Assembly (NCBI GenBank): GCA_026708035.1
Contig: JAPOVQ010000024.1
Span: 1 to 63,663, forward strand
DNA: 63,663 nt
Direction of reading: 5' to 3'
DNA from: Chloroflexota bacterium
GTDB taxonomy: Bacteria; Chloroflexota; UBA11872
Position 1 is the first letter of the stretch. Every line of letters begins with the position of its first letter. The translations under genes and the position numbers were made by a program. Positions 1 through 63,663 of this stretch are shown here, one piece after another. A model generated the notes under the pieces. The model had not been told where the DNA came from and did not search any database. It was given only the letters and a program-made list of their open reading frames with translations.

Positions 1-55
1 CCGCCTGGCGACGCCCCATGGTCCGCCCCGCCCCTGGGTTTATGCAAAGGTCTCC
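1..55. repeat. left copy of 55-bp terminal inverted repeat
   Basis: The first 55 bases are an exact reverse complement of the last 55 bases (63609-63663); identity stops at base 56 (t here, c in the other copy). Past that point both ends continue into related but diverged GAGAGGG-type repeat sequence. An exact length of 55 is what a k=55 assembly-graph overlap would give, so I read this as a dispersed repeat that broke the assembly, not as a transposon end. Confidence 0.9.
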
Positions 56-56
56 T

Positions 57-155
57 GGTGGGAGAGGGTTGGGGTGAGGGGGATCCGAGACTCGGGCATC
101 GGATGTCGCCCATTGATGCAAAGGTCCCCATGGGGAGAGGGCCGGGGTGAGGGGA
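57..155. repeat. two half-copies of GAGAGGG/GGGGTGAGGGG repeat; 5' region without genes
   Basis: Two copies of a dispersed repeat (57-83 and 128-155) carry the core GGGAGAGGG followed by GGGGTGAGGGG. Each is preceded by ATGCAAAGGT (41-50 and 117-126). The same core recurs around 1551-2006, 8250, 18826, 25340 and 63585. No convincing gene lies in 1-291. Confidence 0.75.
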
Positions 156-291
156 TTCCCCGGCCGTCATTCGGGAGAGGTGCGGAGTCCAGCCCAAACG
201 CCGCAGGCACGCACCTGCCGCCTGTTCGCTATTTGTTCGTTCGGTATTTGTCTGGTACTATCGCCGCACACCGACCGCAGCCGCCGCGCAC

Positions 292-1533
292 ATGCAGAAT
301 CTCGGCTCAGCCGCCTGGAACGGGCGCCGGGTGGTCATGCACGCCGACATGGATGCCTTCTATGCCGCCGTCGAGCAGCGCGAGCGGCCGGAGCTGCGTG
401 GCAAGCCCGTAATCGTCGGCGGCTCGCGCGACGGACGGGGCGTCGTCACGGCGGCTTCCTATGAAGCGCGGGCGTTCGGCGTGCACTCCGCCATGCCCTC
501 GCGCCAGGCCGCACGCCTTTGCCCTCAGGCCGAGTTCGTTCCCGGACGCATGGACCTCTACGCCGAGGTGTCGAGCCGGATGATGGACCTGTTCCGCGCC
601 TACACCCCGCTCGTCGAGCCGCTGTCGCTGGACGAGGCCTTCCTCGACGTCACCGGCTGCGAGCGCCGCTACGGGACGCCGTCGGAAATCGCGCATCACC
701 TGCGGGCGGCCGTGCGCGAGCACGAAGACCTTCCAATCTCCGTCGGCGTGGCGACTACGAAGTCGGTGGCCAAGATCGCTTCCCAGGTCGCCAAGCCCGA
801 CGGCTGCCGCGTCATCGCTCCCGGTGCCGAGTCTGACTTCCTCGACCCGCTGCCCGTCCGCATGGTCTGGGGCATTGGACCCAAGACGGCGGCCAAACTC
901 GGGCGGCACGGCGTGACCACCATCGGTGATCTGGCCCGCATCGACCCGGAGCGGGTCCACGCGGGCTTTGGCGGCGGCGCCGCCCAGGCCGCCGTGCGCT
1001 CGCGCGGCGTGGACCCGCGAGCCGTGGATCCCGCGCGCGGGCGCCGCTCGGTGGGCAACGAGGTCACCTTCGACCGCGACGTTGACGACGGGACGGTTGT
1101 GGTGGACTACCTGCAGCAGCTTGCCGAGCACGTGGGCCAGCGGCTGCGCGCCAAGCACCTCCGCGCCCGCACGATCAGCGTCAAGGTGCGCTACGCCGAC
1201 TTCCGCACCATTACGCGACAGACCACGGTCGGGGCGGCCGTGGATATCGGCGCCGCCATTTTCGCGGTGGCCCGTGAGCTGTTTCTGCGCGTGGCGCGCG
1301 CCGACGATGTCTACCGCCTCGTGGGGGTTCACGCCACCGCGCTCGAGAGCTTCGACTACCGCCAGCTGCCGCTGCGGCCGGCGGAGACGCGCGAGCGACG
1401 GCGGCTGGACGAAGCGCAGGACCAGATCCGACAGCGATTCGGCGACGCCGTGCTGGCGCCCGCGTCGCTGCTCGCCAGCCAGGCGCGCATGAGCGCGAGT
1501 CGATACGCCTGGCGCGACGCGGTGCTCGGATGA
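292..1533 (+). CDS. dinB: DNA polymerase IV (Y-family translesion polymerase)
   Basis: Error-prone Y-family polymerase that copies past DNA lesions. Of 413 residues, the N-terminal palm holds HADMDAF (residues 17-23; metal-binding D19) and the second catalytic motif SLDEAF with D114 and E115. A helix-hairpin-helix stretch (WGIGPKTAAKLGRHG) follows near residues 190-205, and the C-terminal third is the little-finger domain. Length and motif order are normal for DinB. The ATG at 292 gives 15 residues before the conserved core; ATG 337 is an alternative start. It stands alone, bounded on both sides by repeat clusters. The next gene downstream may also belong to DNA metabolism. Confidence 0.95.
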   Translation: MQNLGSAAWNGRRVVMHADMDAFYAAVEQRERPELRGKPVIVGGSRDGRGVVTAASYEARAFGVHSAMPSRQAARLCPQAEFVPGRMDLYAEVSSRMMDLFRAYTPLVEPLSLDEAFLDVTGCERRYGTPSEIAHHLRAAVREHEDLPISVGVATTKSVAKIASQVAKPDGCRVIAPGAESDFLDPLPVRMVWGIGPKTAAKLGRHGVTTIGDLARIDPERVHAGFGGGAAQAAVRSRGVDPRAVDPARGRRSVGNEVTFDRDVDDGTVVVDYLQQLAEHVGQRLRAKHLRARTISVKVRYADFRTITRQTTVGAAVDIGAAIFAVARELFLRVARADDVYRLVGVHATALESFDYRQLPLRPAETRERRRLDEAQDQIRQRFGDAVLAPASLLASQARMSASRYAWRDAVLG

Positions 1534-1550
1534 TGCGACCGTCACTCCAC

Positions 1551-2006
1551 GTCCGCCTCCCTCTCCCGTGGGGAGAGGGTCGGGGTGAGGGGATTCTCCC
1601 GCGTCGGCCACGTCCGCTCCCTCTCCCCGCTGTGGGAGACGGCCTGGGTGAGGGGGACTGCTGCCAACGTCCGCTCCCTCTCCCTGGTGACAGGGTCGGG
1701 GTAAGGGGGGGGCTCCCGCGTCGGCAACGCCCGCTCCCTCTCCCCAGGGAGCGGGCCGGGGTGAGGGAGACTGCTGCCAACGTCCGCTCCCTCTCGCTGG
1801 GGAGAGGGTCGGGGTGAGGGGACTTCCGCAACCGACAAGCGGCAGAGATTCCACGACCGTCATTCCGGCGCACGCCGAAATCCGGGCCCGGCGCCATTTC
1901 CGACCGGGTAGGGGCGGCCCTTGTGGCCGCCCGATATCGCCGCCCCGCCCGTGGCCGTCGGCAACGCCCGCTCCCTCTCCCCAGGGAGAGGGCCGGGGTC
2001 AGAGGG
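1551..2006. repeat. cluster of six GAGAGGG repeats plus one ATTCCGG palindrome and one GTAG-headed REP
   Basis: This stretch without genes consists largely of tandemly spaced copies of CTCCCTCTCCC, short spacer, GGGAGAGGG and GGGGTGAGGGG, at about 1551-1593, 1611-1658, 1668-1712, 1729-1769, 1781-1821 and 1967-2006. The spacers themselves alternate (ctgctgccaac, cccgcgtcggc), so units of about 115 bp have been duplicated. At 1858-1886 is a degenerate copy of the CGTCATTCCGGCG element, and at 1908-1932 a REP: GTAG, stem GGGCGGCC, loop CTTGT, stem GGCCGCCC. Confidence 0.85.
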
Positions 2007-2106
2007 ACCGCCGGCATGCCTCTCGTTCGTTGAACTCACGTGCAGTTGTGGAATCGGCGCTGGACGCGCCCCCGATGGTCGACGCCGGAATCGATTGGAG
2101 GCCAGC

Positions 2107-2712
2107 ATGAGCCGCTCACCCGACACGTTCTTTGCCCTGCTGCGGCAGGTTGCCGACGAGCGCGGCGGCGGACCGGACGTGGTGCGGTCGCGCCTGGCGG
2201 CGGTGCGTCGCGACCGCCGGCGTCTGGCGCGGCTCGAACGCCTCTACGGCTACGCCCTGCGCCATCCGGCCCCTGACCGCGATCGGGTGCTGCGCGCCGT
2301 GGCCGGCCAGGTGCTGGAGCACGGCGCCTCGTTCGTGCTGGGTCGCGGTTCGCGCGAGGCCCAGCTGGCCTTGAGCTGGGGGCACCAGGTCTATCGCGAA
2401 GTGCATGCCGCGCGGCGTGACTTGCGATTCACCCGCGGACCGGGACCGCGCCAGCTCGTCGCCGACTGGCACTTCCAGTTCCCGGTCGTCGATCTGGTAT
2501 TGCGGCACTTCCGCCGCCGCTGGCGCGGACACACGCTCATGATCCGGGACGGACGCCGCACCTACGTCCAGGACGGGTGTGGAATCAGCTTGAAACTGGC
2601 GCCCAGCCGAGGGGCCAAGGAGCCCTCGATCTGGTCGTCGCCGTCGGGCGGTGATATTCTGTCAAGTCAGGCGCATTTCGTCGCCGCACCTGGGAGGCAG
2701 GGGATGGCGTAG
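2107..2712 (+). CDS. DUF4130-like (TIGR03915-type) putative DNA-metabolism protein
   Basis: 201 residues from the ATG at 2107; the open frame extends further upstream but only through repeat sequence. The middle reads VYREVHAARRDLRFTR and then WHFQFPVVDLVLRHFRRRW with a downstream RDGRRTYVQDG. This is the order seen in DUF4130 proteins (a VHR-F-RF motif, then DP...HF..R, then a D..R....DG strand), which are linked to DNA metabolism and often sit beside or are fused to uracil-DNA glycosylase-like or radical-SAM proteins. Here the neighbour upstream is DNA polymerase IV. The roughly 40-residue C-terminal tail is low in recognisable structure. The family call rests on motif order only. Confidence 0.5.
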   Translation: MSRSPDTFFALLRQVADERGGGPDVVRSRLAAVRRDRRRLARLERLYGYALRHPAPDRDRVLRAVAGQVLEHGASFVLGRGSREAQLALSWGHQVYREVHAARRDLRFTRGPGPRQLVADWHFQFPVVDLVLRHFRRRWRGHTLMIRDGRRTYVQDGCGISLKLAPSRGAKEPSIWSSPSGGDILSSQAHFVAAPGRQGMA

Positions 2713-2718
2713 CTGCGT

Positions 2719-3837
2719 ATGCGGTTCCTGCGGGGATCGGCCGAATCAATACGTGCCGTGCTCACCGCGGGCAACCTCATCGGGGCCGCGCCTCCATCAC
2801 TCAGCGCCGAACAGCTCGCGCTTTTCCAGGCGCACTCGCGGCGCAGTTTCGCCGCCGTCGTCGACCAGGCCATCGCCGACGACGCTGACCTCATGCTCAT
2901 CGCGGGCGGCCTGTTCGCGCGGTCGGAGCCGGGGCTCGACGACATTCGCTTTGCTTCCCAGTGTCTCGGGCGCGCCCGCGACGCCGGAATCGTGGCCATC
3001 GCCCTGGACGAGGCCGACAATCCCGCGACCGACAGCACCGGCATTACCTTCCTCGAAGAGCTTGGGCTCTTGGCCGGCGTGCGGCCCGACGGCGGTATTC
3101 GGAGCCGAACGGTCGACGTTGCCGGCGTCGCGCTTGAAGTTGGCGCGGCTCCAGCTTTCGGCCATGCCGATCCTGCGCCTCAGCATGCAGCTCTCCGTAT
3201 CGCGCTGATCACCGACTCGGACGCGCTGCAGCGACAAGAGGCCATTGCCGCCGACGTCATCGTCCTTGGCAACCGGCCCGAGCCCGGGCAGCGTCAGCTG
3301 GGAAGCGTCTTCCTGATCTGCCCCGGGTGGTCCGCGCCCGCCGTGACCGAGCGGCTCTCGGAGTCGGGGTTTGCCCTCGTGGATCTGGATCAGGACGGCG
3401 TGATTGCCGCGGAATTCCGCGAGCTCGCGGGCGTCGCGCCCATCGTCGTCACGTTCACCGCCGGGGAGCTGGCCGACCGCGACCCCGCCGGGGTCATCCG
3501 CGAGCGAGTGGCCCCGCTGATCGGTGACGCCCCGCTGGTGACGCTTGAATTCGCGGGCGAGTTCTCGCGCGAGCTGTGGCATCGCTGCCGGGCTGCCGAT
3601 CTGATCCGCCGGGCATCCGCCGACGGCACGCTGGTGCACGTTGACCTGTCACAACTCGACATAACAAGCGCCCCGACAGACGCACCCCCAACCCGTTCGT
3701 TCGTGGTGGAAGTGCGGCGCGCGGCCGATCAGCTATCCGCCGGCGCCGCGCCGTTGGATGACGCGGGCACCATGGCTCGGGCGCGCCGGTTGGTCGTCGA
3801 TGGATTCCGGCGACGCGCCGAAAGCCGCGTCGCATGA
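2719..3837 (+). CDS. degenerate Mre11/YhaO-like metallophosphoesterase (apparently inactive)
   Basis: 372 residues with the layout of SbcD/YhaO exonuclease subunits, but the metal ligands are replaced. The position of the DxH motif reads TAGNLIG (residues 16-22) instead of TADxHxG. The GDLFD position reads AGGLF (62-66). The GNHD position reads LDEADN. The GHxH position reads LGNRP (183-187). The flanking hydrophobic strands, the PG turn and the SESGFALVDLD strand of the capping region are retained, as is the C-terminal domain. The gene starts at ATG 2719, 6 bp after its neighbour, and ends in an ATGA overlap with the YhaN-like gene, so the two are probably co-translated. An inactive structural partner is inferred. 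Confidence 0.7.
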   Translation: MRFLRGSAESIRAVLTAGNLIGAAPPSLSAEQLALFQAHSRRSFAAVVDQAIADDADLMLIAGGLFARSEPGLDDIRFASQCLGRARDAGIVAIALDEADNPATDSTGITFLEELGLLAGVRPDGGIRSRTVDVAGVALEVGAAPAFGHADPAPQHAALRIALITDSDALQRQEAIAADVIVLGNRPEPGQRQLGSVFLICPGWSAPAVTERLSESGFALVDLDQDGVIAAEFRELAGVAPIVVTFTAGELADRDPAGVIRERVAPLIGDAPLVTLEFAGEFSRELWHRCRAADLIRRASADGTLVHVDLSQLDITSAPTDAPPTRSFVVEVRRAADQLSAGAAPLDDAGTMARARRLVVDGFRRRAESRVA

Positions 3838-6800
3838 TTCTCCTGGAGCGGCTGACGGTTCGCGAGCTTGGCGCCCTGCACCGCGTCGACCTGGAGTTTC
3901 AGCCGCAAGGACATCATCTGATCACGGTCCCGCGTGACCAAGCGCAAGCCTTGCACGCGGCGCTGCTGACCTGTCTCTACGGCCCGCCCGACGGCATGCG
4001 CGCAAGGTCCGACGGCGCGATGATCGAGTGCGCGCTCGCCGCCGGCGGGCGCCCGCTCACCGTGCGACGCACGCTGCGGGCCACCGGTGGCGATGAGGCG
4101 GAGCTGGTGGTCAACCGCGGACCGCGCTCAACACCGATCCACGGCGAGGCTCAGGTGCGCGCGGCACTCGACAAGATGCTGGGACTTGATCGAGCGACGC
4201 TGGAATTGCTGGTGCGGCCGGAGCCCCGTTCCGAATTGCCCCCGCCAGCCGAGATCCGAGAGCTGCTGCGCCGCCTGCTCGGCGAGCGGCGTATCCAGGA
4301 AATGGAAGTCGAGTTTGCCGAAAGCCCGGCGCACCTCGAGGAAGAGGCTGTCGCGCGAGCGCGCGTCGAGCTGGCGCAGGCGGTGGCCCGGGCGGCGGCC
4401 AACGAGGACGAGATCGACCGCCTGGATCGCGCGCTGCAGCGCTGGCGCGTGCGCCAGGCCTTGCAGGCGCTCACCGCGGCATCGGAGCGCGCGGCGGAGG
4501 CCGACGCTTCCGAGCGCCGATATCGCGTGCTGCGCGGGCAATTCCTTGACGAGCGCGACCGCCTTGCCACTTACCGCGAGCTTGCCTCGCTCTGGGCGGA
4601 TCACGCGCGGTGCGCCGCGGAATCCGCTCGCGCTCGCGAGCACATCGGGCGATTGGATGCGCGGCTGGGCCATCTTGCGTCCCTGGCACAGCGGGCCCGG
4701 ACCGGCGGCGAGCGTCTGGCGGCGCTCGATCAAGCCTGCGACGCCGCCACCGCGGGCGCTGCGGCGTCGGAAGCGGCCGACCGCGCCCGGGCGAAGCGCG
4801 ACCACCACCAAACCACCGCCCATGAACTCCGACAGGCTCGCTCCAATCTGGTCGAGGCCGAGGTGGTGCAGGCCAAGGCTCAGGCCGGCGCCGAGCGGGC
4901 CCGCACCCTGCGCAAACGCGCCCACGAAGACGAGCACCTCCCCACCGCGCACCGCCTGTGGGGCCGGCTCAACGACATCCTCCATGCCGAGTCCGGGCAC
5001 GCGGGCGACGAGGCCGACCCCTCGGAACTGACGCGCGAGACCACTCGCATCAAGCAGGACCTTCGGTCACTGACGATCGAGGCTCAGCGCCGCCGAAACC
5101 GCCTGATGATGGCGGCTGTTGGCGTCGCGCTCGGCATCGTCCTGGCGACGATCGGTTTATCCGGCACGGCGCCGCTCGCGGTGTTGGGCGTGGCGATGGT
5201 CGTCGCCGGCGCGGCCGCGGGCGCCTGGTCGCTGTGGAGCCAGCGCGCCGATCACGCCCACGCGGAAGAGCTTCTGGACAAGCTGGCCGAGCTCGATCAC
5301 GACCAACGCGACAGCGAGCAACACGCCACCCGCCTGGCCGCCAGTCGCCGGCAGCGGGCCAAGGTCGAGCAGGAGCTGGAGCGCCTCGGCCTCGAAATCC
5401 CCACGTCGCCCGAGCGCGCCCGCACACTGCGCGACAGCGCCACCGCCCGATTGCGCCGTATTGCCGACGGTGACCGCTCGGTCTCGACCGACGACCTCGA
5501 AGCCGACTGCGCTCGCACCCAGCGGGAGTTGGCCCACGCCGAGCGCGAGGTGCACCGGTTGCGCGCCCGCGTCGACGCGCTCGAGCGCTCCGGCGTGGAG
5601 GAGCGTGCGGCGGCCGCCGAAGCCGAGCTGCGCAGCCAGATCGAGGCCAGCGGGCGCGCCCGCGGTGACGCGGCTGAGTTGGCCCGGTCCCTCGACCTGC
5701 CCGACGACCACCGGGCGTTGGTCAGTGCCCGCGACGCCCAGCGGCGCGAGCTGAGCGCCATGCAAGAGCGCCTGGACCGGGGCGCCGACCTCGAGGCCGG
5801 GCGGCAGCGCGCGGTGTGGAAGCTCCACGCCGCCGAGAACGCGCTGCCGGGAATCGCCCAAGCCATCGACGCGCTGGTGGCCACCGACGCCGGGTTGCCG
5901 CGGGGCCAACCGCCTGACGAAGCGATTGGCCGCCTCGACGGACTGGTTGCCCTGGCCGACATCGTGGCCGCGGTGGGCGAATTGCGGGCAGCGTCAGGCG
6001 TGACCGAGGCGTCCGAGACAGCGCGAGTCGCGCAGGGCGGCGTCGCGCGGGCCACGACCGAGTTGGCCGGCGCCGTGCGGGCGACGGGCGCGCACGTCGA
6101 CAACACCCCGACCGCGTCGGAAATTCGAGCCATCTTCCCCGACCTCGACCAGGACCGTCTGGAAGACGCGGGCGGCGCTCGGCGTCGGATGCAGCGGGCC
6201 CGAACCGCCCGACGGGAGTTCGACGAGCAGATCCGACAGCTCGAGCTCCGCACCGGCGCCGTGCGTCACGACGTCGACCTGGATGCGGCGCGCGCGGCGC
6301 TCGACGATCTCGTCGACCGGCGTCAGGTGCGGGCCGCCGCGTCGCGCCTGATGACCCACGCGCTCGATGCGCTGGCGAGCGGCGTCCGGAAGTCCACGGA
6401 GGCTGCCTTGCGTCGGATCATTGGCCGGGTGAGCGGCGGGATGTACTGGGACGTCCGCATTTCCCAGGACCAGGCCGTGCATGTCTGGGACGAAGCTCCC
6501 GAAGCCTGGAAGCCTCTCGGGGAGATCGCGGACGCGCTTCGTGACCCGATCGAGCTCGCCGTTGGCCTGGCCTTTCTCAGCGCCGTCCGCCCCCACGACG
6601 CGCCCTTTGCGCCGGCGTTCCTGTGGCTCGATGCCACAGGGGACGCCGCCGATGCCGAGACCGTTGCGCCCATGCTCGAGTCGCTGACTCACGGCGACTT
6701 TCAGCGATACTTTCCACAGGTCATCGCCACGTCCACCCGGGAGGGCTTGACCCGCGCGGGATTCGACCGTGTGGCAGACATCGTTGACGGCACGTCGGCG

Positions 6801-6851
6801 CCGTCGCCGGACGAAGCGGCCGACGCCCGCTGGCTCAAGGCCGTTGGCTGA
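3834..6851 (+). CDS. YhaN/SbcC-like coiled-coil protein with degenerate ATPase motifs and central membrane hairpin
   Basis: 1005 residues. The N-terminus (residues 1-50) aligns by pattern with the AAA_27/YhaN head (a strand, GF-like turn, strand, then LLTCLYG), but the Walker A segment GPNEAGKST is replaced by VPRDQAQAL (32-40). Long Ala/Arg/Glu-rich coiled coils follow. Two hydrophobic segments at about 424-470 form a membrane hairpin of the kind found in the middle of YhaN. The C-terminal head has ADALRDPIELAVGLAF (about 899-914) where the ABC signature LSRGTREQ would be, and FLWLDATGD (929-937) in place of Walker B, with A934 where the catalytic acid should follow D933. Overlaps the YhaO-like gene by 4 bp. 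Probably membrane-anchored and unable to hydrolyse ATP normally. Confidence 0.7.
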   Translation: MILLERLTVRELGALHRVDLEFQPQGHHLITVPRDQAQALHAALLTCLYGPPDGMRARSDGAMIECALAAGGRPLTVRRTLRATGGDEAELVVNRGPRSTPIHGEAQVRAALDKMLGLDRATLELLVRPEPRSELPPPAEIRELLRRLLGERRIQEMEVEFAESPAHLEEEAVARARVELAQAVARAAANEDEIDRLDRALQRWRVRQALQALTAASERAAEADASERRYRVLRGQFLDERDRLATYRELASLWADHARCAAESARAREHIGRLDARLGHLASLAQRARTGGERLAALDQACDAATAGAAASEAADRARAKRDHHQTTAHELRQARSNLVEAEVVQAKAQAGAERARTLRKRAHEDEHLPTAHRLWGRLNDILHAESGHAGDEADPSELTRETTRIKQDLRSLTIEAQRRRNRLMMAAVGVALGIVLATIGLSGTAPLAVLGVAMVVAGAAAGAWSLWSQRADHAHAEELLDKLAELDHDQRDSEQHATRLAASRRQRAKVEQELERLGLEIPTSPERARTLRDSATARLRRIADGDRSVSTDDLEADCARTQRELAHAEREVHRLRARVDALERSGVEERAAAAEAELRSQIEASGRARGDAAELARSLDLPDDHRALVSARDAQRRELSAMQERLDRGADLEAGRQRAVWKLHAAENALPGIAQAIDALVATDAGLPRGQPPDEAIGRLDGLVALADIVAAVGELRAASGVTEASETARVAQGGVARATTELAGAVRATGAHVDNTPTASEIRAIFPDLDQDRLEDAGGARRRMQRARTARREFDEQIRQLELRTGAVRHDVDLDAARAALDDLVDRRQVRAAASRLMTHALDALASGVRKSTEAALRRIIGRVSGGMYWDVRISQDQAVHVWDEAPEAWKPLGEIADALRDPIELAVGLAFLSAVRPHDAPFAPAFLWLDATGDAADAETVAPMLESLTHGDFQRYFPQVIATSTREGLTRAGFDRVADIVDGTSAPSPDEAADARWLKAVG

Positions 6852-7482
6852 GGGTTCGCTCGTCATCCGGCGGGAGGCGCCGCCGGCTGGCGGGGATGCC
6901 AAGGCACGACCGGCCACGAAGGCGGCCAAGCCCAAGCCTAAGCGCGAGTCGAAGCCCGGCGCCGACCAGCCGGCGGCCAAGTCCACTGAAGAGCCCCCTG
7001 CCAAGGCGCCCGCCGCAAAGGACGACGGCGCGTCGCCGTCGGAGCTGGATCTCGCAACGCCGGCCCCGCGCGGCTACCGGCCGCGCAGCTCCGGCCCGCG
7101 CGCCGCGCGCGATTACACCCGGGTCACCTCCAGCCTCATGTGGCTGGGTGGACTGGTCACGCTGGCGCTGCTGGGCTACGTGCTGGTCTTCACCTCGCCG
7201 GACCGCACCGAAAACGTCTTGGCCTTCGTGGCCCTGTCCGGCTTCGGCGCCTTTTTCTTTGCCTGGGCCATAGGCGCCTGGCTGCGCACCGGCGACGACG
7301 CCGCTGAGCCTCGACTGCCCGCGTTGACCGTCACCCGGCAGGCCGTCCTCGTCGCCGTGGGCGCCTTGGCGGTGGCGACGGCGGCGGTAAACAGCGTCGC
7401 CACGCCCGCGGCGGTGATCCTGATCGTCCTGGTCGTCATCAGCGCCGAGTTGCTCATCCGGCGCATGCCCTTCGGCCGGTGA
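6844..7482 (+). CDS. membrane protein with Pro/Lys/Ala-rich N-terminal tail and four predicted transmembrane segments
   Basis: Unrecognised protein. From a TTG at 6844, overlapping the end of the YhaN-like gene by 8 bp, it has about 212 residues: a low-complexity basic/Pro-rich cytoplasmic tail of about 90 residues, then four hydrophobic helices (beginning near SLMWLGGL, VLAFVALSG, QAVLVAVGAL and AAVILIVL). An in-frame ATG at 6769 would put 75 bases more inside the upstream gene and seems less likely. The start is uncertain. It ends in a GTGA overlap with the methyltransferase gene, so it belongs to the same translation-coupled set. It may work with the membrane-anchored YhaN-like protein, but nothing in its sequence shows this. 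Confidence 0.6.
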   Translation: MAEGSLVIRREAPPAGGDAKARPATKAAKPKPKRESKPGADQPAAKSTEEPPAKAPAAKDDGASPSELDLATPAPRGYRPRSSGPRAARDYTRVTSSLMWLGGLVTLALLGYVLVFTSPDRTENVLAFVALSGFGAFFFAWAIGAWLRTGDDAAEPRLPALTVTRQAVLVAVGALAVATAAVNSVATPAAVILIVLVVISAELLIRRMPFGR

Positions 7483-8240
7483 GCACGCCTGACGCCTACG
7501 CGTCCATTGCCGAGCTTTATGCGGCCGAGCATGACGACTGGGACTACGATCTCCCGCTGTACGCCCACCTGGCCGAGCGCGTCGGCGGACCGATTCTGGA
7601 TTTGGCCTGCGGCACCGCGCGCGTGGGCACGGCTCTGGCGGCGGCTGGATTCGAGGTGCACGGGGTCGACGCGTCGCCGGCGCTCCTGGCTATCGCGCGC
7701 CGACGAGCGGAGGAGCGTGGCCTGGAAGTCGAACTCGAGCAGGGCGACATGCGGCGCTTGTCGTCGCGCGTCCGATTCGGCGCGGTCTTCTGCGCGCTGG
7801 ATTCATTCCTGCACCTGGCGTCCATGCAGGATCAGCTCGACACGCTGGAAGGCGTGAGCGGCGTGCTCGAGCCGGGAGGAATCCTGTGCGTGGACGTCTT
7901 CAATCCCACGCTCGATCGGCTGGCGGCGTGGGACGGCGTGCTCCGGACCCAGGGCAGCTTCAGGGACGCCGAAGGAACGGCGGTGACGCATTTCGTGTCG
8001 TGGGTGGTGGACCCCGGCACGCAGCGCATCGACGCACTGCACACCTACGACTCGCTCAGTGCCGACGGCCACGTGCAGCGCCGCGTAAGCCGCATGCCCC
8101 TGCGCTACGTACATCGATTCGAGCTGGAGCTGGCCCTGCGCTGCGCCGGATTCGACCGGATCGAAACCTACGGCACCTGGGCTCTCGACCCGTTCGACGG
8201 CGAAGGCGACCGCCTCATCGCGGTCGCGACCAAGCTGTAG
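7479..8240 (+). CDS. class I SAM-dependent methyltransferase
   Basis: 253 residues from GTG 7479 (GTGA overlap with the gene before). Motif I is ILDLACGTARVG (residues 39-50), followed by the acidic strand end HGVDAS and by a motif III-like RFGAVFCALDSFLHL. A C-terminal subdomain of about 100 residues with several beta strands resembles the Methyltransf_25/UbiE-like group that acts on small molecules or on unknown targets. The substrate cannot be told. It is the last gene of the four-gene set that starts with the YhaO-like protein. Confidence 0.8.
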   Translation: MSTPDAYASIAELYAAEHDDWDYDLPLYAHLAERVGGPILDLACGTARVGTALAAAGFEVHGVDASPALLAIARRRAEERGLEVELEQGDMRRLSSRVRFGAVFCALDSFLHLASMQDQLDTLEGVSGVLEPGGILCVDVFNPTLDRLAAWDGVLRTQGSFRDAEGTAVTHFVSWVVDPGTQRIDALHTYDSLSADGHVQRRVSRMPLRYVHRFELELALRCAGFDRIETYGTWALDPFDGEGDRLIAVATKL

Positions 8241-8249
8241 ATATCGCCG

Positions 8250-8337
8250 ACCGCCACTCCCTCTCCCGTGGGGAGAGGGTTGGGGTGAGGGGACTGTCCC
8301 TTTCCGTCATTGCGGCGGAGGCCGCAATCCAGTCCGG
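8250..8337. repeat. GAGAGGG repeat followed by CGTCATT-CGG palindrome
   Basis: Between convergent genes: a CTCCCTCTCCCGTGGGGAGA-type copy (8250-8292), then CGTCATTGCGGCGGAGGCC and its partner arm (8305-8337). The second is the dispersed element found elsewhere as CGTCATTCCGGCGGAAGCC, here with paired substitutions in both arms (CCGG to GCGG, and the match in the other arm). Compensating changes suggest that the hairpin itself is kept. Confidence 0.8.
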
Positions 8338-8390
8338 TTTGTCCGGCGCGGCCCAAAATCGCGAGCGTCTGGTGCTTCTTCGGACGCTCC

Positions 8391-9290
8391 TTAGAGCGAC
8401 CATCGCCCCAGCACCACCCCATCGTCCGACGCCTGCCGATAAGCCGCCGCCGGCCGCGCCAGCCGCACCGTGCTGGCGACCGTTTGAAATCCGAGCCGCG
8501 ACATGGTGGGCAGCGCCTCTCCCGACCCCACGGGAAGATTCAACTCGACATAACGCAACTGCCGGGCCACGGCCAGGCGCCCCAGGCCACGGCACGCGGC
8601 CGCCACCGAGTGACCGTCGTACCCCATGTACCCGACTCGCGCCTCTAGGACCTCGCCGACAGGAACCGCCTCGGGATCGCAGACGAGCCACGCGCCCGGC
8701 CCCAGCGCTATGAAGGCGGCATCCGACAGGGGAACCGCCGCCGCCCGCCGGCAGGTGTAGGGGCGGGTCTCAGACCCGCCCGATCCGTCAGTCATCGGTT
8801 CATCTGAGCCAATTCGAGGATCCAAGGGCCGAACCTCAAGCTCCGCCGCCCTGCCCAATGTCGCCAACGAGGCTGCATCCGCCCGCAGGCGCAGGGTCAC
8901 GTCCACCGGCCGCAGGCCGCGCCGGGCATAGGCGCCCAGCGCCACGCCATCGTTCGGCGACGCTTCCAGGCCGACCATGGCGCAGCCGACGCCTTCCAGG
9001 AACTCAAGCGCCGCCGTCGTCAGCGCGCGTCCCACGCCCACGCCGCGATACGCCGGATGAACCCCGAGTCCGCCGATCCAGCCGACATCCGGCTCGACGA
9101 CGGCGAAGACCGCGCCCACGGGTCCGAATCCGGGCGCGTCGACCACCCACGCCCCGGCGCATTGCGCCTGCCAGCGGCTCGCCATGCCGTTCGAGATGAG
9201 GACGCGGAGGCCCGTGGGGCTGGCGCCGGGCGGCGGCGCAAACGCCTGCGTGAGCACATGCGCTACCGAGTCGACGTCCTCCGACCGCAT
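8391..9290 (-). CDS. GNAT N-acetyltransferase, interrupted in frame by a REP palindrome
   Basis: 299 residues from ATG 9290; the frame stays open upstream to 9422 but the extra 44 residues are low complexity and overlap the divergent gene. The first half is a GNAT domain with the acetyl-CoA loop HPAYRGVGVGRAL (R-G-x-G-x-G) and the following helix. The second half is a weaker GNAT-like domain. Between them, a GTAG-headed palindrome (8757-8781) is translated as GGSETRPYTC, so the linker contains mobile repeat sequence. The substrate is unknown. Transcribed divergently from the aminotransferase gene. Confidence 0.75.
   Translation of the reverse strand: MRSEDVDSVAHVLTQAFAPPPGASPTGLRVLISNGMASRWQAQCAGAWVVDAPGFGPVGAVFAVVEPDVGWIGGLGVHPAYRGVGVGRALTTAALEFLEGVGCAMVGLEASPNDGVALGAYARRGLRPVDVTLRLRADAASLATLGRAAELEVRPLDPRIGSDEPMTDGSGGSETRPYTCRRAAAVPLSDAAFIALGPGAWLVCDPEAVPVGEVLEARVGYMGYDGHSVAAACRGLGRLAVARQLRYVELNLPVGSGEALPTMSRLGFQTVASTVRLARPAAAYRQASDDGVVLGRWSL
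8757..8781 (-). repeat. GTAG-headed palindrome inside the acetyltransferase coding region
   Basis: On the plus strand this is GTAG followed by GGGCGGGTCT and its inverted arm AGACCCGCCC. The same unit with a TTT/AAA centre occurs at about 14364, 14730 and 15096, and further versions near 25234 and 39852. It keeps the reading frame of the host gene open. Confidence 0.85.
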
Positions 9291-9413
9291 GCGCCGCGCC
9301 GCCGGCGCACTCGCACCGTCGCTCGACCGAGAGTCCGTGGCTGGCGAGTGCGGCACGCTAGAATCGCCCTCGTTGTCGCGGCTTCGTCGGCCGCCCGTCT
9401 GGTTCACCCGTGC

Positions 9414-9419
9414 AGGAGG
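9414..9419 (+). promoter_or_regulatory. ribosome binding site AGGAGG fixing the aminotransferase start
   Basis: A perfect AGGAGG lies 5 bases before the GTG at 9425. It selects that codon over the GTG at 9410, which would place the site inside the coding region. Confidence 0.7.
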
Positions 9420-9424
9420 CAAGT

Positions 9425-10615
9425 GTGGCGTTGCTCACGCATTCCGGCCTGGCGCCCGCCATGGGGCGGCTGGGCACCGAGACGGCATTTGCCGTGCTGG
9501 CTCGCGCTCGACAGCTCGAAGCGCAGGGTCGCGACGTCATTCACCTCGAAATCGGTGAGCCGGATTTCGACACCCCCGCCAACATTATCGAAGCCGCCAA
9601 GCGCGCGCTCGATGACGGATTCACCCACTACGGCCCTTCGGCCGGACTGCCCGAGCTTCGCGCCGCCATCGCATCCCACGTGGGTGAGACTCGGGGGATC
9701 GTCATCGATCCCGACGAGGTCGTCGTCACCCCGGGCGCCAAGCCGATCATGTATTTCGCCATCACGGCGTTGTGCGGCCCCGGCGACGAGGTGCTCTATC
9801 CCGACCCCGGCTTCCCCATCTACCAGTCGGTGGTCGATTTCGTTGGCGCGACCCCGGTGCCGCTGGCGTTGCGCCCGGAGCGCGAGTTTCGGCTCGACCT
9901 GGACGAACTGCGCGAAAAGCTGTCGCCGCGCACCAAGCTGCTGATTCTCAACTCGCCTCAAAACCCGACCGGTGGCGTGCTCGAGCCCGACGACATCCGG
10001 GCCATCGGCGAATTGCTGGCCGACCACGACGCCTACGTGCTCTCCGACGAGATCTACTGCCGCATCATGTACGGCGAGATCGAGCACGCGTCGATCGCCG
10101 CCGAGCCGGGCATGCGCGACCGCACGATCATCCTCGACGGCTTCTCCAAGACCTACGCCATGACCGGATGGCGCATGGGATTCGGCGTCATGCCAGTCGA
10201 TCTCGCCTCCGCGTTCTCGCAGTTGCAGACCAACATCACCAGCTGCACCGCCAGCTTCATCCAGATCGCCGGCATCGAGGCGCTGCAGGGACCGCAAGAC
10301 GCCGCCGCGGAAATGGTCGCCGAGTTCAAGGCGCGTCGTGACCAGGTCGTCAACGGCCTCAACGCCATCCCCGGCGTGTGGTGTCAGCGGCCGGCGGGAG
10401 CGTTCTACGTGTTTCCGCAGCTCTCCGGCTTCGATCGCGACGCGGACGAGATCGCCGCGCGGCTTCTTGACGAGGCCGGCGTGGCGGTGCTGGCCGGCAG
10501 CGCCTTCGGCGACGTGGGGCGCGACTCGCTGCGGATGTCCTACGCCAACTCGCGCGAGAACCTGCGGGAGGGCGTGAAGCGCATGGCCGACTGGCTGGCC
10601 GGCGCCAGAGCCTGA
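9425..10615 (+). CDS. pyridoxal-phosphate aminotransferase, class I (aspartate aminotransferase-like)
   Basis: 396 residues. Fold-type I aminotransferase of the AspC/AlaT group: LEIGEPDFDTP near the N-terminus, HYGPSAGLPELR, SPQNPTGG (cofactor-binding Asn), SDEIYCRIMY (Asp pairing with the pyridine N), and GFSKTYAMTGWRMGF with the Schiff-base lysine in SKTYAMTGWR. The C-terminal PAGAFYVFP and the Arg of LRMSYANS, which binds the substrate carboxylate, are present. It probably exchanges amino groups between aspartate, alanine or similar amino acids and 2-oxo acids. GTG 9425 is chosen because of the AGGAGG. Monocistronic, followed by a repeat. Confidence 0.9.
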   Translation: MALLTHSGLAPAMGRLGTETAFAVLARARQLEAQGRDVIHLEIGEPDFDTPANIIEAAKRALDDGFTHYGPSAGLPELRAAIASHVGETRGIVIDPDEVVVTPGAKPIMYFAITALCGPGDEVLYPDPGFPIYQSVVDFVGATPVPLALRPEREFRLDLDELREKLSPRTKLLILNSPQNPTGGVLEPDDIRAIGELLADHDAYVLSDEIYCRIMYGEIEHASIAAEPGMRDRTIILDGFSKTYAMTGWRMGFGVMPVDLASAFSQLQTNITSCTASFIQIAGIEALQGPQDAAAEMVAEFKARRDQVVNGLNAIPGVWCQRPAGAFYVFPQLSGFDRDADEIAARLLDEAGVAVLAGSAFGDVGRDSLRMSYANSRENLREGVKRMADWLAGARA

Positions 10616-10677
10616 ATCGCGGCCAGCACACCTCGAGCCTAGTCCCCTCGGGCGCCTTCTCCCCGGCGGTCCGGTTC

Positions 10678-10697
10678 CTTCCCCCTGAAAGGGGGAA
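10678..10697. repeat. short palindrome TTCCCCCT..AGGGGGAA
   Basis: A hairpin CTTCCCCCT with its inverted arm AAGGGGGAA lies between the convergent aminotransferase and darA genes. The same palindrome recurs at 21008-21028. A role as transcription terminator for convergent genes is possible, but there is no T-run. Confidence 0.6.
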
Positions 10698-10787
10698 AGT
10701 CAGGATGGGGGTCATCCCCGACCACCCAAGCGGGCCATTCGATTCCCCGCGGATCACCACCACCGCGAGGGATTCTCGAAACTCTCC

Positions 10788-11117
10788 CTACAGCGGTTCG
10801 AACCGCTCCACGTCGAAGCCGAAGATCGTCGCGCCGCCCACCTGGACCTCCGCCGGATAGGGCACCGCCAGCTCGCCCGGTTCCGCCATGGCGGGGATGG
10901 GACTCACCATCTGCACGCGGGTGGTGGCCCCGCGCTTGATCAGGGCCAACAGCTCGCCGATGCGCTCGTCGTCGACGCCGGTCAAGAAGGTCACGTTGCC
11001 CTGTTGCAGGAAGCCGCCCGCCGAATCGATGCGGGTGAAGCGAATGTCGGCGTCTCGCATCAGACCCGCCAGGCCGTCGGCGTCTTGCTGCTGCACGATG
11101 ATGATGAAGAGCTTCAC
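10788..11117 (-). CDS. darA: cyclic-di-AMP receptor protein (PstA/DarA family)
   Basis: 109 residues from GTG 11117, which overlaps the tmk stop by 4 bp (GTGA); the frame is open further upstream but only in the shadow of tmk. PII-like small protein: KLFIIIVQQQDADGL forms the first strand and helix, then FTRIDSAGGFLQQGNVTFL, a turn VDDERIGELLALI, and the C-terminal GGATIFGFDVERFEPL. This order and length (about 109) are those of DarA/PstA, a trimeric receptor that binds c-di-AMP; its downstream target is poorly known. The tmk-darA pairing is typical for the family. The NrnA-like phosphoesterase at 23952 could degrade the nucleotide. Confidence 0.9.
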   Translation of the reverse strand: MKLFIIIVQQQDADGLAGLMRDADIRFTRIDSAGGFLQQGNVTFLTGVDDERIGELLALIKRGATTRVQMVSPIPAMAEPGELAVPYPAEVQVGGATIFGFDVERFEPL

Positions 11118-11860
11118 GAGCGACCTGCCGCATCGATGGGCGGCCCTTGCGCCGTGCCGGCCGCCAGGGGCAGCGGCGGCTGGACGGCCTCGGCCGCCCG
11201 CAGCGTGCGCGCCCCGATTTCGGGCTCCACACGCCGCCAAATCTCTTGGCTCAAATCTTCCGGTGACTGGGTCGCGTCGAGCACTGCCCAACCATCAGTC
11301 TCGGCCTGTTCCAGGTATCCGCGGCGCACCCGCGCGTGAAACTCAAGTTTCTGCGCGTTCATGCCGCCGGCCTTCTCCCAGTCGCTCCCGCGTTGCTTGA
11401 GGCTGCGCATCACGCCGATCTGCACGTCCAGGTCGAGCAGCAGCGTCACATCCGGCAGCACACCGGCCGTCGCGAACGCGTTCATCTGGTCCAGCTCGGA
11501 GATTTCCAGGCCGAATCCCGCTCCCTGATACGCCAGCGTCGACGCGGCAAACCGGTCGCACACCACCACGCCGCCGTCGTTCAACCAGGGGCGCAGGCGC
11601 TCGGCGACGTGCTGGGCGCGCGCCGCAAGCATCAGCAGCGCCTGCACCCGTGGATTCATTTCCGGCAAGGAGCGCTCGCGGAACATCAGGGCCCGCAGGC
11701 GTTCGCCAAGCTCGGTGCCACCGGGCTCCCGGGTCAGGAGCACGTCGAGACCGGCCTGCTGCAGCCGGTCGGCCAGCATCTGCGCCTGGGTGGATTTGCC
11801 GCTGCCCTCGGGCCCTTCGAAGGCGATGAACAGCCCGCGCCGCCTGCCGTCGACGCTCAC
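11114..11860 (-). CDS. tmk: thymidylate kinase
   Basis: 248 residues from GTG 11860, overlapping the upstream ATPase stop by 4 bp. It phosphorylates dTMP to dTDP. P-loop FEGPEGSGKST (residues 14-24), the LTREPGGTELGE substrate loop, CDRFAASTLAYQG (DR motif) and LLLDLDV are all present. The lid region around RGSDWEKAGG lacks the usual short R-x5-R form but is basic. A C-terminal tail of about 35 residues is longer than usual and Ala/Pro-rich. It is the middle gene of a three-gene translation-coupled operon with the Ycf45-like ATPase and darA. Confidence 0.95.
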   Translation of the reverse strand: MSVDGRRRGLFIAFEGPEGSGKSTQAQMLADRLQQAGLDVLLTREPGGTELGERLRALMFRERSLPEMNPRVQALLMLAARAQHVAERLRPWLNDGGVVVCDRFAASTLAYQGAGFGLEISELDQMNAFATAGVLPDVTLLLDLDVQIGVMRSLKQRGSDWEKAGGMNAQKLEFHARVRRGYLEQAETDGWAVLDATQSPEDLSQEIWRRVEPEIGARTLRAAEAVQPPLPLAAGTAQGPPIDAAGRS

Positions 11861-13335
11861 GAGCGCGGCTTCGTCAGCGCCAGGCGCAGCCGCTGCGCCG
11901 GACCCGAGGCGTCTGAGCCGGGCCGGGACGGCGCGTCGCCGTCAACCGTGGCGCCGTCCTCGACCAATTCCATCAGGCACGACTCCATTTGCAAGACGGT
12001 GTTGCTGCGCAGCACGTAGACCGGCGTGCCGCGGGCCTCGGCATCGCGCAGCAGGCGGGGGCGGCGACGGAAGAAGCTGCGCAGGGTCATCACGACGTCG
12101 GCCCCGCCAAGATCGCGCACCAGGCGCGCATCGATCCCAGTGTTGATGATGGCCTGTTCCAGCCGATTGCGCCCCACGCCGAACGGAAGAATCTGCAAGC
12201 TTCCAGACGATGCCCGGCGCCGCTGCGTCGGGTCGGTTCCGCGCAACGCGGCGGCAGGACGCTCGGGATCGCGTGGCGGCTCGTTGAACGCCTCGCGCTC
12301 GGTGCGCCCGTCGGCCAGGCGCACGCGGCGCTCGCCGGGCGCCGGCAGCCCGCGCAGCACGGCGTCCACCGTCTCGGCCACGTCGGTATAGATGACGAAC
12401 GAGTCGCGGCTGTGCAGCTCGATGAGCGTGTGAAAGCTGGGCGGCGCGCGGCGCTCCAGTACGGTCTTCTGCGTGCCGCGGCGGCGCGCCTCCTCGTCGC
12501 CCAGCGTCACGGCCTCGACGCCGCCGACCAGGTCGGCCAGCAACGGATTGAGCAGCACGTTCTCCAGCGTCTGGCCGTGGGCGGTGGCCACCAGTTGCAC
12601 GCCGCGCTCGGCAATGGTGCGGGCGGCGCGAGCCTCGGCCTCGGTGCCGATTTCATCGACCACGACAACTTCCGGCATGTGATTCTCGACCGCCTCGATC
12701 ATGACGCGGTGTTGCAGGTCGGGCTGCGCCACCTGCATGCGGCGCGCCCGTCCGATGCCGGCGTGGGGAATGTCGCCGTCGCCCGCGATCTCATTCGAGG
12801 TATCCACCACGACCACCCGGCGGTCCGCGTCGTTGGCGAGTACGCGCGCGATCTCGCGCAGCATGGTGGTCTTGCCGACGCCCGGTGGGCCGAGCAGCAG
12901 CAGGTTTCGCGGGGACGTGATGATGTCGGCCACAACGTGCGTGGTGCCGTGCAGGGCACGCCCGCGGCGGATGGTGAGCCCCACGATGCGCCCCGAGCGA
13001 TTGCGCAGCGCCGAGAACCGGTGCAGCGTGCGAGCGATGCCGGCGCGATTGTCGGCCGTAAAGGCACCCACGGACGACACGACTTGGTCCAGGTCGTCGC
13101 CCGTGACCTCCCGTTCCAGCAGCGCCACCGACCGGGCGTCCAGCCGGGCCTCCGGAAAGCGCCCGATATCCAGCACGATCTCGACCAGCGTGTCCCAGTC
13201 GGACAGCGCCTGGAGGGCATCGCGAACCTCGGACGGTAGGGCCGTCAGGAGCCGGTCGAGCTCCTCGCCGTCGGACGCCGCGGGATGCGGCACCGGTCCG
13301 TTGGCGGCGGCGGGCGGCGTCGTCGTCGGTTCCAT
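11857..13335 (-). CDS. Ycf45-like AAA ATPase (SpoIIIAA/R3H-associated family)
   Basis: 492 residues. ATPase of the family annotated as Ycf45 or R3H nucleic-acid-binding ATPase in chloroplasts, cyanobacteria and Firmicutes/Chloroflexota. An N-terminal helical part is followed by RSGRIVGLTIRRGRAL (about 113-128), Walker A LGPPGVGKTT (148-157), Walker B EVVVVDEIG (222-230), sensor-like LVATAHGQTLENVL, and a C-terminal domain ending in PVYVLRSNTVLQMESCL. I do not see a clear R-x3-H box, so the R3H domain may be missing or diverged. Its function is unknown; nucleic-acid binding is likely from the family. First gene of the operon with tmk and darA (4-bp overlap). Confidence 0.85.
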   Translation of the reverse strand: MEPTTTPPAAANGPVPHPAASDGEELDRLLTALPSEVRDALQALSDWDTLVEIVLDIGRFPEARLDARSVALLEREVTGDDLDQVVSSVGAFTADNRAGIARTLHRFSALRNRSGRIVGLTIRRGRALHGTTHVVADIITSPRNLLLLGPPGVGKTTMLREIARVLANDADRRVVVVDTSNEIAGDGDIPHAGIGRARRMQVAQPDLQHRVMIEAVENHMPEVVVVDEIGTEAEARAARTIAERGVQLVATAHGQTLENVLLNPLLADLVGGVEAVTLGDEEARRRGTQKTVLERRAPPSFHTLIELHSRDSFVIYTDVAETVDAVLRGLPAPGERRVRLADGRTEREAFNEPPRDPERPAAALRGTDPTQRRRASSGSLQILPFGVGRNRLEQAIINTGIDARLVRDLGGADVVMTLRSFFRRRPRLLRDAEARGTPVYVLRSNTVLQMESCLMELVEDGATVDGDAPSRPGSDASGPAQRLRLALTKPRS

Positions 13336-13338
13336 GGG

Positions 13339-14343
13339 CTACCCGGGCGCTCCGTCCAGCACGACGCCGCGCACCTGCGCCGCCGCCGGCACGGCCACCT
13401 CTCTGACCATGAGCATATGGCTGTTGGCGTGCGTGAATCCCAGCGCGTCGAGAGCCGAGCCGATCGGCGATTGAGGCTCGCGGACTTGGATCCGCACGGG
13501 ACGCGGCGCCGCGCTGCCCAATCGCCACAGCGCCCAGTGCAGCAGCTCACGTGCCTGATGGTGTCCGCGTGGGTGGAGCATGAGCGTAAGCCGATGACTC
13601 TCACCGGCGTCGACGCGCAGCTCCAGCCAGGCGACGAGTCCGTGATCGTCGGCGACCACGTGGCGTTCGATGGCCACGTCGCTCAGCCACCGCCAGAGGC
13701 CGGCGCTGCGCGGCGGCAGCTGCTCCATCTCCTCCATGGTGCGCGCTTCGGCGCGTTGCACGGCGGCCGGCGTGGTGGCGCGATAGAGCTGCATCACGTC
13801 CCAGGCATCGGGGGCTTCCTGTGGCCGCAGTCCGTCGATGTCCGGCGCCACGCTCACCGGCCCCGGCGACCGCTCGTACTCGTGTTCGATAGCGGCGGAT
13901 GAATAGCCGTTGGCGGTGAAGGCCGGGGTGTAGGGGCTGTCCTCCCACAGGCGCGCCACGAGGATCGGACGCCCCTGGGCGGCCGCGCATCCGGCAAGAC
14001 GTTGCAGCATGGCCTCGGCGGTTTCCATTTGGAGCGGGCCGACCGGGTCGCCGGATGTACTGGACTCACGCGGCGCCAGCAAGGTCAGGGCCTCGACGCT
14101 GGCGCGGCGTGCCGCCGGGGCGCAGCGCAGCAGGCCGAAGCCTCGCAGACGCGCGCCGGTCCAGGCCCCAACCGCTTGCAGGTCGGGAGCCACGGTGGGC
14201 AGCGCCGCGCCGGCGGCCATGAGCGCCGGCACATGGCGGCCCTGGTAGGTGATCACGTCCACGCGCGGCAGATTGGCCAGCACGAAGGTCCCGACGATGG
14301 TCGGAATGTGCCAGGGACCGAGCGTGGAACCGGTGACGGTCAT
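13339..14343 (-). CDS. GNAT-like acetyltransferase / hypothetical protein
   Basis: 334 residues, three bases upstream of the Ycf45-like ATPase gene, so probably the first gene of that operon. It has the feel of a two-domain GNAT protein: LRGFGLLRCAP in the first half, GRPILVARLWED..YTPAFTANGYSS (the usual end of a GNAT domain, where the residue range describes a changed-position Y/F) and, in the second half, AWLELRVDAGESHRLTLMLHP with a closing ALDALGFTHANSHMLM. The acetyl-CoA loop R-G-x-G is not visible, so catalytic activity is uncertain. Family call by fold pattern only. Confidence 0.55.
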   Translation of the reverse strand: MTVTGSTLGPWHIPTIVGTFVLANLPRVDVITYQGRHVPALMAAGAALPTVAPDLQAVGAWTGARLRGFGLLRCAPAARRASVEALTLLAPRESSTSGDPVGPLQMETAEAMLQRLAGCAAAQGRPILVARLWEDSPYTPAFTANGYSSAAIEHEYERSPGPVSVAPDIDGLRPQEAPDAWDVMQLYRATTPAAVQRAEARTMEEMEQLPPRSAGLWRWLSDVAIERHVVADDHGLVAWLELRVDAGESHRLTLMLHPRGHHQARELLHWALWRLGSAAPRPVRIQVREPQSPIGSALDALGFTHANSHMLMVREVAVPAAAQVRGVVLDGAPG

Positions 14344-14360
14344 GCGATTGCCGCCTGCCC

Positions 14361-15178
14361 GCGGTAGGGGCGGGTTTCAAACCCGCCCGCACGAGGACTT
14401 GCCGAGGATTCCCGACGGCACCAGGACCGAGCCCCTTCCGTACCCACGAGGGGGATGAGGGGGCAGCTCGCGGCTGGGACGAATTCCCAGGCTGCACGCA
14501 GCCTGGGCCACCGGGCAACGCTGGGTCGGTGTAGGGGCAGCCCTTGTGGCTGCCCGGATCGAACCAGGCGGGCGCCCACAAGGGGCGCCCCTACGCGGAC
14601 ATGGGCGCTGCCGGGCCTGGGCGTCCGGTTCCTTCTCCCCTGGTGCACACCGGTGCCTCTCCCCTCCGTCATTCCGGCGAAAGCCGGAATCCAGTCCGGT
14701 CGAACCGGCCGCCGAGCAGGCGGCCCGCGGTAGGGGCGGGTTTCAAACCCGCCCGCGCGAGGACTTGCCGAGGATTCCCGACGGGACCAGGATCGAGCCT
14801 TCCCCGTACCCACGAGGGGGATGAGGGGGCAGCTCGCGGCTGGGACGAATTCCCAGGCTGCACGCAGCCTGGGCCACCGGGCAACGCTGGGTCGGTGTAG
14901 GGGCAGCCCTTGTGGCTGCCCGGATCGAACCAGGCGGGCGCCCACAAGGGGCGCCCCTACGCGGACATGGGCGCTGCCGGGCCTGGGCGTCCGGTTCCTT
15001 CTCCCCTGGTGCACACCGGTGCCTCTCCCCTCCGTCATTCCGGCGAAAGCCGGAATCCAGTCCGGTCGAACCGGCCGCCGAGCAGGCGGCCCGCGGTAGG
15101 GGCGGGTTTCAAACCCGCCCGCGCGAGGACTTGCCGAGGATTCCCGACGGGACCAGGATCGAGCCTTCCCCGTAAGCA
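14361..15178. repeat. 366-bp tandem duplication (2.2 copies) of nested palindromes
   Basis: Copy 1 is 14361-14726, copy 2 is 14727-15092 and a partial copy 3 is 15093 to about 15178. Copies 1 and 2 differ at only a few sites near their start. Each unit holds, in order: a GTAG-headed GGGCGGGTTT palindrome; the perfect hairpin CCCAGGCTGC, AC, GCAGCCTGGG (14486-14507, 14852-14873); a REP (14531-14555, 14897-14921) facing an inverted REP (14570-14594, 14936-14960); and the CGTCATTCCGGCG element (14667-14699, 15033-15065). No gene is visible here; long open frames in it are translations of the repeats. Confidence 0.95.
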
Positions 15179-15208
15179 CGACGGGGAAAAGGGTGAAACC
15201 CACGTCGC

Positions 15209-15787
15209 TCATGCGGCGTGCGCCATGTCGACAAACAGGCGGTGCAGGCGCGCGTCGGCGGTCAACTCGGGATGGAAAGCCGTGCCCAGCAGATTGCCTT
15301 GCCGCACCGCGACAATGCGGCCGTCGTCCAGCCTGGCCAGCACGTCCACCGCGTCGCCCACGCGGCCGACAACCGGCGCACGGATAAAGACGGCGTGAAA
15401 CGCGCCGCCGGGCAGGCCGTCGATGTCGAGCTCGGTTTCGAAGCTGTCGATCTGTCGACCGAACGCGTTGCGCTCCACCGTCATGTCCATCAGGCCCAGC
15501 AGGGGCTGCGGCTTGCCCACGTCCTTGGCGAGCAGAATCAGCCCGGCGCAGGTTCCCCAGATGGGAAACCCGGACGCGCCGAGATCGCGGACCGGCTCCA
15601 GCAGCGCGTACATCTCCAGCAGCTTGCCGATCGTCGTGCTCTCGCCGCCCGGAATCACCAGCCCGTCAAGCCCCTCGAGGTCGTGGGGCACGCGCACCTC
15701 GCGCGATTCGACCCCAAGCCCGCGCAGCATGGCGGTGTGCTCGGCGAAATCGCCCTGCAGGGCCAGCACACCGATGACGGGGGTCAC
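15209..15787 (-). CDS. pdxT: pyridoxal 5'-phosphate synthase glutaminase subunit
   Basis: 192 residues. Class I glutamine amidotransferase that supplies ammonia to PdxS for de novo PLP synthesis. It shows IGVLALQGDFAEH at the N-terminus, LVIPGGESTTIGKL (oxyanion region), the nucleophile C80 in GTCAGLI, and H172/E174 in FHPE. Length and motifs are canonical. It lies 12 bp downstream of pdxS and is surely in the same operon and complex. Confidence 0.97.
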   Translation of the reverse strand: MTPVIGVLALQGDFAEHTAMLRGLGVESREVRVPHDLEGLDGLVIPGGESTTIGKLLEMYALLEPVRDLGASGFPIWGTCAGLILLAKDVGKPQPLLGLMDMTVERNAFGRQIDSFETELDIDGLPGGAFHAVFIRAPVVGRVGDAVDVLARLDDGRIVAVRQGNLLGTAFHPELTADARLHRLFVDMAHAA

Positions 15788-15799
15788 GCGCGCGGCGGC

Positions 15800-16681
<882 letters not shown>

Positions 16682-16803
16682 ATGAGGCGCTACTCGCTGC
16701 GCGTGGCGATCACGGCGATCGCGTCACGTTCACTCGCCCAATTCTAAGCCTCTGCCCGCGGCGCCGCACCAATGCGCCGTATCGCCGCCCGATAGGAGGC
16801 CGA

Positions 16804-18576
16804 TCACGGCTTCTGATCGGCCGGTTTGGTCCAGTCCTCCATCGCGCCGGTGAGAAACTCGTCGGTGGATGAGCCGAGCGCGGTGTTGATCTGGTCGTAG
16901 ATGGCGGGTGAGGCGAGCCCCAGGGATTTCAGCACGCGCGCGGTCATCTCCGTGCCGCCCTCGACCTCCTCGCAAACGACGTGGTCGGCGCCCAGGGCCA
17001 CCAGATCGTCCCGGTCCGACAGGTAGCGCGTGCGGGCGAGAATGAGCACGTCGGGGCAATCGGCCCGCGCGAGGCGGATGCCCCTGCGCATGGCGACGCG
17101 GTCGTTGACGAGCATGACCAGCACGCGCGCGTGGCTGAGGCGCGCGTGCTCGAGAGCCTCGTGGCTGGTGACGTCGCCGTAGTAGACGTGCGCGTGCTCG
17201 CGCTGACCCTCACGCACGCGATCGGGGTCGACTTCCAGGACCACATAGGGCACGTCGGCCTGTGCCAGCGTGCGCGCGAGCAGCCGGCCCGCGACGCCGT
17301 AGCCCGCGATCACGACGTGGTTGCTGAGGTGAAGGTCCTGCGCCGTCGGCTCGTCCATGCCGCGGGCGCGCAGCAGCCGTTCCAGCGGACGGAGCAGCGT
17401 CTCGCCCGCATGCAGGCCGCCGGTCCAATGCATGAGGATTCGCGAAACCACGATGCTTACAACGCCTGTCGTGACAACCAGGCGCAGCTCCAGGTCGGTC
17501 ACCAGTCCCACGCTGGCGCCGATCAGCAGCACCACGTAGCCAAACTCGCCGAACTGCGCCAGCGAGATGCCCGACCGCCAGGCCACGCTCGCCGGGTTGC
17601 GCATCGCCAGCGCCGCGAGAGAAGCCACCAACGCCTTGCCGAAAACGAGCCCGAACACGATCAGCACCGCCAGCAGGGGGGTGTCGGCGAACACCCGCCA
17701 GTCGAAGATCATGCCCAGCGAGATGAAGAAGAAGCTGGTGAACGCGTCGCGGAGGGGAATAATGTCGCTGGTCGCGCGGTGCCCGTAGTCGGTGTCGGCG
17801 AGGAGCATCCCGGCCAGAAACGCTCCCAAGGCCACGGAAAGTCCGAGCTGGCTCATGAGCCAGGCCGAGCCGAGGGCGATCGAGATCACAGTGAGCAGGA
17901 ACACCTCGCGCGTGCGGGTTGCGTCCACGGCGCGAAAGACTCGTGGGATCAGGAATCGCGCCACGACGAGCAGGGCGACCACGGCCAGCGCCGCGCGAAT
18001 CAGCTCCCACGCGACCTCAAGCGCGGCGCCCGCGCCTTCGCCGCCGGCCAGCGCCGGCACCAGCAAGGTGAGGGGGATGACCAGCAAGTCCTGGAAGATG
18101 AGCGCCCCGACGATGAAGCGCCCATGGGGCGCGTCCAGCTCGCCGCGCACCGTGAGCACGCGCAGCACGACCACGGTGCTCGAAAGCGCCACCACCAGGC
18201 CGAACACGATGCCGCGCGCCACCGTGTCTCCCGCGATCACCAGAATGGCGAGCGTGGCCAGCGTCGTGACTCCCACCTGCAAGGAGCCGCCGAACGCGAC
18301 CGCCTTCCAGATGTAGCGCAGGCGCGTGAGTGAGAACTCGAGCCCAACCGCGAACAGGAGCAGGATCACGCCCAGTTCGGCGATTTGCTCGATATGCTCC
18401 GGGTCGCCGACGAGTCCGAGGCCGTGCGGTCCGGCGATGGCGCCGGTGACGAGAAAGCCGACGGTCGAGGGCAGGCCAAACCGGTGCAGCCCGATGGCAG
18501 TGGCCACGGCCAGGCCGCCGATGACCGCCAGCTCGCCAAATAGCTCCAGTTCCACCAATCGCGCCCCCCGGCTCAC
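16804..18576 (-). CDS. CPA2 cation:proton antiporter with C-terminal TrkA-N domain (KefB/KefC type)
   Basis: 590 residues from GTG 18576. The N-terminal 380 residues are a CPA2 exchanger with about 12 transmembrane helices, including the GFLVTGAIAGPHGLG loop near the N-terminus, ALSSTVVVLRVL and GALIFQDLLVIPLTLL (the FQD motif that carries the ion-binding Asp). After a linker comes a Rossmann RCK domain beginning VVIAGYGVAGRLLARTL (G-x-G-x-x-G) with the ribose-binding acid in VVLEVDPD. It likely exports K+ or Na+ in exchange for H+, gated by nucleotide. No KefF/KefG-like ancillary gene is adjacent. Confidence 0.92.
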   Translation of the reverse strand: MSRGARLVELELFGELAVIGGLAVATAIGLHRFGLPSTVGFLVTGAIAGPHGLGLVGDPEHIEQIAELGVILLLFAVGLEFSLTRLRYIWKAVAFGGSLQVGVTTLATLAILVIAGDTVARGIVFGLVVALSSTVVVLRVLTVRGELDAPHGRFIVGALIFQDLLVIPLTLLVPALAGGEGAGAALEVAWELIRAALAVVALLVVARFLIPRVFRAVDATRTREVFLLTVISIALGSAWLMSQLGLSVALGAFLAGMLLADTDYGHRATSDIIPLRDAFTSFFFISLGMIFDWRVFADTPLLAVLIVFGLVFGKALVASLAALAMRNPASVAWRSGISLAQFGEFGYVVLLIGASVGLVTDLELRLVVTTGVVSIVVSRILMHWTGGLHAGETLLRPLERLLRARGMDEPTAQDLHLSNHVVIAGYGVAGRLLARTLAQADVPYVVLEVDPDRVREGQREHAHVYYGDVTSHEALEHARLSHARVLVMLVNDRVAMRRGIRLARADCPDVLILARTRYLSDRDDLVALGADHVVCEEVEGGTEMTARVLKSLGLASPAIYDQINTALGSSTDEFLTGAMEDWTKPADQKP

Positions 18577-19059
18577 GCAACTCTGTGCCGGCGCTCAAGT
18601 CTATGGGCTGCTGGACCTGAATCCCGCAAAGCGTGGAGCAAGAAGGGCGCTTCCGCGGCCGCTGGTTATTTCGAAATCGAAGTTAAACCCCGAACACGCC
18701 AAAAAACTCCCTGCTACAAGGAGTGGAGGCCCTGTGCGCCACCAGCCGGGCATGCGCCAGACCGCCGTGATTTCGGCAAATCGCCGGCGCCGTCCGGCTC
18801 CCTCGCCCACGGGAGTCCGGCTCCCTCTCCCGCGGGGAGAGGGTCGGGGTGAGGGGATCCGGTGGTCCGCATCCGGTGGCCCGCGCTGCGTGCAGCGTGG
18901 GCCAGCTACGGGTGAATCTCCCAGGCTGCCCGCAGCCTGGGCCACCGGGCAGTCTTCAGCAAACCCCTCCGTCATTCCGGCGGAAGCCGGAATCCAGTCC
19001 GGTCGAGCCGAATGCAGCGCCAGATGCCTGGCGTACCGGCCAACACCTCGAAATCAGTC
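18577..19059. other. gene-free stretch with three repeat families
   Basis: From 18600 to about 18780 the sequence is non-repetitive and locally richer in A/T (for example 18664-18712), with no gene that I can recognise. Then come a GAGAGGG repeat (18826-18860), an imperfect palindrome CGCTGCGTGCAGCG (about 18887-18900), the hairpin CCCAGGCTGC, CC, GCAGCCTGGG (18920-18941) and the CGTCATTCCGGCGGAAGCC element (18970-19002). Confidence 0.7.
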
Positions 19060-19089
19060 TTGGGATAATGGAAACAATTTGCTTACACT
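19060..19089 (+). promoter_or_regulatory. candidate promoter of the small HTH gene
   Basis: TTGGGA (19060-19065) and TACACT (19084-19089) are separated by 18 bases in an unusually A/T-rich patch. The ATG at 19099 lies only 9 bases after the -10-like box and has no Shine-Dalgarno, which would suit a leaderless transcript. Prediction by eye. Confidence 0.4.
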
Positions 19090-19098
19090 GGTAGCGTA

Positions 19099-19464
19099 AT
19101 GGCACGACCCACAAAGCTCACCCCGAAAGTGCGCCGCCGCGTGTTGGAGGCGGCTGCCGACGGCTTGACGCTGCAGGACTGCGCGGCGCTGGTGGGTGTC
19201 TCGAGGGAGACGCTGCGGAATTGGTCGCGCACCGACGAGGAGTTCGCCTGGGCCTTCCGGCGGGCGCGCGCCGAGGCCCGGCAGGAGGTGTTGCAGTTGC
19301 TCAAGCGCGGGGGCGGCGGCGGCCATTGGCGCGCCCGGCTGGCCTGGCTGGCGCGGACGACGACGAGCTACCGGGAGGGATTCGGCATGTACGACGAGGA
19401 CCTGCCGCCGGAGAAACCCGAGCTAGTCGAAACCATGGTGGCGGGGCTCACGTCGGAAACCTGA
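19099..19464 (+). CDS. small helix-turn-helix protein (terminase-small-subunit-like DNA-binding fold)
   Basis: 121 residues. MARPTKLTPKVRRRVLEAAA opens a homeodomain-like helix-turn-helix: helix, DGLTLQDCAALVGVS, then RETLRNWSRTDEEF as recognition helix. This N-terminal pattern is shared by phage terminase small subunits and transposase-type HTH proteins. The rest is an Arg-rich helix with GGGGGHWRARLAWL and an acidic tail. No other phage gene is near, so a stand-alone regulator or domesticated remnant is as likely as a phage origin. Confidence 0.65.
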   Translation: MARPTKLTPKVRRRVLEAAADGLTLQDCAALVGVSRETLRNWSRTDEEFAWAFRRARAEARQEVLQLLKRGGGGGHWRARLAWLARTTTSYREGFGMYDEDLPPEKPELVETMVAGLTSET

Positions 19465-19545
19465 GGCCGCACGATTCCCGTGCCGGCGGTTACCGGTCCG
19501 CCGGAACTGTCCCACCCAGCGCGGACCACCGAGCCTAGACCCGCG

Positions 19546-19875
19546 TCAGACGCCCGTATGCCGCCGTTCGTATTCCCGGTTCCGATGCCCGAGGTGCACG
19601 AAGGCCCGCCAGGCCAGCGCGAGCAGGAACCACAGAATGGCGACGACGGCGCTGACGTAGATCACGCCCACCAGCATGGCTGCCACCCCTTCGGCGAAGC
19701 CGCTCGCGGTGACGCCCGATTGCTGGATCGTCGCGGTGCCGTAGGGAATCGACACGGTCTCGGCAGATGGCGGGATGGGCGACACGAGCAGCCATAGCCA
19801 TATGCCGAGCAGCGTCCCGACGGCGGCGGCGGTGAGCACTGCGGTCCCGACGAGGACCTGTTTCCTGGATCCCAT
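19546..19875 (-). CDS. small two-helix membrane protein, unknown function
   Basis: 109 residues. Hydrophobic helix at about 9-31 (VGTAVLTAAAVGTLLGIWLW), an external loop of about 30 residues (PPSAETVSIPYGTATIQQSG), a second helix at about 62-89 and a short basic tail (GHRNREYERRH). The N-in/C-in topology follows from the positive ends. No family recognised. It stands alone between the convergent HTH gene and a repeat-rich gap. Confidence 0.6.
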   Translation of the reverse strand: MGSRKQVLVGTAVLTAAAVGTLLGIWLWLLVSPIPPSAETVSIPYGTATIQQSGVTASGFAEGVAAMLVGVIYVSAVVAILWFLLALAWRAFVHLGHRNREYERRHTGV

Positions 19876-19985
19876 CTGCGGCCTCCAGATTCACATGGGC
19901 GGGCGCCATTGCCCCCCAGCGTGAGATTCTACACCGCACTTTGCGGACGTGGACTTTTTTCCCACGGCGAAACCGCTTTAATTTT

Positions 19986-20087
19986 GAGCCCTCCCCGGAG
20001 TCATTTCAGGCCCTCCCCGCTGTCAATTCAAGCGCTCCCCCATGTCATTTCGAGCCCTCCCCCATGTCATTTCGAGCGGAGCGAGAA
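19986..20087. repeat. tandem iterations of a TCATTTCGAG-containing unit
   Basis: Four successive diverged units of 22-24 bases, each with CCCTCCCC and then GTCATTTCGAG or a variant, end in the dispersed motif TCATTTCGAGCGGAGCGAGA (20067-20086). The last two units are nearly identical. The surrounding gap from 19876 to 20243 holds no recognisable gene. Confidence 0.75.
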
Positions 20088-20243
20088 TTCCAAGGCGCCG
20101 GGAGCAGGCGCCGCGTCCTTGGCTTCCTCGCGGCGTTCGGAGGGACAGGACGGGCGATCAGAACCAAAAAATCGGGCGGTTCGCGAACTGCCCTTACCCG
20201 AACCTCCGCCTGCCGCCCCTACTCGGCCGGAAGTTCGCGGCCC

Positions 20244-20885
20244 CTATCCCGATTGCCGTTCGTGGATCACGAGCACGGTACCGTGGGCGACGGAGACTTC
20301 CGCGTGCGGGCCGGCCATCTCATTGCTGACGCCGAGGCTGGAGCCGTGCGCGAGCGTGCCGTCCCGGAGGACATACCGAAGACCCTGCGTGGTCACGCCG
20401 TGCGCGTCACCGCCAACCGCAAGCAGGGTGACGCAATCGCCGGCCGCGCCGCCCCAGGATGACGATCGGCTGACGAGCCATATCCGATATCCCGTGTCCT
20501 CGATCACGGTGTCCGCGCCCCGCAGACTCGGGTGCGCCAGCAGCGCGACATTGGCCAGCAGGTGATCCACCCTCGGCCCGCCGAGAGCGCCGATGATGGT
20601 GATGGACGACGCGCCCCGGCTCGCCGCTTCGCGCAGCGCCAGCTCACCGTCCGTGGCGTCCTTGGCGGTGGGGAAGTTGCGGATGTCCGCGCCGGCGGCG
20701 CGCGCCCGGTCGAGGGTCGCGGCCGGAACCGAGTCCTGGTCCCCGACGATCATGTCGCAGACGCCCCCGGCGGCCTCGATGTGCGCGGCGCCGCCGTCGG
20801 CGGCGATGACGAGCTGCGCGCGCGCGAGCACCTGCCGGACGTGGCTTGGGTCGGCGTCACCGCCGAGCGCTACGACGGCGTGCAT
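20244..20885 (-). CDS. thiamine pyrophosphokinase
   Basis: 213 residues. Transfers pyrophosphate from ATP to thiamine. Motifs in order: VIAADGGAAH (near 26-35), MIVGDQDSV (normally GDxDS), FPTAKDATDGELAL (Lys-Asp and Thr-Asp of the active site), GALGGPRVDHLLAN (G-R-x-DH) and a C-terminal beta-rich half with VSNE. Length is typical. It is a single gene; no thiamine riboswitch is visible upstream, and it is bounded by repeats on both sides. Confidence 0.9.
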   Translation of the reverse strand: MHAVVALGGDADPSHVRQVLARAQLVIAADGGAAHIEAAGGVCDMIVGDQDSVPAATLDRARAAGADIRNFPTAKDATDGELALREAASRGASSITIIGALGGPRVDHLLANVALLAHPSLRGADTVIEDTGYRIWLVSRSSSWGGAAGDCVTLLAVGGDAHGVTTQGLRYVLRDGTLAHGSSLGVSNEMAGPHAEVSVAHGTVLVIHERQSG

Positions 20886-21007
20886 GGGGTGCGTCGAAGT
20901 CTTGGCGAAGCTCTAGGAGTCACTGCGGGTTTCCTGCGACCGCGACGTCTTGTGGGCGGTGGCCGAACCTTCCCACCTAGGACGGCAGCCGCTGACCCCA
21001 TCCTAAC

Positions 21008-21028
21008 CTTCCCCCTGGAAGGGGGAAG
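21008..21028. repeat. short palindrome CTTCCCCCT..AGGGGGAAG
   Basis: Second copy of the palindrome seen at 10678-10697, again just past the 3' end of a minus-strand gene. The upstream words (cccatcctaacc) also recall the flank of the other copy. Confidence 0.55.
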
Positions 21029-21039
21029 CCACCCAATGC

Positions 21040-21840
21040 CTAGTGCCCGGCGATGGCGTCCCGAACGCCCTCCGCGTTCTGCGCCCACCAGTCGCGCAAA
21101 ATCTGGACGTCGGTGCCGATCGAGAAGTGGCGCACGCCCTGGTCCAGGTAGTACTTGGCCTGGTCGGGCGAGCTGATTTCGGCCCGGGGATGCTTACCCA
21201 TGGCGAGCGCGGTCTTGATGATGTGCTCCTCCGCCGCCTTGCAGCGCGGATGCCAGTATTCGCCGGGAAGATCGATGCTCATGGCGTAGTCGGCGGGGCC
21301 GAACTGGATCATGTCGACGCCCTTGAGGGCGAGGATGTTCTCGATGTCCCTAACGGCGCCGTCTTTCTCGATCATCAGCGCCACCACGGAGTCTTCGAGT
21401 GCTTGGACGAAGGCCTGTCCTCCGCCGGCGTTCTCCCAGCCGTAGCCGACGTCGCGGCGGGACCCGGCGCCGTGGTGTCCGCCGGTGGACGGGGTCTCGG
21501 CGCGCACCGCCGCCACGCACTCCGCCGCCTCTTCGGCCGAGTGCACGTCGGCGAACAGGATGTTCTGGATTCCCGAGCCGATGGAGCGAATCGCGAGGTG
21601 GGTACGCGGCTCCTGCTCCACTTTCATCATGCCGCTGAGGTGGTCGAATAGCTCGATCGCACGCCCGATGTTCTCCAGCGCGTAGAGGTCGTAGGGCGCG
21701 TATTCGCCGACGAACTCCACGTAGTCGATGACGCCGGTCTGGCCGACAAGCTCCACGACGCCTGGCCATGAGACCAGAATGTGGGTGCCGACCGATGGCT
21801 GGCCGGTATTGAGCAATTCACGCAGTTTGTTTGGTCGCAT
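21040..21840 (-). CDS. HpcH/HpaI family aldolase
   Basis: 266 residues. Class II pyruvate aldolase fold that cleaves or forms 2-keto-3-deoxy acids or related compounds. The metal/pyruvate-binding core is visible in ALMIEKDGAVRDIENILAL (Glu metal ligand) and GVDMIQFGPADYAMSID (Asp ligand). The N-terminus GTHILVSWPGVVELVG matches the G-x-(W/F)...P..vE..g pattern. A Gly/His-rich loop (TPSTGGHHGAGSRRDVG) replaces the usual R-GxxR loop. It sits 97 bp downstream of an enolase-superfamily gene on the same strand; together they suggest breakdown of a sugar acid: dehydration first, then aldol cleavage. Confidence 0.85.
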   Translation of the reverse strand: MRPNKLRELLNTGQPSVGTHILVSWPGVVELVGQTGVIDYVEFVGEYAPYDLYALENIGRAIELFDHLSGMMKVEQEPRTHLAIRSIGSGIQNILFADVHSAEEAAECVAAVRAETPSTGGHHGAGSRRDVGYGWENAGGGQAFVQALEDSVVALMIEKDGAVRDIENILALKGVDMIQFGPADYAMSIDLPGEYWHPRCKAAEEHIIKTALAMGKHPRAEISSPDQAKYYLDQGVRHFSIGTDVQILRDWWAQNAEGVRDAIAGH

Positions 21841-21936
21841 CGCACTCGGGGCGGGATCGAACCCGGCGATAGTTCCACACCGCTCGCGCGTGGTCGAACG
21901 CGCGGGCGACGGGCACGCACGCGAGCGAGTCCGGCG

Positions 21937-23043
21937 CTACTCCTCGCGGTATTGCCGCAGGGCGTCCCAGTTGAACTCGACGCCGAGGCCGGGCCCCTGC
22001 GGCAGCATGACCGTGCCGCGGTCGGTGAGCTCCAGCTTCTCGTGGAACATGACCTCGTTGAGTCCCGCGACGTTGGGGTTGTAGTACTCGAGGATCAGCG
22101 GGAACGGGAACGCCGCCAGCAGGTGGATGTGAATCTCCTGCAGGCCGTGCGGGGCGATGGGGATTTCGTAGGCCGAGGCCAGGGCGGCGACGCGGCGGTA
22201 CTCGGTGATGCCGCCCAGCACCATGGCGTCGGGATTGGCGATGCGCACGGCGTCGGACTCGAACAGCTCGCGAAATCCCCAGCGGGTGTACTCGTTCTCA
22301 CCGGCGGCGACGGGCACGCTCGACGAGTTGGCGACGGCGGCGCTGCCGGCCATGTTGTCGGGCGAGACCGGCTCCTCGAACCAGAAGGCGTCGTAGCTTT
22401 CGAGGATGCGGGCCATGCGCACGGCGTCGGCCGTGACATAGGCGTTGTTGGCGTCCACGAGCAGGTCCACCTCGTCGCCGATGGCGTCGCGCACGGCGGC
22501 CACGCGGCGCTCGTCCTCGCGCAGCGACACCGCGCCGATCTTCATCTTGACGGCGGTGGCGCCCTGCTCGACATAGCCGAGCATCTCGTCCTGCAGCTCG
22601 GGAATGCCTTTGCCCGCCTCGTAGTAGCCGCCCGCGATGTAGGCGCGCACTTCGTCGGTGTAGCCGCCCAGGAGCCGGTAGAGCGGCTGCCCCACGGCGC
22701 GGGCCACGACGTCCCACAGGGCGATGTCGATGGCCGAGAGCGCGCGCGTGGTGAGGCCCTTGCGGCCGAAGATCTTGGGTTGGTAGAGCCGGTCCCAGAT
22801 GCGCTCGACGTTGAACGGGTCCTCGCCGATCACGGCCTCGGACATGTTCTCGATCACGGTGACCAGCACGTCGCGTCCAGAGGGAAGTCCCAAGCCGCCG
22901 CAGATGCCCACGCCCTCGATGCCCTCGTCGGTCTGGATGCGGACGACGACGTTCTTGGAGTGGGTGTAGGTGTATTTGCCGTTGGTTATCGGCGGATCAT
23001 GCGGCTTGGCGTAGACCTCGGCGGAAACGCGCGTCACCTTCAC
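21937..23043 (-). CDS. enolase-superfamily dehydratase/racemase (mandelate racemase subgroup)
   Basis: 368 residues from GTG 23043, with GAGGTG just upstream; the open frame before it is not protein-like. The catalytic set of the mandelate racemase subgroup is complete by position: K166-x-K168 (AVKMKIG), metal ligands D197 (LVDANN), E223 or E224 (FEEP) and E249 (AAGEN), and the D272/H299 dyad (NPDAM, IAPHG). Such enzymes dehydrate or racemise sugar acids. The substrate cannot be named. With the aldolase downstream it forms a probable sugar-acid catabolic pair. Confidence 0.88.
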   Translation of the reverse strand: MKVTRVSAEVYAKPHDPPITNGKYTYTHSKNVVVRIQTDEGIEGVGICGGLGLPSGRDVLVTVIENMSEAVIGEDPFNVERIWDRLYQPKIFGRKGLTTRALSAIDIALWDVVARAVGQPLYRLLGGYTDEVRAYIAGGYYEAGKGIPELQDEMLGYVEQGATAVKMKIGAVSLREDERRVAAVRDAIGDEVDLLVDANNAYVTADAVRMARILESYDAFWFEEPVSPDNMAGSAAVANSSSVPVAAGENEYTRWGFRELFESDAVRIANPDAMVLGGITEYRRVAALASAYEIPIAPHGLQEIHIHLLAAFPFPLILEYYNPNVAGLNEVMFHEKLELTDRGTVMLPQGPGLGVEFNWDALRQYREE

Positions 23044-23105
23044 GGGGCACCTCGGGCAGTCGTGGAGCGGGGATGTATGCAGCAAACCATCGGCGGCGTC
23101 GGGGG

Positions 23106-23819
23106 TCAACCGCTGGGCTGGGCGGCTCCGATGGAGAAGGTGATTCCGGCGTGGGCCACACCGTCCACCAGGATTTGCACGACGTAGCGGCCGAGGCACT
23201 CGGTCTCGTCGATGTAGAACCCAAAGAAGCCGCGCCGCATGGCCGAGCCCGCCGGCAGGCTGTAGCTCCCGCGGCAACCTTCGTCGGCCTGCCAGGAGAA
23301 GCCGAGCTCGGCGCCGGCCCTGACGTTGAGGAACTCGACCGCGATGTAGACGCGCTGGTTGGGCTCGAAGGTGCTGGTCTCACCCACGGGCCGCTGGAGG
23401 CCGTCCACCCCCTCGGCCGTGTCCACGCGACCCACGGCGGCGCGGGCATTGGGCGGGGGGACGATGGCGGTCGGAGTTCTGTTGGCGGACGGAGTCGGAG
23501 TGGTGGGCGCCGGGGTGGCGACCGGCGACGGGGTGGTCGGCGGCGCGGCCGTTGGCGTGACGGTCACCGTGGGCAGCGGCGTGGCGGTGCGATTCTGCGG
23601 CGACGCGGTTGGCGTTTGGGGGTTCGGCGTTTGCCGGAGCTCGGGTGTTGGAGCGGGTGTGGGGGGCGCGGTCGAGGCGACCGTGACCTCGGCAACGGTC
23701 GGCGTCGGAGTCTCCGGGGCCGGCTCGGCGACGACCTCGGAGTCACCGCAGGCGGCGAGCAGCCATGCCGTCACGCCCAAGATGATGATCGGCGCCAGCC
23801 GGGAGAGCCGTTTGCGCAT
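23106..23819 (-). CDS. lipoprotein with Thr/Pro-rich stalk and C-terminal beta domain
   Basis: 237 residues. Signal peptide MRKRLSRLAPIIILGVTAW with lipobox LLAAC (Cys24), so exported and lipid-anchored. Residues 30-125 are a Thr/Pro/Ala linker of the kind common in Chloroflexota surface lipoproteins. The C-terminal 110 residues (from about GRVDTAEGV) form a beta-rich domain with two cysteines (EGCRGSY and ETECLGRY) that could pair. Function unknown; possibly a binding module held off the membrane. Confidence 0.75.
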   Translation of the reverse strand: MRKRLSRLAPIIILGVTAWLLAACGDSEVVAEPAPETPTPTVAEVTVASTAPPTPAPTPELRQTPNPQTPTASPQNRTATPLPTVTVTPTAAPPTTPSPVATPAPTTPTPSANRTPTAIVPPPNARAAVGRVDTAEGVDGLQRPVGETSTFEPNQRVYIAVEFLNVRAGAELGFSWQADEGCRGSYSLPAGSAMRRGFFGFYIDETECLGRYVVQILVDGVAHAGITFSIGAAQPSG

Positions 23820-23951
23820 CGACCTCGCCTCTAGGCCGTGCCCCCGCCCACTGAGTCGGGTGGACGGATTACGGGACAGGGAATGGCGCGGGTCGCTTTA
23901 CCGCGCGCCCGCTGAGTCTAGCAATCGCCACCGGTGCTCAGATGCAGGCGT

Positions 23952-24917
23952 TCAGGCGCCGAGCAGGGCCTGGAGACGGCCAATCACGAGCTGCTGAGCG
24001 ACCTGGATCGGCTGCTGAATCGTGAGGCCGGCCGCGAGCTGGTGGCCGCCGCCGCCGTACTCTTCGGCGACTTCCCGGATCGGGCGACCGGTGGAACGCA
24101 GGCTGGCGCGGGTCCGTTCGGGGCCGAGTTCGTAGAACACCGCCGCGATCTCCGCGCCCACGATCTCCTGCAGGGCATTGGGAAGACCGTGTGAATAGTG
24201 GACGCTGGCCTCCACCGAGGCCGCCATGGCCTGGGTGACGCAAGTCCACACGATGCGACCGTCGGCCGTGGCCTGCACCGCCGCCAGGGCGGCGCCGTAG
24301 AGTCGCGTGGCGGCGATGGTGCGCGCGTTGAGGACCCGACGCGGAAGGCCGTGGGTCGCGCCGCCGGCTTCCAGCAGGCCGGCCGCCGCCCGTAGCGTCC
24401 GGGGCGAGGTGTCGGCGATCTGGAATCCGAGCGTGTCGCCGACCAGGCCCGCTTGCAGATTGATTGCCATATCCGCCGTCAGCGGGATGCGGGCCTCCGT
24501 CAGCAGTCCCCACAAGACCTCGGCCGTGGCCGCGGCGGCGGTTTCCACGTAGTTGACGGCGCCGTAGTGCTGGTTGGAGTCGTGGTGGTCGATGTTGACG
24601 ACGGGCCGGTCGCTCAGGAGCGCGTCACGCGCGCTCGGCTCGCCGCCCAGGAGCGCGGGGCTGGCGGTATCGACGACAAAGACCATGTCGCGGTCCGCGG
24701 CGCCAAGCGCGGCGGTGAGCGCAACGACGCCATCGGCGCCCGGCAGCTCGTTCAAGGGCGGGGTGATGCGGTCCGGCTGGTGGACGGCCAGCACCGCCTC
24801 TGCGCCAAGCTGCGCAAAGGCGCCCCCGAGCGCCAGCGCGGAGCCCAGGCTGTCGGCGTCAGAATCCCGGTGCGACAGCACCAAAGGACGCCGCGCGCGA
24901 TGAATGGCATCGATCAC
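23952..24917 (-). CDS. DHH-family phosphoesterase, NrnA-like (oligoribonuclease / pAp or c-di-AMP breakdown)
   Basis: 321 residues from GTG 24917. DHH motifs are in order: SHRDSDADSLGSALAL (motif I, D-x-D), VVDTAS (motif II), NIDHHDSN (motif III, DHH), GLVGDTLGFQ (motif IV) and, in the DHHA1 domain, EYGGGGHQLAAG. Members hydrolyse nanoRNA, pAp, or the linear product of c-di-AMP. A DarA receptor gene is encoded 13 kb away, so a part in c-di-AMP turnover is possible. The protein-like frame runs upstream of the GTG (TEPDLPAARRR), so the true start may be a non-standard codon a little earlier. Confidence 0.85.
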   Translation of the reverse strand: MIDAIHRARRPLVLSHRDSDADSLGSALALGGAFAQLGAEAVLAVHQPDRITPPLNELPGADGVVALTAALGAADRDMVFVVDTASPALLGGEPSARDALLSDRPVVNIDHHDSNQHYGAVNYVETAAAATAEVLWGLLTEARIPLTADMAINLQAGLVGDTLGFQIADTSPRTLRAAAGLLEAGGATHGLPRRVLNARTIAATRLYGAALAAVQATADGRIVWTCVTQAMAASVEASVHYSHGLPNALQEIVGAEIAAVFYELGPERTRASLRSTGRPIREVAEEYGGGGHQLAAGLTIQQPIQVAQQLVIGRLQALLGA

Positions 24918-25139
24918 GCGGCGCCGCGCGGCCGGGAGGTCCGGTTCCGTGAGAATGCGAGGCGGCTTTCAAGGGGCGCTGGGGCGGCGGATTATTTCAC
25001 AGGCCGAGTCTGCGCTCGGATGGTGATGTCTATGGGGCGGCTCAGCGTGGCGGGGCGATTCGCTCGCGTGATCGCCCATCCCCGCCATCCGGACGGCCCC
25101 GGCTCGTCTGCCGCGTTGCAAACCTCTGCCTAACACTTC

Positions 25140-25378
25140 CGTCATTCCGGCGGAAGCCGGAATCCAGTCCGATCAATCCCAGCGCGCGCCGGGCATTCGG
25201 GGTAGGGGCTGCCCCGTACTCGATACGGGGGCGGGTCTCAGACCCGGCCGACGCCGGGAATCCGGGCAGGCGCCGATTGGTCTCCCGCGTCGGTTACCTT
25301 TGCGAAATCCCTCCACCGGGAATTGTTAAGCCGGTCCTGTTCCCTCTCCCTCGAGGGAGAGGGTCAGGGTGAGGGGGG
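25140..25378. repeat. gene-free stretch with three repeat families
   Basis: CGTCATTCCGGCGGAAGCC element at 25140-25172; a GGGGCGGGTCTCAGACCCGG palindrome near 25233-25254 preceded by CCCCGTACTCGATACGGGG (about 25211-25229, itself a palindrome also seen near 53605 and 60210); and a GAGAGGG repeat at 25340-25378 that runs into the 3' end of folK and supplies its last codons and stop. No gene recognised in 24918-25363. Confidence 0.75.
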
Positions 25379-25900
25379 TCCGGTCCAGACGGCGTCCGGT
25401 CCCGCCACCGGCGCGAGGTCCTCGCGGCCCAGCCGGCGGTCGAGCTCGGCCAGCGTCGCGTCGTGGCCTGCCAACGTCTCACTCGGGGCAATGTCGGCCA
25501 GAGGGGCCGTCATGAAGGGCCGCTCGGCGACCCGGGGGTGCGGAATGGACACCCGCCGATTCACGATCTCCAGTCCGCCCAGGCTCACGATGTCCACGTC
25601 CAGCGGACGCGGGCCGTAGGGAATGCCCGGCCGGCGACCGGCTGCGAATTCGAGGCCCTTGCCCCACATCAAGAGCCGCACCGGCCCCAGCCCGGTGGTG
25701 AGACGCAGCGCCAGGTTCAGAAACGGCCCCTGGTGCACGTGCCCGGACGGCGGCGACTCGTAGATCGGCGACACCGCGTCGATGCGTCCAACCATCCCCA
25801 GCCCCGCCACCGCGACGCGCAAGAACCCCAGCCGGTCGCCCATGTTCGAGCCCAGGACCAGGAGGGCGGGGAGGGGGGTGTTAGGTGGATGTGGGGTCAT
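25364..25900 (-). CDS. folK: 2-amino-4-hydroxy-6-hydroxymethyldihydropteridine pyrophosphokinase
   Basis: 178 residues. Folate synthesis enzyme that pyrophosphorylates hydroxymethyl-dihydropterin. LVLGSNMGDR at the N-terminus, VSPIYESPP, the catalytic stretch GPRPLDVDIV (two Mg-binding Asp) and IPHPRVAERPFMTAPLADI are diagnostic. The usual RWGPRTLD is changed to YGPRPLD. Its last residues and stop are encoded by a GAGAGGG repeat. No folP or folB neighbour; the start codon overlaps the stop of the RAYT gene upstream. Confidence 0.92.
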   Translation of the reverse strand: MTPHPPNTPLPALLVLGSNMGDRLGFLRVAVAGLGMVGRIDAVSPIYESPPSGHVHQGPFLNLALRLTTGLGPVRLLMWGKGLEFAAGRRPGIPYGPRPLDVDIVSLGGLEIVNRRVSIPHPRVAERPFMTAPLADIAPSETLAGHDATLAELDRRLGREDLAPVAGPDAVWTGPPSP

Positions 25901-26712
25901 GGGTCCTCTGGCCGTTCAGCCAGCGGATTCTCGCGGTCAAATGCCCACCGAGCGGGGTTGTCGCGGACGTACTTCCGGACGTGACTGAGTGAATCCTCGC
26001 TCCGAACTATGTGTTCGTAGTACCTCCGCTGCCACAATCGCCGGTCGAATGGCGGCCAGCCGAGTTCCTTGACGCCGCGGATGTATTCCACAGTTACGAG
26101 TGATTTGTAGGCGCCGACGACATCGCCCAACGCAACACCCCCACGCGTAGGGGCAGCCCTTGTGGCTGCCCGGTCCTGGTCCTGATGGAATGGAGGCCGG
26201 GCGCCCACAAGGGGCGCCCCTACATCCGCGCCGACGACATCGCCTTGCGCGACACGCCGGCGTGTAGGGGCAGCCCTTGTGGCTGCCCGGTCCTGGTGCT
26301 GAGGGATTGGAGTCTGGGCGCCCACAAGGGGCGCCCCTACATCCGCGCCGACGACATCGCCTTGCGCGACACGCCGGCGTGTAGGGGCAGCCCTTGTGGC
26401 TGCCCGGTCCTGGTGCTGAGGGATTGGAGTCTGGGCGCCCACAAGGGGCGCCCCTACAGGGACGTCAATTCCGATGATTCCGTGCATGTGGTTGGGCATG
26501 ACGACAAAGGCGTCGAGACAAATGTTTGGAAACCGCTCAGGCAATGCTTGCCAGACCCGACAGGCCATCTCCCCGGCTGCGTTGAGGTGCATGTGCTGAC
26601 CGATCACGTCGCCGAAGAGATACGACCGGCCCTGCAAAGCAACGGTCACGAAGTAGACGCCAGTCTGGGAGTAGTCGTAGCCCTCTAGTCGGAGCGGGCG
26701 ACGACGGCGCAT
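25897..26712 (-). CDS. REP-associated tyrosine transposase (RAYT) carrying an in-frame triple REP array
   Basis: 271 residues. Y1/HUH transposase of the RAYT/TnpA-REP group. GYDYSQTGVYFVTVAL (11-26) opens the fold. The HUH motif is MPNHMHGII with H75 and H77. The C-terminal part LWQRRYYEHIVRSED and HVRKYVRDNPARW has the usual Tyr candidates (Y231/Y232, Y248). Between them, residues about 86-200 are three successive 39-residue repeats, starting at V86, V125 and V164 (VGAPLVGAQ or VGAPLVGAR), which are the translation of paired REP hairpins at 26147-26457. Without them the protein would be near 160 residues, the family norm. The native VGAYKS motif (199-204) follows the array. Its start region overlaps no gene; more REPs lie just upstream. 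Confidence 0.88.
   Translation of the reverse strand: MRRRRPLRLEGYDYSQTGVYFVTVALQGRSYLFGDVIGQHMHLNAAGEMACRVWQALPERFPNICLDAFVVMPNHMHGIIGIDVPVGAPLVGAQTPIPQHQDRAATRAAPTRRRVAQGDVVGADVGAPLVGAQTPIPQHQDRAATRAAPTRRRVAQGDVVGADVGAPLVGARPPFHQDQDRAATRAAPTRGGVALGDVVGAYKSLVTVEYIRGVKELGWPPFDRRLWQRRYYEHIVRSEDSLSHVRKYVRDNPARWAFDRENPLAERPEDP
26147..26457 (-). repeat. three tandem REP pairs (117-bp period) inside the RAYT gene
   Basis: Each 77-bp pair (26147-26223, 26264-26340, 26381-26457) is a left REP (GTAG, stem GGGCAGCC, loop CTTGT, stem GGCTGCCC) and an inverted right REP (GGGCGCCC, loop ACAAG, GGGCGCCC, CTAC). The 40-bp spacers repeat the host segment lying next to the first pair (compare 26109-26146), so REP pair plus host sequence were duplicated together. 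The period of 117 is exactly 39 codons. Units 2 and 3 are almost identical, unit 1 is diverged. Confidence 0.95.
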
Positions 26713-26773
26713 CTGATCGGGAGGGTCAGCCGAGGCAAATCAAAATCCTTGGGGGCATGTATGCCTATCCATG

Positions 26774-26952
26774 GTAGGGGGCAGCCCTGGTGGGTGCGCT
26801 GTGCCGGTCCTGATGGCTCGAAATCCGTGCGCCAACAAGGGACGCCCCTACGGGACTTCGATGGTGGCGCGTGCGCGGCGGCGGGGCGGGCGCCCACAAG
26901 GGACGCCCCTACAAGAGGTGGGTCGGTGTAGGGGCAGCCCTGGTGGCTGCCC
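26774..26952. repeat. REP pairs upstream of the RAYT gene
   Basis: A variant left REP (26774-26799) faces an inverted REP (26827-26851); then another inverted REP (26888-26912) and a left-facing one (26928-26952; stem GGGCAGCC with loop CTGGT). No gene is visible between the RAYT start at 26712 and the epimerase start at 27137. Confidence 0.85.
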
Positions 26953-27136
26953 AAAACGCGCGAGGCGACTACTCACAAGGGGTGTTACTAAATGGGACGG
27001 GTTCCCTTACCCCGTCGTGCGCCCGAGTGACGGACGGTCGTTGAGAGACTTCGGCGCCGACCTTATAGAATGGGCGCCCGCAGGATGGTGTCGGCGTGGT
27101 TTGCGTGCGGCGCCTAGGTGAGGACCCCAAGTCCGC

Positions 27137-28093
27137 GTGAACACGGCACTCGTGGCCGGGGGTGCCGGCTTCATCGGCTCGCATCTCTGTGACGGTCTGC
27201 TCGCGTCCGGTCGCCGCGTGATTGCGGTGGACAGCTTTCTGACTGGGCGTCCCGAGAACGTGGCGCACCTGGCCGATCACCCGGACTTTCGCCTGCTGGA
27301 GCACGACGTTTGCGAGCCGCTGGACGTTGCAGAGCCGGTGGGCGCGGTGTTTCACCTGGCGAGTCCGGCCAGCCCGACGGACTTCGGCCGCATTCCCGAG
27401 GAGATCATGTGGGTGAACGCGCTGGGTTCGCGCAACCTCTGCGACCTGGCGCAGCGAGACGGCGCGCGCTTGCTGCTGGCCTCGACCTCGGAGATCTACG
27501 GCGATCCCCTGGAGCACCCCCAGCGCGAGTCCTACTTTGGCAACGTGAACCCGATCGGCCTGCGTTCCCCCTACGACGAGAGCAAGCGCTTCGCCGAGGC
27601 GCTGGTGATGATGCGACGCCGCATGCACGGGCTGAACGCGCGCGTGGTGCGGATTTTTAATACCTACGGGCCGCGCATGCGCGTCGGGGATGGGCGCATG
27701 TCGATCGAGTTCGTGACCAACGCCCTGCGCGGCGAGCCGCTGACCGTCGTGGGCGACGGGAGCCAGACGCGGAGTCTGTGCTTTGTGACCGACATGGCCG
27801 AGGGCATTTCCCGCGCGATGTATCGGCCCGCCACGGACGGCCAGGTCTTCAACCTCGGTAACCCCAGCGAGCACTCGGTGGCGGAGTACGCGGATTGGAT
27901 TCGCGACATCGCGGACTCGTCGTCCGAGATCCGCCACGTGCCGGCCCGTCCGGATGATCCGCAGCGGCGACGGCCGGACATCGGCCGCGCGCGCAAGGTC
28001 CTGGACTGGCAACCCGAAGTGCCGCCCGCCGACGGACTGCGTCGGACGGTTGACTGGTACCGCGAGCATCTGGCGCTTGCTGAGCCGAACTAG
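27137..28093 (+). CDS. NAD-dependent nucleotide-sugar epimerase/decarboxylase (UDP-glucuronate decarboxylase-like)
   Basis: 318 residues from GTG 27137. Extended SDR: VAGGAGFIGSHLC (NAD-binding G-x-x-G-x-x-G), IAVDSFLTGRPENV, HLASPASPTDF, ASTSEIYGDPLEHPQ and the catalytic YDESKRF (Y-x-x-x-K) with RIFNTYGPRM. The ASP-x-P and EIYGDP...Y-G-NVNP pattern is that of UDP-xylose synthase/UDP-glucuronate decarboxylases. The product is probably a UDP-pentose or other activated sugar for the glycosyltransferases downstream. First gene of a seven-gene co-directional polysaccharide cluster. Confidence 0.88.
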   Translation: MNTALVAGGAGFIGSHLCDGLLASGRRVIAVDSFLTGRPENVAHLADHPDFRLLEHDVCEPLDVAEPVGAVFHLASPASPTDFGRIPEEIMWVNALGSRNLCDLAQRDGARLLLASTSEIYGDPLEHPQRESYFGNVNPIGLRSPYDESKRFAEALVMMRRRMHGLNARVVRIFNTYGPRMRVGDGRMSIEFVTNALRGEPLTVVGDGSQTRSLCFVTDMAEGISRAMYRPATDGQVFNLGNPSEHSVAEYADWIRDIADSSSEIRHVPARPDDPQRRRPDIGRARKVLDWQPEVPPADGLRRTVDWYREHLALAEPN

Positions 28094-29717
28094 CCCAAGC
28101 GCCCTCGTCTCGGCCTGGACGCCGCAGCTGTTGCTCGCGCTGGCCGCCGTCGTGGTGTCGGGCAGCTACGGAGCGTTGGCGGCGGCGGAGCTTGGCGGCG
28201 TGTTGCAGGTTGCGCCGCCGGTGCTTGGGGCGGCGCTGGCGTCCGCCGCGTGGTGGACAGCTCAAGATCGAGCGCGCGGGCTGCGTTGGCTGGCGGCGGC
28301 GGCGGTTGCCGCATTCGTGGCCGTGGCGATCGTGCAAACGCCGCCGGCGCTGCTGAGCATGGCGCTCGTGGCGCTGGGCGGGGCGGTGCTGATTGGGGGA
28401 CTGCGCATCGCCGGCAAGCTGCCGGACGCGGGGACCACGACGGCCATGCTGGCGGCCGCGGCCGTTGCCCTGGTCCCGTTTCGCGGGCTGGGTGAGATTG
28501 CCGTGGGACCGTCGGTGGTGGGGCTGAGCGATTTCGCGTTGGGGGCGGCGCTGGTGGTGTGGCTTGGGGGCCATGGCCGCGGGCGCATCGAAATCCCCCG
28601 GCTGGCGCTGGCGATCGCGCTGTTCGCCGCATGGCTCGGCATCACGGGCGTGCTGGCCCTCGATCCGGCGCCGGTGCTCAAGGAGACCATCAAGTGGCTG
28701 CAGGTAGCCGTGGCGGTGGTATTGCTGGCGGATGTGCTGCGCCACGCCGACGCCCGAATTGCGGTGGCCTGGCTGGTCGGCGTCGCCGTGGCGGCGGAGG
28801 CCGCGGTGGGGCTTGTCCAGGCGATAACGGGCATCGGACCGGCGGCGTTCAACGTGGGTGGTCTGATCCGGTCGTTCGGGACGTTCGAGCAGCCCAATCC
28901 CTTCGGGGGGTACCTTGGACTGCATTTGCCGTTGCTGTTGGCCGGGGCGATCTATGCCCGACGGTCACGCCGGCCGTGGATCGCCGCGCTCTGGCTGCTA
29001 GTGCTGGTGGCGCTGGTGATCAGCCGCTCGCGAGGAGCCTGGATTGGAATGATTGGGAGCACGGCGATAGTGCTGCTGGCGGCGATGCCGCGGGTCCGCG
29101 TACTGGGCGCGGCGACGGTGGCGCTGATCATCGCCGGATTCCTGGCCTTTGCCGGGTGGCAGCTCACGGGAGGCCTGGAACGGGCGCTGCCCGATCCGGC
29201 GCGAGCGGCGGTGGAAGGCCGGACGGAAGTTCGCGACGCCTTGCGCATCGTGGTGGACGACGACTTCGCCATCAGCGAGCGGCTGGCGCAGTGGGAGGCC
29301 GGCTGGCGGATGTTCATGAGCGCTCCGCTGATCGGCGTGGGCGCGGGCAACTACGACGAGGCGTACTCCAGGTTCAACTTCGAGCCGTTCTTGCAGTTGC
29401 CGGGACATGCGCACAACATCTATCTGAACTTCGCGGCTGAGGCCGGGTTACCGGCGACGGCCGCGTTTCTGGCGCTCAGCGTCTGGGCGATCTGGCGTTG
29501 CGTTCGCGCGGTGCAGTGGGTGCGGGGCACGCCGTGGGAGTGGGCGACGATCGGGGCGCTGGGCGGTATGGTCGCGTTTTCGTTGCACAACCTGGTGGAC
29601 AGCTTGTTCGTGAACGGCATGGGTCTGGTCTTCGCGCTCTTCATCGGGTTGAGCTACGCGATTGAGTGGGACTGCGGTCGCCGGCAGGCGCCTCACGTCG
29701 CGGGAGCGGCGTCATGA
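28077..29717 (+). CDS. O-antigen ligase-family membrane protein (Wzy_C domain)
   Basis: About 546 residues from TTG 28077, 17 bp inside the preceding gene; no ATG or GTG lies close, so the start is uncertain. A polytopic membrane protein with 11-13 hydrophobic helices. The signature periplasmic loop ISERLAQWEAGWRMFMSAPLIGVGAGNY is followed by GHAHNIYLNFAAEAGLPA, the pattern of the O-antigen ligase/polymerase (Wzy_C) family: R in the first, H-N-x-x-L..E-x-G-x-x-G in the second. It likely polymerises or ligates a surface glycan. Ends in an ATGA overlap with the flippase-like gene. Confidence 0.85.
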   Translation: MLSRTSPSALVSAWTPQLLLALAAVVVSGSYGALAAAELGGVLQVAPPVLGAALASAAWWTAQDRARGLRWLAAAAVAAFVAVAIVQTPPALLSMALVALGGAVLIGGLRIAGKLPDAGTTTAMLAAAAVALVPFRGLGEIAVGPSVVGLSDFALGAALVVWLGGHGRGRIEIPRLALAIALFAAWLGITGVLALDPAPVLKETIKWLQVAVAVVLLADVLRHADARIAVAWLVGVAVAAEAAVGLVQAITGIGPAAFNVGGLIRSFGTFEQPNPFGGYLGLHLPLLLAGAIYARRSRRPWIAALWLLVLVALVISRSRGAWIGMIGSTAIVLLAAMPRVRVLGAATVALIIAGFLAFAGWQLTGGLERALPDPARAAVEGRTEVRDALRIVVDDDFAISERLAQWEAGWRMFMSAPLIGVGAGNYDEAYSRFNFEPFLQLPGHAHNIYLNFAAEAGLPATAAFLALSVWAIWRCVRAVQWVRGTPWEWATIGALGGMVAFSLHNLVDSLFVNGMGLVFALFIGLSYAIEWDCGRRQAPHVAGAAS

Positions 29718-30748
29718 GCGAGCCGGAGATCCCGCCGGACGGCGCCGGACCGGAGGGGCCGCTGGTCGCCCGACCGGCCCTTCGCCGTGGCTTTCTGAGC
29801 GTCCGGACGCTGCTGAGCTTCGCCATCGCCGCGGCGCTGCTGGTGTTGGTGTGGTTCCTGAACGACCTGTCGGTCGAGGAAATCCTTGATCGCCTGTCTC
29901 GCGCGAATCCGTGGTTGATCGTGGCCGCGTTCGTGGTCTATGCCTTGAACTTTCCGCTGCGGACCTTGCGCTGGCGAATCTTGCTGAACAACGCGGTCAA
30001 GCATGAGGAGACCTCCCCGAAATACACGATGTGGGGCTTGTTTCAGATCCTCTACATCTCATGGTTCGTGAACGGTGTCATTCCGCTCAAGATGGGAGAC
30101 GTTTACCGGGCCTACATGGCCCGCGCCAACTACGGCACATCGCTCACGCGCACGCTGGGGACGGTGTTCACCGAGCGGGTGCTCGATGTGGTGACCCTGA
30201 TCCTGATCGTGTTGGTGAGCTCGGTGTTCGTGCTGCAGCAGACTGAGGTTGGCGAGGACGTGGGCCGGATCATCATGGTGGCGGTGGTGGCGCTGGCCGT
30301 TCTGGCCGCGGCGGTGTTCGCAATGCTGCTATTCGGCAGCCCGATATTCCGGCGCTTCCCGAAGCGCGTGGGGGAGATCTACGAGCGCTTCCACAGCGGC
30401 GTCTTCGATAGCTGGACCTGGCGCAGCGGACCCTCGCTCTGGCTGCTGAGCTTCGCTATCTGGTCGGCGGAGATGTGCCGTCTGACCCTGGTGACGCGGG
30501 CGGTTGGGCTCGAGCTGGGCCTGGGCACGATTTTCTTCAGCGGCGCGGCCGCGTCGCTGCTGCTGGCGTTTCCGACGCCCGGCGGCCTGGGAGCGGTGGA
30601 TGGCGGGATCATCGGCCTGCTGCGAGTGGCCGGTGGCGTGAGCGCCGGACCTGCGGGAGTGGTGGCGATCATCGACCGGTTCATCTCCTATTGGTGCGTC
30701 ACGGTCTCCGGCGCGGCGATGTTTGCCTTGACGCGAATGAAGCGGTAG
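29714..30748 (+). CDS. LPG synthase TM / UPF0104 family (AglD2-like) membrane protein
   Basis: 344 residues from ATG 29714 (ATGA overlap). After a Pro-rich cytoplasmic start come about eight transmembrane helices. Family marks: LNFPLRTLRWRILL, FVNGVIPLKMGDVYRAYMARA (the conserved P-x-R-x-GD-like loop with R), SLTRTLGTVFTERVLDV and LAFPTPGGLGAVDGGI. This is the lysylphosphatidylglycerol-synthase membrane domain without the C-terminal transferase domain. Such proteins occur in glycosylation clusters and are thought to move or handle lipid-linked substrates; the role is not settled. Confidence 0.85.
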   Translation: MSEPEIPPDGAGPEGPLVARPALRRGFLSVRTLLSFAIAAALLVLVWFLNDLSVEEILDRLSRANPWLIVAAFVVYALNFPLRTLRWRILLNNAVKHEETSPKYTMWGLFQILYISWFVNGVIPLKMGDVYRAYMARANYGTSLTRTLGTVFTERVLDVVTLILIVLVSSVFVLQQTEVGEDVGRIIMVAVVALAVLAAAVFAMLLFGSPIFRRFPKRVGEIYERFHSGVFDSWTWRSGPSLWLLSFAIWSAEMCRLTLVTRAVGLELGLGTIFFSGAAASLLLAFPTPGGLGAVDGGIIGLLRVAGGVSAGPAGVVAIIDRFISYWCVTVSGAAMFALTRMKR

Positions 30749-30756
30749 GTCACTGC

Positions 30757-31932
30757 GTGCGGGTCGGCATCGACTACACGTCCGCCGCCACCCAACGGGA
30801 AGGCATTGGCCGCGCGACGCGCGAGTTGGTGAACGCCCTGCTGCGGTTGCCCGACTGTCCGGACCTGCACCTGGTCTATGCCCACCGCGGCCCGGTGCCC
30901 GCGGCCGACGCGCTGGGCGTTCACGAGCGGGTCAAGCTGCGGCGGTTGCCGCTCAGTCCGCGCGTCATGCTGGCGGGCTGGTACAAGGCGCGATTGCCGC
31001 TGCCCGTCGAAGCGCTGCTGGGTCCGCTGCACGTGATGCACGGGCCCGACTTCGTATTGCCGCCGCGCGTCGCCGCGGCCGGGGTGGTCACCGTGCACGA
31101 CCTGGCGTTTGCCACCCGGCCCGAGGACGCACACCCGGCGCAGCGGAGGTTTCTGGAATCCGCAGTGCCGTGGTCGATCGACCGCGCGCGATTGGTGGTC
31201 GCGGTCTCGGAGACGACGCGCCGGGACCTGATGACGCGCTACGGCGTGCGCCCGCACCGAATCCGGGTCGTGCCGAACGCGGTGAGCTCCGAGTTCCACG
31301 AGCGCGACGGCGCGGAGGAGCTGGCCGAGGTGCGACGACGGCTGCGGCTACCCGAGGAATTCCTGCTGAGCGTGGGCACGATCCATCCGCGCAAGAATCT
31401 TGGGGGACTGGCTCGCGCCGCCGCGCTGAGCGGCCGGCAACTGGGGCGGACGCTGCCGGTGGTGCACGTGGGACGCGAGGGCTGGCTGTGCGAGCGCGTG
31501 TTCGCCGACATCGAGTCGGCCGGATCGCCCGGGATTCGCTTCGTCGGCCAAATCGGCGACGCCACGCTGCGCGCGCTCTATCGCCAGGCGGCGGCGCTCG
31601 TGTATCCGAGCTTTGCGGAAGGCTTTGGCCTTCCCATCCTGGAGGCATTCGCCTGCGGCACGCCGGTCGTCACGTCGAACGGATCGGGGATGCTCGAGGC
31701 AGCCGGCGACGCGGCGGAACTGGTGGACCCGCACGACCCGGAGTCGATTGCCGCCGGCATCGTGCGCGTGGCGCGGGATGTCGATCGGCGCGCGGAGCTG
31801 GTGGAGCGCGGGAGGCGCCGGCTCGAGGATTTCTCGTGGTCCCGCTCGGCGCGGCTGATGCTCGACGTGTACGCCGAGGCGCGGCGCGGGGAGCCGTCGC
31901 CCCAGGTCAGCGGGGTCGCCGCGAAGCGGTAG
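30757..31932 (+). CDS. family 4 (GT-B) glycosyltransferase
   Basis: 391 residues from GTG 30757, 8 bp after the gene before; the longer open frame upstream is a shadow. N-terminal acceptor domain with VGIDYTSAATQREGIGR. The C-terminal donor domain has FLLSVGTIHPRKNLGGL and the E-x7-E motif PSFAEGFGLPILEAFACGTPVV. Transfers a sugar from a nucleotide donor to the growing lipid-linked glycan. The acceptor cannot be told. Part of the polysaccharide cluster. Confidence 0.9.
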   Translation: MRVGIDYTSAATQREGIGRATRELVNALLRLPDCPDLHLVYAHRGPVPAADALGVHERVKLRRLPLSPRVMLAGWYKARLPLPVEALLGPLHVMHGPDFVLPPRVAAAGVVTVHDLAFATRPEDAHPAQRRFLESAVPWSIDRARLVVAVSETTRRDLMTRYGVRPHRIRVVPNAVSSEFHERDGAEELAEVRRRLRLPEEFLLSVGTIHPRKNLGGLARAAALSGRQLGRTLPVVHVGREGWLCERVFADIESAGSPGIRFVGQIGDATLRALYRQAAALVYPSFAEGFGLPILEAFACGTPVVTSNGSGMLEAAGDAAELVDPHDPESIAAGIVRVARDVDRRAELVERGRRRLEDFSWSRSARLMLDVYAEARRGEPSPQVSGVAAKR

Positions 31933-31953
31933 ACTGCGGCCGAGGCAAGGCGT

Positions 31954-32625
31954 ATGACACCTCCCGACATCTTGAGCTACGCCGTCCTAGGCGTTGTGGC
32001 CTACCTGCTTGGCAGCGTGCCGGTCGCGTTGATCATGTCCGCTGTGCTGAAGCGGACGGACCTGCGAAGAATCGGTTCCGGCAACCTGGGCGTGCTCAAC
32101 ACGATGTTCAACGTGGGCAAGCTGCCCGGCCTGCTCACGATCGTCGGCCACGGCATCCTGGCCGCGCTCACCGTGTTTCTGGCGGGATGGTTCCCCGAGG
32201 GGTGGTTTCCCTGGGGATGGCAGTATCCCGCCGACTGGTGGGTTCCGATGCGGGACGACGTCGGCCTCATGGTTGCCATGGCGGGCCTCACCGCGGGCAA
32301 CATGTGGCAACTCTTCGCCAAGTTTCGCGGGAGCCGCGGCAGCACCACGGTGGGTTGGGCGCTCCTGGTAGCCGCACCGCTCATGCTGCTGGTGCTCTTT
32401 GGCGTGTGGCTGGCGGCGATTCTGGCTTTGCGGCGCAACGTGCCCGCGGCCCGCGTGCTGCATGCGGCGATTCCGGTGGTCTTTGGGCTCATGCAGGGCT
32501 CGTGGACGTTTGCCATCGGTGGGGCCGTGATCGCGGCGCTGCTGACGCTCAAGGTCGCCTTTAGTGGGGACGACGCCACGGCCCTGGGCGTCTACCGGCG
32601 GTTCGGCATCAACGAAAACCGCTAG
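31954..32625 (+). CDS. PlsY-like glycerol-3-phosphate acyltransferase, divergent in motif 2
   Basis: 223 residues with five hydrophobic segments. Motif 1 is recognisable (LGSVPVALIMS, then DLRRIGSGNLGVLNTMFNVGK). The second conserved motif, normally GHxxPVF..F.GGKGVAT, reads AGNMWQLFAKFRGSRGSTT (about 114-132): the His is Asn and GGKG is GSRG. The Asp of the D-x-x-KG segment is also missing (LLTIVGHG). A 20-residue Trp/Pro-rich loop (GWFPEGWFPWGWQYP) is added. It may not be a normal G3P acyltransferase; its place among glycosyltransferases hints at acylation of a glycan or carrier lipid, which is a guess. Confidence 0.7.
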   Translation: MTPPDILSYAVLGVVAYLLGSVPVALIMSAVLKRTDLRRIGSGNLGVLNTMFNVGKLPGLLTIVGHGILAALTVFLAGWFPEGWFPWGWQYPADWWVPMRDDVGLMVAMAGLTAGNMWQLFAKFRGSRGSTTVGWALLVAAPLMLLVLFGVWLAAILALRRNVPAARVLHAAIPVVFGLMQGSWTFAIGGAVIAALLTLKVAFSGDDATALGVYRRFGINENR

Positions 32626-32640
32626 GCGCGCCAGCCTCCG

Positions 32641-33699
32641 GTGCGCGTCGAGCTCAATGGCCTCTTTCGCCTTTATCCGCTGACGGGCACCGGCCAGCAC
32701 CTGGAACATCTGGTCGCCGCGCTGCGGGCCGGATACCCGGACGTCGAGATCGTCGAGCGCGTGCCGGGGGGGCGGGCGCGAGGGCGATTCGGGAAAGTCT
32801 GGTGGGAGCAGATGGCGTGGCCGATGTCGGCGCGCCGAACCCGCGCCGTGCTGCATGCGCCGCATCTCGCGCCGCCGGTTGTGGCCCCGCGCGCCATTGT
32901 GACCGCGCATGACGTCATCCCCTTCGTATTGCCCGAGTACGGCGCCAGCCGACCACGGCGGCTCTACAACCTGCTGACTCGCGCGGGCCTGCGGCGCACC
33001 CGTCACGTGATCGCGGTGTCGCACTGGACCCGGCGCGAGCTCACCACGGTGCTGGACGTGCCGGCCGACCGGATTCACGTGATCCACAACGGCATTGCCG
33101 CGAGCCTCAGCCCGACGCCCGACGGCCGCGACGAGGCGGTTCGAGGGCGCTTCGGCCTTCCGGCGCGCTTTGCGCTGTACTTGGGGGCGCTGGACGCTCG
33201 CAAGAACCTGGGCGTGCTGCTCCGGGCGTGGCCGGGCATATGGTCGGCGACCCGCGTCGCACTTGTGGTCGCGGGACGCGCGCCCCGCCCCGCAAGCCCG
33301 GTGTACGTGGACTGGTTCCGAGAGCACCGCGATGTGCCCTGGCTGCACGTGATCGGGGAGGTGCCCGAGGAGGACAAGGCAGCCCTCTACCGGGCCGCTG
33401 CCGTCTTTGTGTTTCCGTCACGCTACGAGGGGTTCGGGCTGGACCCGGTGGAGGCCATGGCGTGCGGCGTTCCGGTGGTGGCATCCAATGCGACGTCGAT
33501 TCCGGAAGTCGTGGGCGACGCCGCCGTGTCGGTGAGTCCGGATGACGCCGATGGCTGGACGACGGCCGTGGCGAACGTGCTGAGCGATCCGAACCGAGCG
33601 GCGTCGCTGCGCGACGCGGGCATCGCGCGGGCGCGTGCGTTCACCTGGGAACGCGCCGCCGAGGCGACGATGGCGGTTTACGCCAAGGCGGCGGGATGA
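32641..33699 (+). CDS. family 4 (GT-B) glycosyltransferase
   Basis: 352 residues from GTG 32641. GT-B fold: the N-terminal part has TGTGQHLEHLVAAL and VTAHDVIPFVLPEY, with HVIAVSHWTRREL at the domain hinge. The C-terminal donor site shows ALYLGALDARKNLGVLL and the E-x7-E motif PSRYEGFGLDPVEAMACGVPVV. Overlaps the next gene by 4 bp (ATGA), so the two transferases are made together and probably act in sequence on the same glycan. Confidence 0.9.
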   Translation: MRVELNGLFRLYPLTGTGQHLEHLVAALRAGYPDVEIVERVPGGRARGRFGKVWWEQMAWPMSARRTRAVLHAPHLAPPVVAPRAIVTAHDVIPFVLPEYGASRPRRLYNLLTRAGLRRTRHVIAVSHWTRRELTTVLDVPADRIHVIHNGIAASLSPTPDGRDEAVRGRFGLPARFALYLGALDARKNLGVLLRAWPGIWSATRVALVVAGRAPRPASPVYVDWFREHRDVPWLHVIGEVPEEDKAALYRAAAVFVFPSRYEGFGLDPVEAMACGVPVVASNATSIPEVVGDAAVSVSPDDADGWTTAVANVLSDPNRAASLRDAGIARARAFTWERAAEATMAVYAKAAG

Positions 33700-34793
33700 A
33701 GATCCTCATGGCGTCGAAGGCGCTGGTGATGGGCGCCTATCACGCCAAGCTCGAAGCCCTGGGCGCGCAGCCGGAGGTCGAGCTGCTGGCGCTGGCGCCC
33801 GATTCCTGGATCGAGAACGGGCGGCGGCAGCGCGCCGAGCCGGTGACGCCCGAGCGATACGGTCTGTGCTATCAGCGTCTCCGGCTTAACGGACGCTTTC
33901 ACCTGCACTGGTGGCCCGGGCTCGCGGGAGCCGTCGAGGAGTTCCGGCCCGAAATCGTGCACATCGACGAAGAGCCGTACAACGCGGCGACGGCTCATGC
34001 CTGCCGCGTCGCTCGCCGTCGGGGCGCACGGGTGGTCTTCTTCGCCTGGCAGAACATACGTCGGCGGTATCCGCCGCCATTCGCGTGGTTCGAGCGATAC
34101 GTCTTTGGGCGCGCCGCGGGCATCGCCGGGACGGCGACGGCGGCCGACGTGCTGCGGGCCAAGGGTTTTCGCGGCCGGCTGGCGGTCATCCCGCAATTCG
34201 GCGTGGACCCGGAGCTGTTCGCGCCCGGAGGCGGTGAAGGCAGCGCCGCATTTCGCATTGGATACGCCGGTCGGCTGATCGAGGCGAAAGGCATCGAGCT
34301 GCTGCTGGAGGCGGCGGGGCGGATCGACGGCGACGTGGAGCTGTTGATCGCCGGCGCGGGGCCGCTGGAGGACGCAGTTCGCGGGCGGGCGGCGGGCGAT
34401 GACCGTGTGCGACTGCTCGGCGCGTTACCCAGCGCGGCAATGCCGGGGTTCTATCGAGACCTGGACGTGCTCGTGCTGCCCACCCTGGGGCGGCGCGGCT
34501 GGACGGAGCAGTTCGGGCGCGCGGCGATCGAGGCCATGGCCTGTGGAACGCCGGTGATCGTGTCGGACGCGGGCGAGTTGCCGGCGGTGGTGGGTGAGGC
34601 GGCACGGGTAGTTCCGGCCGGAGATTTGGATGCGCTGCAGCAGGCGTTGGACGACTTGCGCGAGGATGCCGCAGAGCGCGCGCGGCTGGCCGAGGCGGGA
34701 CGAGCGCGCGTGCTGGCGGCATTCACCCACGAACGCATTGCCGAGGCGACGGCGGCGTTCTATCGGGCGGTGCTGGACGGCTCCGGCCGGTAG
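33696..34793 (+). CDS. family 4 (GT-B) glycosyltransferase
   Basis: 365 residues from ATG 33696 (ATGA overlap). N-terminus MKILMASKALVMGAYHAKLEAL, then VHIDEEPYNAATAHACRVAR, typical of a WcaA/RfaG-like group often seen in exopolysaccharide clusters. Donor domain: RIGYAGRLIEAKGIELLLEA, LLIAGAGPLEDAV, and the E-x7-E region EQFGRAAIEAMACGTPVIVS. Last gene of the polysaccharide cluster; a strong hairpin follows. Confidence 0.9.
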   Translation: MKILMASKALVMGAYHAKLEALGAQPEVELLALAPDSWIENGRRQRAEPVTPERYGLCYQRLRLNGRFHLHWWPGLAGAVEEFRPEIVHIDEEPYNAATAHACRVARRRGARVVFFAWQNIRRRYPPPFAWFERYVFGRAAGIAGTATAADVLRAKGFRGRLAVIPQFGVDPELFAPGGGEGSAAFRIGYAGRLIEAKGIELLLEAAGRIDGDVELLIAGAGPLEDAVRGRAAGDDRVRLLGALPSAAMPGFYRDLDVLVLPTLGRRGWTEQFGRAAIEAMACGTPVIVSDAGELPAVVGEAARVVPAGDLDALQQALDDLREDAAERARLAEAGRARVLAAFTHERIAEATAAFYRAVLDGSGR

Positions 34794-34831
34794 AACGCCC
34801 CCACGCATCACATGACCCACGGCGGACATGC

Positions 34832-34884
34832 ACCCCAATCCGTTCGGCACCCCTTCGACAGGCTCAGGGCGAACGGATTGGGGT
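34832..34884. repeat. 15-bp perfect inverted repeat around TTCGACAGGCTCAGGG
   Basis: Arms ACCCCAATCCGTTCG (34832-34846) and CGAACGGATTGGGGT (34870-34884) flank a 23-base loop with CCTTCGACAGGCTCAGGG. It lies between the convergent glycosyltransferase and oxidoreductase genes and could serve as a bidirectional terminator. The same arms with a longer loop occur at 60166-60243. Confidence 0.85.
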
Positions 34885-34924
34885 GAAGCCCTCGGGTCGT
34901 TTCGAGCTATTGCGATCGAAGTCG

Positions 34925-36199
34925 CTAGCCGCCGACGATCTCGCCTTCCACGGGGTCCACGCGGATTCCCTGGGCCTCGGTCCACTCGACGGCGGCGTCA
35001 ATCTCGTCGTGCTCGCCTTCGACCAGCAGCTGGACCCAGCCGATACCGCCGTCGATGTCCGCGCGGCGGATATCGAGCCGCAGGTCAAAGCGCCGCGCGA
35101 GCTCGTTGACGATCGGCGATTGAATCTTGTCGGCGGGATAGGTGAGCTGCACGCGCATGCGCGCGGGCCCGCGCCGAAAAACGGCCCGTGGGCCGCGCCC
35201 GTCCCACGGGTCATCGACTGCGACGGATCCGCCTGACTCGGCCGCTTCGCGCGCCGCGTCCAGCACGGCAAGGGTACGGACGGCGTCCAGGCTGGTGACC
35301 ACCGGCGCGGTGCGCTGCCGCACCACGCGGGCGAACTCGGCAACCTCGCCGTCGAACATGGCCTGCCAGGCGTCGCCGAAGTGATGCAGGGTGGCGGGCC
35401 GGTCGAAGGTGCGACTGGCGGCGGCGTTGACTTCGACGGTGGCGGCGAACACGTCGCTGCGCAGGCGACCGGCACGACCGACCAGATCGATGACGTCGCC
35501 GTGCGCCGGCGATGCCTGCGAGACCACGAGCGCGGCCGTCACGCCGTCGTCGAAAGTCATCAGGATCGAGGAGGTCTCGTCGCTGCCCGTATCTGGGCGA
35601 TTCACGACGCGCGCGCTCACGCTGACAACTCGGGCGCGGTGCAGCCATAACACCTGGTCGACGAGATGGCTGCCAACGAAGGCAAGCTGTCCGCCGCCGC
35701 GCGCGGGCTCGGCCAGCCAGCCTTGGAGCGGCGGACCGCCCTTGAATGCGACGATGCCAACGATCTCGCCGGTTAGACCGCGCGCCAGCAGGTCGCGCAG
35801 GTGCGTGCGGGCGGGATGGAAGCGGAGACAGTAGCCCGGCATCGCGACGACGCCGCGCTCACGCGCCGCCGCGGCGACGCCCTCGGCCTCGGCGCGGTCT
35901 CGAGCCAGGGGCTTCTCGACGAGCACATGAAGTCCGGCGTCGATGCACGTCAGCGCCGTGTCGGCCAAAGCGTCGTGAGGCACGGCGATCACGGCCGCGT
36001 CGGCGACGCCGCTCGCGGCCATGGACTCGGCGTCATGGAAAGCCTGCACGCCGCCGTGCGCGACCTCTCGCGTCGCGGTTGGATCGGTGTCCACGGCCGC
36101 CGTGAGCACGACGTCTGGAGAGTCCTGAATCGACGGCAGCAGCCGGGCGACCATGTGGTCGCCGCAGCCCACAGCCGCGACGCGCAGGGGATCAGCCAT
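34925..36199 (-). CDS. Gfo/Idh/MocA oxidoreductase with C-terminal NIL domain
   Basis: 424 residues. Residues 1-120 are the Rossmann domain (VAAVGCGDHMVARLLPSI, VEKPLARDRAEAE with the EKP motif). Residues 125-340 are the GFO_IDH_MocA C-terminal beta-sheet domain (GGGQLAFVGSHLVDQVLWL). From about 348, MRVQLTYPADKIQSPIVNEL, then DLRLDIRRADIDGGIGWVQL and VEGEHDEIDAAVEW, has the order of a NIL domain, which usually sits at the end of the methionine ABC transporter ATPase MetN or next to ferredoxin domains. Such a fusion is unusual. The substrate is unknown. No stop or frameshift separates the parts. Confidence 0.8.
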   Translation of the reverse strand: MADPLRVAAVGCGDHMVARLLPSIQDSPDVVLTAAVDTDPTATREVAHGGVQAFHDAESMAASGVADAAVIAVPHDALADTALTCIDAGLHVLVEKPLARDRAEAEGVAAAARERGVVAMPGYCLRFHPARTHLRDLLARGLTGEIVGIVAFKGGPPLQGWLAEPARGGGQLAFVGSHLVDQVLWLHRARVVSVSARVVNRPDTGSDETSSILMTFDDGVTAALVVSQASPAHGDVIDLVGRAGRLRSDVFAATVEVNAAASRTFDRPATLHHFGDAWQAMFDGEVAEFARVVRQRTAPVVTSLDAVRTLAVLDAAREAAESGGSVAVDDPWDGRGPRAVFRRGPARMRVQLTYPADKIQSPIVNELARRFDLRLDIRRADIDGGIGWVQLLVEGEHDEIDAAVEWTEAQGIRVDPVEGEIVGG

Positions 36200-36246
36200 G
36201 TGGGCGCCTTGTCGCCGGCTTCATGGCCGGCATTGTAGAGCGGCGC

Positions 36247-37086
36247 TCAGATGTCTCGACGCTGGAAGGTGCGAATCGCGTAGGCCAGCGCAAGCACCAG
36301 ATACACACCGGCTACCAGCAGCATCCATCCGGACGGGGGATTGAGCGAGCTGAAGGGGCCTCCCGTCATGCCGCCCGTGGACGCCGATTGCTGGGCCAAC
36401 TGTGCGCCGGCGAGGTCCCAGAGCGCCCGCGTGGGCAGCAGCACGCTGGTGGCGATGCCGATGTCGAACGTCACCGGATTGTCGAGGAAATTGCCGATCT
36501 GCTCGATCACGCCGCCGACGAGCGCAACCGCGTAGAGCGTGAACACGACCACGCCGTTGGCCAGCGTGCCCAACCGGGTGCTGCCCGCAATGGTGAGGGC
36601 CAGCAAGATGGCGGCGGCGAACAGCATGGCGAAGGGCGCCGTCCAGGCGCGCTCGGCGTACTGCCCGGTGATGATGGAGACGACGGCGATCATGACTGCC
36701 GTCGAGACGCCGATGAAGACGGTGAGAAGCATCAGGTTGCCCAGGAACTTGCCCAGCACGAGATGGGAGCGACGCACCGGCCGAGCCGCGACGGCGTGCA
36801 TGGTGCCCTGATCGATCTCACCGGAAATGGACCCCACCGCGAGGAAAATGGCCAGCAGTGAGGCGACGAAATTGAGGCTCCACATGCCGCCTTGCAGCAT
36901 GAAGCCCACGATCACCCGCTGCATCGACATCGTGAGATCGGGATCGGTCGAGATGTCGCGGTAGCCGAACCACACGCCCACGGCGTAGAGCGCCAGAAAG
37001 CCGCCGATGACGACTGCGGCGGCGAGCACCACGCGGCGGCGCACGGCCTCACGGAGCGTGTGCTCGGCGATGACCCAGAGATTCAT
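36247..37086 (-). CDS. ABC-2 type transporter permease
   Basis: 279 residues with six transmembrane helices. MNLWVIAEHTLREAVRRRVV at the start and the cytoplasmic segment GSISGEIDQGTMHAVAARPVRRSHLVLGK (the element seen in NosY/GldF-like permeases, where E-x-x-x-GT is typical) identify the ABC-2 family. Its start overlaps the stop of the ATPase gene (ATGA), so they are translated together and form one exporter. Cargo unknown. Confidence 0.85.
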   Translation of the reverse strand: MNLWVIAEHTLREAVRRRVVLAAAVVIGGFLALYAVGVWFGYRDISTDPDLTMSMQRVIVGFMLQGGMWSLNFVASLLAIFLAVGSISGEIDQGTMHAVAARPVRRSHLVLGKFLGNLMLLTVFIGVSTAVMIAVVSIITGQYAERAWTAPFAMLFAAAILLALTIAGSTRLGTLANGVVVFTLYAVALVGGVIEQIGNFLDNPVTFDIGIATSVLLPTRALWDLAGAQLAQQSASTGGMTGGPFSSLNPPSGWMLLVAGVYLVLALAYAIRTFQRRDI

Positions 37087-37994
37087 TGGTCGGTGGCGTC
37101 CGCGAGGCGCACGAACAGGTCCTCCAGGCTGTTGGAGCGAACCTGGACCTCGTAGATGGAGACGCCGGCGCCGGCGAGATGGGCGGTGATGCGCGCGATG
37201 TCCTCGTCGCCGGTGGCCGTGAGGACGTACCGGCCCTCAGCCGGCTTCGCCGACACCGGCTGGAGCCCGGCCGCGTCCAGGGCCGCGTCGGCGCCTTCCC
37301 CGAGGCGCAGCTCGATCTCGCGCGCCGCCAGCAATTGGCGCAGGTCGCCGGCGGCCACGATCCGACCGCGGTTGATGATGGCGACCTGGTCGCATACCTG
37401 CTCGACCTCCGAGAGCAAGTGGGAATTGAGAAACACCGTGATGCCCGCCGCCCGCAGGTCGCGGATGATGTCGCGCACGTCGCGCCGGCCGATGGGATCG
37501 AGCGCGGAGGTTGGCTCGTCCAGCACGACCAGGGGCGGTTCGGCCAACAGCGCCTGCGCCAGCCCGATGCGCTGGTGCATGCCTTTGGAAAACGTCGCCA
37601 GGCGGTCGCGGCGACGATGCGCGAGTCCCACAAGCTCGAGCATCTCGGTCACCCGCTTGCCACGGGTGACCCGGTCGAGACCGGCGAGGCGACCGTGGAA
37701 GTCGAGGAACTCGGACGCATGCATCCAATGGTGAAAGCGAAAGGTCTCGGGCAGGAATCCGATTTGCCGCCGAGCGGCCAGGCTGCCGGCGGGGTGACCG
37801 AGCACGGTCACCTCTCCCGCGCTGGCTTGCACCAGGCCGAGAATGATCTTCACCACGGTGCTCTTGCCCGCGCCGTTGGGACCGAGGAAGCCGAAGACTT
37901 CGCCCCGAGGGACGTCCAGGTCGATGCCGCGCACCGCGTGCGTGTCCCCGAACGACTTGCGCAAGCCGGTGGCGCGGATGGCGGTTTGGTCCAC
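37083..37994 (-). CDS. ABC transporter ATP-binding protein (ABC-2 exporter)
   Basis: 303 residues from GTG 37994. Walker A GFLGPNGAGKSTVVK, Q-loop IGFLPE, signature FSKGMHQRIGLAQALL (FSKGM in place of LSGGQ, common in this exporter group), Walker B LVVLDEPTSALDP and the H-loop FLNSHLLSEVE. A C-terminal 80-residue regulatory domain follows. It drives the permease encoded directly after it. It is preceded at 2 bp by the membrane-anchored hypothetical gene, so a three-gene operon is likely. Confidence 0.93.
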   Translation of the reverse strand: MDQTAIRATGLRKSFGDTHAVRGIDLDVPRGEVFGFLGPNGAGKSTVVKIILGLVQASAGEVTVLGHPAGSLAARRQIGFLPETFRFHHWMHASEFLDFHGRLAGLDRVTRGKRVTEMLELVGLAHRRRDRLATFSKGMHQRIGLAQALLAEPPLVVLDEPTSALDPIGRRDVRDIIRDLRAAGITVFLNSHLLSEVEQVCDQVAIINRGRIVAAGDLRQLLAAREIELRLGEGADAALDAAGLQPVSAKPAEGRYVLTATGDEDIARITAHLAGAGVSIYEVQVRSNSLEDLFVRLADATDQ

Positions 37995-37996
37995 GC

Positions 37997-38830
37997 CTAG
38001 GCTCCGGGCTCTAGTCCGGCCAGGCGCAGCAGCGCTTCGGGGCCGAGCGGTCCCAGGAGCGCCGCGTAGGAGCCGTCGGCTCGCCAGAGGACGAGAGCGC
38101 GCCCGTCGGGCAGCTGCAGCGTTTGCGGCTGGGCGCCGTCGTCGAGCGGTTCGAGTCCCAGGATGTCGCGATAGAGCGCAATCTCGCCCAGCTCGATGCG
38201 GCGCGCCAGCACGGGCGGGAGGAACTCTCGCACGAGCGCCCGGCTGATCAGCTCGAGATCGACCTCAGGCGGTGCGGATACTCGCGGCGCGGCGAATTGC
38301 ACGAATACCAGGTCGTCGCCACTTGGCGCCGCGCTGGTCCAGGTGGTGATCAGCATTTCGGGGCCCTGGACAGTCACCGCCCGCGTGCGCAGCCGTTCGG
38401 GCAGCGGAATGCGCACCTGCGACCCCGCCAGGAAGCTCTGCAGCTGCTCGAAGTCGATGTCGACGCGCCAGGCGCCGCCCTGCCGCAACGTCCGCTCGGC
38501 CGCCGGTGTGAATCCGTCCGGGGCGCCGAGTTCGATCGGCTCGAACGGGAGAGTCGGCAGCGACTCGGCCGGGCCGATGATCGTTTCGATCGGCGCCTCG
38601 ACTTCGGTGACGACAAAGGTGTCCGGCTGCAGGTCGGTGGTGGTCGCGGGTGTGTCGGCGACCGGTAGCGCGTCGACGCCCGCTTCAATGGCAATGGGCT
38701 GCTCGCGCAGACCGTTGAGCACGTGGTGGACGGCGAGCCGGACCGGTTCGACGGTCACGAGCAGGGCCACGACCGCGGCCGTCAGCCCCAGTCCCGCCCA
38801 TAGGCCGCGGGACCGCAGGACTTTGGTCAA
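37997..38830 (-). CDS. membrane-anchored hypothetical protein, first gene of the ABC operon
   Basis: 277 residues. One N-terminal transmembrane helix (about 9-28, LWAGLGLTAAVVALLVTVEP) with the bulk outside. The large domain has beta-rich text (VQGPEMLITTWTSAAPSGDDLVFVQF) and ends in DGRALVLWRADGSYAALLGPL, like the extracytoplasmic DUF4367-type sensor domains, but I cannot assign a family. Two bases before the ATPase gene, so it may sense or modulate the exporter or be its partner. Confidence 0.65.
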   Translation of the reverse strand: MTKVLRSRGLWAGLGLTAAVVALLVTVEPVRLAVHHVLNGLREQPIAIEAGVDALPVADTPATTTDLQPDTFVVTEVEAPIETIIGPAESLPTLPFEPIELGAPDGFTPAAERTLRQGGAWRVDIDFEQLQSFLAGSQVRIPLPERLRTRAVTVQGPEMLITTWTSAAPSGDDLVFVQFAAPRVSAPPEVDLELISRALVREFLPPVLARRIELGEIALYRDILGLEPLDDGAQPQTLQLPDGRALVLWRADGSYAALLGPLGPEALLRLAGLEPGA

Positions 38831-38896
38831 CGTGCTCGGTGTTTCGAGTGTGCGTCGCGGTCGAACGCTAAGCGCGCGAAATGCCGTTGCACGATG

Positions 38897-39637
38897 TCAG
38901 GCGGCGGGATCGCGGGCCGTCAGCAGGGAATCGAGAAATGGCTCCGAGAGGGGCACGCCGCGGGCGCGCGTGTCGCGGTGCGCCGCGCGCTCGTCGTAGG
39001 GCACCCGCCGGATGGCGGCCGACCAGCGACCAGAACCGTCGTCCAGCACCGCGTAGGTGGCTTGCCCGGGTTGACCGTCGTAGCTGCGGCCCACCGAGCC
39101 GCAGTTGACGACGAGCAGCTGTCCTACGTGCCGCACGAAGGCGCGGTGGGTGTGGCCGCAAACCAGCACCCGGGCGTCCACCGTGGCGAGCAGGGCGTCC
39201 ACCTGCTCGTCCGACGAATCGGGAAGAATGCCGGCCTCGTCATTGCCGGGTGAGGCGTGAACCACAAGCATGGGACCGGCGGACGACGGCACGCGAATGA
39301 CGGTGCGCATCGAGGCCATGCGCTCGATCAACCGCGTGCCAAGCCGCGCCCGCGCCCAGCCGAGGTTGCGCTCCAGGTGTTCCGCCGCCGCCGGAGAATT
39401 CCGGCGCATGGCCTCCAGGGCGGGGCGCGGGTTTGCCAGGTAGCGGTCCGTGTTTCCCTGGACTAAGGGCCATCCAAGCTCCAGCAGACGCTGCCAGCAC
39501 TCGAGCGCATGCGCGCCGAAGAGTGCAGCGTCACCGCCGAAGATCACCTGGTCGGGCGCCTGGATCTTGAGGTCCGCCAGCACGGCGAAGAAGGCGCCCA
39601 GATTCCCATGAATGTCGGTGACAACGGCCACGCGCAT
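38897..39637 (-). CDS. calcineurin-like metallophosphoesterase (YfcE/MJ0936 type)
   Basis: 246 residues from ATG 39637; the frame upstream runs through repeat sequence. All metal-site motifs are present: VVTDIHGN (D-x-H-G-N), FGGDAALF (GD), QGNTDRY (GN-D), VVHASPGND and CGHTHRAF (GH-x-H), and NCGSVG (the usual NPGS). Soluble single-domain phosphodiesterase or phosphatase; the substrate is not evident. It makes a useful contrast with the YhaO-like protein at 2719, in which these motifs are lost. Confidence 0.9.
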   Translation of the reverse strand: MRVAVVTDIHGNLGAFFAVLADLKIQAPDQVIFGGDAALFGAHALECWQRLLELGWPLVQGNTDRYLANPRPALEAMRRNSPAAAEHLERNLGWARARLGTRLIERMASMRTVIRVPSSAGPMLVVHASPGNDEAGILPDSSDEQVDALLATVDARVLVCGHTHRAFVRHVGQLLVVNCGSVGRSYDGQPGQATYAVLDDGSGRWSAAIRRVPYDERAAHRDTRARGVPLSEPFLDSLLTARDPAA

Positions 39638-39787
39638 GGCGGCAAGGGTAGTGCATGGGCGCGTGGGTGGTGGGCGATTTTGACTCCCAAGCGGCGCGTG
39701 GTGAGCCAACACTGGTCGACACCCTTGATTCCCCCGGTGAATCGCCGGGGTGGACTCCCGCCTACGGATATCTTTGCGAAACCCCTC

Positions 39788-39876
39788 CGTCATTCCGGCG
39801 GAGGCCGGAATCCAGTCCGATCGAATCTGAAGGCACGCCGGATGCTCGACGGCGGGCGGGTCTGAGACCCGCCCCT
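39788..39876. repeat. gene-free stretch with ATTCCGG element and GGGTCTGAGACCC palindrome
   Basis: CGTCATTCCGGCGGAGGCC element (39788-39820) followed by GGGCGGGTCTGAGACCCGCC (about 39854-39873). A half-copy of the GAGAGGG type is near 39903, and near 39978 TTAGATTCCTCGCTGCGCTC recalls the TCATTTCGAGCG-type repeat on the opposite strand. No gene in 39638-40022. Confidence 0.75.
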
Positions 39877-40022
39877 CCCGGACTCTGCCAAGGGCCCCAT
39901 CAAGGGAGAGGGGACCGGACAGCCTCGCAGGCGAAGCGGCTAGCTGCCCGATGCGCCGAATCGTTTCCCAGCCCCTTAGATTCCTCGCTGCGCTCGGAAA
40001 GACAGATGGCTACACTCCCGAC

Positions 40023-41288
40023 GTGGCCGTTAACGATCACGCGTCGCCGCCGCGCATGCACCTGGTGCGGCAGCAATTCGATGCCTCAGAGGTGCCGGAT
40101 TTCGACCGGCGGCTGGCGGCCGAGGCTCGGGCCGTGCTCACGGCGCAGGGCGTCGGATTGGGTTCCCGCATCGCCGTTGCCGTCGGTTCGCGCGGCGTGT
40201 CGCCGGTGGCGCGGGTGGTGCGGATCGTGAGCGAGGCGGTTCGCTCGCTGGAGGCCGAGCCATTCATCGTGCCCGCCATGGGGAGCCACGGCGGGGGCAC
40301 GGCGGACGGGCAGGCGGAGGTGCTGGCCGGATACGGCATCAGCGAGGCCGCGCTGGGCGTGCCGGTGCAGGCGACCATGGATACGGTCGATCTCGGCGCG
40401 ACCGCGAACGGGGTGCGAGTGCACCTGGACGCGGCGGCGGCTGCCGCGGACGGCATCGTGGTCATCGGGCGGATCAAGCCGCATACGTCATTTCGGGGAA
40501 CCGTCGAGAGCGGCCTGTGCAAGATGCTCGCCATCGGGTTGGGCAACCGCCGCGGCGCCGAGACGATCCACGCGCACGACCTCGCCACCACGATTCCGGC
40601 AGCGGCGCGGGTCGCGCTGGCGAAGGCGCCGGTGTGCATGGGGGTGGGGCTGGTCGAGAATGCCTTCGACCGTCCCCATCGGCTCGCGGTCGTCGGGCCG
40701 GACGCCTTCGAGTCCACCGACGGTGAGCTGCTGGAAGTCGCCCGCGGCGTGCTCCCGCGGCTCCCGCTCGACCGGCTCGATCTGCTGGTGGTCGATCGGA
40801 TGGGCAAGAACGTCTCCGGCACCGGCATGGACCCGAACGTGATTGGCATGTGGCGGCGCTTTCCGGAGCTGGCGCACGAGCCGGACTATCGCTGGCTGGC
40901 CGTGCTGGGCCTGACCGAGCAATCGCACGGGAACGCGGTTGGGATCGGCATGGCGGACCTGACGAGCCGCAAGCTCACAGATGCCATCGACCCGGTGCCG
41001 ACGCATGCCAACGTGCTCACGAGCATGGCCGTGGGCATGGCGAAGGTGCCGCTGACGCTGCCCAACGACCGCGAGTGCGTGGCGATGGGGCTGGCATTGG
41101 CGAGGCGCTCGTCAGTGGAGCCGCTGCGCGTGGCGCGTATTGCCTCCACGATGGAGCTGGAGGTCTTTTGGCTCAGCGAGGCGGCGTTGCCCGACTTGCC
41201 CGGGAGCTGCGATGTGGTCGCCGGTTGCGCGTCGTTCGACTTCGGCAAGGACGGATCGATCGTCGAATCCGGCGCTTACGCCCATTGA
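40023..41288 (+). CDS. LarA-like (DUF2088) protein, nickel-pincer racemase superfamily
   Basis: 421 residues from GTG 40023 (ATG 40056 is an alternative). N-terminal DUF2088 region with ALxGSRGVSPVARVV-like RIAVAVGSRGVSPVARVV, PAMGSHGGGTADGQAEVLAG (S-H-G motif) and GRIKPHTSFRGTVESGLCKM (K-P-H). Those three motifs mark LarA-related proteins that act on 2-hydroxy acids. The best-known LarA needs a Ni-pincer cofactor, but LarB/C/E genes are not in this window. The longer upstream frame is repeat sequence. Followed closely by an MFS transporter, perhaps for the substrate. Confidence 0.75.
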   Translation: MAVNDHASPPRMHLVRQQFDASEVPDFDRRLAAEARAVLTAQGVGLGSRIAVAVGSRGVSPVARVVRIVSEAVRSLEAEPFIVPAMGSHGGGTADGQAEVLAGYGISEAALGVPVQATMDTVDLGATANGVRVHLDAAAAAADGIVVIGRIKPHTSFRGTVESGLCKMLAIGLGNRRGAETIHAHDLATTIPAAARVALAKAPVCMGVGLVENAFDRPHRLAVVGPDAFESTDGELLEVARGVLPRLPLDRLDLLVVDRMGKNVSGTGMDPNVIGMWRRFPELAHEPDYRWLAVLGLTEQSHGNAVGIGMADLTSRKLTDAIDPVPTHANVLTSMAVGMAKVPLTLPNDRECVAMGLALARRSSVEPLRVARIASTMELEVFWLSEAALPDLPGSCDVVAGCASFDFGKDGSIVESGAYAH

Positions 41289-41342
41289 CGCGTCGCGCGC
41301 AAGCGCCGCGGGCCGCCTGACGCGCGTTTCCGGCCGTCGCCC

Positions 41343-42509
41343 GTGAACCGCCAGCGAATCCTGCTCGCCGGCGGCTGGTTCTACGCGTCGTTGGGCGTGG
41401 CGTTCAACGCCCTCGGTCCGGCGCTGGAAGCCATCCGCGAAGAATTTGGGCTCGAATACGTCGGCGCGGGCATGGCGCTGGCGGCAGTCGGTTTTGGCTA
41501 CACGATTGGATCGCTGCTGGGCGGGCCGATCTCGGATCGGGTCGGAACCCGTCCGAGCATCATCGTCGCCTCGGCCGTGGCGGCCCTTGGAATGCTGCTC
41601 GCCGGGGTTAGCCCCGCGTATCCCTCATTCCTGGGAGGGCTGGCGATTGCGTCGGTTGGATGGGGCGCGACGGAGGTTGCCGTCACGGCCCTGATCGCCC
41701 GCGCCGGCGCCGCGTTGTCGGTGCGGGACCTCAACCTGGCGCAGCTCGGGTTCGCGGCCGGGGCGATTGTCGCGCCGGCCATCGTGGGTGGCTCGTTCAT
41801 CCTCGATTGGGGCTGGCGACCGCCGGTGGTGCTGAGCGCGCTGCTGGCCGCGAGCGTCGCGGCGGCGTTTACCCGCATTCCGAGCGCGCCCAGCGTTCAG
41901 CGACCGACCTCCCTGCGGGGGGTGATTCGGGCGGCCGCGGCGCCGGTGTTGCTGCTGATCGGCCTCGCGTCGGCGCTGGTGGTGGTGCTGGAGACGGGAC
42001 TGGCGGGGTTCTTTGCGCCGTTCCTCGAATACGCCTTCGCCCTCGATCGAGCCGCGGCGGCAGCGTCGGTGACGCTGTTCTGGGTGGGCGGATTCGTCGG
42101 CCGGTTGCTGGGGGCCTGGCTCAGCGGACGGCTGGACCTGATGACGTGGCTGATCGGCGCCGCGGCAGCCACGGCGCTGGCGGCGCTGCTGGCGGCGCTG
42201 GCCGCGGAGGCGTGGATGGCGGTTGCCGGTGCGGCGCTGGCCGGCGTGGCGAGTGGGGCGCTGATTCCCTCGCTGCTGGCATTGGCGGCCCGGCATCGAC
42301 CAGCCGACGCGGGGGCCATGCTGGGCGCGGTGATCGCGATTCTGGGCCTGGGCGGCATCGGGGCGTCGCTGGGCATCGGACGCGCCGCCGATGCGTTCAC
42401 GCTGCGCGGCGCCATGTTGATCGCTCCCGCGGCGATGGCGGCGACGGTGGTGGCGTTGATTGCGATTCGGGCGCTTATGCGGCGGGAGGTGGATGGCGGC
42501 GGCAATTAG
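41343..42509 (+). CDS. major facilitator superfamily transporter
   Basis: 388 residues from GTG 41343, with 12 hydrophobic helices in two halves. The first loop holds GGPISDRVGTRPSIIVA (G-x-x-x-D-R-x-G-R-like motif A) and the equivalent in the second half is WLSGRLDLM. Substrate unknown; a sugar, organic acid or drug. 54 bp after the LarA-like gene, so likely in one transcript, where it could import a hydroxy acid. Confidence 0.85.
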   Translation: MNRQRILLAGGWFYASLGVAFNALGPALEAIREEFGLEYVGAGMALAAVGFGYTIGSLLGGPISDRVGTRPSIIVASAVAALGMLLAGVSPAYPSFLGGLAIASVGWGATEVAVTALIARAGAALSVRDLNLAQLGFAAGAIVAPAIVGGSFILDWGWRPPVVLSALLAASVAAAFTRIPSAPSVQRPTSLRGVIRAAAAPVLLLIGLASALVVVLETGLAGFFAPFLEYAFALDRAAAAASVTLFWVGGFVGRLLGAWLSGRLDLMTWLIGAAAATALAALLAALAAEAWMAVAGAALAGVASGALIPSLLALAARHRPADAGAMLGAVIAILGLGGIGASLGIGRAADAFTLRGAMLIAPAAMAATVVALIAIRALMRREVDGGGN

Positions 42510-42581
42510 GCAATCCGAAGCCTCGGCATACCCGGCATCGCGAGGCAGTCTGGGACGCCGCCGGCGCATCGAATTTCCGGC

Positions 42582-42650
42582 GGGTAGCCACGAGGGCTGC
42601 CCCCACACCGAGGGTCTCGGGCCGTGGGCAGCCACAAGGGCTGCCCCTAC
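42582..42650. repeat. two inverted REPs
   Basis: A diverged copy (42582-42606) and a perfect copy (42626-42650: stem GGGCAGCC, loop ACAAG, GGCTGCCC, CTAC). They lie between the convergent MFS and solute-binding-protein genes, in the same orientation. Confidence 0.85.
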
Positions 42651-42665
42651 ACCGAAGGCTGCGGC

Positions 42666-44315
42666 TTAGTTGCCGGCGATGACGGCCCGAAGGTCAATGG
42701 CGCCCGTCACGGGGTCGATGCCGAATCCCGTGATGCGTGGGTGCAGCAGATAGGCGTCGGCGTGGTGCCCGATGCCGATGGCCGGCTGCTCGGCTTGAAG
42801 CACCGCGTCGGCGGCGAGGTAGGCGTTGCGCCGCGTCTCGGAGTCCGTGGCCGCTCCGGCCTCCTGCACGTGGCGATCAAACTCCGTGTTTCGCCAGCGG
42901 GCGCCCAGATAATCGACCTCGGAAAGCCAAAGCGTGTCGTACCAGTTCGCCGGGTCGGCGAACTCCGACGTCCACCCGGCCCGGTAGCAATCGAAGTCGC
43001 CCGGGTCGTCGGTGAACGACAGGAAGTCGCGCCACGACCGCTCGTCCGGCTGGACCTCGATGCCCAGCGTCTCGCGCCACGTCGCGGCAAGGTAGGCGGT
43101 CAGGCGCTTCCACGTGTCGGTGGTGTGATAGGTGAAGCGGAGCGGCGGCAGGCCCTGGCCGTCGGGGAATCCGGCCTGCGACAGCAGGCCCCGCGCGGCG
43201 TCCACGTCGGGGCCCGGTTGGGCGATCTCTCGTGGGAGCGTGCTCGGCGGCACGATCGTCCAGCCCGGAAGCGTCGGCTCCTCGAATACGGCCGCCGCCA
43301 TTTCCTCGCGGTTCAACACCATGCCGAGGGCCCGGCGAACTTCCGCTCGATTCCAAGGGGGCTTGGCGGTATTGAACACGAGGAACCAGCTGCCGCCACG
43401 CTCGAAGAGGCGCAGGCGGTCCCGCAACTGGTCGTCGCCGCGCGCGGAGCGGTAGGCGGCGCCGCTCACCGGCGCCACGTCCACGGCGCCGCCGCGAAAC
43501 GCCAGCAACGGCGAGCCGTCTTCCTCCGGGAACCGCACCACCACTTCGCCAAAGGTCCCCGGATCGCCCCAGTAGTGCTCGTTGCGAAACAGCGTGAGAC
43601 CGAGGCCTTGGTCCCACTGCACCAGCTGATACTGGCCGTTGCCCCGCAGTCGTCGCGGCTGCGTCCACGTGGAGCCATAGGACCGGATTTCGCCTTCGGG
43701 CAGGGGATAGAAAATGGGCGCCGCGACCCGGGCGGAAAACCCTGGGGACGGCTCGGCGAGTCCCACGCTCAGGGTCGAGTCGTCGGGCGCGCCCACGGCG
43801 ACCACTGCGGGATCGTTGTAGAGCCCATAGGCATAGTCACGGGCGCCGCGCACGGGGAACAGGAGATAGTTGAACGCGCCGCCGATCTGGGGATCGAGAT
43901 TCCGGCGCCAGGCCCACGCAAAGGCGTCCGCGGTCAGCGGTTCGCCGGTCATCCAGCGGGCCTCCGGGCGGATCTTGAACGTGACGGTGTGTCCGGCGTT
44001 GCTCACGTCCCAGCTCGCGGCCGCCGCCGGCGTCGGCAGTCCGTCGGCGCTGACGTCGACCAGCGGCTCGAACAGCGCATCGAGGATGGTGAACTCGTTG
44101 GGCGTGGACGCCAGCGCGGGATCGAGCGTGAGCGGCTCGCGCATCCAAAGCTCGATCTTGCCCTCGCCGGCGGACGGTCTCGCGTCGCCGGGTTCGCCGC
44201 ACGCCGCCAGGACCGAGGCGCCCGCCACGGCGCCGAGGCCGGCCAGGACGCGCCGGCGCGGCAGCCTGGGGCTAGGGCTAACGGGGCGCGATCTCAACGT
44301 CGGTGAGCCATTCAC
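42666..44315 (-). CDS. family 5 extracellular solute-binding protein (peptide/nickel/oligosaccharide ABC type), lipoprotein
   Basis: 549 residues. The signal region LPRRRVLAGLGAVAGASVLAAC ends in a lipobox (LAAC), and the RRR start could send it to the Tat system. SBP_bac_5 domain: DALFEPLVDVSADGLPTPAAA, WDVSNAGHTVTFKIRPEARW, GNGQYQLVQWDQGLGLTLFR and a long hinge. Substrates in this family include peptides, sugars and heme. ATG 44315 lies 38 bp inside the gene before; a TTG at 44297 is an alternative. No permease or ATPase for it is in this window. Confidence 0.88.
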   Translation of the reverse strand: MNGSPTLRSRPVSPSPRLPRRRVLAGLGAVAGASVLAACGEPGDARPSAGEGKIELWMREPLTLDPALASTPNEFTILDALFEPLVDVSADGLPTPAAAASWDVSNAGHTVTFKIRPEARWMTGEPLTADAFAWAWRRNLDPQIGGAFNYLLFPVRGARDYAYGLYNDPAVVAVGAPDDSTLSVGLAEPSPGFSARVAAPIFYPLPEGEIRSYGSTWTQPRRLRGNGQYQLVQWDQGLGLTLFRNEHYWGDPGTFGEVVVRFPEEDGSPLLAFRGGAVDVAPVSGAAYRSARGDDQLRDRLRLFERGGSWFLVFNTAKPPWNRAEVRRALGMVLNREEMAAAVFEEPTLPGWTIVPPSTLPREIAQPGPDVDAARGLLSQAGFPDGQGLPPLRFTYHTTDTWKRLTAYLAATWRETLGIEVQPDERSWRDFLSFTDDPGDFDCYRAGWTSEFADPANWYDTLWLSEVDYLGARWRNTEFDRHVQEAGAATDSETRRNAYLAADAVLQAEQPAIGIGHHADAYLLHPRITGFGIDPVTGAIDLRAVIAGN

Positions 44316-45879
44316 GCACCACGGGTTTACCGGGGTACTGCGTCACCCATGGTTGCACGAGCTCGTGCGACACGCTGTGATAGAGGGGGACCACGGCGCC
44401 GCGTTCAACGATGCGCGACTCCGCCAGTCGGTAGAGCGCCAGGCGTCGCTCGTGCCGGGGCTCGCTGCTGGCCAACTCGAGCAGCAGGTCCACGAAACCG
44501 TCGTTGAATCCGCCGTAGTTGTCGGGGCGTTTCGATCCAAACAGCATGTCCAGGAAGCCGAAGGGGTCGGGAAAGTCCGCAATCCAGGACAGCAGGAAGG
44601 CGTGCCGCGCGCGTTCGGCGGTCGTGATGTTTTCCACGACGTCCAGAAACTCCAGGAAATCGAACTGCTCGACCGAAATGCCGACGCCCAACTGGTCCCG
44701 CCATGGCTCCACGACGGCTCGGGTAGTCGGGCCGGCGGTCAGTCCGGCTCCCGACGTTGCCACGACCAGCTCAGGCCACTCCGCGATGGGTCCGTGGCGC
44801 GATAGCTCGAGCTCGCGCCGCGCGGCGTCGAGGTCGAACGGCAGGCCCGCATAGTCCGCGCGATATCCGGGCATCCCGGGCGGCAGGACGCCGCGAGCCT
44901 CCGCGTGGTGGCCGCGCAGGGTCACGCGATTGATACGGGGGCGGTCGACGGCATGCGCGAAGGCGCGACGGGCATGGTGGTCGTCGAACGGCGGCCGCGA
45001 CGTATTGAAGGCCAGGTAGGCCAGTGCGAGTGTCGGCGTGCGCTGAAGCTGCGCCGCCCTCGGCTCGCGCGGGTCCGAGAAACGATCCACGTTGGAACCG
45101 CCGACGTAGACGATGTCCAATTGGTCTTGCTCGAAGCGGAGCAGCGATTCGCCCGGATCGTGCTCGGTGAAGCGGACGACCGCTGGGCCCGATTGCCGCG
45201 GGTGGTAGGTGGGCGCCGACTCCAGCACGACCTCGGACCGCGGTTGGAAGGACGTGAGCCGAAAGGGTCCGGAGCCGTTAGGACGCATGGACCAATTCGG
45301 TCCCTCCGCGATGTTCTCCCGGTCGACGACGAGGCTGGCGGGTTGGGCGACCAGCGCCGGAAAGTAGGCCGCGTGCTGCACGAGGCGCACTTCGAGGCGC
45401 TTGTCACTGAGCACGCGGACGCCGCTTAAGGCGTCGGCGTCACCACTGCGCAGCGCATCGGCGCCTTCGATGTTGCCCAGCATGACGCTGGCCGTGGGTG
45501 ATTGGGTGGTGGGGTGTAGCGCGCGTTCCCACGACCAGCGCACGTCGTCGGCCGTGAGCGGCTTCCCATTGTGAAACTGGAGTCCGTCGCGGAGCTCGAA
45601 CAGATAGCGGTGCCCGCCGTCCGCGACCTCCCAGTTGCGCGCGAGGGCCGGCTCGGGGCGTAGCTCGGCGTTGATGCGCGTGAGCCCGGCGAAGATTTCG
45701 ATGGCGAATCCGGCGGAACCCGCATCGCGCACGATGGCCGGGTCGATGGTTTCCGGCGTGGTGGTGTCGAGCCGAAGCGTCCCGCCCACGGCCCCGGCGC
45801 GGGTGGCTGCCGGCCGGCTGCCGGCGGCGAGCGCCCCAATTGCCGCCGCGCCAAGCCTCAGGACGTCGCGGCGATGCAG
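44278..45879 (-). CDS. family 5 extracellular solute-binding protein with Tat-type signal; apparent CTG start
   Basis: About 533 residues. The mature protein has GGTLRLDTTTPETIDPAI, FELRDGLQFHNGKPLTADDVRWSW and GSGPFRLTSFQPRSEVVLES, typical of SBP_bac_5. Before it, in frame, is HRRDVLRLGAAAIGALAAG, a Tat signal (RRDVLRL), but no ATG, GTG or TTG precedes it after the NUDIX stop codon (45892-45894). The only suitable codon is CTG 45879, 9 bases after TAGGAG. GTG 45789 would cut off the signal. It has no lipobox cysteine. Tandem with the other solute-binding protein, with a 38-bp overlap. Confidence 0.8.
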   Translation of the reverse strand: MHRRDVLRLGAAAIGALAAGSRPAATRAGAVGGTLRLDTTTPETIDPAIVRDAGSAGFAIEIFAGLTRINAELRPEPALARNWEVADGGHRYLFELRDGLQFHNGKPLTADDVRWSWERALHPTTQSPTASVMLGNIEGADALRSGDADALSGVRVLSDKRLEVRLVQHAAYFPALVAQPASLVVDRENIAEGPNWSMRPNGSGPFRLTSFQPRSEVVLESAPTYHPRQSGPAVVRFTEHDPGESLLRFEQDQLDIVYVGGSNVDRFSDPREPRAAQLQRTPTLALAYLAFNTSRPPFDDHHARRAFAHAVDRPRINRVTLRGHHAEARGVLPPGMPGYRADYAGLPFDLDAARRELELSRHGPIAEWPELVVATSGAGLTAGPTTRAVVEPWRDQLGVGISVEQFDFLEFLDVVENITTAERARHAFLLSWIADFPDPFGFLDMLFGSKRPDNYGGFNDGFVDLLLELASSEPRHERRLALYRLAESRIVERGAVVPLYHSVSHELVQPWVTQYPGKPVVREWLTDVEIAPR

Positions 45880-45888
45880 CGCGGGCGT

Positions 45889-45894
45889 CTCCTA
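45889..45894 (-). promoter_or_regulatory. ribosome binding site TAGGAG overlapping the NUDIX stop codon
   Basis: The stop codon TAG of the NUDIX gene is part of TAGGAG, 9 bases before CTG 45879. It supports initiation at a CTG by translational coupling for the solute-binding protein. Confidence 0.5.
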
Positions 45895-46377
45895 GGGTGT
45901 GGCGCCCTCGGGCACCATCCGCCGCAGACTCTCCTCGGCGCGCACCATCACCGTGCGCTCGTTGGCGTGATGCAGCATGCGGATGGCATCCGACACGCTG
46001 ACCCAGCGCGCTTCCACGTGTTCGGCGGGGTCGGGCCGAATGTTGCCGCCGCGCGCCAGCAGCAGGTACTGGTGCACGATCTTTGGCACGAAGCCCGTCC
46101 AAAGGTCGGGCCGAACTTCATAGCGGATCTCGCCCAGGTTTTCCTGCACGTCGCTGACGATGCCGGTCTCCTCGAGGACTTCACGCACGGCGGCATCGTC
46201 GGGCGCCTCGCCGCGCTCGACGGCGCCCTTGGGCAGGACCCAGGCGCCGCGCTGCGTCTGCACGAGCGCCACCTGGATGCGGCCCCGGCGCACGCGGTAG
46301 ACGACGCCGCCGGAGGATTCCAGATACGGCTCGTCTTCGTTGTTCACGGCGGACGGTTGCTGCGGTTCGGCGGTCAT
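45892..46377 (-). CDS. NUDIX hydrolase
   Basis: 161 residues. SSGGVVYRVRRGRIQVALVQ, then the Nudix box GAVERGEAPDDAAVREVLEE followed by TGI (G-x5-E-x7-R-E-U-x-E-E-x-G-U, complete). The protein resembles Ap4A or diphosphoinositol hydrolases that start with a conserved SxG stretch, and has WVLPKGAVERGE rather than the usual PGG. It overlaps the dCTP deaminase gene by 4 bp, so nucleotide pool or house-cleaning functions may be linked. Confidence 0.92.
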   Translation of the reverse strand: MTAEPQQPSAVNNEDEPYLESSGGVVYRVRRGRIQVALVQTQRGAWVLPKGAVERGEAPDDAAVREVLEETGIVSDVQENLGEIRYEVRPDLWTGFVPKIVHQYLLLARGGNIRPDPAEHVEARWVSVSDAIRMLHHANERTVMVRAEESLRRMVPEGATP

Positions 46378-47000
46378 CCTGATTCGTTGCCTCCATGGTG
46401 GTGCGGGACGTCGGAGAATCCCAGATGCGCCCGGCTGGGCGTTGATTCCGGCTGGCCCTGATACTTGCTGCCGAGACCGGGTGATCCGTAGGGCCGCTCG
46501 GCAGGGGTGGTCAAGTGCATGATGGAGAGTTGGCCAATCTTCATGGTGGGCCAGAGCAGGATCGGCAGTGTGGCGATGTTGGCCAGCTCCAGCGTGAACT
46601 TGCCCTGGAAACCCGGGTCAACGTACCCGGCGGTGCTGTGCACCATCAGGCCGAGGCGTCCGAGCGAGCTCTTGCCCTCGATGCGACCGACCAAATCGTC
46701 CGGCATGGCGACATGCTCCATGGTGCCGCCGAGCACGAACTCGCCGGGATGGAGCACGAACGGCTCACCGGGACTAATGGCGACCTGCTCAGTTAACGTT
46801 TCCTGATCTATGCGTGGGTCGATGTGCGTGTCGGTGTGGTTCAGGAATACCCGCATGACGGTGCCGAGCCGCAGGTCGATGCTGGACGGCTGTACCGCGG
46901 CATCGTCAAACGGCTCGATGCGAAGGCGCCCTGAGGCGATGACCTCGCGTAGGCTCCTATCGCTGAGAACCACTCGTGCGCAACCCCTGTTGAACGTCAT
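46374..47000 (-). CDS. dcd: dCTP deaminase
   Basis: 208 residues from ATG 47000; GTG 46973, with VVLSDRSLREVIASG at the normal N-terminus and an AGGGG upstream, is the better match to the family start. Converts dCTP to dUTP (or dUMP). AAVQPSSIDLRLG, GRIEGKSSLGRLGLMVHSTA (catalytic Glu region plus the S-R-x-G loop) and DPGFQGKFTLELAN are diagnostic, and GLGSKYQGQ near the C-terminus closes the nucleotide site. The tail of about 25 residues is His-rich and extra. Divergent from the glycerol kinase gene with only 36 bp between. Confidence 0.94.
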   Translation of the reverse strand: MTFNRGCARVVLSDRSLREVIASGRLRIEPFDDAAVQPSSIDLRLGTVMRVFLNHTDTHIDPRIDQETLTEQVAISPGEPFVLHPGEFVLGGTMEHVAMPDDLVGRIEGKSSLGRLGLMVHSTAGYVDPGFQGKFTLELANIATLPILLWPTMKIGQLSIMHLTTPAERPYGSPGLGSKYQGQPESTPSRAHLGFSDVPHHHGGNESG

Positions 47001-47036
47001 GCTACCGTACCCGACCCCTCGGACTCAGGCACCGCC

Positions 47037-48508
47037 GTGATCCTTGCGATCGACCAGGGGACCAGCGGAACCGCGGCGCTGGTCGTGGCGCCGGACGCAA
47101 CCGTGGCGGGTCAGGGACGCGTCCCGATCACCGCCCGTCACCCCCGGCCCGGCTGGGTCGAGCAGGATGCGGCGGAAATCCGGCGTAGCGTACAGCGCGC
47201 GGCGCAACTTGCGCTCGCCGACGCCGGCGACCCGCCGCTGGCGGCTATCGGCGTCACCAATCAACGCGAGACGGCGGTGGCCTGGGACGCCGTTTCGGGC
47301 CGCCCGCTGGCGCCGGCGATCGTGTGGCAGGACCGGCGCACGGCTCCGCGTTGCGAGGCGTTGCGCGGCGCCGACTGGGGGCCGCGCATTGCGTCGCTGA
47401 CGGGCCTGACCGTCGATCCCTACTTCTCGGCCACGGCGTATGAGTGGATGTTGGCCCACCATGACCCGGTGCGCGTCGCGGCGGATCGCGGCAGCCTGCG
47501 GCTGGGCACGGTGGACGCCTGGGTCCTGTGGAACCTGACCGGCGGCGCGCACGTCACCGATGTTTCGAATGCCTCTCGAACGATGCTGATGGACCTGGCG
47601 ACGCAATCGTGGTGCGACGAATTGTTGGAGCTGTTCGGCGTGCCGCGCGCGGCGTTGCCGACGATCGTCGACTCCGCGGGCGAGATCGCCGAGACCGCCG
47701 AGGGCTCGGGCATCGCGGCCGGAGTCCCCATAGCCGGTTTCGCCGGGGACCAGCAGGCGGCGTTGTTCGGGCACCTGGCCCACGCGCCCGGCGACACCAA
47801 GGTGACCTACGGCACGGGCGGGTTTCTGCTCCAGGTCGCCGGCGGGGAACGGCCGCCGGACGTCGAGGGACTGCTGACGACCGTCGCCTGGCGCCACCAG
47901 GGACGCGTGACCTATGCGCGGGAGGGCAGCGTGTTCGTGGCTGGCGCGCTGATCCAGTGGCTGCGCGACGGTCTGGGGCTGATCGCGCAGGCCGCGGAGT
48001 GCGAGGTGCGCGCGCGCCGCGTGCCGGATGCCGCGGGCGCGGTGATCGTGCCGGCGTTCGCGGGCCTGGGAACGCCCAACTGGGACCCGCGGGCGCGCGG
48101 CGCGATCGTGGGACTGACGGCGGGGGTGACTGCCAACCACCTGTGCCGCGCCGCGCTGGAAGCCATCGCGCACCAGATCGCGGACGTGCTCGACGTGATG
48201 GACCCCAGCGATGCGCCGCTGCGGGTGGACGGCGGCGCGGCCGCCAGCGACTTGCTGCTGGAGCTGCAGGCCGCGATCGCGAGGCGTCCGGTGGTTCGTC
48301 CCGCGCAGCTGGAGACGACAGCGATGGGCGCTGCATTCTTGGCGGGACTGGCGGCGGGCGTCTGGGGCACGGCAGAGGAGATTCGATGTCACCGTCCGCC
48401 CGATCGCGTGGTCGAACCCCGCGGCGATCTGGGAGCCGCGTCGCGTGAGACTTGGCGCGCCGCCGTCGACCGGGCTCGCCGGTGGGCGCCCGCGGAGGAG
48501 CCGGACGC

Positions 48509-48512
<4 letters not shown>
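47037..48512 (+). CDS. glpK: glycerol kinase (FGGY family)
   Basis: 491 residues from GTG 47037. Phosphorylates glycerol. ILAIDQGTSGTAALVV (ATPase phosphate-1), GVTNQRETAVAWD, VWQDRRT, the kinase-specific GFAGDQQAALFGHLAH with KVTYGTGGFLL, AGLGTPNWDPRARGAIVG and VDGGAAASDLL. These are GlpK rather than xylulokinase patterns. No glpF or glpD gene is close. It is the first gene of a five-gene co-directional group, and its stop overlaps the next start (TTGA). Confidence 0.9.
48494..48500 (+). promoter_or_regulatory. ribosome binding site GGAGGAG before a TTG start
   Basis: GGAGGAG ends 8 bases before TTG 48509, supporting that codon as the acetoacetyl-CoA synthetase start. Confidence 0.7.
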
Positions 48513-50470
<1,958 letters not shown>

Positions 50471-50521
50471 ATATCATGATTGGGCCGCCGTTGCGCGGTT
50501 TCGACTGAGAGGCGCAGAGCG

Positions 50522-51463
50522 ATGCGGGCACTGATCTTCGGTGGCGCGGGGAGCATTGGGTCGCGACTGTCGGCGGCGCTGGTCGACCGCGGCGACGAGG
50601 TGCTGTCGCTGGACGTCAGCGCCGAGCCAGTCGTGCCGTCGGACGCCTTCGCGCAGGTCGACGCGCGCATCGGCAGCGTCCAGGACGCGGCGGCGGTGGA
50701 TGAGGTCGTGGCGGAGTTTCGGCCCGACACGATCTTCCATCTCGCGGCGATCCTGTCCGGGCTGGCGGAAACTGATTCCGAGCTGGCATGGCGGGTGAAC
50801 GTGGATGGGACGCGCAACGTCCTGGAGGCGGCTCGCAGGTTCGGGATCGGCAGGGTCGTGTTTACGAGCACGGTGGCGACCTACGGCGCCGGGTTGCCCG
50901 AGCCGATCACGGAGGACGTGCCGCAGTGGCCGTCGGGTCTTTACGGCGTGACCAAGGTGCTCGGCGAGCGCCTGGGGGTCTATTACCACCAGCGCTTCGG
51001 GCTGGACTTTCGGGCGGTGCGGCTGGCGGCGATGGTGGCCCCGACCGCGCCGGCAGGCGGCGCGGCCAGCGCCTTCGTTTGCGATCTGTTCGTCAACGCC
51101 GTGCGTGACGGCGCCTACGACCTGTACGTCTATCCGAATACCCGCGTCCCGATCGTCTGGGTGGACGACGTGGTGGGCGCGCTGCAGCTCCTCAACGACG
51201 CCGACGAGGGCAACCTGTCGCGCCGCGTCTACCACATCATCGGGGCCGGTCCGAGTGTGCAGGAGATGGTGGACGCGGTGCAGGCGCGGCTGCCCGAGGC
51301 CCGGCTGCGGTTCGAGATCGACCCGGTGCGGGCGGACATCGTGGAAAGCTGGCCGTCGCGCATGGACGACGCGGCGGCGCGCGCGGATTGGGGCTGGGAG
51401 CCGCGCTTCGACCTGGAGCGCATGACCGCCGCCAACCTGGACGCCCTGGGCGCGCCGGCCTAG
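50522..51463 (+). CDS. NAD-dependent epimerase/dehydrogenase, L-threonine 3-dehydrogenase-like (SDR type)
   Basis: 313 residues from ATG 50522 with GAGAGG just before. Extended SDR: LIFGGAGSIGSRLSAAL (NAD loop), HLAAILSGLAE and the catalytic LYGVTKVLGERLGVYYH (Y-x-x-x-K). The C-terminal text RADIVESWPSRMDDAAARAD and DWGWEPRFDLERMTA is characteristic of SDR-type threonine dehydrogenases. It would oxidise L-threonine to 2-amino-3-ketobutyrate, although another aldo-sugar substrate is possible. Next to it are cupin and TIM-barrel genes. Confidence 0.75.
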   Translation: MRALIFGGAGSIGSRLSAALVDRGDEVLSLDVSAEPVVPSDAFAQVDARIGSVQDAAAVDEVVAEFRPDTIFHLAAILSGLAETDSELAWRVNVDGTRNVLEAARRFGIGRVVFTSTVATYGAGLPEPITEDVPQWPSGLYGVTKVLGERLGVYYHQRFGLDFRAVRLAAMVAPTAPAGGAASAFVCDLFVNAVRDGAYDLYVYPNTRVPIVWVDDVVGALQLLNDADEGNLSRRVYHIIGAGPSVQEMVDAVQARLPEARLRFEIDPVRADIVESWPSRMDDAAARADWGWEPRFDLERMTAANLDALGAPA

Positions 51464-51485
51464 GCCGGGGTCGCCGCAACCGCCA

Positions 51486-52652
51486 ATGAACCCTCGCTAT
51501 CGCGACCTGGCGGCGCTGGCGCAGGCGGCAATCGATGGTCGCCGCGACGTGTCGGAGCTCACGCAGCCCGACATCGACTTGGCCCGCCTTTACGCCTACG
51601 CCTATCGCACACAGACGGTTGGGGCATTCCATGCCACGCGCCTGGCGCTGGACCCGTTCAGCGACGCGCCCGCTGTGCGAGCGGCGCAGCGCCGGCTGCG
51701 CGACCTCCAGGCGCAGGCGATGCGTCCCGTGCCGGCCGACCTGCGCGCGGCGGCGCCGACGTTGGCCTGGTATCACGCCTGGAGCGACGAGGTTCTAGCC
51801 GCGCTCTCAGGTCCCGAGGCGCCGGTGGAGGCGAATGAGATACGGGACCGGTTTCGGGCCGTGATCGATGCGATTCGCGCGTCGGACGGCATCCTCCCAA
51901 TGCGCGACGACGACCTTCCCGAGCAGGCGAGCTACAAGGTGCCGGGCATCGAAGTCGTGATCGTGCCGCTGGTCTACGGCGACCACATTTCGTGGAACAC
52001 CGCCTTCGTGACGGCGGCCAGCGGCGGCGCGACGACGCACCGGCACGCGCTGCAAGTGGAGATTCACCTGGGCTACGAGGGCGTTCACGGGCGGACGCTG
52101 CTCGACGGCCGGGCCGCGACGGTGACCGCACCGTACGCCATGCCAATTCCGCCGATGCTGGACCACGGGTTCGACAACTTGAGCGGCCACGACCATTTCG
52201 TGCCGTTCGTGTTCGGCTCGCGGACGCTGGACGGGTGGGGCGTGTTCTTCGACGTCGAGCCGCGGCCGTCGCCGACGCACGACTGGCCGGAGACGCCGCT
52301 GGAGTCGTCGGGCATGAACCGCTCCGTCCACCTGGAGCCGGCGTTGGCGGCCCTGCGGCAGGCGCCGGCCGGTGAGCGACGAGTGCTCATCGACGCCGAG
52401 CGCACGGCCCGTCCGGCCACCGGCGGCCTGGAGCTGGCGGCAATGCACGTGGGCGACGAGGCGATGTCGCTCAGCTTCGACGAGTTCCACATCCTTTCCG
52501 TGCGCGAGGGACGTCTGAAACTCGCCATGGCCGGGGTTTCGATTGAGCTCGGCCCGCGGGATCACGTGGGCATCCCCGCCGGTCTACGCGCTACGCTGCG
52601 TGCGCTCGATGGCGCGTGCCTCCTGCTGGAGGCCTCGCTCCAAGCCGACTGA
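51486..52652 (+). CDS. bicupin-like protein of unknown function
   Basis: 388 residues. An N-terminal 100-residue helical part (RYRDLAALAQAAIDGRRDVSE) leads to two cupin-like beta barrels. The first has TTHRHALQVEIHLGYEGVHG (H-x-H-x...E...H, metal-binding order) at about 179-200 and GHDHFVPFVFGSRT. The second, near the C-terminus, has EFHILSVREGRLKLAMAG and GPRDHVGIPAGLRATLRALDG. It may be a metal-dependent isomerase or dioxygenase. I cannot name a family. It lies between the threonine-dehydrogenase-like and TIM-barrel genes in one direction. Confidence 0.7.
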   Translation: MNPRYRDLAALAQAAIDGRRDVSELTQPDIDLARLYAYAYRTQTVGAFHATRLALDPFSDAPAVRAAQRRLRDLQAQAMRPVPADLRAAAPTLAWYHAWSDEVLAALSGPEAPVEANEIRDRFRAVIDAIRASDGILPMRDDDLPEQASYKVPGIEVVIVPLVYGDHISWNTAFVTAASGGATTHRHALQVEIHLGYEGVHGRTLLDGRAATVTAPYAMPIPPMLDHGFDNLSGHDHFVPFVFGSRTLDGWGVFFDVEPRPSPTHDWPETPLESSGMNRSVHLEPALAALRQAPAGERRVLIDAERTARPATGGLELAAMHVGDEAMSLSFDEFHILSVREGRLKLAMAGVSIELGPRDHVGIPAGLRATLRALDGACLLLEASLQAD

Positions 52653-52691
52653 AACGCCCGCGAAACGTCGCACTTGCCGAAGGAGCTCGAA

Positions 52692-53462
52692 ATGCGGATC
52701 GGCGCCTGCTTGTGGTCCCTGCCGGAAGACCCCCACGAGGCCGCGGCCTGGGCCAAGGACGTGGGCTTCGAGGCGATCGACGTGGACCCGGGATTCGCCG
52801 CCGGGTGGGACGCGGCGAACGGCTTGCCGGTGGCCAGCGTGGCGATTGCTCACCTCATCCCCGAGGGCGCGGCGCTGGAGGCCGCCGATGACGCAGCGCG
52901 GACCGCGGCGCTGGACCACGTGCGAGCGGGGCTGGCCGAGGCGGCGGAGCTGAACGCCGAGTTCGTCTACCTGCCGCCGGCAGCGGCGTCGGCGGTAGAT
53001 CCGGCGTCGCGGGAGCGCTACCGCGAGGCCGTGGTGGCGCTCACCGAGGAATCCGCGCGCCTGGGCATCAAGTTCGGCATCGAGCACTTTCCCGGCTACG
53101 CGCTGCCGAGCGTGGCGGAGACCCTGGCCTTCGTCGAGGACGTGGGCCATCCCAACCTGTACGTGCTGCTGGATATCGGCCACGCGCAGATCAGCCGCGA
53201 GAGCGTGCCGGACGCGGTGGCGGCGCTCGGCGACCTGATGACGTTCGTCCATTTCGACGACAATCGCGGCGAGCTCGACGATCACATGGCGCTGCTGGAC
53301 GGTCTGCAGCAGGAGCAGGACCTGGTGGACGCGGTGCGCGCGCTGCGGCGCCACGGCTACGAAGGGCAGATATCAATCGAAATGAACCCGAAGCTGCCGG
53401 ACCCCCGCGACGCGATGATCCGGAGTTTCGAGATTCTCAAGCGGGTGATGGCCCAGGCGTAG
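52692..53462 (+). CDS. sugar phosphate isomerase/epimerase (xylose isomerase-like TIM barrel)
   Basis: 256 residues from ATG 52692, preceded by AAGGAG; a TTG at 52674 would add six residues. AP_endonuc_2 barrel: LWSLPEDPHEAAAWAKDVG at the first strand, AELNAEFVYLPPAAAS, KFGIEHFPGYALPS (Glu metal ligand), LYVLLDIGHAQI (Asp-x-GH, metal ligands) and FVHFDDN (H-x-D) with ISIEMNPK (last Glu). The metal site is complete, so an isomerase or epimerase of a sugar or polyol is likely. The substrate is unknown. Confidence 0.85.
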   Translation: MRIGACLWSLPEDPHEAAAWAKDVGFEAIDVDPGFAAGWDAANGLPVASVAIAHLIPEGAALEAADDAARTAALDHVRAGLAEAAELNAEFVYLPPAAASAVDPASRERYREAVVALTEESARLGIKFGIEHFPGYALPSVAETLAFVEDVGHPNLYVLLDIGHAQISRESVPDAVAALGDLMTFVHFDDNRGELDDHMALLDGLQQEQDLVDAVRALRRHGYEGQISIEMNPKLPDPRDAMIRSFEILKRVMAQA

Positions 53463-53503
53463 GCTGGCGGGTCGAGTTTCCGGCTTAGTCCCCGGCTCGG
53501 CAT

Positions 53504-53797
53504 GGGCAGCCACAAGGGCTGTCCCTACACCGACTCAGTCCCTGTAGGGGCGCCCCTTGTGGGCGCCCGGTTCGCGCTTTCCCGTTAGGCGGGCCTAGAT
53601 TCCCGCCCCGTACTCGGGTACGGGGCAGTCTCTTCATGGGTTTGACGGAAGGCCGCCTGCCGTGAGGAGGCGACGGGCGTTTTGCCCGCGGCACGTCCGA
53701 CGCTGCACGCAGCGCGGGCCACCGAAAATCGCGGGCAGCCACAAGGGCTGCCCCTACACCGACCCAGCCCCTGTAGGGGCGCCCCTTGTGGGCGCCC
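53504..53797. repeat. two REP pairs, 229 bp apart, in a gene-free stretch
   Basis: Inverted REP 53504-53528 faces REP 53544-53568, and the same arrangement recurs as 53733-53757 and 53773-53797, displaced by exactly 229 bp. Between them lie CCCCGTACTCGGGTACGGGG (about 53605-53624) and a CGCTGCACGCAGCG palindrome (about 53700-53713). In these pairs the REPs point tail to tail compared with the pairs in the RAYT gene. No gene in 53463-53851. Confidence 0.9.
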
Positions 53798-53851
53798 GGT
53801 TCGCGATCTTCGCGGGACTGACGGACTCGGAGTGCCCCGATTGCCGCCGGC

Positions 53852-54694
53852 CTACTTCTCGATCGGCACGCCGATCATGGATCCCCACTCGGTCCACGAG
53901 CCGTCGTAGTTGCGCACGTTGGGCAACCCGAGCAGCTCCTTGAGCGCGAACCAGGTGTGCGAGGACCGCTCGCCGATACGGCAGTAGGCGATGATGTCCT
54001 TGTCGGCGGCCGCGCCCTTGCCGCCATATATCTCCTGCAGCTCGTCGGCCGTCTTGAAGGTGCCGTCATCCTCGTTGACTGCTGTGAGCCAGGGCACGTT
54101 GTGCGCGCCGGGGATGTGGCCCATGCGCTGCGCGGTCTCGGGCAGGCCCGGAGGCGCCATGATCTCGCCGTTGAACTCGGCCGGCGAGCGGACGTCGATC
54201 ATCACCGACTCGCTGTCGCCCAGCGCGTCGAGGACGTTGTGCTGAAACGCGCGCAGGGCGGCGTCGGGGGCCTTGGCCTGGTAGGAGGCGGGGGCAACCG
54301 ACGGCGCATCGGTCGTCAGCGCACGCCCGTCCTTCTCCCACTTCAAGCGCCCGCCGTTCATCAGGCTCACGGACTCGTGCCCGTAGAGCTTGAAGATCCA
54401 GTAGGCGAAGGCCGCGAACCAGTTGTTGTTGTCGCCGTAGAGGACCACGTGCGTGTCGTTGGCGATGCCGGAGGCGCTCAGCAACTCTTCCCACTGGGAC
54501 TGGGTAGCGATGTCGCGGCGGACCTGGTCGGAAAGCTGGGACTGCCAGTTCCAGCCGACGGCGCCGGCGATGTGACCCGATTCGTAGGCGGTGGTGTCGA
54601 CGTCCACTTCGACGAGCCGGACGTTCGGGTCGGCGCCGTGCTCGGCGACCCAGTCCGCGCTGACGAGCGCGTCGGGGTTTGCGTATTCAGCCAT
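53852..54694 (-). CDS. thiosulfate/3-mercaptopyruvate sulfurtransferase (two rhodanese domains)
   Basis: 280 residues with a GAGGAG site 6 bases before the ATG. Tandem rhodanese domains. The N-terminal one is inactive (LVEVDVDTTAYESGHIAGAV). The C-terminal one has MIDVRSPAEFNGEI and the active loop IIAYCRIGERSSHTWFAL, whose Cys takes up the sulfane sulfur. The ERSSHTW loop is like the CysA-type thiosulfate sulfurtransferases. Cytoplasmic; no signal peptide. Single gene. Confidence 0.93.
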   Translation of the reverse strand: MAEYANPDALVSADWVAEHGADPNVRLVEVDVDTTAYESGHIAGAVGWNWQSQLSDQVRRDIATQSQWEELLSASGIANDTHVVLYGDNNNWFAAFAYWIFKLYGHESVSLMNGGRLKWEKDGRALTTDAPSVAPASYQAKAPDAALRAFQHNVLDALGDSESVMIDVRSPAEFNGEIMAPPGLPETAQRMGHIPGAHNVPWLTAVNEDDGTFKTADELQEIYGGKGAAADKDIIAYCRIGERSSHTWFALKELLGLPNVRNYDGSWTEWGSMIGVPIEK

Positions 54695-54796
54695 AGGTTT
54701 CTCCTCGCGTCGTGCCGTTGTTAAGTTTGTCGGGCTGGTCGCCTATGTATCTTGGCAGCCGGAATTGCGAGCTACAACAGGAAAACGTGAGCCCTG

Positions 54797-55198
54797 ATGC
54801 GTGAGCCGTTTTCGGGTCCGGGGCACTCCGAGGCCGCGGTGGAGGTGGCGCGGCGGTCGTCCGGGCGGTTTCGCTTCGTGGTCGCGCGCGAGGCCGGCGG
54901 GGCCTGGTGGCTGCACGTGCAGCCGGCGCCGGCCATCACGAGCATGTCGCGTCGTTTTCGGGAAAGTCACGCGTTGCGGGTAATGGGATTTACGCCGGTC
55001 AGGAGATCACGTTTCTTCCCGGGTGCCTGCACGTTCGCCGGGTGTTACTCGCGCGAGATCCAATTCCCGTCGGGATCGGACGGGGCGGACGAGACGGCGG
55101 CGCGGATAGCAGCCGGCCTGGAGAAGGCCGTCGACGAGCTGATCGAGCTAGCCGCGGAGTTGGAGCCGCTGGGGATCGACCTGCCGCTGCCGGGTTAG
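54797..55198 (+). CDS. small hypothetical protein
   Basis: 133 residues from ATG 54797. High third-position GC in this frame supports coding. The sequence has basic strand text (RFRFVVAREAGGAWWLHVQPAP), a short cysteine pair (GACTFAGCYSREIQFP) and a C-terminal amphipathic helix (AAGLEKAVDELIELAAELEP). No family is recognised. It lies between divergently oriented minus-strand genes and ends 11 bp before the oxidoreductase stop. Confidence 0.45.
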   Translation: MREPFSGPGHSEAAVEVARRSSGRFRFVVAREAGGAWWLHVQPAPAITSMSRRFRESHALRVMGFTPVRRSRFFPGACTFAGCYSREIQFPSGSDGADETAARIAAGLEKAVDELIELAAELEPLGIDLPLPG

Positions 55199-55209
55199 CT
55201 CAGGCGGGG

Positions 55210-56208
55210 CTACTGGCGTCCGGCGAGGCGGTAGGCGTCGTGGACCAGCTGCATGGCGTTGGCGCAGTCCCTGGCGGTGATGGCCGGCGGGTCGCCGCGT
55301 CCCGCGCGTTCGAGCATGTCCGAGATGAGGGGCGGATAGTTTCCGGCGGCGGAAGCGGCGCCGGGATACCGATCGTCGCGTCCCGGCGCGATGACCTGCA
55401 ACCCATCGGGAACCACGCGCAGCGCCGCTTTTTCGCCGGCGACCTTGAACTCGAGATCGCTCTCGTTGGCGGGCCAGGTGGGCCAGGTATAGCCGACCTC
55501 GACGTGGATCAGCGCGCCGTCGCCATTGCGCAGCGTGGCCAGGGCGTAGTCCTCGACCTGCGCCTGGTGCACGCGGTTGCTGATGACCGCCGTCGCCACC
55601 GACACGTCGGGTCCCAACAGCATCCGGGCGAGGTCCATGCCGTGCCCGCCCAGGTTGAGCAGGGCGCCGCCGCCGGCAAGCTCCCGGTCCCACATCCAGG
55701 GTGAGTCCCATTCCACATAGCGCTGCATGGTGGGGCGGATGAGGCGCATCACGACGTGCGAGATTTTTCCGAATTCGCCGGCCTCGATCATGGCCTTGGC
55801 CCGCACGGCCCACGGCAGCAGGCGGTTGGGGAACGGCACCGCGGCCCAGGCGCCGCGCGCCTCGGCCAGGTCCGCCAATGCCGTCACGTCCTCGGCGGTG
55901 GTGCCCATCGGCTTTTCCATCATGAAGGGAATGTCGGCCTCGATGAGGAAGCGGGCGATGGCCGGCATGTCGATGTGCCGCCCCAGCGCGACGACGAAGT
56001 CGGGCTTGGTCTCGTCGATCATGGCGCGGTAGTCGGTGAAGGCCTGGCTGCCGTAGCGCTGTGCGCGGTCCTCGGCGAGGGCCAGGTCCGCGTCCGATAC
56101 GCCGACGATGTCGACGTCGAGATCGCGCAGCACCTGCAGGTAGGCGGCGTCGTAGGACGAGTGCCAGTGGTTGACTTCGGTGACGGCAACGCGTCGCGGA
56201 ATTGGCAT
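55210..56208 (-). CDS. Gfo/Idh/MocA family oxidoreductase
   Basis: 332 residues from ATG 56208. Rossmann-type N-terminus with VGVSDADLALAEDRAQRYG, the FMMEKPMGTTAEDV motif (EKP) and a C-terminal domain with GGGALLNLGGHGMDLARML (the GG...D-x-G-x-H pattern). The usual glycine-rich GxGxxG of the first strand is replaced by VTEVNHWHSSYD, so cofactor binding may differ. Substrate unknown, probably a sugar or inositol derivative. Confidence 0.85.
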   Translation of the reverse strand: MPIPRRVAVTEVNHWHSSYDAAYLQVLRDLDVDIVGVSDADLALAEDRAQRYGSQAFTDYRAMIDETKPDFVVALGRHIDMPAIARFLIEADIPFMMEKPMGTTAEDVTALADLAEARGAWAAVPFPNRLLPWAVRAKAMIEAGEFGKISHVVMRLIRPTMQRYVEWDSPWMWDRELAGGGALLNLGGHGMDLARMLLGPDVSVATAVISNRVHQAQVEDYALATLRNGDGALIHVEVGYTWPTWPANESDLEFKVAGEKAALRVVPDGLQVIAPGRDDRYPGAASAAGNYPPLISDMLERAGRGDPPAITARDCANAMQLVHDAYRLAGRQ

Positions 56209-56302
56209 GCAACATCACAGATGCGCGCGGGTATCGGACCGTACCATGCACCGTAGGAGTAGGCTTGCAGCAGAGAAACTCTGGACATTGGGGGTCTGAG
56301 AT

Positions 56303-56716
56303 TTGACCGACAAGCAGTCGTGGCAGAAGAAGGCGCGCGAGCTGGCGCGTCAGGCCGAGGCCGAGCTGAACAGCGAGCGCGTGCAGCAGCGAATCGGCGA
56401 GGCGCGGGCGGCGGTGGATGATGCCCTGGCGAGCGATCAGGCCCAGCGCCTGCGCGAGGACGCGAAGGCTCTCGGCGCGAAGGCTCGCAGCCAGGTCGAG
56501 GAGACCCTGGCGCGAGATGACGTGCAGCGGGTGCGAGAGGACGTACAGCAGATTGGCGAGAAGGCTCGTTGCGCGGTGGATGCCGCCATGCAGCGGCCCG
56601 AAGCGAAAGAGCTGCGCCGGAAGGTTGAGTCCGTGATCGAGGACGTCGGCGAGCGCCTGCGCCCGGAGGCGGCGAAGGACGAGAAGGAGCCGCCAAAGGA
56701 ATCCGGCGGCGCGTAG
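56303..56716 (+). CDS. amphipathic helical (coiled-coil, apolipoprotein/LEA-like) hypothetical protein
   Basis: 137 residues from TTG 56303. Almost wholly helical, charged and without strands: repeats of the type LREDAKALGAKARSQVEETL and VREDVQQIGEKARCAVDAAM, spaced by about 33 residues, followed by a Lys/Glu/Pro tail. No signal peptide or membrane segment. Such proteins often protect or organise nucleoid or membrane, but no function can be assigned. Confidence 0.65.
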   Translation: MTDKQSWQKKARELARQAEAELNSERVQQRIGEARAAVDDALASDQAQRLREDAKALGAKARSQVEETLARDDVQRVREDVQQIGEKARCAVDAAMQRPEAKELRRKVESVIEDVGERLRPEAAKDEKEPPKESGGA

Positions 56717-56822
56717 CGCCCGCAGCGCCTCGGCTTGACATAATCAATGACGTGGCGGCGAATCCGGTGGTTCGGCGGTAGGGGTTCGATGGCTAGGGAG
56801 GTGAAGCGATGACGCGTCACGC

Positions 56823-58349
56823 TTGCCGAACATGAGCAGGGTCAGGTTGGCGGACGCCGCCGCGCCGCTCGCGCTCAGCCTGGATATCGGGAGCTCGTCG
56901 GCGCGCGCGGCGCTCTACGACGCCCGCGGCCGCCGGGTCCGAAAGACGGCCGCGAAGATCGATCACCGGTTCCTCTCGACGACGGACGGCGGCGTCACCG
57001 CCGACGCCGAGGCGCTGAGCGACCGCGTGATCGAGGCCATCGACGAAGCCATGGCGCGGGCCGACTCGCGAACCCGCGATATCGCGGCGGTCGGATGCAG
57101 CGTGTTCGCGTCGAGCATTGTGGGCGTGGATGCGGCGGGCGAGGCGCTCACGCCGGTCTATACCTACGCCGACGTCAGAAACGCCGCCGACACCGCCGCC
57201 TTGCGTGACGAGTGGGACGCGCCGGCGCTCTATGACCGCACCGGGTGCCCGCTGCACGCCAGCTACCTGGCGCCGCGGTTCCGCTGGCTGGCGCGCACGC
57301 AGCCGGAGCTGTTGGCGAGCGTTGATCGCTGGGTTTCATTCGGTGAATACCTCTACGAACGCCTGTTCGGCCGCCCGTGTGGCCTTGGGGTATCGGCGGC
57401 TGCGTGGAGTGGCCTGCTCGACCGTCGAGCGATGGGCTGGGATCGCACCACCTTGGACGCCCTGGGTCTCGATGCCGACGCGCTCGGGCGGATCGACACG
57501 GAGAGCTCGCCGGTGCGCGGGCTTGCGCCTGCCTGGGCGGAACGGTGGCCGGCGCTTGCCGAGGCGGCCTGGTTCCCGGCCGTGGGCGACGGTGTGGCCA
57601 GCAACGTGGGGACGGCGGAAACGGATACGCCGGCGGTGGTCGTCAACCTGGGCACCAGCGCGGCGGTACGGGCCATCGTGCCGGGACCCGTCACGGCGGT
57701 GCCACGGGGCCTCTGGGAGTACCGCATAGCGCGTGACCGGTCGCTCCTCGGCGGCGCGCTGACCGACGGCGGCAACATGGTGCGCTGGGTGGCGGAGTTG
57801 ACCGGCTCGGGTCCCTCGAAGGGCTGGGACGCGCAGGTCGAAGATTTGCGGCCCGACGACCACGGCGTGACCCTGCTGCCGTTTCTCAGCGGCGAGCGAA
57901 GTCCGGGCTGGGACGACCAGGCGCGGGCAACGATCCACGGCCTGCGGCGGAATACGCGGGCCGAGGAGCTGCTGCTGGCGGGTATGGAGGCGGTGACTTA
58001 TCGCCTCACGCGGATCTACGACCTGCTGTCGGCTGAGCTGCCGTCGTTGCACTCGGTCACGCTGTCGGGCGGGGGCTTCCGACGGTCGAGAGCGTGGGCG
58101 CAGATGGTGGCCGACGCGTTTGGGCGGCCCGCGACGCGGTCGGCGGCGGTCGAAGCCACCAGCCGCGGCGCGGCGCTGTGGGCGCTGGCGCACTTGGGCG
58201 CCATCGAGTCGCCGGTTGCGGTCGATCAGCTTGGCGGCGAAGCGCTCGAGCCGGGAGCGGCCAATGGGGCGGTCTATCGCGCGGCGATGGAGCGGCAGGA
58301 GCGGCTCTATCGGCGGATGGCGGGCGCGGGGGATCTGGGGGACGCCTAG
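56823..58349 (+). CDS. FGGY carbohydrate kinase, gluconokinase-like
   Basis: About 508 residues from TTG 56823; ATG 56832 is an alternative start. Kinase of the hexokinase/actin fold: ALSLDIGSSSARAALYDARG (phosphate 1), AVGCSVFASSIVGVDAAG, VVVNLGTSAAVRAIV and VTLSGGGFRRSRAWAQMVAD (adenosine). The overall pattern and neighbours (rpiB, tal, pgi, zwf) suggest gluconate kinase feeding the pentose-phosphate route, but xylulose is possible. No gnd gene is in the window. Confidence 0.8.
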   Translation: MPNMSRVRLADAAAPLALSLDIGSSSARAALYDARGRRVRKTAAKIDHRFLSTTDGGVTADAEALSDRVIEAIDEAMARADSRTRDIAAVGCSVFASSIVGVDAAGEALTPVYTYADVRNAADTAALRDEWDAPALYDRTGCPLHASYLAPRFRWLARTQPELLASVDRWVSFGEYLYERLFGRPCGLGVSAAAWSGLLDRRAMGWDRTTLDALGLDADALGRIDTESSPVRGLAPAWAERWPALAEAAWFPAVGDGVASNVGTAETDTPAVVVNLGTSAAVRAIVPGPVTAVPRGLWEYRIARDRSLLGGALTDGGNMVRWVAELTGSGPSKGWDAQVEDLRPDDHGVTLLPFLSGERSPGWDDQARATIHGLRRNTRAEELLLAGMEAVTYRLTRIYDLLSAELPSLHSVTLSGGGFRRSRAWAQMVADAFGRPATRSAAVEATSRGAALWALAHLGAIESPVAVDQLGGEALEPGAANGAVYRAAMERQERLYRRMAGAGDLGDA

Positions 58350-58421
58350 CGCCGCCGCGCTTGCGTATCCTTAGCGGTGAGGCCTTTACCGGCGACGTCG
58401 CCGGTGTCACAGGAGACACGC

Positions 58422-58883
58422 ATGCGCGTTGCCGTCGGGGTCGACCACCGTGGATTCGCGGTCAAGGACGAGCTGCTGGCGCTGCTCGTGGATGCCGGTT
58501 ATGAGGTGCTGGACCTCGGCACGGACTCCGACGCGTCGGTGGACTATCCCGACTTCGCGGCGGCCGTGGGTCAGGCCATCGTGGACGGCGAGGCCGACCG
58601 CGGCATCGTGGTCTGCGGCAGCGGGGTCGGTGCATGCGTGGCGGCCAACAAGATTGCCGGCGTGCGCGCGGCGACGTGCCACGACACCTACTCGGCGCAC
58701 CAGGGGGTCGAGCACGACGACCTGAACCTGCTTTGCCTGGGCTCGTCGATCGTGGGCATGTCGCTGATCGCCGAAATCGTGGCGTCGTTTCTGGGCGCCG
58801 AATTCGCCGAGGCGGAAGAGCGCTACGTGCGTCGGCTGCGCAAGGTGCAGGCGCTCGAGCGCGGCGAGCGGCTGTCGCCGTAG
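58422..58883 (+). CDS. rpiB: ribose 5-phosphate isomerase B
   Basis: 153 residues from ATG 58422, 7 bases after AGGAG; the longer open frame is not supported. Interconverts ribose 5-phosphate and ribulose 5-phosphate. VGVDHRGFAVKDEL (D-H phosphate site), VVCGSGVGACVAANK with the catalytic Cys, and CHDTYSAHQGVEHDDLNLLC carrying the His residues. RpiB/LacAB family with normal length. In line with the FGGY kinase before and transaldolase after it. Confidence 0.95.
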   Translation: MRVAVGVDHRGFAVKDELLALLVDAGYEVLDLGTDSDASVDYPDFAAAVGQAIVDGEADRGIVVCGSGVGACVAANKIAGVRAATCHDTYSAHQGVEHDDLNLLCLGSSIVGMSLIAEIVASFLGAEFAEAEERYVRRLRKVQALERGERLSP

Positions 58884-59009
58884 CCCGACCTACACAGCCA
58901 CGCCAATGGCCGCTGCTACGCTGATTGCGAAACTAGGTGGTCCCGTTCGCAGGGAACCGTCCGGCCTCGACTTCCCCTGGGGCGTGAGAGGACAAAGGAG
59001 TCGCTGTTG

Positions 59010-60137
59010 ATGATGCGTAACCCGCTGCAGGAGCTCGTCGACCAGGGCCAGAGCGTCTGGCTGGACTACCTGAGCCGGGACTTGATCCGGTCCGGTCAAC
59101 TTGAAGAGATGATTGCGACCGATGGGCTGCGCGGCATCACGTCGAACCCGACGATCTTCCACGGGGCCATCTCGGGCAGCGATACCTACGACGACGAGAT
59201 CGCGTCGCTCTTCGCCGGCGGCCAGGACGCCGAGGAAACCTTCGAGACGCTGGCGATCGCGGACATTCGGGCGGCCTGCGACATCCTGCTGCGGGTGTAC
59301 GAGTCCACACAGGGCCGGGACGGATTCGTGAGCCTCGAAGTCTCGCCGCACCTGGCGCGGGATACCGATGGGACGGTGGCTGCCGCGCGACGCCTGGCGG
59401 ATCGGGTCGACTACCGCAACCTGATGATCAAGGTGCCGGCCACGCGCGAGGGGCTGCCGGCCATCGAGACACTGCTGGGCGAGGGGATCAACGTCAACAT
59501 CACGCTGATCTTCGCGCAGGAGGTTTACCGCGCGGTTGCGGAGTCGTATCTGAACGCGCTGGATGCGCGCGCCGCGCGCGGCGAATCGCTCGACGCCGTG
59601 GCGTCGGTGGCGAGCACCTTCGTCAGCCGCATCGACACTGCCGTCGACGACCAATTGGAGGCGCTGGCGGCCAGCCGTCCCGACGCGGCCACCGAAGCCC
59701 GCGACCTGCTGGGGCAGGCGGCCATCGCGAACTCCAAGGCCTGCTACCGAATCTTCGAGGAGGTCTTCGGCGGCGAGCGGTTCCAGCGACTGGCGGCCCG
59801 CGGGGCGCGCCGGCAGCGGCCGCTGTGGGCCAGCACCAGCACCAAGAACCCGGCCTATCCGACCACGCGCTACGTGGACGAGCTGATCGGCCCCGACACC
59901 GTCAACACGATGCCCGAGAACACCATGACGGCGTTCCGCGACACGGGTGAGGTGCAGGAGACGGTCCGCGCCGACATGGACTTCTGGGACGAGGTGCTCG
60001 AACGGCTCCAGCGGCTGGGCATCGACCTTGACGCGGTGATGGATCAGCTGGAAGACGAGGGCGTCCAGAAGTTCGTGGACTCCTACGACGAGCTCCTGGC
60101 CGATTTGGACGCGAAGGCAGCCGCGCTGCGCGCCTAA
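59010..60137 (+). CDS. tal: transaldolase
   Basis: 375 residues from ATG 59010 (TTG 59007 is also possible); AAAGGAG lies 9 bases before. Schiff-base aldolase of the pentose-phosphate pathway: GITSNPTIFHGAISGS, SLEVSPHLARDTDGTV, NLMIKVPATREGLPA (catalytic Lys in IKVPAT) and PLWASTSTKNPAYP. This is the long transaldolase form that, in several bacteria, is fused to glucose-6-phosphate isomerase. Here the isomerase is a separate gene 150 bp downstream, with a hairpin between. Confidence 0.95.
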   Translation: MMRNPLQELVDQGQSVWLDYLSRDLIRSGQLEEMIATDGLRGITSNPTIFHGAISGSDTYDDEIASLFAGGQDAEETFETLAIADIRAACDILLRVYESTQGRDGFVSLEVSPHLARDTDGTVAAARRLADRVDYRNLMIKVPATREGLPAIETLLGEGINVNITLIFAQEVYRAVAESYLNALDARAARGESLDAVASVASTFVSRIDTAVDDQLEALAASRPDAATEARDLLGQAAIANSKACYRIFEEVFGGERFQRLAARGARRQRPLWASTSTKNPAYPTTRYVDELIGPDTVNTMPENTMTAFRDTGEVQETVRADMDFWDEVLERLQRLGIDLDAVMDQLEDEGVQKFVDSYDELLADLDAKAAALRA

Positions 60138-60165
60138 GAAGGGTCTGAACAAGGCTATGGGCTTG

Positions 60166-60243
60166 ACCCCAATCCGTTCGATTACCCATTCGACAAGCTC
60201 AGAGCCGGCCCCGTACTTGATACGGGGGCGAACGGATTGGGGT
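60166..60243. repeat. hairpin with the same 15-bp arms as 34832-34884
   Basis: Arms ACCCCAATCCGTTCG (60166-60180) and CGAACGGATTGGGGT (60229-60243). The loop contains TTCGACAAGCTCAGAG and a nested CCCCGTACTTGATACGGGG (about 60210-60228) palindrome, which is otherwise free-standing near 25211 and 53605. Confidence 0.85.
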
Positions 60244-60287
60244 CGACATGTGCCGCGCGGCTCTACTTGGTCTGAGGTTCCCTAGTC

Positions 60288-61967
60288 ATGTCCTCCACGC
60301 CCCGGCTGGCGATGCGCGCCACGACGTTGGATATCTCCGACGCCGAGGCCCGGGCGGGCGCGGAACGGCTAGTTCAACGGCTTTCGGATGAGGACGCGTC
60401 GCTCTGGTCCGACGACGCCGGACAGCGCGCCGAGATTGGCAATCTGCTGGGCTGGATTCGCATTGCGGAGCGGCTGGAGCCGGAGGCTGGCGCCATTTCG
60501 AAGTGGGCGGCGGAGGCTTCGGACGGGATCGACGACGTGGTGTTGCTGGGCATGGGCGGGAGCAGCCTCGCGCCGGAGGTGATGGCGGCGATGCTGCCGG
60601 CGGTCGCGGGACGGCCGCGCTTGACGGTGCTCGACTCGACCGATCCGGCGACGGTGCGCCGGGTGAGCGGCGCCATAGACCTGACGCGCACGCTGTTCGT
60701 CGTGGCTAGCAAGTCCGGCGGCACCCTGGAGACGGCGACGCTGTATGCGACGTTTCGGGCGCAATACGAGGAACGCGGGATTCGCGATGCCGGGTCGCAC
60801 TTCATCGCGATCACCGATCCAGGGACCTCCATGGCCCAACGGGCAGCAGACGATGGATTCGCTCGCACGTTCCTCAACGACCCCCGGATCGGCGGACGCT
60901 ACTCGGCGCTGTCGTACTTCGGGCTGGTGCCGGCGGCGCTGGTCGGTCTAGACATTGCCGCGGTGCTGCGTGGCGCCGTCGAGTTCGGGCAGGCCGCGCT
61001 GGATGAGACTGACATTGCGCGAAACTCCGCCGTTCGACTCGGTCTGGCGCTGGGCGCGCTGGCGCAGCGGGGGCGGGACAAGCTGACGCTGGCGCTGTCG
61101 CCGACGACGCACCCGATCGGCGCGTGGATCGAGCAGCTCGTCGCGGAGAGCACCGGAAAGCATGGGCTTGGGATCGTGCCGGTGGACGGCGAGGCGCTCG
61201 GCGATCCGTCCGTCTACGGCGACGACCGCGTGTTCGTGGGCATATCCGTCGGCGACGAGGCGCTAGACGGCCTGGATGCGTTGGCCGAAGCCGGCCATCC
61301 GGTGATCCGGCTGACATTGAGCGACGTGCACGACCTGGGCGCCGAATTCTGGCGCTGGGAGCTGGCGACGGCCGTCGCCGGATGGGTGCTCGGCATCAAC
61401 CCGTTCGACCAGCCGAACGTCGAGGAGAGCAAGGCCAACACGGCGCGGGTGCTGGCGGGCGTGACCGACGGCGCTTCACCCCTGTCAGACCAGGCCACGT
61501 CGGCGGCTGGAGAAGCCCTGCGTGCCGCTGGCGCGTCGGGCATGACCGCAGCCGAGGCGGTGGCGACGTTTCTCAGCGACACGGCGCCGGGCGACTACGT
61601 GTCGATCCACGCCTACCTCGACCGCACGCCGGCCCACGAGGCCCGGCTGCGGGACATTCAGACGTCAATTCGCGACCGCACCAATTTGGCCACGACCTTG
61701 GGTTTTGGCCCGCGGTTTCTCCACTCCACCGGGCAGCTACACAAGGGTGGACCGAATAGGGGTGTATTCATGCAGATCACCTGCGATCACGGTGAGGACG
61801 TGCCGATTCCGGGCGAGGCCTACGGCTTTGCCACGCTGATCGACGCGCAGGCCGAGGGCGACCTGCGGTCGTTGCGCGACAAGGAGCGCCGGGTGCTGCG
61901 GCTGGCGGCAAGCGAACCGGCGGCGGCGCTCGACGAGCTTGCCGCGGTCGTGGAGAGACTGTCGTGA
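60288..61967 (+). CDS. pgi: glucose-6-phosphate isomerase
   Basis: 559 residues from ATG 60288. VVLLGMGGSSLAPEV (sugar-phosphate site), VLDSTDPATVRRV, VVASKSGGTLETATLYATFR (the S-K-S-G-G-T signature), INPFDQPNVEESK (second phosphate loop) and the C-terminal GQLHKGGPNRGVFMQI with the conserved Lys. The arrangement resembles the isomerase half of transaldolase/isomerase fusion proteins. Co-directional with tal and overlapping zwf by 4 bp (GTGA). Confidence 0.93.
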   Translation: MSSTPRLAMRATTLDISDAEARAGAERLVQRLSDEDASLWSDDAGQRAEIGNLLGWIRIAERLEPEAGAISKWAAEASDGIDDVVLLGMGGSSLAPEVMAAMLPAVAGRPRLTVLDSTDPATVRRVSGAIDLTRTLFVVASKSGGTLETATLYATFRAQYEERGIRDAGSHFIAITDPGTSMAQRAADDGFARTFLNDPRIGGRYSALSYFGLVPAALVGLDIAAVLRGAVEFGQAALDETDIARNSAVRLGLALGALAQRGRDKLTLALSPTTHPIGAWIEQLVAESTGKHGLGIVPVDGEALGDPSVYGDDRVFVGISVGDEALDGLDALAEAGHPVIRLTLSDVHDLGAEFWRWELATAVAGWVLGINPFDQPNVEESKANTARVLAGVTDGASPLSDQATSAAGEALRAAGASGMTAAEAVATFLSDTAPGDYVSIHAYLDRTPAHEARLRDIQTSIRDRTNLATTLGFGPRFLHSTGQLHKGGPNRGVFMQITCDHGEDVPIPGEAYGFATLIDAQAEGDLRSLRDKERRVLRLAASEPAAALDELAAVVERLS

Positions 61968-63529
61968 GCGCGGCGCAAGAGGCGACGCCGGCCACGGCCG
62001 TCGCCTCCGACGGCCAGGCGGCGCGCGGGAGCCACGATGCGCCGAAGCCCGGCGATCCCCATGCGCTCATCATTTTCGGCGGATCTGGCGATCTGGCGGG
62101 ACGCAAGCTCATTCCGGCGCTCTACAACCTGCGGCAGGACGGCCTGTTGCCGGATCGGTTCGCGGTGGTGGGGCAGGGGCGCCGTCCGATGGATGACGAC
62201 TCCTACCGCGCGACGCTGCTCGAGGCGGCGTCGAAGTACTCGCGCAGTGGGGCGCCGGAGGCCGAGAGCTGGGACGACTTCGCGCAGCGGGTGCACTACC
62301 TCAGGGGCGACTCCAGCGACGACGAGGGCTTCGACCGCCTGACGGCGGAGCTCCCGGCGCTGGAGGAGGCGCACGGGACCGGCGGCAACCGCATCTTCTA
62401 CCTGGCCACGCAGCCGAGCCTGTTTCCCGAGGTCATCCGGCGCCTGGGCGCATCGGGGCTGACCGAGTGCCCCGGAACGTGCCGCATCGTGATCGAGAAA
62501 CCCTTCGGGCGCGATCTTGAATCCGCCGCCGCGCTGCACGCCATCGCCAACAGCGTGTTCGACGAGTCCCAGATTTACCGGATCGACCACTACCTGGGTA
62601 AGGAGACGGTGCAGAACGTGCTGGTGTTTCGCTTTGCGAACAGCATCTTCGAGCCGGTGTGGAATCGCCGCTACGTGTCGCACGTGCAGATCACGGTGGC
62701 GGAGGAAGTGGGCGTCGAGGGTCGCGGCCGCTACTACGAAGAGGCGGGCGCGCTGCGGGACATCATGCAGAACCACATGATGCAGTTGCTGGCGGTGGTG
62801 GCCATGGAGCCGCCGGTGGACTTTGGCGCCGACGCGATTCGCGACGAGAAGGTGAAAGTGCTGCGGGCCCTGCGGCGCATGAGCGTGGCCGACGTGCGCA
62901 AGCACGTGGTGCGGGCGTCATACAGCCGGGGGCGCATGAATGGCGCCGACGTGCCGGCCTATCGCAGCGAAGACGGCGTGGCCGCCGACTCGCTCACCGA
63001 AACCTATGTCGCGGCGCGGTGGTTCATCGATAGCTGGCGCTGGCAGGGCGTGCCGTTCTACATGCGCACGGGCAAGCGGCTGACCAAGCGCGCCACCGAG
63101 ATCGCCATCCAGTTCCGCAGCGTGCCGCACCGGCTTTTCAGCGATTCGAGTTCGGACGGCGTGCCGCCAAACCGACTGGTGATGCGCATTCAGCCGAACG
63201 AGGGAATCTCGATCACGTTCGAGGCCAAGCAACCGGGCCCGTCGGTGCGCGTGCGTCCGGTGCGGATGGACTTCGGCTATGGGCAGGGATTCGCGGAGGA
63301 ATCGCCCGACGCCTACGAGCGGCTGCTGCTTGACGTGATGCTGGGCGACCAGACGCTGTTCATCCGCGGCGACGAGGCCGAGGCGGCCTGGGCCGCGGTG
63401 ATGCCGGTGCTGTCGGCGTGGCGCTTCGACGAAGGGCATCCGCTGCATTTCTACCAGGCCGGCGCCTGGGGTCCCGACGCGGCGGACGACCTGCTGGCGT
63501 CGGATGGGTTCCGGTGGCGGCGGTTGTAG
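61964..63529 (+). CDS. zwf: glucose-6-phosphate 1-dehydrogenase
   Basis: 521 residues from GTG 61964. First enzyme of the oxidative pentose-phosphate pathway, making NADPH. IIFGGSGDLAGRKLIPALYN (NADP loop), VIEKPFGRDLESAAALH, RIDHYLGKETVQNVLVFRFA (catalytic RIDHYLGKE) and YIRTGK-like YMRTGKRLTKR are all standard. The N-terminus has about 25 extra Ala-rich residues. Forms an operon with pgi. The only 6-phosphogluconate source evident is the gluconokinase-like gene. Confidence 0.97.
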   Translation: MSAAQEATPATAVASDGQAARGSHDAPKPGDPHALIIFGGSGDLAGRKLIPALYNLRQDGLLPDRFAVVGQGRRPMDDDSYRATLLEAASKYSRSGAPEAESWDDFAQRVHYLRGDSSDDEGFDRLTAELPALEEAHGTGGNRIFYLATQPSLFPEVIRRLGASGLTECPGTCRIVIEKPFGRDLESAAALHAIANSVFDESQIYRIDHYLGKETVQNVLVFRFANSIFEPVWNRRYVSHVQITVAEEVGVEGRGRYYEEAGALRDIMQNHMMQLLAVVAMEPPVDFGADAIRDEKVKVLRALRRMSVADVRKHVVRASYSRGRMNGADVPAYRSEDGVAADSLTETYVAARWFIDSWRWQGVPFYMRTGKRLTKRATEIAIQFRSVPHRLFSDSSSDGVPPNRLVMRIQPNEGISITFEAKQPGPSVRVRPVRMDFGYGQGFAEESPDAYERLLLDVMLGDQTLFIRGDEAEAAWAAVMPVLSAWRFDEGHPLHFYQAGAWGPDAADDLLASDGFRWRRL

Positions 63530-63584
63530 CTCTGAAAGCCGCCTAGCTGCTGAGCCCGGCGGTGGGCGCGTTGCTGGCTGGTTC

Positions 63585-63663
63585 CCCTCACCCTAACCTT
63601 CTCCCTCGGGAGACCTTTGCATAAACCCAGGGGCGGGGCGGACCATGGGGCGTCGCCAGGCGG
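63585..63663. repeat. right end: GAGAGGG-type repeat plus right copy of 55-bp terminal inverted repeat
   Basis: CCCCTCACCCTAACC and TTCTCCCTC (63585-63608) are an inverted GAGAGGG repeat; 63609-63663 is the exact inverse of bases 1-55. The right end thus mirrors the left end, with the repeat beside the terminal sequence diverged between the two. Confidence 0.9.

Follow-up and report, generated by a model that had tools for sequence, protein, structure and literature searches.

The RAYT (TnpA_REP) gene in the stretch of Chloroflexota DNA analyzed here (63,663 nucleotides; the window) contains within its coding sequence an in-frame tandem array of three REP pairs, which our analysis confirmed. 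The tandem repeat covers positions 26111 to 26458 and has a period of exactly 117, with 3.0 copies, 94% match, and 0 indels (TRF). In each of its units (A to C; Table 1), a REP, GTAGGGGCGCCCCTTGTGGGCGCCC, is separated by a 25-nt spacer from an inverted REP, GGGCAGCCACAAGGGCTGCCCCTAC, and ~39 nt duplicated from the host gene (...GDVVGA) follow. These ~39 nt at each unit's end are related to the host sequence GGVALGDVVGA, which comes after the last unit. In gene order, units A and B differ at the first 3 bases only, and 13 sites distinguish unit C from B. An inverted REP doublet, the arrangement by which REPINs are recognized, was found in every unit. A chance repeat was rejected on the period of 117, the lack of indels, and the REP motif itself, for which a search allowing ≤3 mismatches found 86 copies in the 3.46-Mb genome, versus 0 for a reversed-pattern control. 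A preliminary description of this DNA had proposed three paired, GTAG-headed REPs with an exact 117-bp (39-codon) period, duplication of host coding sequence (GDVVGA) along with the REP pair, and retention of frame by all three copies. TRF and the comparison of units agree on the period, the host copy is present in every unit, the 271-aa ORF is uninterrupted, and the GTAG-headed REPs belong to the genome's own family.

Table 1. Positions in the window of the RAYT gene, its REP array, and adjoining features.
Feature	Position	Strand	Remarks
folK (HPPK) gene	25364..25900	-	ATG overlaps RAYT stop (ATGA); name from sequence, not family search
RAYT / TnpA_REP gene, subclass 2.4-like	25897..26712	-	271 aa, ATG to TGA
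Catalytic Tyr motif Y248-V-R-D-N252-P253 (Y---NP)	25954..25971	-	Y248, N252, P253 invariant
Unit C	26111..26227	-	104/117 identical to B; continues into native LGDVVGAYKS host sequence
REP GTAGGGGCAGCCCTTGTGGCTGCCC in unit C	26147..26171	+	Exact REP match
Residues 97-184, predicted disordered	26161..26424	-	AlphaFold2 pLDDT <50 nearly throughout
Partner REP GTAGGGGCGCCCCTTGTGGGCGCCC of unit C pair	26199..26223	-	
Unit B	26228..26344	-	114/117 identical to A
REP in unit B	26264..26288	+	Exact REP match
Partner REP of unit B pair	26316..26340	-	
Unit A, first in protein	26345..26461	-	REP, spacer, inverted REP, host-derived spacer
REP in unit A	26381..26405	+	Exact REP match
Partner REP of unit A pair	26433..26457	-	
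HuH motif H75-M-H77	26482..26490	-	H75 and H77 invariant in 54 sequences
Extragenic REPs 5' of RAYT, usual REPtron flank	26773..26952		26773-26799, 26823-26852, 26888-26912, 26928-26952

It is very improbable that the triplication is an assembly artefact in which one or two units were misassembled as three. An assembler could have miscounted units A and B, which share 114 bp without a difference, but unit C is set apart from B by its 13 differing sites, the orthologue in the congener G004 independently carries two units at the same place, and short-read assemblies more commonly collapse repeats.

The identification of the gene as a RAYT, with a HuH motif at H75/H77 and a C-terminal tyrosine region, was borne out by family and profile matches and by conserved residues. 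The protein matched NCBIfam NF047646 (REP_Tyr_transpos; E = 4.5e-14), a match that is split by the loop and falls below the curated cut-off, and PF01797 (E = 0.0015, below the PF01797 cut-off), while a search with a 54-sequence profile retrieved E. coli TnpA_REP (4er8; E = 5e-8). Residues H75, H77, W227, Q228, R237, Y248, N252, and P253 are invariant in the 54-member RAYT alignment. The core of the AlphaFold2 model is mostly at pLDDT >90, and its best structural matches were ISDra2 TnpA and 4er8 (E = 1e-4 to 3e-4), consistent with the Y1 transposase core fold of class 2 TnpA_Y1 proteins. An IS200/IS605 (subclass 1.1) identity was rejected, given a tyrosine motif of Y---NP instead of Y---Q and the lack of near-identical copies in the genome; just one other RAYT-like match was found in the window's genome, G000 (G000:C14, 48% identity). 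Both the ORF and the model place the REP repeats between HuH and Tyr, as first described, in a loop between strand 75-82 (beta3, with the HuH) and helix 195-217 (alphaC). The insertion between beta3 and alphaC varies in RAYT homologues, and structure prediction, which had been suggested as a check on disorder, returned a loop that is predicted to be disordered.

The RAYT gene is flanked by REPs of the same dispersed genomic family (86 copies). Across 79 REP sites (those in the window, in 32 further G000 stretches, and in some G004 stretches, hence mostly G000), gene-like composition on both sides was found for the RAYT REP sites and for one weak candidate, L171, by a heuristic test of base composition by codon position. 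A Pfam scan of ten large ORFs overlapping other REP sites returned nothing informative, and several of these ORFs were in the wrong frame. Among the sites examined by composition, REPs embedded in coding sequence were found only in RAYT, bar the weak L171 candidate. Elsewhere in the window, REP copies at 14531 and 14897 lie within a 366-bp tandem repeat (14357-15187; 2.3 copies, 97% identical). A 113-bp tandem array of CTCCCTCTCCC/GGGAGAGGG motifs at 1549-1821 is apparently a separate repeat family, and a stretch near 25340-25375 resembles it.

The RAYT orthologue of G004 occupies the same epimerase-RAYT-folK locus (epimerase 96% and folK 91% identical), and its corresponding loop contains two units. 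One duplication is therefore older than the species split, and the extra identical unit of G000 is recent; the array has grown from at least two units to three. In G005, the epimerase and folK neighbors are present and RAYT is absent between them. The RAYT stop and the folK start overlap (ATGA, 25897-25900) in both G000 and G004, and the REP transposase gene thereby directly adjoins a folate-synthesis gene. Between G000 and G004, the catalytic halves of RAYT have a dN of 0.055 and a dS of 0.357 (ratio of 0.155), which indicates that the protein is under purifying selection and maintained. This ratio suggests that the protein is probably still made, as the preliminary description had thought likely; together with a frame open in two species, it led us to reject a pseudogene.

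The REP arms within the gene have diverged more slowly than spacers or synonymous sites. Changed positions between G000 and G004 numbered 5/106 in the arms versus 20/89 in the spacers (P = 3.8e-4) and 16/79 at 4-fold sites of the core (P = 1.7e-3), in a comparison that comprises one species pair and non-independent units. Selection on the REP and gene conversion with the ~70 to 80 genomic copies would both account for the difference. Within the genus, REPs number 73 and 52 in the genomes with a RAYT orthologue, 46 in G005, which has RAYT fragments, and 13 to 16 in three congeneric species without a RAYT match. This association of REP copy number with RAYT presence is only suggestive, as it covers six genomes (G000 to G005).

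Comparison of homologues and their loops, as the preliminary description had advised, revealed REP insertions in RAYT genes across many phyla. An exact GTAGGGGC/GCCCCTAC octamer was present within the ORF of 69 of 82 distinct homologues, a set mostly retrieved by queries that included the loop, and 143 of its 168 octamers were located in the loop. The forward head was read 83 times in the frame GTA-GGG-GC (V-G-A) and 7 times in the other open frame; it was never in the frame that yields TAG. The corresponding ratio for the GTAG head was 45:6:0 in a loop-blind sample (57 homologues from the same phylum, found with a loop-free C-terminal query). Stems of ≥8 bp occurred in 37/47 loops of ≥30 aa versus 1/10 short loops in that sample, and N- or C-terminal coding parts reached a stem of 8 bp in 5/57. 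This rest-of-gene comparison is more useful than synonymous resampling of loop codons, which is a weak null per gene, since loop peptides (e.g., VGAPLVGA) in themselves favor palindromic codons. Homologues whose loops are not REP sequence, which had been named as evidence against a self-carried array, were a minority (e.g., L115, L191, and L195, with short loops) and not the majority.

The interiors of the loop palindromes vary between lineages, and the palindrome core recurs in its own flanks at 21/63 loci, versus 11/756 when palindromes were swapped between loci. The loop palindrome matches a dispersed genomic REP family in G028, G031, and G032. An impression that the palindrome is found solely in RAYT in G026 and G029 was softened, as a few degenerate copies appear at 3 mismatches. 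Tandem duplications within the loop were found in 32/82 RAYTs, all with periods that are multiples of 3, a pattern partly forced by the requirement for an open frame. Several individual loci deserve mention. L038, from another bacterium, has an independent set of three tandem REP pairs in the RAYT loop, with a 26-codon period. The loop of L229 (G172:C3:800000-801700) consists of 14 VGAKN-type copies, each encoded by a GTAGGGGC head, forming an extreme run of REP half-sites with one palindrome at its end. Strong palindromes outside the loop were seen in the C-terminal part of the RAYT-like ORF at L105 and in the N-terminal part of that at L091.

The preliminary description knew of no described case of such an array, a statement contradicted by TnpA_REP subclass 2.4 and by homologues including L038. 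Quentin, Siguier, Chandler and Fichant (2018; PMC6006769) reported that tnpA_REP genes of subclass 2.4, which they cite as Bertels' group 4, predominantly have in-gene REP insertions that keep the frame and generally lie in a variable region at the periphery, between HuH and Y; they suggested that these insertions have little impact on activity. In-gene REPs as a kind have thus been known since 2018, and the 3-fold array with its host spacer is a clear, datable example. Common to the window RAYT and subclass 2.4 are in-frame REPs between HuH and Y (beta3-alphaC), a variable loop length, short repeats, flanking REPs, and the W-Q and Y---NP motifs. Unlike the published description, the window RAYT carries its REPs as three tandem pairs, duplicated together with host sequence, and its NHMH and YVRDNP motifs resemble the consensus NH[IFV]H and YIxNNP without matching it exactly (WQ is present). 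We call it subclass 2.4-like, a placement by loop insertion and in-frame REPs.

E. coli TnpA_REP (subclass 2.2; PDB 4er8) shares with the window RAYT the catalytic core fold, W-Q, E-H, and R residues at the same spacing, and the association with REPs but differs in its DHLH-type HuH and in REPs with bulged stems, and no in-gene REP is reported for it. REPINs (Bertels and Rainey 2011, PMC3116915) likewise comprise two inverted REPs with a short spacer; they are described as dispersed and mainly extragenic, whereas the doublets in the window belong to a coding sequence and form a tandem repeat. Di Nocera et al. (2013; PMC3733652) reported intragenic GTAG REPs, which also lie inside ORFs, often as dimers or groups. 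That article places them in genes such as uvrA and dnaE2 and describes the cognate transposase gene as REP flanked; REPs within it are not mentioned in the portion available. A term search of a 2021 study on the determinants of REP recognition (PMC8266576) found no mention of in-gene REPs. New here are the slower divergence of the REP arms, the matching of loop and local REPs, the V-G-A frame bias, and the restriction of coding REPs within a genome to RAYT, bar the weak L171 candidate.

The account we favor, and consider probable, is that of a subclass 2.4-type TnpA_REP that has carried its cognate REP pair in a disordered loop since before the two congeners split. The single-stranded REP hairpin is the substrate of E. 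coli TnpA_REP. By analogy, the REP pair would be the cognate single-stranded hairpin substrate of the window enzyme, and the in-gene palindromes may stay palindromic because the enzyme binds and cuts single-stranded REP hairpins. The loop would tolerate inserts under two rules only, that frame is kept and that GTAG encodes V-G-A and never gives a TAG stop. The array grew from at least two units to three by tandem duplication of the REP pair together with ~39 bp of host sequence, most likely by slippage or by unequal exchange inside the loop and without a separate function. The gene would then be a compact REPtron that always brings its cognate substrate along.

The main rival is passive tolerance with gene conversion, in which the loop takes REP insertions and slippage harmlessly and functionless REPs are kept similar to genomic REPs by gene conversion or re-insertion. 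Predicted disorder of the loop is consistent with such a passive landing site, as are the little effect on activity suggested in PMC6006769 and a like argument in PMC3733652 for intragenic REPs in other genes. RAYTs with short, REP-free loops exist, and the protein can therefore do without the insert. However, outside RAYT, REPs of this genome were not observed deep within genes, in-loop palindromes are found in most long-loop RAYTs across phyla, and they occur even in genomes where other copies are very few (G026 and G029), so we regard a purely passive origin as somewhat unlikely.

Autoregulation, in which in-gene REPs would limit expression of RAYT (and the adjoining folK) as mRNA hairpins or protein-bound single strands, appears quite unlikely to us. 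Folding of the array RNA is strong (-226 versus -173 kcal/mol for shuffles; z = -9), but any inverted-repeat array folds well. The overlap of the RAYT stop with the folK start is present in both species, yet this junction is specific to the locus and absent in G005. A reduction of RAYT expression by REP hairpins was proposed in PMC3733652.

Returning to a cognate REP pair carried in the loop, what is at stake is whether in-gene inserts are useful or merely tolerated. It is possible, though we think it unlikely, that the subclass is selected to keep its cognate REP palindrome within the gene, with the in-gene copy as a donor that seeds the genome's REP family. If so, transposase and substrate would travel as one unit and the triplication would be donor amplification. 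The slow divergence of REP arms and the match between loop and local REPs are hints that the insertions reported in the literature may be more than neutral. These observations touch on how REPs spread and on why each RAYT stays matched to its own REP family, and a transposase gene whose tolerated loop contains its presumed substrate offers a clean test of REP specificity, regulation, and spread.
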